Of a stretch of 41,703 bases of DNA, positions 1 through 41,703 are shown piece by piece. The notes beneath the pieces are model-generated. The model saw only the letters and a program-made list of their open reading frames with translations, had not been told where the DNA came from and made no database searches. The position numbers and the translations under genes were made by a program. Source of the stretch: Phenylobacterium sp. (GTDB lineage: Bacteria > Pseudomonadota > Alphaproteobacteria > Caulobacterales > Caulobacteraceae); assembly GCF_016793285.1 (NCBI RefSeq), contig NZ_JAEUMO010000043.1:1-41703 (forward strand). The letters are read 5' to 3'. Numbering within the stretch: position 1 is the stretch's first letter; every line of letters starts with the position of its first letter.

Positions 1-186
1 CACTACGGCATCGTCCTGATGGGCGGCATCGGCAAGTTCCTCTTCGCCCTGAACCTGCTCGTCATGCACCTGAACGGCTGGACGTCGTCGTTCGCCCTCC
101 TCGTGATCGGGGGCGACTTCGTCTTCGTGAGCCTGTTCGTCCTCTACCTTGCGCGGCTCCGCCGCAACGGGGGACGGCTGCTGTAG
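1..186 (+). CDS. membrane protein, C-terminal fragment (cut by window start)
   Basis: The open frame from base 1 ends at TAG 184-186 and gives 61 residues. They form two hydrophobic stretches (about residues 3-23 and 30-54) separated by a short polar turn (HLNGW), followed by a basic tail (RLRRNG). This is the pattern of an integral membrane protein ending with a cytoplasmic positive tail. The start and most of the protein lie outside the window. I do not recognise the family from this fragment. Confidence 0.6.
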   Translation, partial: HYGIVLMGGIGKFLFALNLLVMHLNGWTSSFALLVIGGDFVFVSLFVLYLARLRRNGGRLL

Positions 187-313
187 CGGCCGGCGCACGC
201 CGATCCTCGCGCGGCGCCGCCATCCGACGCCATGATGCGCCGACAGCGCCCCGGCGCTCCGGAGTGCGCCATGGTCGCGACGGGGCGGGCCGCAGGCCCT
301 GGACGCGCCGTCC

Positions 314-1129
314 CTACGCCTTGATCGAGGCGATCGAGCCTTCGCGGTAGGGCGTAGCCGGGGCCGCCGGCGTCTGCGCCGGGGCCGGCGCGGCGGCCAG
401 GGCGGCCTTGGCGGCGTCGGAAAGCCTGACCTCGTCCTGCGGTGTGGCGCGGCCGAAGAGCTGGGAGACCGCCTGGGTCCAGTCCGGCGAGTTGTTGTCG
501 CTGCGCAGTGAGAGACGCAGCGCGGTGGCGAACTTCGGATCGTCGGCGGCCTTGGCCTGGGCGGCCTTCTGGTCGAGCGCGCCGTTGGCGCCGACGACGC
601 CCGCCGCCTTCATGAAGCCCACGACCTGGGCCTGGGCGTCGATGTTGGCCCGCCAGGCCGAGGCGTCCGCGTACGGCTTGGCCCCGCTGCGGTCGGCGAC
701 GTTGATCGTGGTGCGGAAGAGCAGATCCCGGTCAGGCGGGGACAGGCGGTCGAAGCGGTCGGCCACCGCCTGCAGCGCCGCTCCCGGGCCGCCGGCCTGC
801 CGCGCGGCGTTCATCGCCTGGACGAAGTCGCGGCCCAGGGCCTGGGCGCGCTGGCCGATGTCGCTGTCATAGGTGGCCTGGTCCAGCACCTTGCGGCGCT
901 CGGGGTCGATCCCCGCCAGCCGACCGCCCGCCGACATGGCCTGCAGCGCCTGGTAGGCCTCGACCCGCTGGGCCTCGCCGGCCTTGCCGCTGACGTCGTT
1001 CACCGTGGCGGCCAGGGTGTCGAACTCGGCCATCCGCGTCGCATAGTCCGCGGACGTGACAGCGCCCACCGCCCGCACCGGGGTGACGGGGGTCGGATAG
1101 GCGGAGGTGGCGACAGACGTGACGTACAT
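314..1129 (-). CDS. unknown alanine-rich protein, 271 aa
   Basis: A 271-residue protein rich in Ala and Gln, predicted mostly alpha-helical, with an Ala/Pro-rich low-complexity tail (about residues 240-260). It has no signal peptide, membrane segment or catalytic motif that I recognise. The N-terminus is a Thr/Val/Pro-rich stretch before the helical part. Codon third positions are strongly G/C, as in neighbouring genes, which supports coding on this strand; the opposite-strand frame over the same DNA is a shadow. No clear ribosome binding site precedes the ATG at 1129, so the start is uncertain. It diverges from the exporter operon across a 261-bp gap. Function unknown. Confidence 0.6.
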   Translation of the reverse strand: MYVTSVATSAYPTPVTPVRAVGAVTSADYATRMAEFDTLAATVNDVSGKAGEAQRVEAYQALQAMSAGGRLAGIDPERRKVLDQATYDSDIGQRAQALGRDFVQAMNAARQAGGPGAALQAVADRFDRLSPPDRDLLFRTTINVADRSGAKPYADASAWRANIDAQAQVVGFMKAAGVVGANGALDQKAAQAKAADDPKFATALRLSLRSDNNSPDWTQAVSQLFGRATPQDEVRLSDAAKAALAAAPAPAQTPAAPATPYREGSIASIKA

Positions 1130-1390
1130 CGGGGCGGGGCAGGTCGCAGTGGAGCCTCACCCTTGCGCGCCAAGGCCTAAAGAAGTCCTGCACAGCCCTG
1201 CGACACGATCGCCGGCCCGGATTACGAAGGTTTAATCGGCCCCTCCGCATCTGAGGGTTTCCCCTCGGGTCTCTAGGCTTTGAGCGCACATCGCGCGCCC
1301 CGACCCGGCCTGCCGTTACGGCGATTTAACTGGCTCCGATCCGGCGACGTGGCGAACTCCGCGCTCGAAGGTTGAGGGCTGACCGTCACA

Positions 1391-2533
1391 ATGTCTCTGG
1401 CGCTTGCGACACTGCTGTACGAATGGCGACGCTACAGCGCCGCCATGGTGGCGCTGGCGGTGGCCGGCCTGCTGATCCTGGCGCAGGTGGGCATGTTCAC
1501 CGGCATCGTGAAGGGCGTGACCGCCACGCTCGACCGGTCCCGCGCGGACCTCATCATCATGCCGGCGAAGATGGAGAGCCTGATCAACTCGGGCGGCGGC
1601 TCGCTGCCCGCGCGTCTCCAGCCGCAGATGTACATGCACCCCGAAGTCGCCGAGGTCGCCGCCTGGGACATCGAGGGCGGCCGCTGGGTGAACCATCCCA
1701 AGGACGGCAAGAAGGCGGTCACCACCTACGTCGACGTGAACCTGGTTGATACGCGGCCGGGCGCCGTGACCCTGCCGGTCGACTTCACCGAGGAAACCCG
1801 CCGCGCGCTGATGGAGCCCTACTCGGTGGCCATCGACGAGAGCCAGCTTGGCCGCCTGGGCGTGAAGCTGGGCGACACCGCCTCGCTGAACGGCAAGACC
1901 ATCCGGGTTCGGGCGATCCTCACCGGCTATCCCAACATCAACAACGCGTCGATCACCGTCTCGCGCGACACGCTGCGCCTGCTGGGCATGGTGCAGAAGA
2001 ACGGCAAGACCGGCCCGCTGATGGTGCGCCTCAAGGACCCCGCCCGCGCCGAAATCGTCCGCGAGCAACTGAACGAGAGCGCCAAGGGCGCCTACCGCGC
2101 CTGGACCCGGGCCGAGCTGGCCCAGGCCAACCAGGGCGCGCTGATGAAGGAACAGATCATCGGCCTGTTCATCACCGCCACGGTGATCATCGGAGCGTTC
2201 ATCGGCATAGCGATCACGTCCATGACCCTGCGCGGCGCGATCCTGTCCAGCATTAAGGAATTCGCCAGCCTGCGGGCGCTGGGCGTGCCCATGAACGCGC
2301 TGCGGGCCATCGTGCTGGAGCTGTCGCTGTGGGTGGGGGTGGCCGGCTTCATCGTCACCGCCATCCTGACCGTCGGCGTCTACCTGCTCGCCCTGAAGGG
2401 CGGCGTGCCGATGGGCTTCCCCCTCTTCTGGGACATCTTCGTCGCCATCCTCCTCCTCGTCATCGCCGGGCTCTCGGGCCTGTTCTCGATCGGCGTGCTG
2501 AAGAAGAGCCAACCTGCGGATCTGCTGCGATGA
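1391..2533 (+). CDS. ABC exporter permease, FtsX/DevC (MacB-like) type
   Basis: A 380-residue inner-membrane permease. One transmembrane segment lies near the N-terminus (about 17-38), followed by a roughly 200-residue periplasmic domain. Three C-terminal segments follow (about 257-282, 305-330, 345-370), the FtsX/MacB fold layout. It is the first gene of a three-gene operon with an ATPase (its TGA overlaps the ATPase ATG as ATGA) and a HlyD-type adaptor. That is the gene set of DevBCA-like exporters, which pass lipids or small molecules through an outer-membrane channel such as TolC. No channel gene is present here. The substrate cannot be told from sequence. The start ATG has only a weak upstream Shine-Dalgarno (GAGGG). 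Confidence 0.85.
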   Translation: MSLALATLLYEWRRYSAAMVALAVAGLLILAQVGMFTGIVKGVTATLDRSRADLIIMPAKMESLINSGGGSLPARLQPQMYMHPEVAEVAAWDIEGGRWVNHPKDGKKAVTTYVDVNLVDTRPGAVTLPVDFTEETRRALMEPYSVAIDESQLGRLGVKLGDTASLNGKTIRVRAILTGYPNINNASITVSRDTLRLLGMVQKNGKTGPLMVRLKDPARAEIVREQLNESAKGAYRAWTRAELAQANQGALMKEQIIGLFITATVIIGAFIGIAITSMTLRGAILSSIKEFASLRALGVPMNALRAIVLELSLWVGVAGFIVTAILTVGVYLLALKGGVPMGFPLFWDIFVAILLLVIAGLSGLFSIGVLKKSQPADLLR

Positions 2534-3300
2534 GCCTGACAAAGACCGCGATCTCGGCCAACGGCCTGTACAAGCATTTCAAGACCGGGCGCACGCACGT
2601 GGAAGTGTTGAAGCGCGTCGACTTCGACGCCCTGCACGGCGACGTGACCATGGTCATGGGCCCCTCGGGCTCGGGCAAGTCGACGCTGGTGGCGGCGCTG
2701 TCGGGCCTGTTGAAGCCCGACGAGGGCCAGGTGAACGGCATGGGTCAGGACCTGTGGAGCCTGAAGCCCGGTAAGCTGGACCGGTTCCGCCTGGACCACT
2801 GCGGCTTCATCTTCCAGGGCTTCAACCTGTTCTCGGCGCTGACCGCGCTGCAGCAGGTCGAGATCATCCTGAAGCACCAGGGCGTGCCCAGGCGGCAGGC
2901 CCGCGAGCGCGCCGCCAACGCGCTGATGGAGGTGGGCCTGGAGGCCCGGATGGGGCAGCGGCCCGCCGAGCTGTCCGGCGGCGAGAAGCAACGGGTGGCC
3001 ATCGCCCGCGCGCTCGCCAAGAACCCGCGCCTGCTGTTCGCCGACGAACCCACCAGCGCGCTCGACGGCGAGAACGGCCTGATCGTGATCAAGCTGCTCC
3101 AGCGGGCCGCCAAGCAGCACGGCGCGGCCGTGATCTGCGTGACCCACGACGTGCGCCTGGAAGCCTTCGCCGACCGCGTCATCCATCTGGAAGACGGCCA
3201 CATCCTCTCGGACGAGCGCGTCGACCACGCCGGCCCGCCGCCCGAGACCTTCGGCGCCCACGCGCCGCGCATCCGCCAACCCGCCCTCGTCGAGGCCTGA
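2530..3300 (+). CDS. ABC exporter ATP-binding protein (LolD/DevA type)
   Basis: A 256-residue ATPase of the LolD/MacB/DevA class. Walker A is GPSGSGKST (about residues 44-52). A Q-loop follows (FIFQGFN), then the signature LSGGEKQR, Walker B with LLFADEPT, and the switch histidine in VTHD. The ATG at 2530 overlaps the permease stop, indicating translational coupling; the longer upstream frame is discarded. The roughly 30-residue C-terminal tail is Pro/His-rich and not part of the catalytic core. It energises the permease at 1391-2533 together with the adaptor at 3306. Confidence 0.9.
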   Translation: MSLTKTAISANGLYKHFKTGRTHVEVLKRVDFDALHGDVTMVMGPSGSGKSTLVAALSGLLKPDEGQVNGMGQDLWSLKPGKLDRFRLDHCGFIFQGFNLFSALTALQQVEIILKHQGVPRRQARERAANALMEVGLEARMGQRPAELSGGEKQRVAIARALAKNPRLLFADEPTSALDGENGLIVIKLLQRAAKQHGAAVICVTHDVRLEAFADRVIHLEDGHILSDERVDHAGPPPETFGAHAPRIRQPALVEA

Positions 3301-3305
3301 GGACC

Positions 3306-4304
3306 ATGCCCGCCATCTTCCGCAACCGTTTCGTCTGGATCGCCCTGATCCTGGTCGTCCTCGCCGGCGGCGGCGGGCTCTTCATGCAGAGCCAGGCCAA
3401 GGCCAGGAAGGCGCAGGAGGCCAAGGCCGCCGCCGAGGTGAAGCCCAGCCCCTACGCCGCCATCGCCAACGGCAAGGCCGACGTGGAAGGCGGCATCATC
3501 CAGGTCGCCGCCCGCCGCGCCGGCGTGATCCGCCAGGTGCTGGTGCAGGAGGGCGAGGACGTGCGCGCCGGCCAGGTGCTGGCCCGCCTGGAGGACGACG
3601 AACCGCGCCTGGCCTCCGAGCGCGCCGCCGCCGAGGTGCGCCAGGCCCGCGCCGCCCTGGCCCTGCTGGACGTCCAGCGCTCGGCCGCGCAGCGCGAGCT
3701 GCGCCGCATGGAAGGCCTCGCGCCGTCCAACTTCGTGGCCGCCCAGAAGCTGGACCAGGCCCGCGACGGCGTGCGCGAGGCCGAGGCGCGGATCATGGCC
3801 CAGCAGGCGGTGGTGGCCACCGCCGAGGCCCGCCACAACGAGGCGCGCTACGATCAGGAACTGTCGATCATCCGCGCGCCGGCCGACGGGCGCATCGTGC
3901 GCCGCTACGCCAACCCGGGCGCCGGCGCCTCGACGCTGAACGTCTCCAACATGTTCGACCTGGAGCCGCGCGCCGGCCGCATCGTCCGCGCCGAGATCGC
4001 CGAGGGCGCCCTGCCCTACGTCGCCATCGGCCAGTCGGTGCAGATGTCGCCCGAATCCGACCCGACCAGGACCTTCGGCGGCAAGGTGCTGCGCCGCGCC
4101 GCCGTCTTCGGCGCCCGCAAGCTGCAGTCGGACGACCCCAACGAGAAGACCGACGACCGCGTCGTCGAGGTGGTGGTCGACAGCACCGGCGCGCCGTTCC
4201 TGATCGGGCAGCGCGTGCTGGTGAAGTTCGTCCGCCAGCAACAGGCCCGGGCCCCGTCGGCCGAGGCCCCGTCGGCACAAGCCGCGACTCCGCCGCAGAG
4301 CTGA
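3306..4304 (+). CDS. HlyD/DevB-family periplasmic adaptor (membrane fusion protein)
   Basis: A 332-residue adaptor with an N-terminal membrane anchor (about 9-27). It has a lipoyl-like half motif (VLVQEGEDVRAGQVLARLED) and a long Ala/Arg/Glu-rich alpha-helical hairpin (about 95-185). The second lipoyl half (IIRAPADGRIVRR) and a C-terminal beta-barrel region follow. This is the order expected for HlyD/DevB proteins that bridge the inner-membrane ABC transporter to an outer-membrane channel. It starts 5 bases after the ATPase stop and is the last gene before a strong terminator. The C-terminus is a repetitive Ala/Pro/Ser tail. Confidence 0.87.
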   Translation: MPAIFRNRFVWIALILVVLAGGGGLFMQSQAKARKAQEAKAAAEVKPSPYAAIANGKADVEGGIIQVAARRAGVIRQVLVQEGEDVRAGQVLARLEDDEPRLASERAAAEVRQARAALALLDVQRSAAQRELRRMEGLAPSNFVAAQKLDQARDGVREAEARIMAQQAVVATAEARHNEARYDQELSIIRAPADGRIVRRYANPGAGASTLNVSNMFDLEPRAGRIVRAEIAEGALPYVAIGQSVQMSPESDPTRTFGGKVLRRAAVFGARKLQSDDPNEKTDDRVVEVVVDSTGAPFLIGQRVLVKFVRQQQARAPSAEAPSAQAATPPQS

Positions 4305-4316
4305 GCGGGCCCTGAC

Positions 4317-4377
4317 GCTCCCCGGGGCGGGTCCCTTCGGACTCTCCCTGCAAACCGTCCCGGGGAGCGCCTTTTTC
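4317..4377 (+). terminator. intrinsic terminator of the exporter operon
   Basis: A perfect 10-bp stem pairs GCTCCCCGGG (4317-4326) with CCCGGGGAGC (4359-4368). It is followed by a run of five T (4372-4376). It lies 12 bases after the adaptor stop codon. The 32-base loop is long for a terminator, but stem and T-run are clear. Confidence 0.75.
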
Positions 4378-4459
4378 TCACCGTCCGTCAGCTTGACGAC
4401 GCCGTCCCCGGCCCGCACAACGCGCCGAATTTCGAACACCTGTTCCAAAGGGGATCCTG

Positions 4460-5365
4460 ATGGCGGACATCCGCTTCGACGGCAAAGTGGCGATCGTGAC
4501 GGGCGCGGGCGGCGGCCTGGGCCGGCAGCACGCGCTGGAGCTCGCGCGGCGCGGCGCCAAGGTGGTGGTCAACGACCTGGGCGGCTCGATGGACGGCGCG
4601 GGCGGCGGTTCGGACGCGGCCAACAAGGTCGTCGACGAGATCAAGGCCGCGGGCGGCGAAGCCATCGCCAACGGCTCGTCCGTGACCGACGACGCCGGCG
4701 TCGCCCGGATGGTCAAGGACGCCATGGACGCCTGGGGCCGGATCGACGTCCTGGTCGCGAACGCCGGCATCCTGCGCGACAAGACCTTCGCCAAGATGGA
4801 GATCCCCGACTTCGAGATCGTCCTGAACGTGCATCTGCTGGGCACGGTGAAGCCGGCCAAGGCCGTCTGGGAGATCATGCGCAACCAGAACTACGGGCGC
4901 ATCGTGGTGACGACCTCGTCCAGCGGACTCTACGGCAACTTCGGCCAGTCGAACTACGGCGCGGCCAAGCTGGGCATCATCGGCTTCATGAACACGCTGA
5001 AGCTCGAGGGCCAGAAGAACAACATCCACGTCAACGCCATCAGCCCCGTCGCGGCCACCCGCATGACCGAGAACCTGGGCATGCCGCCCGAGGTGCTGGG
5101 CCTGCTGAAGCCCGAGCTGGTGACGCCGGGCGTCGTGTTCCTCTGCTCGGAGGAGGCCCCGACCGGCACGATCCTGACCGCCGGCGCCGGCGCCTTCGCC
5201 GTCTCGCGCATCGTGGAGACCGAGGGCGTGGCCATCGGCCCGAACGCCACGGTGGAGCAGGTGCGCGACAACTGGGCCAAGATCGCCGACCCGGCCGGCC
5301 AGCAGGCCTACGTCAACGGCGGCGAACAGAGCGCCAAGTTCTTCCGCAAGCTGCAGGGCGGCTGA
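4460..5365 (+). CDS. SDR-family oxidoreductase, HSD17B4-like
   Basis: A 301-residue short-chain dehydrogenase. The Rossmann glycine motif is TGAGGGLG (about residues 14-21). An Asp in NDLGG follows beta-2, suggesting NAD preference. The NAG motif is present and the active site is Ser plus YGAAK. The long insert after NDLGG and the C-terminal extension (VETEGVAIGPNATVEQVRDN) resemble the dehydrogenase part of peroxisomal multifunctional enzyme type 2. Such enzymes oxidise 3-hydroxyacyl-CoA or steroid substrates; the actual substrate here is inferred only by family. It is a single-gene unit between two terminators, and an AAGGGG Shine-Dalgarno precedes the ATG. Confidence 0.85.
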   Translation: MADIRFDGKVAIVTGAGGGLGRQHALELARRGAKVVVNDLGGSMDGAGGGSDAANKVVDEIKAAGGEAIANGSSVTDDAGVARMVKDAMDAWGRIDVLVANAGILRDKTFAKMEIPDFEIVLNVHLLGTVKPAKAVWEIMRNQNYGRIVVTTSSSGLYGNFGQSNYGAAKLGIIGFMNTLKLEGQKNNIHVNAISPVAATRMTENLGMPPEVLGLLKPELVTPGVVFLCSEEAPTGTILTAGAGAFAVSRIVETEGVAIGPNATVEQVRDNWAKIADPAGQQAYVNGGEQSAKFFRKLQGG

Positions 5366-5379
5366 CCCTCCCCGCCGGG

Positions 5380-5427
5380 GGGCTGCCCCGCTCCTGAAAG
5401 GGAGGGGAGCGGCCCCTTTTCTCTTTT
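5380..5427 (+). terminator. intrinsic terminator after the SDR gene
   Basis: The core stem pairs CCGCTCC (5388-5394) with GGAGCGG (5406-5412). It is followed by CCCC and a T-rich tract (TTTTCTCTTTT, 5417-5427). It sits 22 bases after the SDR stop codon. Confidence 0.7.
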
Positions 5428-5514
5428 GTAACCCAATAACGCTTGCCCGGGGCCCGCCCGTCGCGCCTAACGTCAGGCAAAGCGTTCGGAGGGACGCACC
5501 ACGGAGGAACGAGC

Positions 5515-6942
5515 TTGGCGTCTCAAGGCACTTCCAGCGGGTCCCAGCAGACTCTGTCGCTGCCGCTGATCCTGGCCTTCGCCAGCGCGAGCATTCCGAT
5601 CCAGGCGCTGGTCCTGGCGATCAGCGTGCATCTGCCCCGCTATTTCGCGAGCCACGTCGGGCTGGAGCTGGCCGCCGTCGGCGCCGCCTTCGCGATGGTC
5701 CGGCTCATCGACATCCCGATCGACGTGATGCTCGGCACGGCGATGGACCGCACCAGAACGCGGTTCGGCCGCTACCGGGTCTGGATGCTGGCGGGCACGC
5801 CCGTGCTGATGGCCGGTTGCTGGCTGCTGCTGCAGGCCAACTCGACCACCAGCCAGCTCGGCCTCTCCGGCATCCTGCTGTTCCTCTACATCGGCTACTC
5901 GATGATGTACCTCTCGCACCTCGCCTGGGGCGGCGTGCTGGGGCCGACCTACGAGCAGCGCTCCAAGGTGTTCGGCGCGATCATCGGCCTGGGCGTGGTG
6001 GGCGCGGTCATCGTGCTCGGCATCCCGATCGTCATGGACGAGCTCGGCCACACCGACGGCGAGGGCGTGCGCGCCATGGTCTGGTTCATCATCGGGGCGA
6101 CGCCGGTGACGGCGCTGCTGGTGCTGCTCAGCACGCGCGAGAAGATCACGCCCGAGACGGGAAAGGCCTTCCGGCCCGTCGACTACCTGACGCTGCTGAA
6201 GCGCGGCAACGTGCTGCGCCTGCTGGCGGCCGACCTGTGCGTGACGCTGGGCCCGGGGTGGATGGCGGCGCTCTACCTCTTCTACTTCAAGGACAGCCGC
6301 GGCTTCGACACGACCGCCGCCAACCTCCTCCTGATGATCTACATCGGCGCCGGTTTCGTCGGCGCGCCGTTCGCGGCGTGGCTGGCCAACAAGATCGGCA
6401 AGCACCGCGCCCTGATGGTGACGACCACCATCTATTCGCTGGGCCTCGTCCTCATCCCGTTCCTGCCGAAGGGGAACTTCCTGGTCTTCTCGCCCGGCAT
6501 GTTCGTGGTCGGCGCCATGGCGGCCGGCTTCGGCGTGATGATCCGGGCGCTGACCGGCGACATCGCCGACGAGATCCGGCTGGACACCGGCCGCGAGTGG
6601 ATGGGCCTCATGTACGCGCTCACCATCGGCACGACGAAGATCGCCTCGGGCCTCTCGGCGCTGACCTTCGTGCTGCTGGCCTACATCGGCTATCAGGCCA
6701 AGGCCGGCGCGGTGAACACCCCCCAGGCGATCCAGAGCCTGGAGCTGGTCTACATCGTGGGCCCGATCGTCTTCGTGATGATCGCCGGCGCCTGCTTCAT
6801 CGGCTACAAGCTGACGCCCGAGCGGCACGCCGACATCCGCCGCCAACTGGACGAACGCGACGCGCTCAGCGAGGGCGGCGCAAGCGCCCTCGAAAGCCTG
6901 ACCGGCGACACCGAACTCGTCAGCGCGAGCCGGCCTTCGTAA
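5515..6942 (+). CDS. MFS transporter, MelB/GPH (sugar:cation symporter-like)
   Basis: A carrier of about 475 residues with twelve hydrophobic segments. It has the MelB/GPH signature after helix 2: an acidic residue in DIPID and then DRTRTRFGRYRVW. I chose TTG 5515 as start because GGAGG (about 5503-5507) lies at good spacing. The in-frame ATG 72 bases upstream has no such site and would add 24 polar residues. Members move glycosides or other small molecules with a cation; the substrate here is unknown. It is followed at short distance by a close paralogue (6998-8413), and the two share the same segment order and the C-terminal pattern ESLTG. The pair probably arose by tandem duplication. Confidence 0.85.
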   Translation: MASQGTSSGSQQTLSLPLILAFASASIPIQALVLAISVHLPRYFASHVGLELAAVGAAFAMVRLIDIPIDVMLGTAMDRTRTRFGRYRVWMLAGTPVLMAGCWLLLQANSTTSQLGLSGILLFLYIGYSMMYLSHLAWGGVLGPTYEQRSKVFGAIIGLGVVGAVIVLGIPIVMDELGHTDGEGVRAMVWFIIGATPVTALLVLLSTREKITPETGKAFRPVDYLTLLKRGNVLRLLAADLCVTLGPGWMAALYLFYFKDSRGFDTTAANLLLMIYIGAGFVGAPFAAWLANKIGKHRALMVTTTIYSLGLVLIPFLPKGNFLVFSPGMFVVGAMAAGFGVMIRALTGDIADEIRLDTGREWMGLMYALTIGTTKIASGLSALTFVLLAYIGYQAKAGAVNTPQAIQSLELVYIVGPIVFVMIAGACFIGYKLTPERHADIRRQLDERDALSEGGASALESLTGDTELVSASRPS

Positions 6943-6997
6943 TCCAGTGAATTCGGGGACGAACGGACGCCGGGTCCGCGCGCGGACGGGAGGACAG

Positions 6998-8413
6998 ATG
7001 GCGAAGGCCGACGCAGGCGACACGCGGTTGCCGCTGAACCTCGCGCTCGCCTTCGCCGCCACCAGCCTGCCGCTGTACGGCCTCGGGCTGGCGATCTCGG
7101 TCCACATGCCGTCCTACTTCGCCGCCAGCCTCGGCGTCGAACTGGCGGTCGTGGGCGCGGCCTTCGGCCTGGCCCGGATGATCGACGTGCCGATCGAGCC
7201 GTTGCTCGGCCTGGCGATGGACCGCACGAGGACGCGCTGGGGACGCTACCGGTTCTGGACCATCCTCGGCGCGCCGTTCCTCATGGCCGGCCTCTTCCTG
7301 CTGCTGCAGGCCGACCGCTCGGTGGGGACGACCGGGCTCGTGGGTTTCCTGCTGGTCATGTACCTCGGCTCGTCGATGCTGCTGCTGTCGCATTCGGCCT
7401 GGGCCTCGACCCTGGCCACCTCCTACGACGACCGGGCGCGGCTCTTCGGCGTGATGACCGCCGTGGGCGTCGCCGGCGCGGTCTGCGTGATCCTGTTCCC
7501 GATCGTGGGCGAGCAGATGGGCTTCACGGAGGCGGAGGCCATCCGCGGGATGCTCTGGTATCTCATCGCGCTCACGCCGCTGGCGATCCTGGCGGTGGTC
7601 TGGCGCACGCCGGAGACGGTGATGCGCGAGGCGCCCGACGCGCGTTTCCGCCTGCGCGACTATCTCGAACTCGTCTTCGACCGGAACATGTCGCGCGTCA
7701 TTGTCGCCGATCTGGCGCTGGGGATGGGTCCGGGCTGGATGGCGGCGCTCTACCTCTTCTACGCGCGCGACTTCATGGGCTTCACATCGGGCCAGGCCAA
7801 CGTCCTGCTGCTGGTCTACATCGTCGCCGGGATCGTGGGCGCGCCCAGCCTGGCGTGGCTGGCGACGCGGATCGGCAAGCATCGGACGGTGATCGCCGCG
7901 GCCCTCGCCTACTCCGTCCTCCTGCTCACGTTCACCGTGCTGCCGCGCGGCAACGTCCTGGCGGCGGCGCCCTCGATGTTCCTGACCGGCTTCCTGGCCG
8001 CCAGCTTCAACGTCCTGACCCGCGCCATGACCGCCGACGTCGCCGACGAGATGCGCCTGAGGCAGGGCAAGGAGCGCGGCGGCCTGCTCTATGCGCTGAC
8101 CACGCTCACCAACAAGGTCGCCGCCGGCTTCGGGATCGCGCTGACCTTCTGGGCGCTGGGACGGACCGGCTACGACCCCACGCTGGGGTCGGCCAATACG
8201 CCCGAGGCGATCCGCTCGCTGCTGGTGGTGTTCCTGGCCGGCCCGATCGCGTTCGTCGGCCTGGGCGCCCTCAGCCTGCTGGGCTACGGCCTGACGCCGG
8301 ACCGGGCGGCCGAGACCCGCCGCCGCCTCGACGCGCGGGACGCGGCGCTGACCGCGGCCGCCGGCGTCGAGAGCCTGACCGGCCAGGAGCAGACCCCACC
8401 GCAGCGGACCTGA
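6998..8413 (+). CDS. MFS transporter, MelB/GPH, paralogue of the upstream gene
   Basis: A 471-residue twelve-segment carrier clearly related to the preceding gene. Shared motifs include DVPIEPLLGLAMDRTRTRWG, GPGWMAALYLFY, ADVADEMRL and the C-terminal VESLTG. ATG 6998 is preferred because GGGAGGAC precedes it; an in-frame ATG at 6947 would add 17 polar residues. It runs in the same direction as the upstream paralogue, 55 bases after its stop, so the two are probably co-transcribed. The stop lies 3 bases before the stop codon of the convergent Mrp gene, and no terminator hairpin is visible between them. Confidence 0.85.
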   Translation: MAKADAGDTRLPLNLALAFAATSLPLYGLGLAISVHMPSYFAASLGVELAVVGAAFGLARMIDVPIEPLLGLAMDRTRTRWGRYRFWTILGAPFLMAGLFLLLQADRSVGTTGLVGFLLVMYLGSSMLLLSHSAWASTLATSYDDRARLFGVMTAVGVAGAVCVILFPIVGEQMGFTEAEAIRGMLWYLIALTPLAILAVVWRTPETVMREAPDARFRLRDYLELVFDRNMSRVIVADLALGMGPGWMAALYLFYARDFMGFTSGQANVLLLVYIVAGIVGAPSLAWLATRIGKHRTVIAAALAYSVLLLTFTVLPRGNVLAAAPSMFLTGFLAASFNVLTRAMTADVADEMRLRQGKERGGLLYALTTLTNKVAAGFGIALTFWALGRTGYDPTLGSANTPEAIRSLLVVFLAGPIAFVGLGALSLLGYGLTPDRAAETRRRLDARDAALTAAAGVESLTGQEQTPPQRT

Positions 8414-8416
8414 CGG

Positions 8417-9574
8417 CTATCCGCCGACCTTGCGGGCGAGATCCAGGAAGGCCTTGGCCGCGGCGCTCTCGGTGGTCAGGGTCAAGAGCGGCCGGCCCGC
8501 GTCGCAGGCTTCCCGCAAGGGCACCTCGATGGGGATCTCGGCCAGCAGCGGCACGCCCAGCCGTTCGGCCTCGCGCCGCGCGCCGCCGGTCCCGAAGATC
8601 GGCACCTTCGCGCCCGAACTGTCGGCGAAGTAGGCCATGTTCTCGACCACGCCCAGGATCGGCGCGCCGGTCTTCTCGAACATGGCGGCGGCCCGGCGCG
8701 CGTCGATCAGCGCGATCTCCTGCGGCGTCGAGACGATCACCACGCCGTCCATCTTCAGCTTCTGGACCAGCGTCAACTGGATGTCGCCGGTGCCGGGCGG
8801 CAGGTCGAGGATCAGCACGTCCAGCGGCTCGTCCGGCGAGCCCCAGTTGGAGTTGAGCAGCGTGCGCAGCGCCGACGAGGCCATCGGGCCGCGCCAGATG
8901 TTGGCCGTGCCCGGCTCGACGATGAAGCCGATCGACATCACCTTGATACCGTGCGCCTCCATCGGATTCAGGCGCTTCTCCTCGTCGAACGTCGGGTCGC
9001 CGTCGATACCCAGCATGGTCGGCGCCGAGGGGCCGTAGATGTCGGCGTCCAGCAGGCCCACGCGCTTGCCCAGCTTCACGAGCGCGGCCGCCAGGTTCAC
9101 CGAGACCGTCGACTTGCCCACGCCGCCCTTGCCGGAGGCCACGGCGATCACGCGCTTCACATGCGGCGGCTTCACCGCATCGACCATGGGGTGGAGCTGG
9201 GCCTGCGGGTCCTCGGTGACGCGCGCGCGGCGGCGACCGGGATCGGCGACCGGCGGGGCGCCGCCGCGGCGGGCGCTGACGCGCAGTTGCGGCATGGCGG
9301 GCGGCGTCGGCGCCTGGACCTCGGTGGTCAGCACCACCTGGCTGGTCTCGACGCCGTCCACCTCGGCCATCGCCGCCTCCGCCTGATCGCGGACGCGGCG
9401 GTAGAGGTCGATGTCGGCGGGCGCGACCTCCAGCATGAACGCGGCGCGGCCTTCGCGCAGGACCAGGCCGCGCACCAGCCCGGCAGCCATCAGGCCCTTC
9501 CCCGACTTCGGATCAATCACCCCGTCGAGGGCCTTCAGGATCGCCGTCCGGTCCGGACCCGCAGCTTCACTCAT
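8417..9574 (-). CDS. apbC: Mrp/ApbC-family iron-sulfur carrier ATPase
   Basis: A 385-residue P-loop protein. The N-terminal MIP18/DUF59-like domain (about 10-90) has the pattern ILKALDGVIDPKSGKGL. A Pro/Arg-rich linker follows (about 90-125), then a MinD/Mrp-type ATPase with the deviant Walker A GKGGVGKST. A C-terminal CxxC, found in many Mrp proteins, is not evident, and the region contains YFADSSGAK where some relatives have Cys pairs. Family members carry or transfer Fe-S clusters to apoproteins in the cytoplasm. The start ATG (complement of 9572-9574) gives the MSEAAGPD N-terminus; a much longer open frame upstream is a shadow of hflK. It diverges from hflKC. Confidence 0.88.
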   Translation of the reverse strand: MSEAAGPDRTAILKALDGVIDPKSGKGLMAAGLVRGLVLREGRAAFMLEVAPADIDLYRRVRDQAEAAMAEVDGVETSQVVLTTEVQAPTPPAMPQLRVSARRGGAPPVADPGRRRARVTEDPQAQLHPMVDAVKPPHVKRVIAVASGKGGVGKSTVSVNLAAALVKLGKRVGLLDADIYGPSAPTMLGIDGDPTFDEEKRLNPMEAHGIKVMSIGFIVEPGTANIWRGPMASSALRTLLNSNWGSPDEPLDVLILDLPPGTGDIQLTLVQKLKMDGVVIVSTPQEIALIDARRAAAMFEKTGAPILGVVENMAYFADSSGAKVPIFGTGGARREAERLGVPLLAEIPIEVPLREACDAGRPLLTLTTESAAAKAFLDLARKVGG

Positions 9575-9585
9575 TGCCAGATGGT

Positions 9586-9615
9586 CTTGCTTCTGCGTGG
9601 GTGGGGCCCCCATAT
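9586..9615 (+). promoter_or_regulatory. candidate sigma-32 (heat-shock) promoter for hflKC
   Basis: CTTGCTT at 9586-9592 and CCCCATAT at 9608-9615 are separated by 15 bases. The -10 part fits the classical heat-shock consensus (CCCCATNT) and the -35 begins with the conserved CTTG. It lies about 90 bases upstream of the hflK start. Only visual matching supports it. Confidence 0.4.
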
Positions 9616-9706
9616 CCGGCTGACAGCGCCGGTTTACAAGCCCGTCAGGGGCTATAAGGAGCAGTGTGAGAGTAAGGTCCCGCTTGAGCACGACGCGAAC
9701 CGGCTG

Positions 9707-10852
9707 ATGCCCTGGAACGACAACGCGAACCCGGGTCCGTGGGGCAGCCCCAACAACGATGACCGCCGCGACGGGCCCAGGCGCCCGCAGGGCGGCGGCG
9801 GCGGACCGCGCCGTCCCGGCGGCCCCGACTTCAACGCCGGCTTCGACCGCCTCAGCCGGCGCGTGCGCGACCTGCTGGGCGGGCCCGGCGGCCCGCGGCC
9901 CGGCGTCGTGCCGGCGATCGTCGGCGTCGCGGTGGGCCTTTGGGCGCTGTCGGGGATCTACCAGGTCGCGCCCAACGAGGTGGGCGTCGTCACCACGTTC
10001 GGCGCCTATACCGGCCAGACCGGCCCCGGCCTGAACTACCACCTGCCCGCGCCGATCCAGGCGGTCGAGAAGGTGCCGGTGCTGGCGCTGAACCGCACCG
10101 ACGTCGGCGGCGCTGGCAGCGACGACCGGGCCGCCGGCCTGATGCTCACCGGCGACGAGCAGATCGTCGACGTCAACTTCTCCGTCACCTGGCGGATCGC
10201 CGACCCGCGCGCCTTCCTGTTCGTCGTGCGCGACCCCAACGAATCCGTGACCGCGGTGGCCGAAAGCGCCATGCGCGAAGTGGTCGGCAAGACGCCGCTG
10301 CAACCGATCATCTCCACCGGCCGCGGGCAGATGCAGCAGCAGACGCGCGACGTCATGCAGCGCACGCTGGACGCCTGGGGCGCCGGCATCACGGTGGTCG
10401 AAGTGCAGATCAGCCGGGCCGGGCCGCCCGCCGAGGTCAACGACGCCTTCCGCGACGTGCAGAGCGCCGAGCAGGACAAGGACTCGTCGGTCAACGAGGC
10501 CAACACCTACCGCAACCGCGTGGTCAACGAGGCCAAGGGCGACGCGGCCAGCATCATGAACCGCGCCGAGGCCTATCGCGAGCAGGCGGTGCGCGAGGCC
10601 GCCGGCGAGGCGGCGCGCTTCAACCAGATCTACACGGAGTACCGGCGGGCGCCCGGGGTGACGCGCGACCGCCTCTACATCGAATCGATGGAGCGCATCC
10701 TGGCGCGCTCGAACAAGGTGGTGATCGACTCGAAGGGCGCGAGCGCTCCGATCATCCTGCCGCCCGACGTCTTCCGGCCGAAGACGACCGCCGCCGCGCC
10801 TCCGGCCGAGCCCGCCGCTCCGCCGGCCCCCGCACAGAAGGGCGGCCAATGA
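9707..10852 (+). CDS. hflK: HflK, membrane regulator of FtsH (SPFH/band 7)
   Basis: A 381-residue protein with a Gly/Pro/Arg-rich cytoplasmic N-terminus (about 1-60) and one transmembrane segment (about 66-84). An SPFH/prohibitin domain follows (from about VAPNEVGVVTTFG), then an Ala/Glu-rich coiled coil (NEANTYRNRVVNEAKGDA). HflK and HflC form a large cage around the FtsH protease in the inner membrane and modulate membrane-protein turnover. The C-terminus is a low-complexity Pro/Ala tail. Its TGA overlaps the hflC start (ATGA). A possible heat-shock promoter lies upstream. Confidence 0.93.
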   Translation: MPWNDNANPGPWGSPNNDDRRDGPRRPQGGGGGPRRPGGPDFNAGFDRLSRRVRDLLGGPGGPRPGVVPAIVGVAVGLWALSGIYQVAPNEVGVVTTFGAYTGQTGPGLNYHLPAPIQAVEKVPVLALNRTDVGGAGSDDRAAGLMLTGDEQIVDVNFSVTWRIADPRAFLFVVRDPNESVTAVAESAMREVVGKTPLQPIISTGRGQMQQQTRDVMQRTLDAWGAGITVVEVQISRAGPPAEVNDAFRDVQSAEQDKDSSVNEANTYRNRVVNEAKGDAASIMNRAEAYREQAVREAAGEAARFNQIYTEYRRAPGVTRDRLYIESMERILARSNKVVIDSKGASAPIILPPDVFRPKTTAAAPPAEPAAPPAPAQKGGQ

Positions 10853-11751
10853 GCACGCGCAGCCTCGCCATCCTGCTCGCCGTCGGGGCCTTCCTGGTCG
10901 TGGCGTGGCAGACCCTGTTCATCGTCGACCAGCGCGAGCAGGCCATCGTGGTCAGCTTCGGCAGCCCCGTGCGCGTGGTCCATGCGCCTCGTCAGGGCGG
11001 CGCGGGCCTCAACGTGAAGGTCCCGTTCATCGAGCAGGTCATCAAGCTCGACCGGCGCAACATCGCGCTGGAATCGGACCAGGAGGAGATCGTCACGGCC
11101 GGCCAGGACCGCCTCGTGGTGGACGCCTTTATCCGCTACCGCATCTCCGACCCGCTGGCCTTCTACCGCACGCTCCGCGACGAGCGCACCGCGAACGACC
11201 GGATCGAGCGGCTGGTGAACTCCTCGCTGCGCCAGGTGCTGGGGTCGGCCTCGACCACCGACATCATCTCGGGCCGCCGCGCGCAGTTGATGCAGATCGC
11301 CCGCGCCGACGTGGCCCGCCGCGCGCAGCTCTCCGCCATGGGCATCGAGGTGGTGGACCTGCGCATCCGCCGCGTCGACCTGCCGACCCAGAACCGCGAC
11401 CGGATCTTCCGCCGCATGGTGACGTCGCGCCAGCAGGTGGCGGCGCAGCTCCGGGCCGAAGGCGAGCAGGCCAAGCGCGAGATCATCGCCCAGGCCGACA
11501 AGGACGTCGCCATCACCCTGGCCACCGCCCGCGAGCAGGCCGGCCAGATCACCGGCCAGGGCGACAGCCAGCGCACGCGCATCTTCGCGCAGAGCTTCGG
11601 CAAGGACCCCAGCTTCGCGGCCTTCTTCCGCTCGATGCAGGCCTACGAGACGAGCCTCGCGAACGGCGAGACGACGCTGGTCCTGTCGCCCGACAGCGCC
11701 TTCTTCCGCTACTTCGAGCGCGGACCGACGGGCGGGGCGGCGCGGCGCTGA
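10849..11751 (+). CDS. hflC: HflC, membrane regulator of FtsH (SPFH/band 7)
   Basis: A 300-residue partner of HflK. It has an N-terminal signal-anchor (about 5-24), an SPFH domain (VDQREQAIVVSFG onward), the helical segment RAEGEQAKREIIAQADKD, and a C-terminal region with FFRSMQAYETSL typical of HflC. The ATG is inside the end of hflK, so translation is coupled. In many alphaproteobacteria a degP-like protease gene follows hflKC; here the next gene is instead a small secreted UrcA-like protein. Confidence 0.93.
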   Translation: MSTRSLAILLAVGAFLVVAWQTLFIVDQREQAIVVSFGSPVRVVHAPRQGGAGLNVKVPFIEQVIKLDRRNIALESDQEEIVTAGQDRLVVDAFIRYRISDPLAFYRTLRDERTANDRIERLVNSSLRQVLGSASTTDIISGRRAQLMQIARADVARRAQLSAMGIEVVDLRIRRVDLPTQNRDRIFRRMVTSRQQVAAQLRAEGEQAKREIIAQADKDVAITLATAREQAGQITGQGDSQRTRIFAQSFGKDPSFAAFFRSMQAYETSLANGETTLVLSPDSAFFRYFERGPTGGAARR

Positions 11752-11853
11752 CCGGCAAAGTCGCCGCGAGGCCCGGTTCGGGCCTTGACGGCGATGTCGG
11801 AGTCGCAACAATCAGGGACGTGTTACGCGCGTAATCGGCTGGGAGGAATTCCG

Positions 11854-12132
11854 ATGCGTCGCCTGCCCTGGATGCTCGTCGCGCTTGCTCTGATCGCGGC
11901 CCCGGCCGCGGCCCAGCCGCGCAGCTACCTCATGGCGCCCGTGCGTCTCGCCGGCCTCGACCTCGACAGCAGCGCCGGCGAAAAGGCGATGCTGAAGCGC
12001 CTGAACGCCGCCAGCCGCGGGATGTGCGCCCAGATCCGCACGCCGCTGCTGCCGGGCGCCGAGGGCCGCGCCTGGAAGTGCCGCCGCGAGGCGGTGGCCG
12101 CCGCCAGGGCCCGCCTCGACGCCGCGGTCTGA
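11854..12132 (+). CDS. small secreted UrcA-family protein
   Basis: A 92-residue protein with a clean Sec signal peptide (about 1-21, ending APAAA-Q). The mature part contains the UrcA-type pattern: LDLDSSAGEKAMLKRLNAAS, a Cys in RGMCAQI, and a C-terminal KCRREAVAAARARLD. The two Cys could form a disulfide. Start ATG 11854 is fixed by GGGAGGA just upstream; the longer frame from 11785 has no such site. UrcA proteins are common in Caulobacterales and Sphingomonadales; their function is not established. Confidence 0.75.
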   Translation: MRRLPWMLVALALIAAPAAAQPRSYLMAPVRLAGLDLDSSAGEKAMLKRLNAASRGMCAQIRTPLLPGAEGRAWKCRREAVAAARARLDAAV

Positions 12133-12139
12133 CCCCTGG

Positions 12140-12156
12140 CCCCGGCCGGGCCGGGG
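12140..12156. terminator. bidirectional hairpin in the convergent gap (possible terminator)
   Basis: CCCCGGC (12140-12146) pairs with GCCGGGG (12150-12156) across a 3-base loop. It sits in the 31-base gap between two convergent genes. No T-run follows on either strand, so terminator function is only suggested by position. Confidence 0.35.
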
Positions 12157-12163
12157 ATGACGA

Positions 12164-12820
12164 TCAGGCGAGCCAGCCCAGCACCTCGTGCAGGTCGCGG
12201 GCGATGCGCACGCAGAGCGTCTCCATCTCTTCGGTCGGGTCCAGCATGTCGGGCACCATGACCGTCATCATGCCGGCCGCCGCGGCCGCGCGGACCCCGT
12301 TGTGGCTGTCCTCGAGGGCGAGGCAGTCGGCGGGATCGACGCCCAGCGCCTCGGCCGCCTTCAGGAACGGCTCGGGATGCGGCTTGCCCCGCGTCTGCAC
12401 GTCGCGGGTGATGAGGGCATCGAACCGGTCGACCAGGCTGTGCGGGCCAAGGCTCGCCTGCACGCTCTCCAGGCTCGACGAGGTGGCGATGGCGCGCGGC
12501 AGGCCGAGGCCGTCCAGGACGTCCAGGATCTCCACCGCGCCGGCCTTGAGCGCGATCCCGGCCGCCAGCTCCTCGCGGAAATGCGCGCTGACGACCGCGG
12601 ACCAGGCGTCGAGGTCGAAGCCGTCGCCGAAGTGATCGACGAGGATCAGGTCGCTGGCGGCGTGCTGCAGCCCGACCATGCGCTTGAAGGTCTCGAACGG
12701 CATCTCGGTCCCGATCGCGTTCGCCGCCCGCTGCATGGCGCGGAAGACCACGGTCTCGGTGTCGACGAGCAGGCCGTCCATGTCGAACACGACGGCTTTG
12801 ACGGAGCGCAGGAGAGCCAT
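12164..12820 (-). CDS. HAD-superfamily phosphatase (beta-phosphoglucomutase/Gph-like)
   Basis: A 218-residue HAD hydrolase. Motif I is FDMDGLLVDTE with nucleophile Asp13 and acid/base Asp15. A four-helix C1 cap follows (about 20-85). Motif II is the ATSSS stretch, motif III the Lys in RGKPHPEPF, and motif IV is LALEDSHNGVRAA. This pattern is typical of subfamily IA enzymes that dephosphorylate small sugar phosphates or phosphoglycolate. Substrate cannot be assigned. It lies 54 bases downstream of serB on the same strand and may be co-transcribed with it. Confidence 0.85.
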   Translation of the reverse strand: MALLRSVKAVVFDMDGLLVDTETVVFRAMQRAANAIGTEMPFETFKRMVGLQHAASDLILVDHFGDGFDLDAWSAVVSAHFREELAAGIALKAGAVEILDVLDGLGLPRAIATSSSLESVQASLGPHSLVDRFDALITRDVQTRGKPHPEPFLKAAEALGVDPADCLALEDSHNGVRAAAAAGMMTVMVPDMLDPTEEMETLCVRIARDLHEVLGWLA

Positions 12821-12874
12821 GGCGCGCTGTAGCTGAATCGGACGGGCGACGTAACGCCCCTGCCCGCCTGCGGG

Positions 12875-13765
12875 TCAGTCGACGACGAACTCGGTCTGCG
12901 CGTAGCCCTGGAAGTAGAGCAGCGCGGTGAGGTCGGCGTGGTCGACCTTCGCGTGGGCCTGGGCCGCGACGATGGGCTTGGCGCGATAGGCGACGCCGAG
13001 CCCGGCGGCCTGGATCATGGCGAGGTCGTTGGCCCCGTCGCCGACGGCCAGGGTCGCGGACAGGGGCGCGCCGATCTCGGCGGCCAGTTCCTGCAACGAC
13101 GCGAGCTTGGCCTGCTTGCCGAGGATCGGATCGCCGACCTCGCCGGTCAGCGCGCCGTCGGCCTCGATCAGCGTGTTCGCGCGGTTCAGGTGGAAGCCCG
13201 CGGCCGCGGCCACGCGGCTGGTGAAGAAGGTGAAGCCGCCGCTGACCAGGGCGCAGCGGGCGCCGCTGGCGGCCATGGTGCGCACCATCGTCCGCGCGCC
13301 CGGATTGAGGCGCACCCGCTCGTCGTAGGCCTGCTGGAGCGCGGTGGTCGCGAGGCCCTTCAGCATGCCGACCCGCTCGCGCAGCGCGCCCTCGAAGGCC
13401 AGCTCGCCGCGCATGGCGCGCTCGGTGATCGCGCTGATCTCGGCCTTCAGGCCCGCGAAGTCGGCGAGCTCGTCGAGGCATTCCACGTCGATGATGGTGG
13501 AGTCCATGTCGGCGATCAGCAGGCGCTTCCTGCGCCCCGCCGCGGCCTGGACGCAGGCGTCGACCGGCAGGCCGTCGAGCTCGGTGGCCGCCACCGCGAC
13601 CGCCGCGTCGAGATCCGCGATCAGGGGCAGGTCGTAGGCGCCCTCGCCCAGCGGCCGCGCGGCCTTGACGCCCGCGCCCGCGGCTGCGAGCGCTTGCCGC
13701 GCGCGTTCGGCGGCGAGGCGCGCGGTGGCGTCGTCGGGGCTGACGAGGGTGAGGACGAGTTCCAT
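12875..13765 (-). CDS. serB: phosphoserine phosphatase
   Basis: A 296-residue SerB: an N-terminal ACT-like regulatory region (about 1-75), then a HAD catalytic domain. Motif I is [11 protein letters not shown] (Asp86, Asp88). The substrate-recognition motif is [11 protein letters not shown], motif II is [10 protein letters not shown], and motif IV is [11 protein letters not shown]. It removes phosphate from phosphoserine in the last step of serine synthesis. The start is the ATG on the complement of 13763-13765. That CAT overlaps the miaA ATG (13764-13766), so the two divergent genes share the palindrome CATG. Confidence 0.92.
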
Positions 13766-14693
13766 GACCGGCCGCATCTGGCTGATCGCCGGGCCCACCG
13801 CAAGCGGCAAGTCGGCCCTGGCGCTCACGCTGGCCGAGCGGGTCGGCGGCGAGATCGTCAATGCGGACTCCATGCAGCTCTACGCCGGCCTGCGCGTGCT
13901 GACGGCCGCGCCGTCGCCGCAGGAGACCGCGCGCGCGCCGCACCACCTGTTCGGGACGGTCGATCCGGCCGACGGCTGGTCGGTCGGCCGCTGGCTGCGC
14001 GCGGCGACGCAGGTGCTGGACGGGATCGCGGGGCGCGGCCGCGACGCCGTCGTGGTGGGCGGCACGGGCCTCTACTTCCGGGCGCTCACCAAGGGCCTTG
14101 CGGACGTCCCGGACGTCCCGGCCGAGGTGCGGGGGGAGGCCGAGGCGGACTACGCCGCGCTGGGCGAAGCGGGCTTCCGCGCGCGACTGGCCGTGCCGGA
14201 CCCGGCGGCGGCGATCCGCATCGCGCCGGGCGACCGCCAGCGGCTGGTGCGGGCCTGGGAGGTCTACGCCGCCACCGGCAAGCCCCTCACCGACTGGCAG
14301 GCGGGCGGAGAGCCGGCGCTCGCCGCAGGCCGCTGGACCGCCGTCGCCCTGGAGCCGCCGCGCGCCGGGCTCTACGCCCGCTGCGACGCGCGCCTGCACG
14401 CCATGATCGCCGGCGGCGCGCTGGACGAGGTGCGCGCGCTGATGGCCCGCCGTCTCGACCCGGGCCTGCCGGCCATGAAGGCCGTCGGCGTGCGCGAACT
14501 GGCCGCGCACCTGGCCGGCGACGCCTCGCTGGAGGCCGCCGTCGCCGCCGCACAGCAGGAGACCCGCCGCTACGCGAAGCGCCAGACGACCTGGATGCGC
14601 GGGCAGATGCGCGACTGGCCCCGCATCGCGGCCGCGGAGCCCCACGAGCAGTGGAGGCAGTTTCTTGCGCTCGACCCGACCTTGACGCCCTGA
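13764..14693 (+). CDS. miaA: tRNA dimethylallyltransferase MiaA
   Basis: A 309-residue MiaA. The P-loop is GPTASGKS (residues 10-17), followed by NADSMQLY. The conserved [16 protein letters not shown] stretch, [13 protein letters not shown] and, near the C-terminus, [12 protein letters not shown] are present. It adds a dimethylallyl group to A37 of tRNAs that read codons starting with U. The start ATG overlaps the start of serB on the other strand, leaving no intergenic space, so each promoter must lie inside the neighbouring coding region. The ilvB leader follows directly after its stop. Confidence 0.93.
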
Positions 14694-14738
14694 GCGCGGC
14701 ATGCGACACGCCCAATCCGAACTTTCGCGGAAAATCTC

Positions 14739-14774
14739 GTGCGCACCATTCTCGTACTCGTAGGGCGACCGTAA
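14739..14774 (+). CDS. ilvB leader peptide (branched-chain attenuator)
   Basis: GTG 14739 opens an 11-codon ORF read as M-R-T-I-L-V-L-V-G-R-P, ending at TAA 14772. Five consecutive codons are Ile, Leu, Val, Leu, Val, exactly the end products controlled by acetolactate synthase. A hairpin terminator and U-run follow before ilvB. This is the layout of ribosome-mediated attenuation, reported for ilvBN in Caulobacter crescentus. The ribosome binding site is weak (GGAA). The overlapping ATG ORF from 14701 in another frame has no such codon run. Confidence 0.65.
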   Translation: MRTILVLVGRP

Positions 14775-14778
14775 CGGA

Positions 14779-14837
14779 CTGACGTAGACGTCAGGACCGA
14801 CCGGTCGCTCGCCCAGGCCCCCTCGCGGGCCTTTTTT
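14779..14837 (+). terminator. ilvB leader: attenuator terminator with upstream alternative hairpin
   Basis: The terminator stem AGGCCC (14815-14820) pairs with GGGCCT (14827-14832). A run of six T (14832-14837) follows. Upstream, CTGACGT-AG-ACGTCAG forms a near-palindromic hairpin (from about 14779). GGGCGACC (from 14763) can pair with the GGTCG...CGCCC segment near 14803-14814, an option that would compete with other pairings. The switch between these is inferred. Confidence 0.6.
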
Positions 14838-14868
14838 ATTGCCCTGAACCCAATCCCCAGGCCCTCAC

Positions 14869-16662
14869 ATGACCGCCCACCAGACGACGATCGAAGCCGA
14901 AGCCGCCACCCTCTCGGGCGCCGAGATCGTGGTCCGCGCCCTCATCGACCAGGGCGTGGAGGTGCTGTTCGGCTATCCGGGCGGCGCGGTGCTGCCGATC
15001 TACGACGCGCTGTTCGCCGAGCCGCGGCTGCAGCACGTCCTGGTCCGCCACGAGCAGGGCGCCACGCACGCCGCCGAAGGCTATGCGCGCTCGACCGGCA
15101 AGCCGGGCGTGGTCCTGGTCACCTCCGGTCCCGGCGCGACCAACGCGGTCACGGGCATCGTCGACGCCCTGATGGACTCGATCCCGATGGTCGTCATCAC
15201 CGGACAGGTCGCGACCCACCTGATCGGCACCGACGCCTTCCAGGAGTGCGACACGATCGGGATCACCCGGCCCTGCACCAAGCACAACTACCTCGTGAAG
15301 GACGTCGCCGACCTGCCGCGGATCATCCACGAGGCGTTCCACATCGCGACGTCCGGCCGCCCCGGCCCCGTGGTCATCGACATCCCGAAGGACGTCCAGT
15401 TCGGCAAGGGCGCCTACCAGGGCCCGAACGAGGTCAAGCACAACCACAACTACGCCCCGCGGGTGAAGGGCGACGCCGGCAAGATCGCCGAGGCGGTGAG
15501 CCTGCTGGCCAGGGCGAAGAAGCCGATCCTCTACACCGGCGGCGGCGTCATCAACGCCGGCCCCAAGGCCTCGCTGCTGCTGCGCGAACTCGCCGAGCTG
15601 ACCGGCGCACCGGTGACCTCGACGCTGATGGGCCTGGGCGCCTTCCCCGCGTCCAACCCGCAGTGGCTGGGCATGGTGGGCATGCACGGCAGCTTCGAAG
15701 CCAACAACGCCATGCACGACTGCGACGTGATGGTGGCCATCGGCGCGCGCTTCGACGACCGCGTCACGGGCCGGCTCGACGCCTTCGCGCCGACGTCGAA
15801 GAAGATCCACATCGACGTGGACGCCTCCTCCATCGGCAAGAACGTCCGCGCCGACGTCGGCATCGTGGGCGATGCGGCCAGCGTGCTCGAGGACATGATC
15901 GCCGCCTGGAAGAGCCGCAACCTCGAGGTCAGCAAGCCGGCCCTGAAGACCTGGTGGACCGAGATCGACGCCTGGCGGGCGCGCCAGTCGTTCCGCTACC
16001 GGCCCGACGCCAGGCTCATCAAGCCGCAGTACGCCATCGAGCGCCTCTACGCGCTGACCAAGGACCACGACACCTACATCACCACCGAGGTCGGCCAGCA
16101 CCAGATGTGGGCGGCCCAGTTCTACCACTTCGAGCAGCCGAACCGCTGGATGACCTCGGGCGGCCTGGGCACCATGGGCTACGGCCTGCCGGCGGCGGTG
16201 GGGGTGCAGATGGCGCATCCGGACTCGCTCGTGATCGACATCGCCGGCGACGCCTCGGTGCAGATGACGATGCAGGAGATGTCGACGGCCGTTCAGTACG
16301 GCCTGCCGATCAAGATCTTCATCCTCAACAACGAGTGGATGGGGATGGTGCGCCAGTGGCAGCAACTGCTGCACGGCGAGCGCTATTCGCACTCCTACTC
16401 GGCCGCGATGCCCGACTTCGTGAAGATGGCCGAGGCCTACGGCGGCGTGGGCTTCCGCGCCGAGCATCCCGACGAACTGGACGACATGATCCGCGAGATG
16501 ATCGCGGTGAAGAAGCCGGTGCTGTTCGACTGCCGCGTGACCAAGGAAGAGAACTGCTTCCCCATGATCCCGTCCGGCAAGGCGCACAACGAGATGATCA
16601 TGGCCGAGGAAGCCCGCGACCTGGGCGCCATCATCGACGACGCGGGCAAGCGGCTGGTCTGA
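14869..16662 (+). CDS. ilvB: acetolactate synthase large subunit
   Basis: A 597-residue thiamine-diphosphate enzyme, full length for the family. The N-terminal PYR domain has the catalytic Glu in VRHEQGATHAAEGYAR. A central FAD-binding domain follows (about 210-350). The C-terminal PP domain has GDAS followed by the NNEWMGM cofactor motif. It condenses pyruvate with pyruvate or 2-oxobutyrate in the first common step of Val/Leu/Ile synthesis. It lies behind a leader peptide and attenuator. Unusually, its regulatory subunit gene ilvN is not adjacent but 10.4 kb away at 27082. Confidence 0.95.
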   Translation: MTAHQTTIEAEAATLSGAEIVVRALIDQGVEVLFGYPGGAVLPIYDALFAEPRLQHVLVRHEQGATHAAEGYARSTGKPGVVLVTSGPGATNAVTGIVDALMDSIPMVVITGQVATHLIGTDAFQECDTIGITRPCTKHNYLVKDVADLPRIIHEAFHIATSGRPGPVVIDIPKDVQFGKGAYQGPNEVKHNHNYAPRVKGDAGKIAEAVSLLARAKKPILYTGGGVINAGPKASLLLRELAELTGAPVTSTLMGLGAFPASNPQWLGMVGMHGSFEANNAMHDCDVMVAIGARFDDRVTGRLDAFAPTSKKIHIDVDASSIGKNVRADVGIVGDAASVLEDMIAAWKSRNLEVSKPALKTWWTEIDAWRARQSFRYRPDARLIKPQYAIERLYALTKDHDTYITTEVGQHQMWAAQFYHFEQPNRWMTSGGLGTMGYGLPAAVGVQMAHPDSLVIDIAGDASVQMTMQEMSTAVQYGLPIKIFILNNEWMGMVRQWQQLLHGERYSHSYSAAMPDFVKMAEAYGGVGFRAEHPDELDDMIREMIAVKKPVLFDCRVTKEENCFPMIPSGKAHNEMIMAEEARDLGAIIDDAGKRLV

Positions 16663-16667
16663 AGGGC

Positions 16668-17204
16668 CTAGGGGCGGGCGCCCTCGGGCGCCGGCGCCGA
16701 CACCATGACGTGCTGAACGCCAAAGGCCGGCAGCGATGCCGCCAGGGAGAGCACCAGCTTCGCCTTGGGTGATCGCAACACCCAGACGCGCGCGCACCTG
16801 CGACCGTCGGCCGCCTGCGGCTCCAGCGTCGCCTGCGCCTCGGCGGCGGCCCGCTGCACCGCCCGCTCGAAGGCCGCCAGCATGTCCGCTTCCTCTGCAT
16901 GGCCGACCCAGGCCGTGCAGACGCTGCGGCTTCGGCTGGTGAAGACCTTCGCTCGTGTGCTCTTGAAGACGAATTCGTAGACTGGAGAGGTGCGCAGGCC
17001 TCCACCTTGGAGTGCGAAGTCGGTCGTTTGACGCGAGGTGATCCGCGATGGGTCCGTCACCCGCGGACGTAGCCCGAGGACGTCGGTGACGCAGGCGTCG
17101 ATGAACAGGTCGACGGCATCTTGCGCCCTCGGGTCAGCGGCCATGGCAGGCGGCGCGCAGAACATCGCGAGCGTGACGGCAGTGGCGACGAGGGCCCGCA
17201 TCAT
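16668..17204 (-). CDS. secreted protein of unknown function
   Basis: A protein of about 178 residues with an N-terminal Sec signal peptide (MMRALVATAVTLAMF..., cleavage after PPAMA-A). The mature part has Cys in DACVTDVLG, SVCTAWVG and RRCARVW and no recognised motif. An alternative ATG lies 6 codons upstream. It is convergent with ilvB, its stop being 5 bases from the ilvB stop, and is the first gene of the interval that separates ilvB from ilvN. A GC-rich hairpin (16677-16692) lies within its last codons. Confidence 0.6.
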   Translation of the reverse strand: MMRALVATAVTLAMFCAPPAMAADPRAQDAVDLFIDACVTDVLGLRPRVTDPSRITSRQTTDFALQGGGLRTSPVYEFVFKSTRAKVFTSRSRSVCTAWVGHAEEADMLAAFERAVQRAAAEAQATLEPQAADGRRCARVWVLRSPKAKLVLSLAASLPAFGVQHVMVSAPAPEGARP

Positions 17205-17254
17205 CAGCCAAGCTTGGTACATAGCCAGGCCAGAAGCCAGTGGAGAGAAAACGG

Positions 17255-17659
17255 ATGCACGAGGGCGGCTGTCTGTGCGGCGGGGTGCGCTATGCGGTCG
17301 AGGGTCCGCTCGCGCCGGTGCAGTTCTGCCACTGCGGGCAGTGCCGCAAGGCGCAGGGCTCGGCGTTCGGGGCCAACATGCCCGTGGCGAGCGCCGACTT
17401 CCGCCTGCTCCAGGGCGAGGACCTCCTGCGGGAACACCGCGCCTCGCCCGGCAAGCGGCGGGTGTTCTGCGGGACCTGCGGCAGCCCGATCTTCAGCCAG
17501 CGCGACGCGGCGCCGCAGACTGTGCGGCTGCGGGTCGGCACGCTGGACGGCGACGGCGGGGGGCTCGTCGTCGGCTTCCACATCCACGCCGCGTCGAAGG
17601 CCGCGTGGGACGAGATCGACGACGGACGGACGGCCTATCCTGGCGAGGCGCCGGACTGA
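17255..17659 (+). CDS. GFA-family (CENP-V/formaldehyde-activating-like) zinc protein
   Basis: A 134-residue protein with the full zinc-binding Cys pattern of the GFA family: CLCGGVRY, then CHCGQCRKAQG, then CGTCGSPIF. Families with this fold include S-hydroxymethylglutathione synthase, but most bacterial paralogues have no known reaction. ATG 17255 is preferred to the in-frame GTG 17240 because GGAGAG lies at suitable spacing. It is a single-gene unit, convergent with bphP. Confidence 0.85.
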   Translation: MHEGGCLCGGVRYAVEGPLAPVQFCHCGQCRKAQGSAFGANMPVASADFRLLQGEDLLREHRASPGKRRVFCGTCGSPIFSQRDAAPQTVRLRVGTLDGDGGGLVVGFHIHAASKAAWDEIDDGRTAYPGEAPD

Positions 17660-17668
17660 GGCCGCGGC

Positions 17669-19816
17669 CTACTCCGGCCGCATCGGCGTGGACGACGGGC
17701 AGGTCAGGCTCGCCCGCAGCCCGGGGTGGTTGTCGGCGAAGGCGAGATCGCCGCCGAGTTGCCGCACCATGGCCGACATCATCCGGCTGCCGAAGCCCTC
17801 GCCCGGCGCATGCTTGCCGCGGCCGTGGTCTGCGACGACCACGCGGAGCCTGTCGTTGTGCTCGTCGAGGCTGACCTCGATCGGCCCTGCGGCGCCGTCG
17901 TAGGCATACTTGTTGGCGTTGATGACCAGTTCGGTGATCACGAGGCCCAGGCTCACGGCCCGGTCGGTCGGCACCAGCACAGGCGCGGCGTCGACGCTGA
18001 TCTTGCCGGCCCACTCCGCGCCCATCGACGAGTTCATGTCGCCGATGAGGTCCTCGAGGTAGCGGCCCATGTCGACCACCTCGATCTGGTCGGCGCGATA
18101 GAGGCGGCGATGCACGAGCGCGACGGCCTGAAGCCGCCGCCGCGCCTCCTCGAACGCTTCATGCAGCTTCGGATCGCCCATGGCGCGCGACTGCAGGCCG
18201 AGGAAGCTGGAGACGAGCTGCAGGCTGTTCTGGATGCGGTGGTTCACCTCCTTCAGCAGGATCTCCTTCTGCTGAAGCAGGCCGTCCTTCTCGGCCACGG
18301 CGTCGGTCAGCCGCGCGTTCATCTCCACCTGGCGACGATGGGCGCGGGCCTCCAGCAGCGTGTCGCGCAGGCGCACCGCCGCGTCGATCTCGCCCAGCGT
18401 CCAGCGGCGCGAACGGCCATGCACCTGTTCGCGCCACGCCTCGAACGAGGCGCGCGGCGTCAGGGTCTCGCCCGGGCCCAGCGTCATCGCCTTGTGCGGA
18501 TTGCCGGCCCAGTTGACCACCTGCGGCTCTTCCGCCCGGAACCAGAGGATCAGGAACGGCTCGTCCGCGGCGACCACCAGACCCAGCAGGCCGCTGGCCT
18601 CGGCGGTGAACGCCTCGGCGCCGGCGTAGTGCTCGGACAGGCGGTCGGTGGCGACCGGGTCGGCCGAGCGGCTCTGGACCCATTCGGCCAGCTTCCAGAT
18701 CTCGCCCGCCGACGGGCAGACGCCGTCCTGGTGCAACTGACCGCCGCGGATCGCGGCCACGCCGTCGGCGTCCAGCATCCGGCGAAGTTCGCGTGCGCCC
18801 GCCGCCACATTGGCGTCGACGCCGCCGGCGCGGGCGAAGCGCGACGTCAGCTCGTCCTCCAGCCCCCTCAGCCGCAGGCGCTCGCGGTAGGCCTCGGCAT
18901 CCTCCTTGGCGCGGATCTGCCGCGCGAGCCCGCCCGCGAGGGCGCGGGCCGCCGTGCGGATGTCGTAGGGCATCAGCTTCGGCGTGCGGTGATGGCACGC
19001 GATCAGGCCCCAGAGCAGGCCGTCCTTCACCACCGACATCGACGCCGACGCGCCGACGCCCATGTTGCGCATGTACTGCATATGCACCGGGGACACCGAG
19101 CGGAGCACGCAGTCGCTCATGTCCAGCGGCTTCGAGGCGATCCAGGCCGGGAGCAGGGGCGCGGGCGTGTAGGTCACGTCGGGGATCACGCGCACCAGGT
19201 TGCGGACGTAGAGCGACCGGGCCTGGGCGGGAATGTCCGAGCCCGGGAAGTGGTGGTTCATGAAGCTGGGCATGCCGTCGGCGAGGTCTTCGGCCAGCAC
19301 GGCCCCGGCGTCGTCGTCGAGGAAGCGGTAGATCATGACCCGGTCGAACCCGGTGAGACGCCGGAACTCGATGGCCGCGCGATCGAGCAGCGCCTTGACG
19401 TTCGCAGCGCGCTCGAAGGCGGCGCCCGCGGCTTCGAGCTGGGCCAGCAGCAGCACGGCGGGCAGCGGTGCGCCGAGCGCCGGCTCGACCTCGACGATCA
19501 GTCGTTCGCCATCGAGATGGGCCGAGACGTCGAACGCCTCGCGCCCCGCGGCGAGCCGGCCGACATAGCCGCCCGCAACGCCGGAGTTGGTGGTCTGCGC
19601 CACGCGTTCGGCCAGGGGATCGCCCAGCACCTCGCCCAGCGTGCGGCCGAGCCAGGCGTCGCGGTGGAGCAGCCGCGCCACGTCGCCGGCGGCGTGGTGG
19701 ATCTCCTGCGTCGTGCGGTCGGCGATCAGCATCACGCCGTGCGGCTGGATCGAGCCCGGGATGTGGATCGGCTCGGCGTCGCAGGCGCCGACGTCGACGG
19801 CGGTCAGGTCAGTCAT
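17669..19816 (-). CDS. bphP: bacteriophytochrome histidine kinase
   Basis: A 715-residue red/far-red photoreceptor kinase. The biliverdin-attachment Cys is residue 12 at the N-terminus. PAS, GAF and PHY domains follow. The GAF domain has PGSDIP (191-196; usual form PASDIP), the pyrrole-water His pair around SPVHMQYM and CHHR, and the PHY tongue has PRASF (454-458). The output is a HisKA_2-type dimerisation segment with phospho-acceptor H526 in KEVNHRIQNS. An HATPase domain follows with ELVINANKYAYDG and ADHGRG. The ATG overlaps the end of bphO by 8 bases. No response regulator is adjacent, so the downstream partner is unknown. Confidence 0.93.
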   Translation of the reverse strand: MTDLTAVDVGACDAEPIHIPGSIQPHGVMLIADRTTQEIHHAAGDVARLLHRDAWLGRTLGEVLGDPLAERVAQTTNSGVAGGYVGRLAAGREAFDVSAHLDGERLIVEVEPALGAPLPAVLLLAQLEAAGAAFERAANVKALLDRAAIEFRRLTGFDRVMIYRFLDDDAGAVLAEDLADGMPSFMNHHFPGSDIPAQARSLYVRNLVRVIPDVTYTPAPLLPAWIASKPLDMSDCVLRSVSPVHMQYMRNMGVGASASMSVVKDGLLWGLIACHHRTPKLMPYDIRTAARALAGGLARQIRAKEDAEAYRERLRLRGLEDELTSRFARAGGVDANVAAGARELRRMLDADGVAAIRGGQLHQDGVCPSAGEIWKLAEWVQSRSADPVATDRLSEHYAGAEAFTAEASGLLGLVVAADEPFLILWFRAEEPQVVNWAGNPHKAMTLGPGETLTPRASFEAWREQVHGRSRRWTLGEIDAAVRLRDTLLEARAHRRQVEMNARLTDAVAEKDGLLQQKEILLKEVNHRIQNSLQLVSSFLGLQSRAMGDPKLHEAFEEARRRLQAVALVHRRLYRADQIEVVDMGRYLEDLIGDMNSSMGAEWAGKISVDAAPVLVPTDRAVSLGLVITELVINANKYAYDGAAGPIEVSLDEHNDRLRVVVADHGRGKHAPGEGFGSRMMSAMVRQLGGDLAFADNHPGLRASLTCPSSTPMRPE

Positions 19817-20363
19817 CGCCGCCCGCCTCGCAGAGATGGCGCTCGCTGTGAGCGAAGCCCGCGACCGCGCCCGCCACCAGGCCTGCGACGTCGGCCTCGG
19901 CCTCGATCACGCCCAGGAACGCGCGCCAGCGGTCGCCGACCTCGGCGCCGTAGGGGTCGAGGAAGCTCAGGCCATGCATGTCGCCGCCGCAGCTCTCCAC
20001 CTGCTTGCGGATCACCCGGCCCCCGAGGGTCGAGCCTTCCAGCACGTACATCAGGCCCAGCGCCTCGCCGACGCCCCCGACCACGATCGGCGCGGAGGGC
20101 TCGCGCGGGGCGGCGCCCAGGTCGGCGAGGTCGCCCGCCAGCCGGCCCGACCGGCGGCGGGCGTCGAAGTCGAGCCCGTCGACGCCGACAAGGAACGGCG
20201 CCAGCGCCTGTTCGGCCGCCGTGTGCAGCGCATGGAAGCGCGCGACGAGTTCGCGGCGGCCCTCGGGCGTCGCGATGCGGTTCAGGATGTCGATGCGGGT
20301 TTCCAGCCGCGCGTGATGCGCATGGGTAGCGTCGCGCAGGCGACGGTGCGTGTCGCTTATCAT
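19809..20363 (-). CDS. bphO: heme oxygenase (biliverdin synthesis) BphO
   Basis: A 184-residue heme oxygenase-like protein. The N-terminal helix LRDATHAHHARLETRIDIL carries the expected proximal His. The distal-helix region is LGLMYVLEGSTLGGRVIRK. It opens heme to biliverdin, the chromophore of BphP. Gene order bphO-bphP with an 8-base overlap fits co-production of pigment and apoprotein. The start is placed at the ATG on the complement of 20361-20363; a longer frame upstream adds residues unlike the family. Confidence 0.88.
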   Translation of the reverse strand: MISDTHRRLRDATHAHHARLETRIDILNRIATPEGRRELVARFHALHTAAEQALAPFLVGVDGLDFDARRRSGRLAGDLADLGAAPREPSAPIVVGGVGEALGLMYVLEGSTLGGRVIRKQVESCGGDMHGLSFLDPYGAEVGDRWRAFLGVIEAEADVAGLVAGAVAGFAHSERHLCEAGGDD

Positions 20364-20388
20364 CTCGAATCTTGTCGCGGCGTCCCGA

Positions 20389-20428
20389 CTGTAAGATAGG
20401 GGCCCAAAAGCCCCGCTTCTGTACGATA
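20389..20428. repeat. direct repeat CTGTAMGATA in the bphO/ybaK divergent promoter region
   Basis: CTGTAAGATA (20389-20398) and CTGTACGATA (20419-20428) differ by one base and are 30 bp apart centre to centre, about three helical turns. GGGGC and GCCCC lie between them and could form a small hairpin. A shared operator for the divergent genes is possible but inferred. Confidence 0.35.
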
Positions 20429-20473
20429 CTCGACAGAGGCCGTTCGGTTCCAACCACGTTTCACGATTTCTCG

Positions 20474-20944
20474 ATGAGTCGAACGACGCCCGCCACGCTC
20501 GCCCTCGACCGCGCCGGCATCGCCTACACGCTGGCCGCCTACGACTATGACCCCGGGGCCGAACGCGTGGGGTTGCAGGCGGCCGAAGCGCTGGGCGCGC
20601 CGGCTGGCGAGGTCCTGAAGACGCTGATGGTGCGCGCCGACGGCAGGCCGGCGTGCGTGGTGCTGGCTTCGGACCGCGAGGTGGCGATGAAGAAGCTGGC
20701 CGCCGCCCTCGGCGCGAAGTCGGCCGAGATGATGAAGCCCGCCGACGCCGAGCGGATGACGGGCTACCGCGTCGGCGGCGTCAGTCCCTTCGGCCAGAAG
20801 CGGCCGGCGCCGACCGTCGTCGACGCCGATGCGGCGGCGCTCGCTCAGGCGTTCGTGAACGCCGGCCAGCGGGGCCTCCAGGCGCGCCTCGCCCCGGCCG
20901 ACCTCGTGCGCGTGCTCAGCGCGACGGTCGCGGCCGTCACCTGA
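20474..20944 (+). CDS. ybaK: YbaK/EbsC-family aminoacyl-tRNA deacylase (Cys-tRNA(Pro) type)
   Basis: A 156-residue protein with the YbaK fold. ATLALDRAGIAYTLAAYDYD is at the N-terminus. The family's conserved Lys lies in GEVLKTLMV, and VGGVSPFGQK matches the GGxSPxGxK motif near the active site. Members hydrolyse mischarged tRNA, chiefly Cys-tRNA(Pro). ATG 20474 matches family N-termini; the upstream frame extension does not. It diverges from bphO. Confidence 0.9.
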   Translation: MSRTTPATLALDRAGIAYTLAAYDYDPGAERVGLQAAEALGAPAGEVLKTLMVRADGRPACVVLASDREVAMKKLAAALGAKSAEMMKPADAERMTGYRVGGVSPFGQKRPAPTVVDADAAALAQAFVNAGQRGLQARLAPADLVRVLSATVAAVT

Positions 20945-20967
20945 ACGCGCCGGCCGGCCGGGAGGGC

Positions 20968-21297
20968 CTAGCGCGACGCCCCGAGCCGGGCCATGACCTC
21001 GGCCGGGATGCGGTAGCGCTGGACCAGCGCGTGATGGTCGGTCAGGTCGCACGCCTCGTGCTGCACCACCAGCCGCCAGACCGCCCTCGCCGCCGCGTCC
21101 AGCAGCGGCTGGCGGTCCACGGATTCGCCGCCGCCGGCGTCGAAATCGCGCAGCGCCCGCAGGCTCTGCTCGACGTCGCGCTCGGTGTGGCCGAGGGCGC
21201 AGTCGATCTCCTCCAGGAGGTCGAACTTCAGGTGGGCCTCGCCGCTGTCGACATGGGCAGGTTCGGCAAGGTGCTGAGGCAGTCTGAGTGCGGACAT
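20968..21297 (-). CDS. small uncharacterised protein, paralogue of 21988-22302 (DUF6665-like?)
   Basis: A 109-residue acidic helical protein. It aligns by eye with the gene at 21988-22302: SALRLPQHLAE versus SSLRMPQSLAT, LLEE in both, AVW-VVQ versus AVW-FVQ, and IPAEVMARLG versus IPREVLARLG. I believe this is the small family called DUF6665, but I am not certain of the name. Function unknown. It is the most distal gene of a minus-strand series running from rtcB. Confidence 0.65.
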   Translation of the reverse strand: MSALRLPQHLAEPAHVDSGEAHLKFDLLEEIDCALGHTERDVEQSLRALRDFDAGGGESVDRQPLLDAAARAVWRLVVQHEACDLTDHHALVQRYRIPAEVMARLGASR

Positions 21298-21407
21298 GCC
21301 GCCTCCTTGGCTCTCAAGTGATCACCTGAGCGCACCATAGCACCGTGGCGGGAGGCGCGGCGAACGCTCCCGCTCTTTTGAACGGCCGGGAACGGCCGCC
21401 GGACGGG

Positions 21408-21929
21408 TCAGGTCTTGACGCGCGGAACGCCCATGAAGTCGCGCTTGCCCAGCGGCGCGCCCCGGGCCCGCAGCACGTCGTAGCCGGTGGTGGCGTGGAA
21501 GTAGAAGTTGGGCAGCGAGAACGAGAGCAGGAAGTCGCCGCCGCGGAAGGGCATCTGGCGCGGGCCGAGCTCGAAGACCAGGTCCTGGTCCTCGAGCGCG
21601 TTCACCTCGTTCGGGGTCAGCGCCGAGAGTTCGGCGACGGCGTCGGCCACCATCTTCTGCAGACCGGCGTAGTCGGACCCGGCGTCCCAGTTCGGCGGAC
21701 GGAATACGCCGGCCTTCACCCCGGCGATGGCGCCGCGGGCGTGGTGGACCGTGGAGATCACCTGGCTGCGCAGCGGCCACTGGTCGTCGCAGAGGCGGGC
21801 CTCGACCAGGTCCTCGGGGTCCCTGCCGGCCTCGACCGCGTGGGCGCGGGCCTTCTCCAGATAGCCGGCGACGGCCGGCAGGATCTGCAGGAACGTGCGC
21901 ACGGAGGCGTCGTAGAGCGTGATGGCCAT
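21408..21929 (-). CDS. DUF1993 family protein (DinB-like helical bundle)
   Basis: A 173-residue protein starting MAITLYDASVRTFLQILPAV, with DDQWPLRSQVISTVHHARGA, LPNFYFHATTGYDVLR and a C-terminal GKRDFMG. These are recognisable features of DUF1993, a family with the DinB-type four-helix bundle and no proven activity. It sits between the two related small proteins on the same strand. Confidence 0.8.
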   Translation of the reverse strand: MAITLYDASVRTFLQILPAVAGYLEKARAHAVEAGRDPEDLVEARLCDDQWPLRSQVISTVHHARGAIAGVKAGVFRPPNWDAGSDYAGLQKMVADAVAELSALTPNEVNALEDQDLVFELGPRQMPFRGGDFLLSFSLPNFYFHATTGYDVLRARGAPLGKRDFMGVPRVKT

Positions 21930-21987
21930 GTCGGTGTCTCCCCTCGTTGGGGCCGTTCTAGCAGGCCTTCCGCAAGGGCGCCGAGCG

Positions 21988-22302
21988 TCAGCGTGCGCCG
22001 AGGCGGGCCAGGACTTCGCGCGGGATGCCGTAGTGCGCGATGACGGCGTTGCGGTCGCGCAGGCCCATGATCTCGCGCTGGACGAAGAAGCCCCAGACGG
22101 CGTCGGCCGCGGCCCTCAGGACCGCAGGCCGCCCCTCGCCGCCCGGATGGGCGCGCAGCGCGGCCAACGCCGCCTCGACCTTGCGTCCGGCCCGGCCCAG
22201 CGAGTGCGCCTGCTCCTCCAGCAGCTCGTAGCGCAGCACCGCCTCCCCGGTCTCGACCTTGAGCCGGGTGGCGAGCGACTGGGGCATGCGAAGCGAGGAC
22301 AT
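21988..22302 (-). CDS. small uncharacterised protein, paralogue of 20968-21297
   Basis: A 104-residue helical protein starting MSSLRMPQSLATRLK and ending IPREVLARLGAR. Start ATG (complement of 22300-22302) is chosen by alignment with the paralogue; 12 extra residues are open upstream. The region ELLEEQAHSLGRAGRKVEAAL is more basic than its counterpart, which is acidic. Both may belong to one small alphaproteobacterial family of unknown role. Confidence 0.65.
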   Translation of the reverse strand: MSSLRMPQSLATRLKVETGEAVLRYELLEEQAHSLGRAGRKVEAALAALRAHPGGEGRPAVLRAAADAVWGFFVQREIMGLRDRNAVIAHYGIPREVLARLGAR

Positions 22303-22357
22303 GGCCGCCCATGTTGGCGGGCCATCCGGGCTTGGCAAGGGCGCGGGCCGCGCAGCC

Positions 22358-22594
22358 TCAGGGCTCGGGGCGGCGCACAGCCTGGACGTTCAGGTGGTCG
22401 GGCCTCTGGCCGGTGATCTTGTATAGCAGGAGCCAGCCATGGATCGCCGCGGCGACGGGGCCGGGTATCGGCAGGCCGGCGAACCATCTGGAGACCGTCG
22501 AGCGGTCGACGTCCAACGCTTCGGCGAGACGGGACATCCAGCCCCGCTCGCCGAAGAGAAGGATCGCCGCGCGACGGAGCTCTTCGGCCGTCAT
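22358..22594 (-). CDS. small helix-turn-helix protein coupled to rsr
   Basis: A 78-residue protein, MTAEELRRAAILLFGERGW... It has a clear helix-turn-helix in RLAEALDVDRSTVSRWFAG, followed by PIPGPVAAAIHGWLLLYK. This resembles small phage- or plasmid-type DNA-binding regulators. Its ATG overlaps the stop of the TROVE gene (ATGA), so it is probably made with Rsr. Partner or operator is unknown; one candidate is the 17-bp palindrome that occurs twice in the adjacent non-coding array. Confidence 0.7.
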   Translation of the reverse strand: MTAEELRRAAILLFGERGWMSRLAEALDVDRSTVSRWFAGLPIPGPVAAAIHGWLLLYKITGQRPDHLNVQAVRRPEP

Positions 22595-23898
22595 GCGCCG
22601 CCTTGTGACACGAGTCCCTCGGACTCGCGGACGTAGCTCAGCACGGCCTCGGAGAAGCCGTCGATGTGGGTCCACCTGCCGTAGCCCACACCGTTCCGGG
22701 CGCTGGCGACGTTGACCATGTAGGCCTTCGCCGCCTTCGGATCCGGAACCCTGTCGTGCGACTGCTCGTCGGTGATGACGATCAGCCGGTCGTGCGCCAG
22801 GCGGTTCACCTGCTCGACGGCCTTGCCGAGCAGGGTCCCGCCATGCGGCTGCGACCGGACCACCGCATCCACCCCGGCCATGCCCCGGCGCGCCGGGACC
22901 TCCACCACCTGCTCCGAGAAGGTGAAGACCCGCACGTCGCCCGGGATGACGGACGCCAGCGTCGCCGCCGCGTCCATCCGGGTCAGGTCCGACCTGGCCG
23001 ACAGCTTCCAGTCCATCGAACCCGAAACGTCGACCAGCACGAGGGTGCGGCCGTCGAACACCGGGCCCTCAAGGACCGTCTCCATCAGCGCCTCGTCCAG
23101 CCAGCGCTCGAACCGCGGGGCGGCGCGCGCGGCGGCCACGTAGCGGAACGGGAGCACGCGCTGCGCGCCCCGGCGGGCCAGGATGGCCTCGGTGACGAGG
23201 GCCTCGTCGACGCCGGCCTGATCCATGTTGCGGAGGTTCCGCAGCAAGGCCAGGTAGCCCAGCTTCCGCTCGGCCAACAGGCGTTCGAACGTGGCCTTCC
23301 TGTCGGCGCCGCCCGATAGGGCGACCTCCCAGGTGTCCGGAGACACCAGGGTGCGGTCGGCCACGCCCCTCCACAGCGCCGCCTGCGCCTCGTCGGCCGG
23401 CCTGGCGTGGACCAGGAACAGCACGTCGCGCAGCTTCACCGGGCCGTCGCGGTCGTACTTCGCCAGTTGGTAGGCGTCGAACTTCGCGAAGGCGGCGGCG
23501 AGGCCCCGCTTCATCTGCTTGGAGAGCGGCCGCTTGCCGTTCCGCCAGTAGATGGCCAGGAGCTCGGTCATGTCGTCGGCGCGCTGGATCACGCGTTCGA
23601 GGGTCGGCGCGACCAGCGGCCCACCATGGCGGATCAGCCCCACGAGCAGCATCAGCGGCGCGTGGCGCAGGTTGAAGCGCTCGCGCGCCTCCACCGCCAG
23701 GTCGGCGAGGACCTGCGGGGCGACTTCCATCGCGAGCGCCGCGATGCGGTCGGCGATGGTCTGGCCGTCCTCGTAGAACTCGGTCTCCCAGAGCAGGCAC
23801 GACAGCACCGAGCGGCGCAGAGCCTGCTCGGCGGTCAGCACCGCGGTCGGGGCGCCCTCATGGGTGCGCGGGCGCTGCGCAAAGATGTTCAGACGCAT
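22591..23898 (-). CDS. rsr: TROVE-domain protein Rsr (bacterial Ro60 orthologue)
   Basis: A 435-residue protein. Residues 1 to about 275 form the TROVE helical-repeat ring (WETEFYEDGQTIADRI, ARERFNLRHAPLMLLVGLIR, LAIYWRNGKRPLSKQMKRGL). A vWA-like domain follows with the MIDAS motif DVSGSM (290-295), a later Thr in HGGTLLG, and ITDEQSHD. Ro proteins bind Y RNAs and misfolded RNA ends; in Deinococcus, Rsr uses a Y RNA to gate PNPase. This copy is shorter than the Deinococcus protein (about 530 residues). It lies downstream of rtcB and the predicted Y RNA array, and its ATG is 32 bases after the last predicted stem. Confidence 0.93.
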   Translation of the reverse strand: MRLNIFAQRPRTHEGAPTAVLTAEQALRRSVLSCLLWETEFYEDGQTIADRIAALAMEVAPQVLADLAVEARERFNLRHAPLMLLVGLIRHGGPLVAPTLERVIQRADDMTELLAIYWRNGKRPLSKQMKRGLAAAFAKFDAYQLAKYDRDGPVKLRDVLFLVHARPADEAQAALWRGVADRTLVSPDTWEVALSGGADRKATFERLLAERKLGYLALLRNLRNMDQAGVDEALVTEAILARRGAQRVLPFRYVAAARAAPRFERWLDEALMETVLEGPVFDGRTLVLVDVSGSMDWKLSARSDLTRMDAAATLASVIPGDVRVFTFSEQVVEVPARRGMAGVDAVVRSQPHGGTLLGKAVEQVNRLAHDRLIVITDEQSHDRVPDPKAAKAYMVNVASARNGVGYGRWTHIDGFSEAVLSYVRESEGLVSQGGA

Positions 23899-23930
23899 GG
23901 CGGCGCCTCCTCTGACTTGTCACTCGAAGA

Positions 23931-24066
23931 CCGGATCGGGGAACGGGCGAGAACGCCTAGCCCTGCCTCCGGCCCCGAGGGGCCTTCAGTCAGGGTGCAG
24001 GACTCGAACCCGCCAGGCCTTGCAGCCGCACCATCGAAGGAATCGTCCTCTGCGCCACCGATCCGG
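23931..24066 (-). ncRNA. Y RNA-like element 4 with T arm, in the rsr leader
   Basis: The outer stem is CCGGATCGG (24066-24058) with CCGATCCGG (23939-23931), nine perfect pairs. TGGC-GCA follows the 5' strand and GTTCC precedes the 3' strand, the same bulges as in unit 1. GAGGACG (24050-24044) pairs with CGTTCTC (23955-23949). A canonical T arm (24013-23997, loop TTCGAGT) follows. An acceptor-like stem CCCTG/CAGGG is extended by the hairpin at 23971-23984. No clear D arm is present, so the tRNA mimicry is incomplete. It ends 32 bases before the rsr ATG. Confidence 0.65.
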
Positions 24067-24113
24067 ATCGCCGGCGCCCGAGGGCGCCAACGGCGCCTTC
24101 TCTCTAACAGCTT

Positions 24114-24130
24114 CGTTGCATTGTGCAACA
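24114..24130 (-). promoter_or_regulatory. 17-bp palindromic motif, copy 2 (upstream of Y RNA-like element 4)
   Basis: On the plus strand this is CGTTGCATTGTGCAACA, one base different from copy 1. TTGCAC then a 16-base gap and TAGAGA on the minus strand would be the matching promoter pair. The motif lies 48 bases before the stem of element 4, close to the 41 bases between copy 1 and Y RNA 1. Confidence 0.5.
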
Positions 24131-24135
24131 CTAAA

Positions 24136-24308
24136 GATGGGTCATCTCCGGGGAATATTCGACCTCGGGAGGCGCTTCCGCCGACGGGACCGACCGCCGG
24201 ACCTCGCTTCCTCCCGCCGACCGCTGCGTGTGGTCGGACGGGATTGGCCTGGCCGCCTTCTTGGGAGGCGATGAACCCGAACTCTGTCGCCACCGGAGAT
24301 GACACATC
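24136..24308 (-). ncRNA. Y RNA-like element 3
   Basis: The outer stem is GATG-T-GTCATCTCCGG (24308-24293) with CCGGAGATGAC-C-CATC (24151-24136): 11 perfect pairs, a single mismatch and 4 more pairs. UGGCG follows the 5' strand and AUUCC precedes the 3' strand. Inner helices CGAC/GTCG and TTCGGG/CCCGAG continue it. The 173-nt unit contains internal hairpins (for example CCGACC/GGTCGG) but no T-arm motif. Confidence 0.55.
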
Positions 24309-24373
24309 GACGCCACATACCTCCGAGGCGGAGCCCACGCAGGACTCATCCACAGAGAAATGTAGCGCTTTCA

Positions 24374-24446
24374 GACATCAGGGAATGAGGGATCGCGGCC
24401 GTCCTTCGACCAAAACGATGAAGCCGCACTCGACGCCACTGACATC
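24374..24446 (-). ncRNA. Y RNA-like element 2 (no tRNA module)
   Basis: The outer stem is GATGTCAG (24446-24439) with CTGATGTC (24381-24374), eight pairs including two G-U. UGGCG follows the 5' strand and AUUCC precedes the 3' strand, as in the other units. An inner stem TGCGGC/GCCGCG encloses a loop containing GGTCGAAGG. The 73-nt unit starts two bases after unit 1 ends. It has no T or D arm. Weakest stem of the four. Confidence 0.4.
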
Positions 24447-24448
24447 AC

Positions 24449-24566
24449 ACGCCGGGGAACTGGCGGAAGCACGGATCTGCTCTACCCCTGAGCTACACGA
24501 AGCTTGCGCTCCGCAGCGGGAGTCGAACCCGCGACACGATGTATGTGCTTCCTGCGCCACCGGCGT
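24449..24566 (-). ncRNA. Y RNA 1, YrlA-like with tRNA-mimic module
   Basis: Read 5' to 3' on the minus strand. The outer stem is ACGCCGG (24566-24560) with CCGGCGT (24455-24449); TGGC pairs with GCCA. A GCA bulge lies on the 5' side (24555-24553) and GTTCC on the 3' side (24460-24456). GGAAGCAC (24552-24545) then pairs with GTGCTTCC (24472-24465). Inside lies a tRNA-like module in permuted order. It has a T arm (24532-24516) with loop TTCGACT. An 8-bp acceptor-like stem (24515-24508 with 24503-24496) is closed by the GNRA loop GCAA. TA at 24495-24494 precedes a D arm (24493-24479) with loop AGGGGTA. This matches the architecture known for Salmonella YrlA. It lies between rtcB and rsr. Confidence 0.85.
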
Positions 24567-24591
24567 CCCTCCGCCGGAGCGGAGAGGACGC
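24563..24591 (-). other. hairpin immediately 5' of Y RNA 1
   Basis: GCGTCC and CTCCGC on the 5' side (separated by one T bulge) pair with GCGGAG and GGACGC around a 4-base loop, 12 pairs in all. It overlaps the outer Y stem by a few bases, so the two are alternatives or the hairpin is a processing signal. A comparable hairpin (24073-24088, GGCGCC pairs) precedes element 4. Confidence 0.5.
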
Positions 24592-24606
24592 GCTGATAGC
24601 TCGAGA

Positions 24607-24623
24607 CGTTGCATTGCGCAACA
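24607..24623 (-). promoter_or_regulatory. 17-bp palindromic motif, copy 1 (upstream of Y RNA 1)
   Basis: On the plus strand this is CGTTGCATTGCGCAACA, with dyad arms GTTGC/GCAAC. On the minus strand TTGCGC followed 16 bases later by CTATCA could be a -35/-10 pair, placing transcription just ahead of Y RNA 1. It may be an operator, a promoter, or both. The second copy lies at 24114-24130. Confidence 0.5.
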
Positions 24624-24645
24624 ACAAACTTCAGCGCGCCCTACC

Positions 24646-25863
<1,218 letters not shown>

Positions 25864-25931
25864 CGGACACTCTCCTGGAACTTCCACGTCCCTCCCGGCC
25901 CCCCGCGGCGGGCGAAGCGTCCTTCCGAAAC

Positions 25932-25969
25932 GAAGAACCCCTCCGCGGCCGGGCCGGGAGGGGTTCTTC
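25932..25969 (-). terminator. 13-bp hairpin between the small ORF and rtcB
   Basis: GAAGAACCCCTCC (25932-25944) and GGAGGGGTTCTTC (25957-25969) pair perfectly around a 12-base GC-rich loop. On the minus strand it is followed only by GTTTCGG, not by a U-run. It may be a weak terminator, an RNA-stabilising element or a processing site. It lies about 70 bases before the rtcB start. Confidence 0.5.
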
Positions 25970-25994
25970 GCTACACAGACCTCGAAGCTGAGAC

Positions 25995-26090
25995 CTAAGC
26001 CGAACCGACCTCCCACGCGCACGTGCTCAGACCCTCGACCTGGCGGTCGTTGGCGCTGGCGAGCGGCTTGCTGATAGGGCGGTTGAACAC
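25995..26090 (-). CDS. possible small ORF upstream of rtcB, 31 aa
   Basis: A GTG start (complement of 26088-26090) is preceded by a strong Shine-Dalgarno, AAGGAGAG. The frame runs 31 codons to TAG 25997-25995 with G/C-rich third positions. The peptide starts MFNRPISKPLAS and ends TCAWEVGSA, with a single Cys (24) and Trp (26). A strong hairpin follows. It could be a real small protein, a modified-peptide precursor, or a leader peptide for rtcB. I do not recognise it. Confidence 0.4.
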   Translation of the reverse strand: MFNRPISKPLASANDRQVEGLSTCAWEVGSA

Positions 26091-26209
26091 GGGTCTCTCC
26101 TTCGAGGCCGGGGCGGATACACCGGCCCCGGCGCGCCGGGAAGCGATAGTTTCGGGCGCAACCACCTTGGCCGGCGGGTGTGGCCGCGGAACCACGATCA
26201 CGTATCGCG

Positions 26210-26986
26210 CTATCCGGGCGAGGCGCTGATCCCGCCGTCGACGGTGAAGACCACGCCGGTCGTGTAGGCGCTGCGGTCCGAGGCCAGGAACGCCATCAGG
26301 TCGGCGATCTCGCGGGGCCGGGCGGGTCGGCCCAGCGGGTAGCTGGCCATCAGCTCGCGGTAGCGGCCCTCGTCGCCAAAGCGCCGCGCCGCGGCGGTCT
26401 TCATCAGCGTGACGATGCGGTCGGTCTCGACCGGGCCCGGGCTCACGCCCACGACGCGGATGCCGTCGCGCAGCGACCTGCCGCCCAGCGCGCGGGTGAA
26501 GGCGTAGAGCGCCGCGTTGCCGGTGGAGCCGGCGATGTAGCCCGCGTCCATCCGCTCGCCCGCCGCGCCGATGTCGTTGATGATCACGCCCGAGCCGCGG
26601 GCCTTCATGTGGGCATAGATCGCCCGCGTGAGGTTGATGTAGCCGAAGACCTTCAGCTCCCAGGCGTGCCGCCACTTCTCCTCATCGACGGCGTCCAGCG
26701 TGCCGCCGGGGATGTCGCCGGCGTTGTTCACCAGGACATCGATGTCCCGGCCTGCTTCGGCCAGCGCCTTGAGCTGGTCCGGATCGCGGATGTCGGTCGG
26801 GATCGCGCGGGCCTGGATCTGATGCTGCCCGCGCAGCCGCCCGCACAACTGCTCCAGCGCCTCGCCGGAGCGCGCCGCAAGGATCAGGTCACACCCCTCC
26901 TCCGCAAACACCTCCGCCGCCGCCGCGCCGATGCCCTTGGACGCGCCGGTGATCAGCACCGTCTTGCCGCGAAGGTCGAGGTTCAT
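26210..26986 (-). CDS. SDR-family protein with an altered active site
   Basis: A 258-residue Rossmann protein: TGASKGIG cofactor motif (about residues 13-20), NNAG, and a C-terminal TGVVFTVDGGI. The usual YxxxK catalytic pair is not visible: the aligned stretch reads GYIAGSTGNAALYAFTRALG, with Asn where the Lys before AAL is expected. The SDR at 4460 has a normal YGAAK. This subfamily may use other residues or may not be an oxidoreductase. It is the last gene before ilvN, divergent from it. Confidence 0.8.
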   Translation of the reverse strand: MNLDLRGKTVLITGASKGIGAAAAEVFAEEGCDLILAARSGEALEQLCGRLRGQHQIQARAIPTDIRDPDQLKALAEAGRDIDVLVNNAGDIPGGTLDAVDEEKWRHAWELKVFGYINLTRAIYAHMKARGSGVIINDIGAAGERMDAGYIAGSTGNAALYAFTRALGGRSLRDGIRVVGVSPGPVETDRIVTLMKTAAARRFGDEGRYRELMASYPLGRPARPREIADLMAFLASDRSAYTTGVVFTVDGGISASPG

Positions 26987-27081
26987 GGCGTTTCTCCCGT
27001 TGCGCCGAGCTTAGCCCGCAGGTTGCGGGCGCGGCCATCCTGTGACACCTGACCCCGGACTCGCCGGGGACTTCACCGACC

Positions 27082-27630
27082 ATGACCGACCAACAGCCCG
27101 CCTCCGTCTATGACCTCGCCCACAAGGAGCAGGAGGAGAGCCGCGCGACGTTCGCGGTGCTGGTGGACAACGAGCCGGGCGTGCTGCACCGCGTGGTCGG
27201 GCTGTTCGCGGCGCGCGGCTACAACATCGACAGCCTGACGGTGGCCGAGACCGACGGCAGCGCCCACACCAGCCGCATCACCATCGTCACGCGCGGCACG
27301 CCGCAGGTGCTCTCGCAGATCGAGGCGCAGTTGCAGAAGATGGTCTCGACGCGGCACGTGCAGGACGTCACCCGCGACCCGAACGGCATCGAGCGCGAGC
27401 TGGCGCTGGTGAAGGTGCGCGGCACGGGCGTGGAGCGGGTCGAGGCGCTGCGCGTCTCGGACATCTTCCGCGCCAAGGTGATCGACACGACGCACGAGAG
27501 TTTCGTGTTCGAGCTGACCGGCGCCTCCAGCAAGGTCGACAAGTTCGTGGACCTGATGCGGCCGCTGGGCCTGGTCGAGGTCTCGCGCACCGGCGTGCTC
27601 TCGCTGTCGCGGGGCGTCGAGGTCTTCTAG
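27082..27630 (+). CDS. ilvN: acetolactate synthase small (regulatory) subunit
   Basis: A 182-residue protein with an N-terminal ACT domain (FAVLVDNEPGVLHRVVGLFAARGYNIDSLTV) and the C-terminal domain that contacts the catalytic subunit. It gives feedback control by valine. It normally sits directly behind ilvB; here 10.4 kb intervene, so it needs its own promoter. A small hairpin, CCCCGG/CCGGGG (27053-27069), lies just before the start. No attenuator-like leader is visible here. Confidence 0.95.
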   Translation: MTDQQPASVYDLAHKEQEESRATFAVLVDNEPGVLHRVVGLFAARGYNIDSLTVAETDGSAHTSRITIVTRGTPQVLSQIEAQLQKMVSTRHVQDVTRDPNGIERELALVKVRGTGVERVEALRVSDIFRAKVIDTTHESFVFELTGASSKVDKFVDLMRPLGLVEVSRTGVLSLSRGVEVF

Positions 27631-27665
27631 ACGGAACCGCCGCGGGGGCCTGCTGATTTCCCACC

Positions 27666-28622
27666 GTGTCTGCGCGTCTTCTCACGCTCGCCTGCGTCGT
27701 CGCCCTGGCCGCGCCGGCCCAGGCCCTGCCGATCGGCAGGAAGAAGGTCACGGGCCCGCCAGAGGGCGCGCCGATCACCGAGGTCGAGGCCTGGCCCTTT
27801 CCCGCGCCCGAACCCATGAGCTGGTGGGACGACAAGCGCCCGAAGGTCCCCGAGGAAGCCGATCCGCTGGGCGGGCGGCGGATCCGCAGCGCCGAGCAAC
27901 TGGTGAAGCCCGACAACGGCGTCGAGGCGTCCACCTATCGCCTGTGGGGTCTGATGCCGCTGCAATGGCAGTTGGCGCGCGGCGACGAGATGATCCTGGA
28001 GGTCTGGACCCGGCCGTCGAACACCGTGCGCCAGACGGTGACCCGGGTGACGGTGCGCTCGGACGGCGACGCCTTCGTCCAGGCCCGCGCGGGCCTGGCC
28101 TGCTGCGAGGCCGGGATCGGGCGGCGGATGGGCTTCGACCGCAAGCTGCCCGCGGGCTCGGCGCAGCGGTTCCAGGCGCTGAAGGGCCTGCCGGTCTGGC
28201 GCTCGCCGCGCGACGTGCGGGTCGTCGAGTCCGGCGCGGCGGAGGCGATCTGCGTGGAGGGCACCGCCTACGACATCACCCTGGTGACGCCCGGCCGTTC
28301 GACCACCCTGCATCGCGCCTGTGACCCCGCCGAGGTGGGCGAGGCCGCCGATGTGCTGGAGCCGGTGCTGGCGGCCGCGATGGGCCACGACCCCCGGTTC
28401 GACGTCCTGTTCCGCGGCAAGGCCGACTTCGCGAACGCCAGGGGCGCCTACGACGACCTGCTGGCCTCCCACGGCCGGCTGAAGCAGAACCCCGACGCGC
28501 GCCAACCGCCGCCCGGGCAGGAAGGCGCGCCGGCGGACGCCGCGGCGCCCGCCGACCCGTCGCCGGTCAGGCCGGCTGAGCCGCCGCCTGGGCCGCCGCC
28601 TGCGCCTCGGCTTCGGCCTTGA
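27666..28622 (+). CDS. secreted protein of unknown function
   Basis: A 318-residue protein from GTG 27666 with a Sec signal peptide (VSARLLTLACVVALAAPAQA). The mature part has an acidic/aromatic start, a CC pair in GLACCEAGIG, and a Cys in EAICVEG and in HRACDPAE. It ends in a Pro/Ala-rich tail (from about residue 280). No family recognised. It follows ilvN by 35 bases. Its last 56 bases overlap the convergent YciB-like gene. Confidence 0.6.
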   Translation: MSARLLTLACVVALAAPAQALPIGRKKVTGPPEGAPITEVEAWPFPAPEPMSWWDDKRPKVPEEADPLGGRRIRSAEQLVKPDNGVEASTYRLWGLMPLQWQLARGDEMILEVWTRPSNTVRQTVTRVTVRSDGDAFVQARAGLACCEAGIGRRMGFDRKLPAGSAQRFQALKGLPVWRSPRDVRVVESGAAEAICVEGTAYDITLVTPGRSTTLHRACDPAEVGEAADVLEPVLAAAMGHDPRFDVLFRGKADFANARGAYDDLLASHGRLKQNPDARQPPPGQEGAPADAAAPADPSPVRPAEPPPGPPPAPRLRP

Positions 28623-29160
28623 AGCCGCGGATCGAGCAGTGGCGAACGATGAGGTAGTGCGTCACGAACAGCGCGATCTTCGAGCCCGTCGGGAAGGTCG
28701 CGAGGAACAGCGGCCACTGCGGCTGGAACCACACCGCGACGACGAGGTTCGCGACCGCGGTCACGAACATCAGGCCCGCCCAGACGTAGCCCATGGCGAT
28801 CTGCGCGGCCGCGCCGTGCTGCTGGGCCATCGGCGGCAGGTAGCGCAGCATCCAGCCGCGCTTGAGCATCACCGCGCCGACGATCAGGTAGATCAGCGTG
28901 GGCTTGACCATCAGGAAGCGCGCGTCGTTGGTGAGGACGCCCGCCGCGCCGAACACGATCACGAGGCCGAGGCTCGCCCACTGCAGCGGCGCCACGGGCC
29001 TCTTCATCACGAGCATGAGCGCGATCTGGCCGATGCTGATCGCCACGGAGACCGCCGTCGCGACCCGGACGTCCACGTGCAGGGCGAGGAGGATCGCAAA
29101 GACGATGGTGGGAAGAAGATCGGTGGCCAGCGCCCGGCCCGCATGCATCAGATTGCCCAT
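28567..29160 (-). CDS. YciB/septation protein A-like inner-membrane protein
   Basis: A 197-residue protein with five or more hydrophobic segments. The family-like stretch WASLGLVIVFGAAGVLTNDA is followed by FLMVKPTLIYLIVGAVML. Relatives (YciB/IspA) are inner-membrane proteins linked to envelope maintenance or septation. ATG (complement of 29158-29160) is supported by AGGAGC upstream; a 43-residue upstream extension is polar and discarded. The Ala/Gln-rich C-terminus overlaps the end of the convergent secreted protein by 56 bases. Confidence 0.75.
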   Translation of the reverse strand: MGNLMHAGRALATDLLPTIVFAILLALHVDVRVATAVSVAISIGQIALMLVMKRPVAPLQWASLGLVIVFGAAGVLTNDARFLMVKPTLIYLIVGAVMLKRGWMLRYLPPMAQQHGAAAQIAMGYVWAGLMFVTAVANLVVAVWFQPQWPLFLATFPTGSKIALFVTHYLIVRHCSIRGFKAEAEAQAAAQAAAQPA

Positions 29161-29303
29161 GGAAAGCTCCTGCGAAAACGACTGACGCAAGGCTAGCGAA
29201 CCGCGCCCGCAGGCCGTGAGTCCGCCCACGAACGATCGGTGGCCGTCCGCGAAATCCGCCCCGCCGTTCGCGCTTCGCGAGCGGCGCACGCGCTCGCAGT
29301 CGT

Positions 29304-29331
29304 TTGTTTTCCGACGCCCGAGGCCCTATAT
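29304..29331 (+). promoter_or_regulatory. promoter of the permuted tmRNA gene
   Basis: TTGTTT (29304-29309) and CTATAT (29326-29331) are 16 bases apart. The expected start, about 29338, coincides with the 5' end of the acceptor-piece structure. Good position and match to a housekeeping promoter. Confidence 0.6.
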
Positions 29332-29335
29332 GTGA

Positions 29336-29656
29336 GCCGTCGGGTTCGCCCGACTATGGAGATAAACGCGCGCATAATAAGCGGACTGGACCCGGGTGCG
29401 ATTCCCGGCGGCTCCACCAAAATCCTTCCGGGTTATCGCCGGGGAGTGCGGGGCCGATCAGCATCGACAGACGTGTAAAGGCGTTGCTTTCTCTCGGCTT
29501 GACCCACCGTTCCGGGTCTTAAACTAAATGCGAACGATAACTTCGCTGAGGAAGTTCGCCTGGCTGCGTAATGCGGTCCGGTAACATCCGAACCAAGTCC
29601 TAGGGGTTCAGATCCTTAGGCGGGGCTCGGAGGGGGCCTGGCAACAGAACCCCTCC
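29336..29656 (+). ncRNA. ssrA: tmRNA, circularly permuted two-piece form
   Basis: The acceptor piece comes first, as in Caulobacter. It has a hairpin GTCGGG/CCCGAC (29339-29354), a T arm CCGGG-TGCGATT-CCCGG (29392-29408), and CGGCTCC followed by ACCA ending at 29419. A spacer (29420-29449) is removed. The coding piece starts with GGGGCCG (29450-29456), which pairs with CGGCTCC across the two pieces. The tag frame (29530-29571) reads ANDNFAEEVRLAA then stop. A 3' helix AGGGGTTC/GAACCCCT (29602-29609 with 29647-29654) closes the coding piece. The RNA frees stalled ribosomes and tags the product for proteolysis. The exact 5' and 3' ends are estimates. Confidence 0.9.
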
Positions 29657-29734
29657 ACTTCTCCCTCTCTTGTCTTCCCTTGCGCAGCCTCCTGCACACG
29701 CTACCTTCCGTGTGTTCGCTTGTTTGGAGCAGGT

Positions 29735-30232
29735 ATGGCGCAGGATCCGCCGGTCCAGGATCTGATGAACTACGAGGCCCTAGCGCAGGACGCGCTCCGG
29801 GGCGTCGCCAAGGCCGCGCTGAAGCGCGCCGCCGCGCCCGAGGGCCTGCCCGGGTCGCACCACTTCTACATCACCTTCAAGACCGACGCGGCCGGCGTCT
29901 CGGGCCCGCAGGACCTGCTGGGCAAGTACCCGGACGAGATGACCATCGTCCTGCAGCACCAGTACTGGGACCTCGCCCCGGGCGAGACCTTCTTCTCGGT
30001 GACCCTGCAGTTCGGCGGGCAGCCCAAGCGGCTTTCGATCCCCTACGCCGCCATCACCCGCTTCTACGACCCCTCGGTGCAGTTCCTGCTGCAGTTCGAG
30101 CCGCCGCCCGCCGCGCCGGCCGAGACCAAGGCCGCCGCCCCGGCGGCCAAGGACGCCGAGGCCAAGACCGAAGAGCCCGCCCCCAAGGGCGAAGCCACGG
30201 TCGTCTCCCTGGATCAGTTCCGGAAGAAGTAG
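29735..30232 (+). CDS. sspB: SspB-type adaptor (ClpXP delivery of ssrA-tagged proteins)
   Basis: A 165-residue alphaproteobacterial SspB. It has the N-terminal helix and beta fold (HHFYITFKTDAAGVSGP, EMTIVLQHQYWDL, FSVTLQFGGQPKRLSIPYAAI). An Ala/Pro/Lys-rich linker follows (about 120-150). The C-terminal ClpX-binding tail is VVSLDQFRKK. It tethers ssrA-tagged substrates to ClpXP. ATG 29735 has GGAGCAGG upstream. It lies 79 bases after the tmRNA gene, so tag and adaptor genes are neighbours. Confidence 0.88.
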   Translation: MAQDPPVQDLMNYEALAQDALRGVAKAALKRAAAPEGLPGSHHFYITFKTDAAGVSGPQDLLGKYPDEMTIVLQHQYWDLAPGETFFSVTLQFGGQPKRLSIPYAAITRFYDPSVQFLLQFEPPPAAPAETKAAAPAAKDAEAKTEEPAPKGEATVVSLDQFRKK

Positions 30233-30237
30233 GCTGC

Positions 30238-30702
30238 ATGACCGACGTCGCCAGTGAGCCCGAAGCCCTCACCGACGAGGCGATCCTCGCGCGGTTCCTG
30301 CGCACCAAGAACCAGCCGACCGGGTCGCAGACCCTGGGCTTCCGCATGGTCTCGGTCAGCCAGGCGGACAAGTCGGTCGAGGTCGAGTTCGACGCCAAGG
30401 CCGAACTCCTGCTCAATCCCATGAAGCAGATCCAGGGCGGCTACCTGTGCGCCATGCTGGACGAGGCCATGAGCGTCGCCTGCATGGTCGCCTCGGGCAT
30501 GACGGCGGTGGCGCCGACGCTGGAGATGAAGACGACCTTCTTCCGGCCGGGCCAGCCCGGGAAGATCCGGGCGGTCGGCAAGGTCGTGAAGTGGGGCCGC
30601 CAGGTCGCCTTCACCGAGGGCGAGCTGTTCGATCCGGAGGGCCGCACGCTGGCCAAGGCCACCGGCACCGCGATCCCGACGCCGTTCGCCAAGTACAAGT
30701 GA
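30238..30702 (+). CDS. PaaI-type hotdog thioesterase
   Basis: A 154-residue hotdog-fold protein. The motif NPMKQIQGGYLCAMLDEAMSVA corresponds to the HGG..A..D active-site helix, with Gln in place of His before GG. TLEMKTTFFRP and the C-terminal ATGTAIP follow. Such enzymes hydrolyse acyl-CoA thioesters; substrate unknown. It starts 5 bases after sspB and its TGA overlaps the next ATG (TGATG), so the three genes are probably one operon. Confidence 0.83.
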   Translation: MTDVASEPEALTDEAILARFLRTKNQPTGSQTLGFRMVSVSQADKSVEVEFDAKAELLLNPMKQIQGGYLCAMLDEAMSVACMVASGMTAVAPTLEMKTTFFRPGQPGKIRAVGKVVKWGRQVAFTEGELFDPEGRTLAKATGTAIPTPFAKYK

Positions 30703-31478
30703 TGCGCCGCTGGGCTGCCCGCCTCTCGGCCCTCCTCGCCGGTCTCTGGCTGGCGACGGCGGCCGGCGCGGCGCAGGCGGCGGCGTTCTCGGACTGGTCG
30801 GCGGTGGTGGTCGCCGGCGACTGGCACGCGCACGACGGCGGCCCGTCCGAAGCCTTCGACAACGCCCGGCGCGACGTGACCTATGCGCTCGCCCGCGCCG
30901 GATTCCAGCCGCAGAACATCCGCCAGTTCTCGGTGCGTCCCGAGCGCTACAAGGACACGCGGCCCGAGAAGTCCGAGCCGCAGGGCATCTACAACGCCAT
31001 GGTCGACCTGGCCGGCCGCACCCAGGGCGGCTGCCTGTTCTACATGACCTCCCACGGCGCGCCGCAGGGGGCGCAACTGGACCAGGGGATCCTGCGTCCC
31101 GGGATGCTGGCCTCGATGCTGGACCAGGCCTGCGGCAAGCGCCCGACCGTGGTGGTGATCTCGGCCTGCTTCTCGGGCGTCTTCGTGCCCACGCTGGCGA
31201 AGCCCAACCGGATGGTGCTCACGGCGGCCCGGCCCGACCGCACCTCGTTCGGCTGTGGCCAGGACAACAAGTATCCCTACTTCGACGACTGCTTCCTCTC
31301 GTCGATGCCGCTGTCGAGGGACTTTTCGGGGCTGGCGTCGGCGACGCGCGAGTGCGTGCGCGTGCGCGAAATCGCCGAGAAGATGAGCCCGCCGTCGGAA
31401 CCGCAGGTATGGGTGGGCCCGGAACTGCGCCCGATGCTGCCGCTGTACGCGTTCGAAGCGGCGCCGAAAGCCAACTAG
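30702..31478 (+). CDS. peptidase C13 (legumain-like, caspase-fold) exported protein
   Basis: A 258-residue protein with an N-terminal signal peptide (about 1-25, ending AGAAQAA). The C13/caspase-fold dyad is present: His in FYMTSHGAPQG and Cys in VVVISACFSGVF. Members cleave peptides or act as transamidases; the substrate is unknown. Its ATG overlaps the thioesterase stop. It converges with the PEP-CTERM gene, and the palindrome CTAG (31475-31478) supplies both stop codons. Confidence 0.8.
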   Translation: MRRWAARLSALLAGLWLATAAGAAQAAAFSDWSAVVVAGDWHAHDGGPSEAFDNARRDVTYALARAGFQPQNIRQFSVRPERYKDTRPEKSEPQGIYNAMVDLAGRTQGGCLFYMTSHGAPQGAQLDQGILRPGMLASMLDQACGKRPTVVVISACFSGVFVPTLAKPNRMVLTAARPDRTSFGCGQDNKYPYFDDCFLSSMPLSRDFSGLASATRECVRVREIAEKMSPPSEPQVWVGPELRPMLPLYAFEAAPKAN

Positions 31479-32179
31479 GACCAGGCCGCGACGGCGCGCC
31501 GGCGACGCAGCATGACGCCCAGGCCGAAGAAGCCGCCGATCATCATCGCCCACGTCGCAGGCTCGGGCGTCAGCGAGAAGTTGTCGACCAAGAGGACGCT
31601 GGGCTCGCGGTCGTCGTTGACGTCGGTCACGCCGGCCTCGACACGATACGTGCCCGGCCCCAGGCGCAGCGAGAAGTGGGTCCACTCGGTGGCGCCCCAG
31701 TCGCCCGTCATGGCGATGCTGGAGAAGAACAGCTCGACCGGATCGTCCGCGAAGGTCGTGAGCTCGCCGCCGCCCAGGCGGTAGATGCGGACGAAGGCCG
31801 AGTCGTTCCAGGGCAGGTAGTCCTCGCCCAGGAACGCGGCGTCGCCCGCGAAGGTCGCGCCGCCCGCGCCGGTCGTGAAGGTCTGGCTGAGCAGGACCGC
31901 CTCGTCGGTGTCGTTGGCCTGCAGCATGCCCATGAAGTCGCCGCCGGTCGGCATGTAGGGGCAAGGCGACTCCGCGCCCGCGTCGCCGGGGCAGTTGTCG
32001 GGGTCGCCGTTCTCGTCGCGGTGGTAGGCCTGACCGACGATGAAGGTCTGGTCTTCGTTCGCGACCCAGCCGGTGAAGCCGTCCTCGAAGCTGCCGTTCC
32101 GGAAATGGCTCGCGGCCTGGGCCGGCGCGGCCAGCGCGGCGGCCGCGGTCGCGGCGACGATCACAGACTTCAGACGCAT
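31475..32179 (-). CDS. PEPxxWA-CTERM sorting-domain secreted protein
   Basis: A 234-residue exported protein. It has a Sec signal (MRLKSVIVAATAAAALAAPAQA) and a beta-rich body starting HFRNGSFEDGFTGWV, a typical start of PEP-CTERM substrate domains. The C-terminal sorting signal is TPEPATWAMMIGGFFGLGVM followed by RRRR. The PEPxxWA variant is common in Caulobacterales and Sphingomonads and is processed by an exosortase; no exosortase is in the window. GGAGG precedes the ATG (complement of 32177-32179). Confidence 0.85.
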   Translation of the reverse strand: MRLKSVIVAATAAAALAAPAQAASHFRNGSFEDGFTGWVANEDQTFIVGQAYHRDENGDPDNCPGDAGAESPCPYMPTGGDFMGMLQANDTDEAVLLSQTFTTGAGGATFAGDAAFLGEDYLPWNDSAFVRIYRLGGGELTTFADDPVELFFSSIAMTGDWGATEWTHFSLRLGPGTYRVEAGVTDVNDDREPSVLLVDNFSLTPEPATWAMMIGGFFGLGVMLRRRRAVAAWS

Positions 32180-32357
32180 CCCAGCCTCCACCCGAAGGGG
32201 CATGGTCGAGAATACCGTGTTCGGCCAGGCATTCCAGACCGCTCGCCCGTGAGGGGTGCGGCCAAGTCGTCGCACCGAGAGCGCGATGGCGCGGGACGGG
32301 CTTCGCGACTCAACCGAGGTGATATGGTCGAAGATCAACCGGCGTGGAGTTCGGCCC

Positions 32358-34493
32358 TTGATACGGAGCCTCGGCAAGGCGGTCCTGGCGGCGCTCGCGA
32401 TGCTGATCGCGCCGACCGCGACGGCGCAGGAGGCTGCGCTGCCAAAGGCCCCGCTGCCCTACGCGCAGGTCCGGCCCAAGGCGCCGCCCGCGCGGCCCGC
32501 CGCCTCGCGCGCCACGCCGCCCGCGGCATCGAAGGCGCCTGCCGGCCCCGCCGTGGCGGGCGCCGCGCCGACGGTGGCGAACCTGCCGCGGCTGGCCAAC
32601 GGCGCGCGCCTCGCGACGGGCCAGGCGCTGAACCCCGCCGAACTCGAGGCCTTCGTCGACGGCTGGATGGCCGACGCGATGGGGCGCGAGCATGTGGCCG
32701 GCGCCTCGGTCTCGGTGGTCCAGAACGGCCAGGTGATCCTGAAGAAGGGCTACGGCTTCGCGACCCTGAACCCGCGCAAGCCCGTCGATCCCGACCGCAG
32801 CCTGTTCCGCATCGGCTCGATCTCGAAGACCTTCACCTGGATCCTGCTGATGAAGGAGGCGGAGGCCGGGCGCATCCGGCTGGACGCGCCGGTGAACCTC
32901 TACCTGCCCGACAAGGTGCGCCTGCCCGGCAAGGCGAACCGGGTGACGGTGGCGACCCTCATGGACCACACCTCGGGCTTCGAGGACCGGGCGCTGGGCC
33001 AGCTCTTCGAGCGCGATCCGCGCCGCGTCCGCCCGCTGGACCTCTACCTGCGCCAGGAACGCCCTGGCCGGGTGCGCGAGCCCGGGCGGCTCTCCAGCTA
33101 CTCCAACTACGGCGCCGCCCTGGCGGGCGCGGCGGCGGCCTACGGCTCGGGCAAGAGCTTCGAGCGCAAGGCCGAGGAGGAGATCTTCGTCCCGCTGGGC
33201 ATGCGGCACACCACCTTCCGCGAGCCGCGCGACGAGCGCCGCGGCCTGCCCGCGGCCATGCCGGCCGACCTGCGCGACGACGTCGCCCAGGGCTATGGCT
33301 GGCGCAGCGCCGGCTTCATGCCCGACGACTACGAGTACATCGGCCAGATCGCCCCCGCCGGCGCGGCCTCGTCCACCGCCGGCGACATGAGCCGCTACAT
33401 GCTGATGCTGCTGGGCGACGGGAGCTGGAACGGCGTCACGGTGTTCGGGCCGAAGACGGCGCAGGCGTTCCGCAGCCCCCTGCGCAAGATGCCGACGGGG
33501 ATCAACGGCTGGGCCCACGGCTTCATGACCATGGACCTGCCGGGCGACCACAAGGGCTATGGCCACCTGGGCGCAACGATCGCCTTCATGTCGAACATGA
33601 CGCTCGTGCCGGACCTCGGCCTGGGCGTCTTCGTCACCACCAACACGGAAACCGGCCGCGAGGTGGCCGGCCCCCTGCCCGAGGCGATCGTGCGCCATTT
33701 CTACGCGCCGCCGGCGACCTTCCCCCGGCCGGGCGCACGGGAGCTGGCCGACGCGGCCGACACCTTCGGCGGCTACTACCTGACGACGCGCCGCGCGCAC
33801 GGCGGCCTGGAGGGCTTCGTCAACCTGCTGATCGGGGGCGCCGACGTCGCGGTGACCAACGGCGGGCGCCTCCTGATCACCCGCGGCGGCGAGAGCAAGG
33901 CGTTCGTGCCGGAGGGCCCGGTGAGCGACGGCCGCTTCATCGCCGCCCAGGACGAGGAGCGCGTCGCGTTCCACGTCAGGGACGGCCGCGCGACGAGCTT
34001 CCAGCCCTGGAGCAACACCGAGACCCTGATCCGGGCGCCGTTCACCGAGCGGCCGACGACGCTGGCGTTCATGGCGTCCCTGAGCGCCCTCGCGGCGGCG
34101 ACCACGCTGATCGGCCTGGCGCTGCGCAACCGGCGCGAGCTGCGGCAGAACCAGATCCAGGCGCGCGCCGCCCTGGTGCAGAACATCCAGGCGGGCCTGT
34201 GGATCGCGGCGCTGCTGCTGTTCGCCGCGTTCGGCGCCAACGCCTCGGACATCCAGGCGATCATGTACGGCTGGCCTGGGCCCCTGGTGATCACCGCTTC
34301 GGCCTCGGCCCTGGTGGCGGCGGCGCTGACGCTGGTCACGATCGCCGCGCTGCCGGCGGTCTGGCAGGGCGGCCGCCGCGTCGATTCGTGGACGGTCGGC
34401 CGCAAGGTGTTCTTCACGATGACCGTGGCGATCTACACGGCGTTCGCGGTGCTGCTCGCCATGAACGGGGCGCTGGAGCCGTGGAGCCGCTAG
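32358..34493 (+). CDS. serine beta-lactamase-family hydrolase with C-terminal membrane segments
   Basis: A protein of about 711 residues with an N-terminal signal (IRSLGKAVLAALAMLIAPTATA) and a Pro/Ala-rich linker. A class C beta-lactamase/esterase domain follows with SxxK in GSISKTFTW, YSNYG as the YxN motif, and GYGHLGATIAF replacing the KTG region. A lipocalin-like part comes next. At least three transmembrane helices lie near the C-terminus. TTG 32358 with GTGGAG upstream is my start; an in-frame ATG at 32286 is possible. The family includes peptidases and esterases; the substrate is unknown. Confidence 0.8.
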   Translation: MIRSLGKAVLAALAMLIAPTATAQEAALPKAPLPYAQVRPKAPPARPAASRATPPAASKAPAGPAVAGAAPTVANLPRLANGARLATGQALNPAELEAFVDGWMADAMGREHVAGASVSVVQNGQVILKKGYGFATLNPRKPVDPDRSLFRIGSISKTFTWILLMKEAEAGRIRLDAPVNLYLPDKVRLPGKANRVTVATLMDHTSGFEDRALGQLFERDPRRVRPLDLYLRQERPGRVREPGRLSSYSNYGAALAGAAAAYGSGKSFERKAEEEIFVPLGMRHTTFREPRDERRGLPAAMPADLRDDVAQGYGWRSAGFMPDDYEYIGQIAPAGAASSTAGDMSRYMLMLLGDGSWNGVTVFGPKTAQAFRSPLRKMPTGINGWAHGFMTMDLPGDHKGYGHLGATIAFMSNMTLVPDLGLGVFVTTNTETGREVAGPLPEAIVRHFYAPPATFPRPGARELADAADTFGGYYLTTRRAHGGLEGFVNLLIGGADVAVTNGGRLLITRGGESKAFVPEGPVSDGRFIAAQDEERVAFHVRDGRATSFQPWSNTETLIRAPFTERPTTLAFMASLSALAAATTLIGLALRNRRELRQNQIQARAALVQNIQAGLWIAALLLFAAFGANASDIQAIMYGWPGPLVITASASALVAAALTLVTIAALPAVWQGGRRVDSWTVGRKVFFTMTVAIYTAFAVLLAMNGALEPWSR

Positions 34494-34564
34494 CGGCGGG
34501 CCGGCCTCGCCGCCCACGCCGTCGCCCTGCGGCACGTTGACCTGCGAGGCCGCCACGGCGCCGC

Positions 34565-34582
34565 TTAAACGCAGCCTTAACC
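34565..34582 (+). promoter_or_regulatory. candidate CtrA site upstream of fliF
   Basis: TTAAAC (34565-34570) and TTAACC (34577-34582) are 6 bases apart, a near match to the CtrA half-site pair (TTAA-N7-TTAA). The TTAA spacing is 8, one more than ideal. It lies about 100 bases before fliF, a class of operon under CtrA control in Caulobacter. Functional role inferred. Confidence 0.4.
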
Positions 34583-34664
34583 AAGGACTGGGAAATTCCT
34601 GCCTACCAGAGGGGGCGGGGTCGCGTTGAGTCGGCGCGCCCTTGCGTTGACGGGGGCGGACGGT

Positions 34665-36323
34665 TTGAACCAGTTCACGGCCATGGTGCAGAAGTTCGGG
34701 ATCGGCCGCCTGGCCGCGATCCTGGGCATCGGCGCGGGCCTGGTGGCCGTGTTCGCCGCGATCTTCATGAACCTCGGCCAGCCCAAGGCCCTGCTCTACT
34801 CGAACCTGGACCTGAAGGAAGCCGGCTCCATCACCACCGCGCTGGACCAGGCCGGCGTGAAGTACGAGGTGAAAGGCGACGGCTCGACCATCCTGGTGCC
34901 GCGCGACGAGGTGGCGTCGACCCGCCTGATGCTCTCAGGCAAGGGCCTGCCGACCGCGGGCTCGGTCGGCTACGAGATCTTCGACGAAGCCAATGCGCTG
35001 GGCCAGACCGACTTCGTCCAGCAGTTGAACCGCCAGCGCGCCCTGGAGGGCGAACTGGCGCGCACCATCCGCAGCCTCGACGGCATCTCCTCGGCCCGCG
35101 TGCATCTGGTGCTGCCGAAGCGCCAGTTGTTCGAGGAGGAGGCCGAGCAGCCCAGCGCAGCGGTCACCATCGCGATCGGCGGCCGCGAGCCGGGCGCCGA
35201 CCAGGTCCGCGCCATCCAGAACCTGATCGCCGGCGCAGTGCCGAACCTGAAGCCCGACCGCGTGACCGTCGTGGACCAGCACGCCAAGACGCTTTCGGGC
35301 GGCGACACCGGCATGGCCGCCGAGGCCGACGGCCGCAAGTCCGAGGTCGAGCAGCGCATCGCCAAGCAGGTGAAGACCCTCGTCGAGGGGATCGTCGGCG
35401 CCGGCAAGGCCCGGGTGAACATCACCGCCGACCTCGACCTGGCCCGCGTCACGACGCAGGAAGAGAAGTTCGATCCCGATGGCCAGGTGATCCGTTCGGA
35501 ATCTACGGCCGAAGAGAACGCCCGCGAGAACGACTCCGCCGGCTCGGGCGCCGCCTCGGTGGCCGCCAACATCCCCGGCGGCTCGGGCTCGGACGAGAAC
35601 AACAACTCGTCCACCAGCGGCCGCACCGACTCGACCACCAACTACGAGATCTCCAAGACCGTCACGACGAAGGTCGAGGAGCCGGGCACGGTGAAGCGCC
35701 TCTCGGTGGCCGTCGCCGTCGACGGCGCGACCGGCGCCCCCGGCAAGGACGGCAAGCCCGGCGCCTACACGCCGCGCTCGGCCCAGGAGATGCAGCAGAT
35801 CGAGCAACTGGTGCGCTCGGCCGTGGGCTTCAACCAGGACCGCGGCGACCAGATCAGCGTCATCAACGTGCGCTTCCCGACCGTCGCCGACGAAGGCGGG
35901 GTCGAGGCGACCAACCCGCTGATGGGCTTCGACAAGAACGACATCATGCGCGCCGTCGAACTGGCCGTGCTGGCGATCGTCGGGATCCTGATGATCTTCT
36001 TCGTCGCCCGCCCCCTGGTCGGCGGCGGTGGCGGGGGCGGCGGCAAGAAGGGCAAGAAGGGCGCGCCGCAGACGGCCGGCCCGCCCCCGGTGACCCGCAT
36101 CATGGTCACTCCGGACGGCCAGCAGATGGCCATCGCGGCGGACGGCAGCATGTCGCCCGTCGCCGCCCTGACCGGGCCGGGGGAAGACGGCGCCCGCATG
36201 GACATGTCCCGCGTCGATGGCCCGGTCCGCGTGAGCTCGGTCAAGAAGGTCGCCGAGTTCGTGGAACACCACCCCGCCGAGTCGGTCGCGATCCTCCGCG
36301 GCTGGCTGCATGAGACGAACTGA
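34665..36323 (+). CDS. fliF: flagellar MS-ring protein FliF
   Basis: About 552 residues with a transmembrane segment near the N-terminus ([20 protein letters not shown]) and the ring-building YscJ/FliF domain ([33 protein letters not shown]). A Ser/Asn-rich central region follows, then a second membrane segment ([17 protein letters not shown]) and a C-terminal FliG-binding tail. TTG 34665 gives [15 protein letters not shown] 34626 and ATG 34683 are alternatives. It forms the MS ring in the inner membrane and leads the flagellar operon. Its TGA overlaps fliG as TGATG. Confidence 0.92.
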
Positions 36324-37354
36324 TGGCCCCGCGCGCGAACTCCAAGAACATCGTCGACGTCTCGCGCCTGAGCGGCGCGGAGAAGTGCGCAGTGGTGCTG
36401 CTGGCGCTCGGCGAGGAGCACGCCCACGTCTGGCAGAGCCTCGACGAGGAGGAGATCAAGGAGATCTCCCAGGCCATGGCCAGCCTCGGCAACGTCACCG
36501 CCCAGGTGGTCGAAGACCTGCTGGTCGAATTCGTCTCAGGCGCCGCCGGCACGGGCTCGATCATGGGGTCGTTCGAACAGACCCAGAAGCTGCTGACCTC
36601 GATGATGCCGGGCGAGAAGGTCGACGCCCTGATGGAGGAGATCCGCGGTCCGGCGGGCCGCACCATGTGGGACAAGCTCGGCAACGTGAACGAGGCCGTG
36701 CTCGCGAACTACCTGAAGAACGAATACCCGCAGACGGTCGCGGTGGTGCTCTCGAAGATCAAGTCCGAGCACGCCGCGCGCGTGCTGGCCTCGCTGCCCG
36801 AGGACTTCGCGCTGGAGTGCGTCATGCGGATGCTGCGCATGGAGCCGGTGCAGCGGGAGATCCTGGACAAGATCGAGCTGACGCTGCGCAACGAGTTCAT
36901 GTCGAACCTGGCGCGGACGTCCAAGCGCGACAGCCACGAGATGATGGCCGACATCTTCAACGCCTTCGACCGCCAGACCGAGAGCCGCTTCATCACCGCG
37001 CTGGAAGAACGCAACCGCGAGGCGGCCGAACGCATCCGGGCCCTCATGTTCGTGTTCGAGGACCTGTCGAAGCTGGATCCGGGCGGCGTGCAGACGCTGC
37101 TGCGCTCGGTCGAGAAGGACCAACTGGCGCTCGGCATGAAGGGCGCCTCGGACAGCCTGCGCGAAATGTTCTTCTCCAACATGTCGGAACGCGCCTCGAA
37201 GATCATGCGCGAAGACATGGAGAGCATGGGCCCCGTCCGCCTGCGCGACGTCGACCAGGCCCAGATGACCATCGTCCAGGTCGCCAAGGACCTCGCCAAC
37301 AAGGGCGAGATCATGCTGGCCGGCGCCAACTCCGACGACGAGCTCGTCTACTGA
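36323..37354 (+). CDS. fliG: flagellar motor switch protein FliG
   Basis: A 343-residue FliG with N, middle and C domains. The N-terminal part binds FliF. The middle domain contains [13 protein letters not shown] followed by RVLASLPED. The C-terminal torque helix has charged residues around [20 protein letters not shown] and the following region. It couples torque to the rotor. The ATG overlaps the fliF stop and its own TGA overlaps the next ATG. Confidence 0.93.
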
Positions 37355-38001
37355 TGTCGGAAGCGCACGCGAAATTCAGCTTCGACACCGAGTTCGACGC
37401 CGGCGGCGGGGTGGCCGTCGCCTCGCCGCGTCCGAAGCGCCTGTTCCCGGCCGACGAGGTCGAGCAGATCCGCGCGGCCGCCCGCGCCGAGGGCGAGCGC
37501 GCAGCCCTGGCCTCCGTCGCGGCCCAGCAGGCCAACGCGCTGGCGCAGATCGCCGCCGCCTGCGGCCAGGCGCTGCCGCGCCTCGCCGAGGTCGCGCACG
37601 AACACCGGCAGGGCTCGGCGGCGCTCGCCATCGCCTGCGCCCGCGCCATCGCCGATGCGGCCCTGACCCGGTTTCCCGAAGCGCCCGTCCTGGCCGCGCT
37701 CGAGACCCTGGCCCGCGAGATCGACGCCAGCCCGCGCCTGGTGGTCTCGGCCGACCCCGCGCTGGCCGACACGCTCAAGGGCGTGCTGGAAGAGGCCGCC
37801 CGCAACCTGGGCTTCGAGGGCGCCGTGATGGTCAAGCCCGACGGCGCGTTCGGCCCCCACGCCTTCACCCTCGACTTCGGCGACGGCCAGGCCGCGTTCG
37901 ACCCGGCCGCGGCCGCCGAGCGCGTGGCCCAGACCCTCACGGCGGCGCTCGCCGCCGAGGGCCTCCACGCCGAGCCCCTGATCCCCGGTTCAGAAAGCTA
38001 G
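37354..38001 (+). CDS. flbE: FliH/FlbE-like flagellar assembly protein
   Basis: A 215-residue protein between fliG and fliN, the position of flbE in Caulobacter. It has an N-terminal Phe-rich part, an Ala/Glu/Arg-rich coiled coil (EVEQIRAAARAEGERAAL) and a C-terminal FliH-like domain (ALAIACARAIADAAL, followed later by VMVKPDGAFGPHAF). FliH proteins regulate the export ATPase FliI. Sequence similarity to FliH is low in this group, so position carries much of the call. Confidence 0.8.
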   Translation: MSEAHAKFSFDTEFDAGGGVAVASPRPKRLFPADEVEQIRAAARAEGERAALASVAAQQANALAQIAAACGQALPRLAEVAHEHRQGSAALAIACARAIADAALTRFPEAPVLAALETLAREIDASPRLVVSADPALADTLKGVLEEAARNLGFEGAVMVKPDGAFGPHAFTLDFGDGQAAFDPAAAAERVAQTLTAALAAEGLHAEPLIPGSES

Positions 38002-38005
38002 GACC

Positions 38006-38338
38006 ATGTCGGAAGACGACCTGAAACTCGACGAGTTCGCCCCGGAGGAAGGGGCGCTGGCCGAATCCATCGGCGAGGACAAGACCGCCGGCGACCTGGC
38101 GCCCGTCTTCGACGTGCCGGTGGCGATCTCGGCGGTGCTCGGCCGTTCGACCATGTCGGTGGCGCAGCTCCTGCAGCTCAGCCAGGGCTCGGTGCTGGAG
38201 CTGGACCGCAAGGTCGGCGAGGCGATCGACATCTACGTGAACAACCGCCTGGTGGCGCGCGGCGAGGTCGTGATCGTCGACGAGCGGCTGGGCGTGACCA
38301 TGACGGAAATCATCAAGGACGGCGACTCTCAGGCCTGA
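38006..38338 (+). CDS. fliN: flagellar motor switch protein FliN
   Basis: A 110-residue protein with an acidic N-terminus and the SpoA/FliN domain: FDVPVAISAVLGRSTMSVAQ, SQGSVLELDRKVGEAIDIYV, NNRLVARGEVVIVDERLGV. It forms the C ring and docks export components. It starts 4 bases after flbE; FlbD follows after 27 bases. Confidence 0.92.
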   Translation: MSEDDLKLDEFAPEEGALAESIGEDKTAGDLAPVFDVPVAISAVLGRSTMSVAQLLQLSQGSVLELDRKVGEAIDIYVNNRLVARGEVVIVDERLGVTMTEIIKDGDSQA

Positions 38339-38365
38339 GCCTGAGCGTGCGAGGGAGTTACGGGA

Positions 38366-39733
<1,368 letters not shown>

Positions 39734-39740
39734 GTTCCCG

Positions 39741-41703
39741 ATGACCGACGTCAGCACACCACGCGTCTCGAACGCCCCCACCGCGCGCGACGTGGTGGGC
39801 TGGCTGTCGCGCGGCGAGGTGCTCCTCGCCGTCGGCGTGATCGGCGTCGTCGTGCTGATGATCCTGCCGATCCCGTCCTTCCTGCTGGACGTGTTCCTCT
39901 CGATCTCGCTCGCCTCGTCGATCCTGATCCTGATGACCGCGATCCTGATGAAGCGGGTCCTCGACTTCACGGCGTTCCCGACCGTGCTGCTGGTGGCGAC
40001 GCTGTACCGGCTCGCGCTGAACATCACGACCACCCGGCTGATCCTCGGCCACGGCCACGAGGGCGCCCACGGGGCCGGGCACGTCATCGAGGCGTTCGGC
40101 AAGCTGATGATGGGCGGCAACTTCGCCATCGGCCTGATCGTGTTCGCGATCCTGGTGGTGGTGAACTTCGTCGTCATCACCAAGGGCTCGGGGCGGATCG
40201 CCGAGGTCGCGGCGCGCTTCACCCTCGACTCGATGCCCGGCAAGCAGATGGCGATCGACGCCGACCTGTCGGCCGGCCTGATCGAACAGGACGAGGCCAA
40301 GAAGCGCCGCAAGGAGCTGGAGCAGGAATCGACCTTCTTCGGCGCCATGGACGGCGCCTCGAAGTTCGTCCGCGGCGACGCCGTCGCCGGCCTGGTGATC
40401 CTGGCGATCAACATCGTCGGCGGCATCCTGATCGGCGTCCTGCAGCATGGCGTGCCGATCGGCCAGGCGTTCTCGACCTACACCATCATGTCGATCGGCG
40501 ACGGCCTGGTCTCGCAGATCCCGGCCCTGATCATCTCGATCGCCGCGGGCTTCCTGGTGTCGAAGGCCGGCGTCGAAGGCTCGGCCGACCAGGCGCTGGT
40601 CACCCAGCTCGCCACCAACCCGATCAGCCTGGGCATGGTGGCGGCCGCCTCGGGCGTGCTGGCCATCATCCCGGGGATGCCGATCATCCCGTTCGCCGCC
40701 GTCTCGGTCGGCGCGGGGATGCTGGCGTGGCGCCGCGCGAACAAGAAGGAAGAGCCGGTCGTCATCGAGGCCGCCGCCCCGCAGGAGGACGTCGAGGAGC
40801 CGATCTCGCAGACCCTGGCGATCGACGAGATCAAGATCGAACTCGGCTATGGCCTGCTGCCGCTGATCAACGACCTGGAGGGCCGCCGGCTCACCGACCA
40901 GATCAAGGCGCTGCGGCGCACGCTGGCCGCCGACTTCGGCTTCGTGATGCCGTCGGTCCGCATCCTGGACAACATGCGCCTGGCCTCGATGGGCTACGCG
41001 CTCAGGATCAAGGAAATGGAGGCCGGCTCGGGCGAGGTGCGCATCGGCCAGCTCATGGCCATGGACCCGCGCGGCGGCCAGGTGGACCTGCCCGGCGAGC
41101 ACGTGAAGGAGCCGGCGTTCGGCCTGCCCGCCACATGGATCGACGACGCCATGCGCGAGGAGGCCACGTTCCGCGGCTACACCATCGTCGACCCGGCCAC
41201 CGTGCTCACCACGCACCTGACCGAGATCCTCAAGGAGAACATGCCGGACCTGCTCACCTACGCCGAGGTCCAGAAGCTGATCCGCGACCTGCCGGCCGAG
41301 CAGAAGAAGCTCTCCGAGGACCTGATCCCCAACGTGGTGACCGCCACGACGGTCGTGCGCGTGCTGCAGGCGCTGCTGCGCGAGCGGGTCTCGATCCGCG
41401 ACCTGGGCGCCATCCTGGAAGGCATCGGCGAGGCCGCGCCGCACACCAGCTCGATCACGCTGCTGGTCGAGCAGGTCCGCGCCAAGCTCGCCCGCCAGCT
41501 CTGCTACGCCTACCGCGGCGACGACGGCGCGCTGCCGATCGTCACGCTCTCGGCCGAGTGGGAGAACGCCTTCGCCGACGCCCTGGTGGGCGCCGGCGAC
41601 GAGAAGCAGCTCGCGCTGGCCCCCTCGCGCCTGCAGGACTTCATCCGCGGCATCCGCGAGACCTTCGAACGCGCCGCGCTCGCCGGCGACTCCCCGGTCC
41701 TGC
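39741..41703 (+). CDS. flhA: flagellar type III export protein FlhA (cut by window end)
   Basis: The open frame from ATG 39741 runs to the last base, giving about 654 residues of a protein usually near 700. The N-terminal half has about eight transmembrane helices (VLLAVGVIGVVVLMILPIPS onward) and the FHIPEP-like signature region (FPTVLLVATLYRLALNITTT). A cytoplasmic domain follows with ELGYGLLPLINDLEGRRL, LREILKEN-type motifs (HLTEILKENMPDLLTYAEVQ) and the region around RERVSIRDLGAILEG. It forms the export gate. It follows flbD by 7 bases. The C-terminus is outside the window. Confidence 0.95.
   Translation, partial: MTDVSTPRVSNAPTARDVVGWLSRGEVLLAVGVIGVVVLMILPIPSFLLDVFLSISLASSILILMTAILMKRVLDFTAFPTVLLVATLYRLALNITTTRLILGHGHEGAHGAGHVIEAFGKLMMGGNFAIGLIVFAILVVVNFVVITKGSGRIAEVAARFTLDSMPGKQMAIDADLSAGLIEQDEAKKRRKELEQESTFFGAMDGASKFVRGDAVAGLVILAINIVGGILIGVLQHGVPIGQAFSTYTIMSIGDGLVSQIPALIISIAAGFLVSKAGVEGSADQALVTQLATNPISLGMVAAASGVLAIIPGMPIIPFAAVSVGAGMLAWRRANKKEEPVVIEAAAPQEDVEEPISQTLAIDEIKIELGYGLLPLINDLEGRRLTDQIKALRRTLAADFGFVMPSVRILDNMRLASMGYALRIKEMEAGSGEVRIGQLMAMDPRGGQVDLPGEHVKEPAFGLPATWIDDAMREEATFRGYTIVDPATVLTTHLTEILKENMPDLLTYAEVQKLIRDLPAEQKKLSEDLIPNVVTATTVVRVLQALLRERVSIRDLGAILEGIGEAAPHTSSITLLVEQVRAKLARQLCYAYRGDDGALPIVTLSAEWENAFADALVGAGDEKQLALAPSRLQDFIRGIRETFERAALAGDSPVL

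What the first reader, a model, noticed from the sequence alone, without database searches (positions are those of the whole stretch)
23931..24566. Four tandem Y RNA-like stems between rtcB and rsr with a shared internal-loop signature
Seen: on the minus strand, four consecutive long-range stems (24566/24449, 24446/24374, 24308/24136, 24066/23931) do not overlap one another and fill most of a gene-free 747 bp. In every one the 5' stem strand is followed by UGGCG and the 3' strand is preceded by RUUCC, although the stem sequences differ completely. Such covariation with a constant internal loop suggests one protein-binding site repeated four times. Known: bacterial Ro proteins (Rsr) bind small Y RNAs usually encoded next to rsr. 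Inference: this is a multi-copy Y RNA array serving the adjacent Rsr, possibly with RtcB. An array of one tRNA-mimic Y RNA, two short Y RNAs and one hybrid would be unusual.
Basis: partly seen in the sequence, partly recalled or inferred. Interest (0 to 1): 0.9.

Follow-up and report, generated by a model that had tools for sequence, protein, structure and literature searches.

The report
Array of tRNA-mimicking Y RNAs
Beside the gene for a bacterial Ro60-type RNA-binding protein lies a row of four small RNAs that share one probable protein-grip structure but carry different heads, some imitating pieces of transfer RNA, and such rows recur in other bacteria and in phages, which points to a tool kit of interchangeable RNAs for coping with damaged RNA.

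Summary
The four stems lie where stated and are the only stem-UGGCG...RUUCC-stem units on either strand of the window (shuffled gap 0.003 hits). They look like a Y RNA array: 40 of 51 counted rsr loci of other bacteria hold 1-7 units within 2.2 kb upstream of rsr. Outer and inner helices covary even when units are picked by loop motif alone, and again in viral loci. Units track rsr: among 99 sampled family genomes, model hits at E<=0.05 in 7 of 7 with rsr, 0 of 92 without. Heads differ: unit 1 is a permuted tRNA mimic (sub-threshold Rfam YrlA), unit 2 a short hairpin, unit 3 a long non-tRNA domain, unit 4 a T-arm hybrid in the rsr leader.

Window unit 2 has its own genome's tRNA-Gln(UUG) loop. 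Best reading: Rsr loads alternative Y RNAs, the anticodon-bearing ones perhaps as tRNA bait in RNA repair. Binding, expression and bait function are untested.

The parts
24449..24566 (-). Unit 1: YrlA-type Y RNA. Outer stem ACGCCGG/CCGGCGT, handle loop UGGCGCA / GCCAGUUCC, inner stem GGAAGCAC/GUGCUUCC, then a permuted tRNA core: T-arm 24532-24516, 7-bp acceptor-like stem capped by GCAA 24514-24497, UA plus D-arm 24493-24479. No anticodon arm.
   Evidence: Rfam YrlA 48.1 bits, E 4.4e-9, below the gathering score 69; also hit by model R1, trained without it, E 5.8e-6 in the whole genome; arms read by me from the sequence and alignment A2
24374..24446 (-). Unit 2: short Y RNA; handle plus one small hairpin UCG-UUUUGGU-CGA (loop 24415-24409), the loop identical to the anticodon loop of tRNA-Gln(UUG) of the same genome
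   Evidence: class covariation
24136..24308 (-). Unit 3: long Y RNA-like unit without D- or T-arm; handle plus a 131-nt interior with GGCGGAAG near its 3' side (11 of 12 aligned class members)
   Evidence: (z -4.1)
23931..24066 (-). Unit 4: T-arm hybrid; handle, small 4-bp hairpin, T-arm (24013-23997), further hairpin; ends about 40 nt before the rsr start codon, so it lies in the rsr leader
   Evidence: 95.3% of cells paired, 0 of 500 shuffles as high
24607..24628 (-). Palindrome TTGTTGCGCAATGCAACG upstream of unit 1, likely promoter/operator P1
   Evidence: direct repeat D1; the only two hits in the 4.49-Mb draft genome with 2 mismatches allowed are P1 and P2
24114..24135 (-). Palindrome GTGTTGCACAATGCAACG upstream of unit 4 and rsr, likely promoter/operator P2
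   Evidence: same kind of element in Caulobacterales relatives
22591..23898 (-). rsr, Ro60-like protein (TROVE ring plus vWA with MIDAS-type DVSGS)
   Evidence: Pfam TROVE (59 residues matched) and vWA-type matches; AlphaFold2 model, mean pLDDT 87.4, matching Ro60/Rsr structures 9kop, 9l5y, 2nvo, 1yvp
22358..22594 (-). Small HTH protein whose start codon overlaps the rsr stop; candidate regulator of P1/P2
   Evidence: (HTH matches below the curated cut-off)
24646..25863 (-). rtcB RNA ligase upstream of the array (frame open to 26022; start taken by me at an internal Met)
   Evidence: Pfam RtcB E 5e-134

Best explanation
The region encodes four Y RNAs for the adjacent Rsr. Each has the same handle: an outer helix, an asymmetric UGGYGNN / GNYNRUUCC internal loop, an inner helix and a conserved WCWUCG. 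On it sits a different head: a permuted tRNA core without anticodon arm (unit 1), an anticodon-type hairpin (unit 2), a long non-tRNA domain (unit 3) and a T-arm hybrid (unit 4). Shown by sequence: the units, the covarying helices, the association with rsr, and authentic tRNA anticodon loops in many heads of the family. Inferred: the units are transcribed from two palindrome-controlled promoters and processed, Rsr binds each through the handle, and the different heads give one Rsr ring several alternative partners. The most likely use is in the RNA-repair setting marked by rtcB or hen1 at some of the loci: tRNA-like heads are handled by enzymes that act on tRNAs, such as PNPase, modification enzymes, anticodon nucleases or ligases, and so work as tether, bait or sensor.
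For: Four and only four units in the window. 140 units within 2.2 kb upstream of rsr on the rsr strand (1.31 per kb over 106.8 kb) against 6 in 322.9 kb of the rest of that strand (4 of the 6 form an array 2.3-3.2 kb upstream of rsr in L028) and 1 in 429.7 kb of the other strand. Motif-only selection with no stem criterion: 118 pairs in 40 loci; outer positions 2-7 pair in 80-114 of 118 (shuffled means 47-82), inner positions 2-8 in 89-110 of 118 (shuffled means 50-81), with up to all six pair types (composition checked); replicated on 105 pairs in 45 viral loci. Co-occurrence: model R1 at E<=0.05 hits exactly the 7 of 99 sampled family genomes that have rsr, and the same 2 of 190 sampled class genomes. 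Rsr has the Ro60 fold. Anticodon loops: 26 of 147 bacterial units (shuffled mean 1.5, max 7 of 2,000 shuffles; reversed-loop control 0) and 19 of 96 viral units (shuffled mean 1.2, max 5 of 1,000; reversed control 1). rtcB or hen1 near rsr in a subset. No terminator-like site between the units.
Against: No transcript, binding or processing data. Unit 1 misses the Rfam gathering score and units 2-4 have no Rfam match at E<=1. R1 does not hit units 3 and 4 of the window at E<=1. 10 of 51 rsr loci have no unit by the scanner (L023, L025, L026, L052-L058); motif-only pairs exist in L025 and L026, but the distant loci L052-L058 may use other RNAs. Outer-stem position 10 is no better than shuffled. 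rtcB is adjacent in a minority of loci. Only unit 2 of this window has an anticodon loop, on a 3-bp stem. No sigma-70-like promoter was found by the generic scan.
Confidence: 0.85

Rival explanations
1. The array is a set of Y RNAs that all do the same job, tethering Rsr to PNPase; the differing heads are drift and copy number only raises dosage.
For: The tether is the role described for a bacterial Y RNA, in Deinococcus (PMC7790460 passages; PMC8394870 passages). 46 of 144 classified units carry both T- and D-arms.
Against: 63 of 144 units have neither arm, yet the short class covaries on its own, as does the T-arm-only unit 4 class; loci hold mixtures rather than copies of one type.
Confidence: 0.3
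2. Anticodon-bearing heads are decoys or sensors for anticodon nucleases: they are cut in place of, or report on, tRNAs and are mended by RtcB or the Hen1 system.
For: Exact anticodon loops of many isoacceptors (29 anticodons among 69 loops that pass the hairpin rule, A34 in only 1), near rtcB or hen1 at some loci, and in phages. [quoted passage not shown] Phage tRNAs that evade a host tRNA-cutting defence are known (PMC11455837, passages).
Against: The Salmonella paper detected no YrlA fragments. Most units lack the loop. I identified no nuclease gene at these loci and did not search for one systematically.
Confidence: 0.3
3. The stems are cis-regulatory leader elements of the rsr mRNA (autoregulation), not separate RNAs.
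For: In the window and in 11 of 40 other array-bearing loci the last unit ends 34-47 nt before the rsr start.
Against: Units 1-3 lie up to about 0.67 kb before the rsr start and behind a palindrome of their own; other arrays reach up to 1.9 kb upstream; unit 1 is a YrlA match.
Confidence: 0.12
4. Chance inverted repeats or degenerate tRNA genes.
For: In three of four phage records looked at, a piece of one such unit is annotated as a tRNA gene.
Against: Shuffles, covariation, co-occurrence with rsr. ARAGORN finds no tRNA in the window.
Confidence: 0.01

Closest known systems
YrlA RNA (Rfam RF02553) of rsr-yrlBA-rtcBA operons, e.g. Salmonella
   Same: Unit 1: position beside rsr and rtcB, end-to-end stem, T-arm and D-arm core
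   Different: Score below gathering; internal-loop letters differ (Rfam consensus AUGCuu aligned to UGGCGCA here); four units of four kinds in place of YrlA and YrlB; anticodon loops in the family
Deinococcus radiodurans Y RNA / Rsr / PNPase (RYPER)
   Same: Rsr fold matches 2nvo; noncoding RNAs beside rsr
   Different: RNAs not compared here; PNPase contact untested
Phage TROVE/Rsr loci (jumbo phages, PMC7824862; Listeria phage CKA15, PMC12282133)
   Same: Phages with an Rsr of this clade carry such arrays. The CKA15 paper places three highly transcribed regions within 2 kb of an Rsr homologue and suggests Y RNAs (passage)
   Different: The passages I saw describe no shared handle, classes or anticodon loops
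Vertebrate Ro60 with several Y RNAs
   Same: One ring protein, several small RNAs with a shared stem site (recalled)
   Different: No sequence relation tested

Membership tests
Bacterial Y RNA (Rsr-associated small RNA) | Encoded beside an rsr gene | tested here: met
Bacterial Y RNA (Rsr-associated small RNA) | Long stem of 5' and 3' ends with a conserved internal loop as Ro site | tested here: met
   that this loop is the Ro site is inference
Bacterial Y RNA (Rsr-associated small RNA) | Bound and stabilised by Rsr | not testable with these tools
   needs pull-down or EMSA
Rfam YrlA (RF02553) | Score at or above the gathering threshold | tested here: not met
   unit 1 48.1 bits against 69; units 2-4 no match at E<=1; no YrlA match at gathering in 16 relatives' loci, where only two tRNA matches came up
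Rfam YrlA (RF02553) | tRNA-like domain with D- and T-arms | tested here: inconclusive
   met by unit 1; unit 4 has a T-arm only; units 2 and 3 have neither
Ro60/Rsr | TROVE ring plus vWA domain | tested here: met
   (Pfam TROVE covers only 59 residues; the fold match is over most of the protein)
RtcR/sigma-54 RNA-repair operon | rtcA and divergent rtcR beside rtcB | tested here: inconclusive
   neither is among the 7 window ORFs given to Pfam; the rest of the window was not scanned
RYPER tether | Y RNA joins Rsr to PNPase | not testable with these tools
   -

The most novel reading that the evidence does not exclude
One ring protein is served by a genomic cassette of interchangeable RNAs, each a constant Rsr handle fused to a different piece of tRNA (permuted core, or just an anticodon hairpin, with many different anticodons across the family). 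The set works as a repertoire of tRNA baits against anticodon-cutting enzymes, used by bacteria with RtcB or Hen1 repair and by phages against host tRNA-cutting defences.
Probability: 0.3. Interest if true: 0.9.

Novelty: new variant of a known kind. Interest (0 to 1): 0.72.

Why it matters
What bacterial Y RNAs do beyond the Deinococcus PNPase tether is open. A constant handle with a varied set of heads gives a clean comparative system: which head brings which partner to Rsr. The exact anticodon loops suggest a concrete, testable link between Ro proteins, RNA repair and tRNA-cutting conflicts, in bacteria and phages alike. It also suggests that some phage tRNA annotations are pieces of Y RNAs, and offers a motif for finding many more.

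Tried and rejected
DriD (SOS-independent DNA-damage activator of Caulobacter) as regulator: its published site ATACGAC-N7-GTCGTAT (PMC12340889, passages) is not the TTGC-N5-GCAA palindrome; rejected. Folding energy as evidence: weak for units 2 and 4; not relied on. Generic promoter/terminator scan: nothing found. Small hairpin of unit 4 as an anticodon arm: rejected, in the aligned class it is a 4-bp hairpin with a short loop (my reading; one search pairs 83.3% of its cells). The first anticodon scan also caught T-loops; replaced by position-restricted ones. One search used a structure string off by two columns; discarded and repeated correctly. Model R2 was built but used in no search. L059 and L060 were dropped before counting because my tblastn found no rsr match in them; L001-L007 were left out of most counts as shorter copies of the window, of other loci, or of L064/L065. 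In one search one of 119 pairs was set aside as lying opposite to rsr; one search shows that it is a unit of L065, a locus held in reverse, so none is truly opposite; and one of the 118 kept is a window hit at about 27761 (-), outside the array. Papers not held and therefore not read: PMC4201824, PMC6047535, NAR gkw722, PMC3646564, PMC6281776, PMC10870794. What they say about multi-copy Y RNAs or anticodon arms is unknown to me.

Full report
What is there. On the minus strand between rtcB (stop at 24646) and rsr (start at 23898) four units follow one another: 24566-24449, 24446-24374, 24308-24136 and 24066-23931. Each is an outer helix, then UGGCG; its partner strand is preceded by RUUCC. A scan of both strands of the whole window for this combination with at least six consecutive pairs gives these four only; first-order Markov shuffles give 0.003 per gap and 0.23 per window. 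Rfam recognises only unit 1, as YrlA at 48.1 bits against a gathering score of 69.

Relatives. A search of one-per-species genomes with the window Rsr gave 53 loci; 51 had an rsr match by my tblastn and were counted. With a relaxed scanner (up to two mismatches in the two loop motifs, helix scores, bonus for C[AT]TCG, threshold 33) 40 of 51 loci hold at least one unit within 2.2 kb upstream of rsr, 38 at least two, up to seven; 140 units in all, 1.31 per kb, against 6 in 322.9 kb elsewhere on that strand (four of them an array further upstream in L028) and 1 in 429.7 kb of the other strand. Shuffles of the window give no hit at 32 or above in 12 runs. Record titles of array loci include Caulobacterales, Hyphomonadaceae, Bradyrhizobium, Acidobacteriaceae and an Opitutia MAG. 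Loci without a unit by this scan: L023, L025, L026, L028 (array outside the 2.2 kb) and L052-L058. Some loci are close relatives of one another, so these counts are not all independent.

Structure test without circularity. Because the scanner rewards helices, I also picked units by loop motif alone (TGGYG, 13 bases, CWTC; nearest CGNNNRTTCC 35-200 nt on): 119 pairs in 41 loci, window, L064 and L065 included. I set one aside as opposite to rsr; it turned out to be a unit of L065, which is held in reverse, so none lies opposite. Of the 118 kept, in 40 loci, four are the L028 array and one is a window hit outside the array (about 27761); L025 and L026 also have such pairs. Outer positions 2-7 pair in 114, 114, 110, 109, 100 and 80 of 118 (shuffled partners 82, 70, 57, 55, 50, 47); position 10 is no better than shuffled (47 against 43.5). 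Inner positions 2-8 pair in 89-110 of 118 (shuffled 50-81), with up to all six standard pair types. The same test on 80 viral loci, not used to find the motif, gave 105 pairs in 45 loci, none on the other strand, and the same result. Formal counts agree: short class 83.9% of cells paired against 56.6% shuffled, covariation 0.739 against 0.221 (26 sequences; selected with helix scores); unit 4 class 95.3% against 85.7%, 0.427 against 0.215 (6 sequences).

Association with Rsr. A covariance model of the short class (R1; E-values rough) run over 99 sampled genomes of the family gives all 13 matches at E<=0.05 in the 7 genomes that have rsr, beside rsr; six weaker matches (E 0.10-0.70) lie in five rsr-less genomes and, elsewhere, in one rsr genome, about what chance would give. 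Over 190 sampled genomes of the class, two have this rsr (E<=1e-20) and the same two have R1 matches at E<=0.05. The protein: Pfam TROVE over 59 residues plus vWA-type matches, AlphaFold2 model with mean pLDDT 87.4, the 13 best structural matches all Ro60/Rsr/TROVE, including a Thermus phage Ro60 (9l5y) and Deinococcus Rsr (2nvo).

Heads. By simple rules 46 of 144 units (140 plus the window's 4) have both T- and D-arm, 31 T-arm only, 4 D-arm only, 63 neither. The window has one with both arms (unit 1), one T-only (unit 4), one short (unit 2) and one long without arms (unit 3). Unit 1 reads as a circularly permuted tRNA core: T-arm, 7-bp acceptor-like stem capped by GCAA, UA, D-arm, then the inner helix (my reading and alignment A2). 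By a rough rule 22 of 49 two-armed units have a GNRA-capped hairpin of 5 bp or more.

Anticodon loops. In many units the segment right after WCWUCG is a hairpin with a 7-nt loop that looks like an anticodon loop. Of 151 units (L064 and L065 added) 147 have the CWUC motif. 42 of 147 have at least 3 bp closing a loop with Y32, U33 and R37 (shuffled mean 2.7, maximum 10 of 500). Against 35 distinct anticodon loops of 69 real Caulobacterales tRNAs (38 from this genome), 26 of 147 units have an exact 7-mer at that place (shuffled mean 1.5, maximum 7 of 2,000; reversed loops 0; the same loops at offsets 14-18 instead of 5-9: 3) and 23 of these are closed by at least 2 bp (shuffled mean 0.29, maximum 4). 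Some matches come from related loci (for example L033 and L037). In viral loci 19 of 96 units match exactly (shuffled mean 1.2, maximum 5 of 1,000; reversed 1) and 27 of 96 pass the hairpin rule (shuffled 2.0, maximum 7). Over both sets 69 loops that pass the rule show 29 anticodons and A34 only once. Window unit 2 carries UUUUGGU, the loop of this genome's tRNA-Gln(UUG), closed by 3 bp; two Brevundimonas phages have the same loop in their short unit. Units 1, 3 and 4 of the window have none; three relatives of unit 3 (L008, L013, L018) have the Trp-type CUCCAAA at that place, closed by 3 bp only in L008. A minor class (L024, L032, L034, L038) seems to have the handle inserted in the D-loop instead.

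Phages. They hold 96 units within 2.2 kb upstream of rsr and none elsewhere on either strand; of 74 loci with at least 1.5 kb upstream held, 43 have one or more units and 25 two or more, so 31 have none by this scan. Two of these contigs have the lengths of the Caulobacter phages CcrColossus and CcrPW. In named records, at a lower threshold (27): CcrColossus 8 units, Gurke 4, Papperlapapp 5, Xanthomonas phage 10KY502B 3. In three of these four records a piece of one unit is annotated as a tRNA gene (Gln, Ser, Thr).

Regulation and context. A palindrome TTGTTGC-N5-GCAACAA lies upstream of unit 1 and of unit 4; the window's draft genome has no other match with two mismatches. In relatives it is followed by a -10-like CTAT or TATC (by eye). 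A small HTH gene directly downstream of rsr (overlapping its stop in the window) is present in 15 of 50 loci tested; 14 of these 15 have the palindrome, against 3 of 35 without the gene (Fisher p 1e-8, which ignores kinship; L018, cut inside rsr, was left out). rtcB lies in the held flank of the window and of L008, L013, L015, L017, L018, L020, L025, L026, L028, L030 and L045; a Hen1-type gene in L009, L010, L012, L029, L049 and, as a 95-residue piece, L037 (Pfam for L010 only, the rest by tblastn). Other neighbours looked at with Pfam (9 further ORFs in L010, L022, L032, L036, L040) show no common RNA-repair theme. The last unit ends 34-47 nt before rsr in the window and in 11 of 40 other array loci.

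Mechanism. Shown: units, shared covarying handle, association with rsr, varied heads, real anticodon loops. Inferred: Rsr binds the handle; units are processed from longer transcripts; the heads bring different partners. In Deinococcus a Y RNA tethers Rsr to PNPase (PMC7790460 and PMC8394870, passages). The Salmonella paper suggested that the tRNA-like domain might compete for an anticodon nuclease, but detected no YrlA fragments. The anticodon loops found here make that idea more attractive for this family without proving it.

Prior knowledge and novelty. Y RNAs beside rsr, tRNA mimicry by YrlA and Rsr or Y RNAs in phages are known (passages). In the listings and passages that I saw from searches there was no mention of arrays with a shared handle and differing heads, or of anticodon loops in Y RNAs; I did not read those papers whole, and the main Y RNA papers were not held, so this is a limited statement. 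I rate it a new variant of a known kind.

Noticed in passing
window 24585-24596 / 24631-24642: An inverted repeat (12-nt arms, 92%) flanks the P1 palindrome just after the rtcB stop; what looks like the same pair of arms is in L008. Purpose unknown.
   Followed up: no
L221:2646-2713, L222:3269-3343, L223:3292-3359: Annotated phage tRNA genes (Gln, Ser, Thr) overlap Y RNA units and are probably misannotations.
   Followed up: partly
L024:3650-3771, L032:3836-3959, L034:3497-3621, L038:3377-3500: Units in which the handle appears inserted in the D-loop of a tRNA-like head, a second permutation site.
   Followed up: partly
L024:3110-3172: An Rfam tRNA match barely over threshold (29.9 bits against 29) lies inside the array region of L024, between called units; perhaps part of a further unit.
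   Followed up: no
L010:5565-6953, L049, L009, L012, L029: Hen1_L/methyltransferase RNA-repair gene near rsr in loci without rtcB.
   Followed up: partly
window 20372-20944 (+): tRNA_edit (aminoacyl-tRNA editing domain) gene 1.6 kb beyond the rsr end of the cluster.
   Followed up: no
L028:834-1741: A four-unit array 2.3-3.2 kb upstream of rsr rather than next to it.
   Followed up: no
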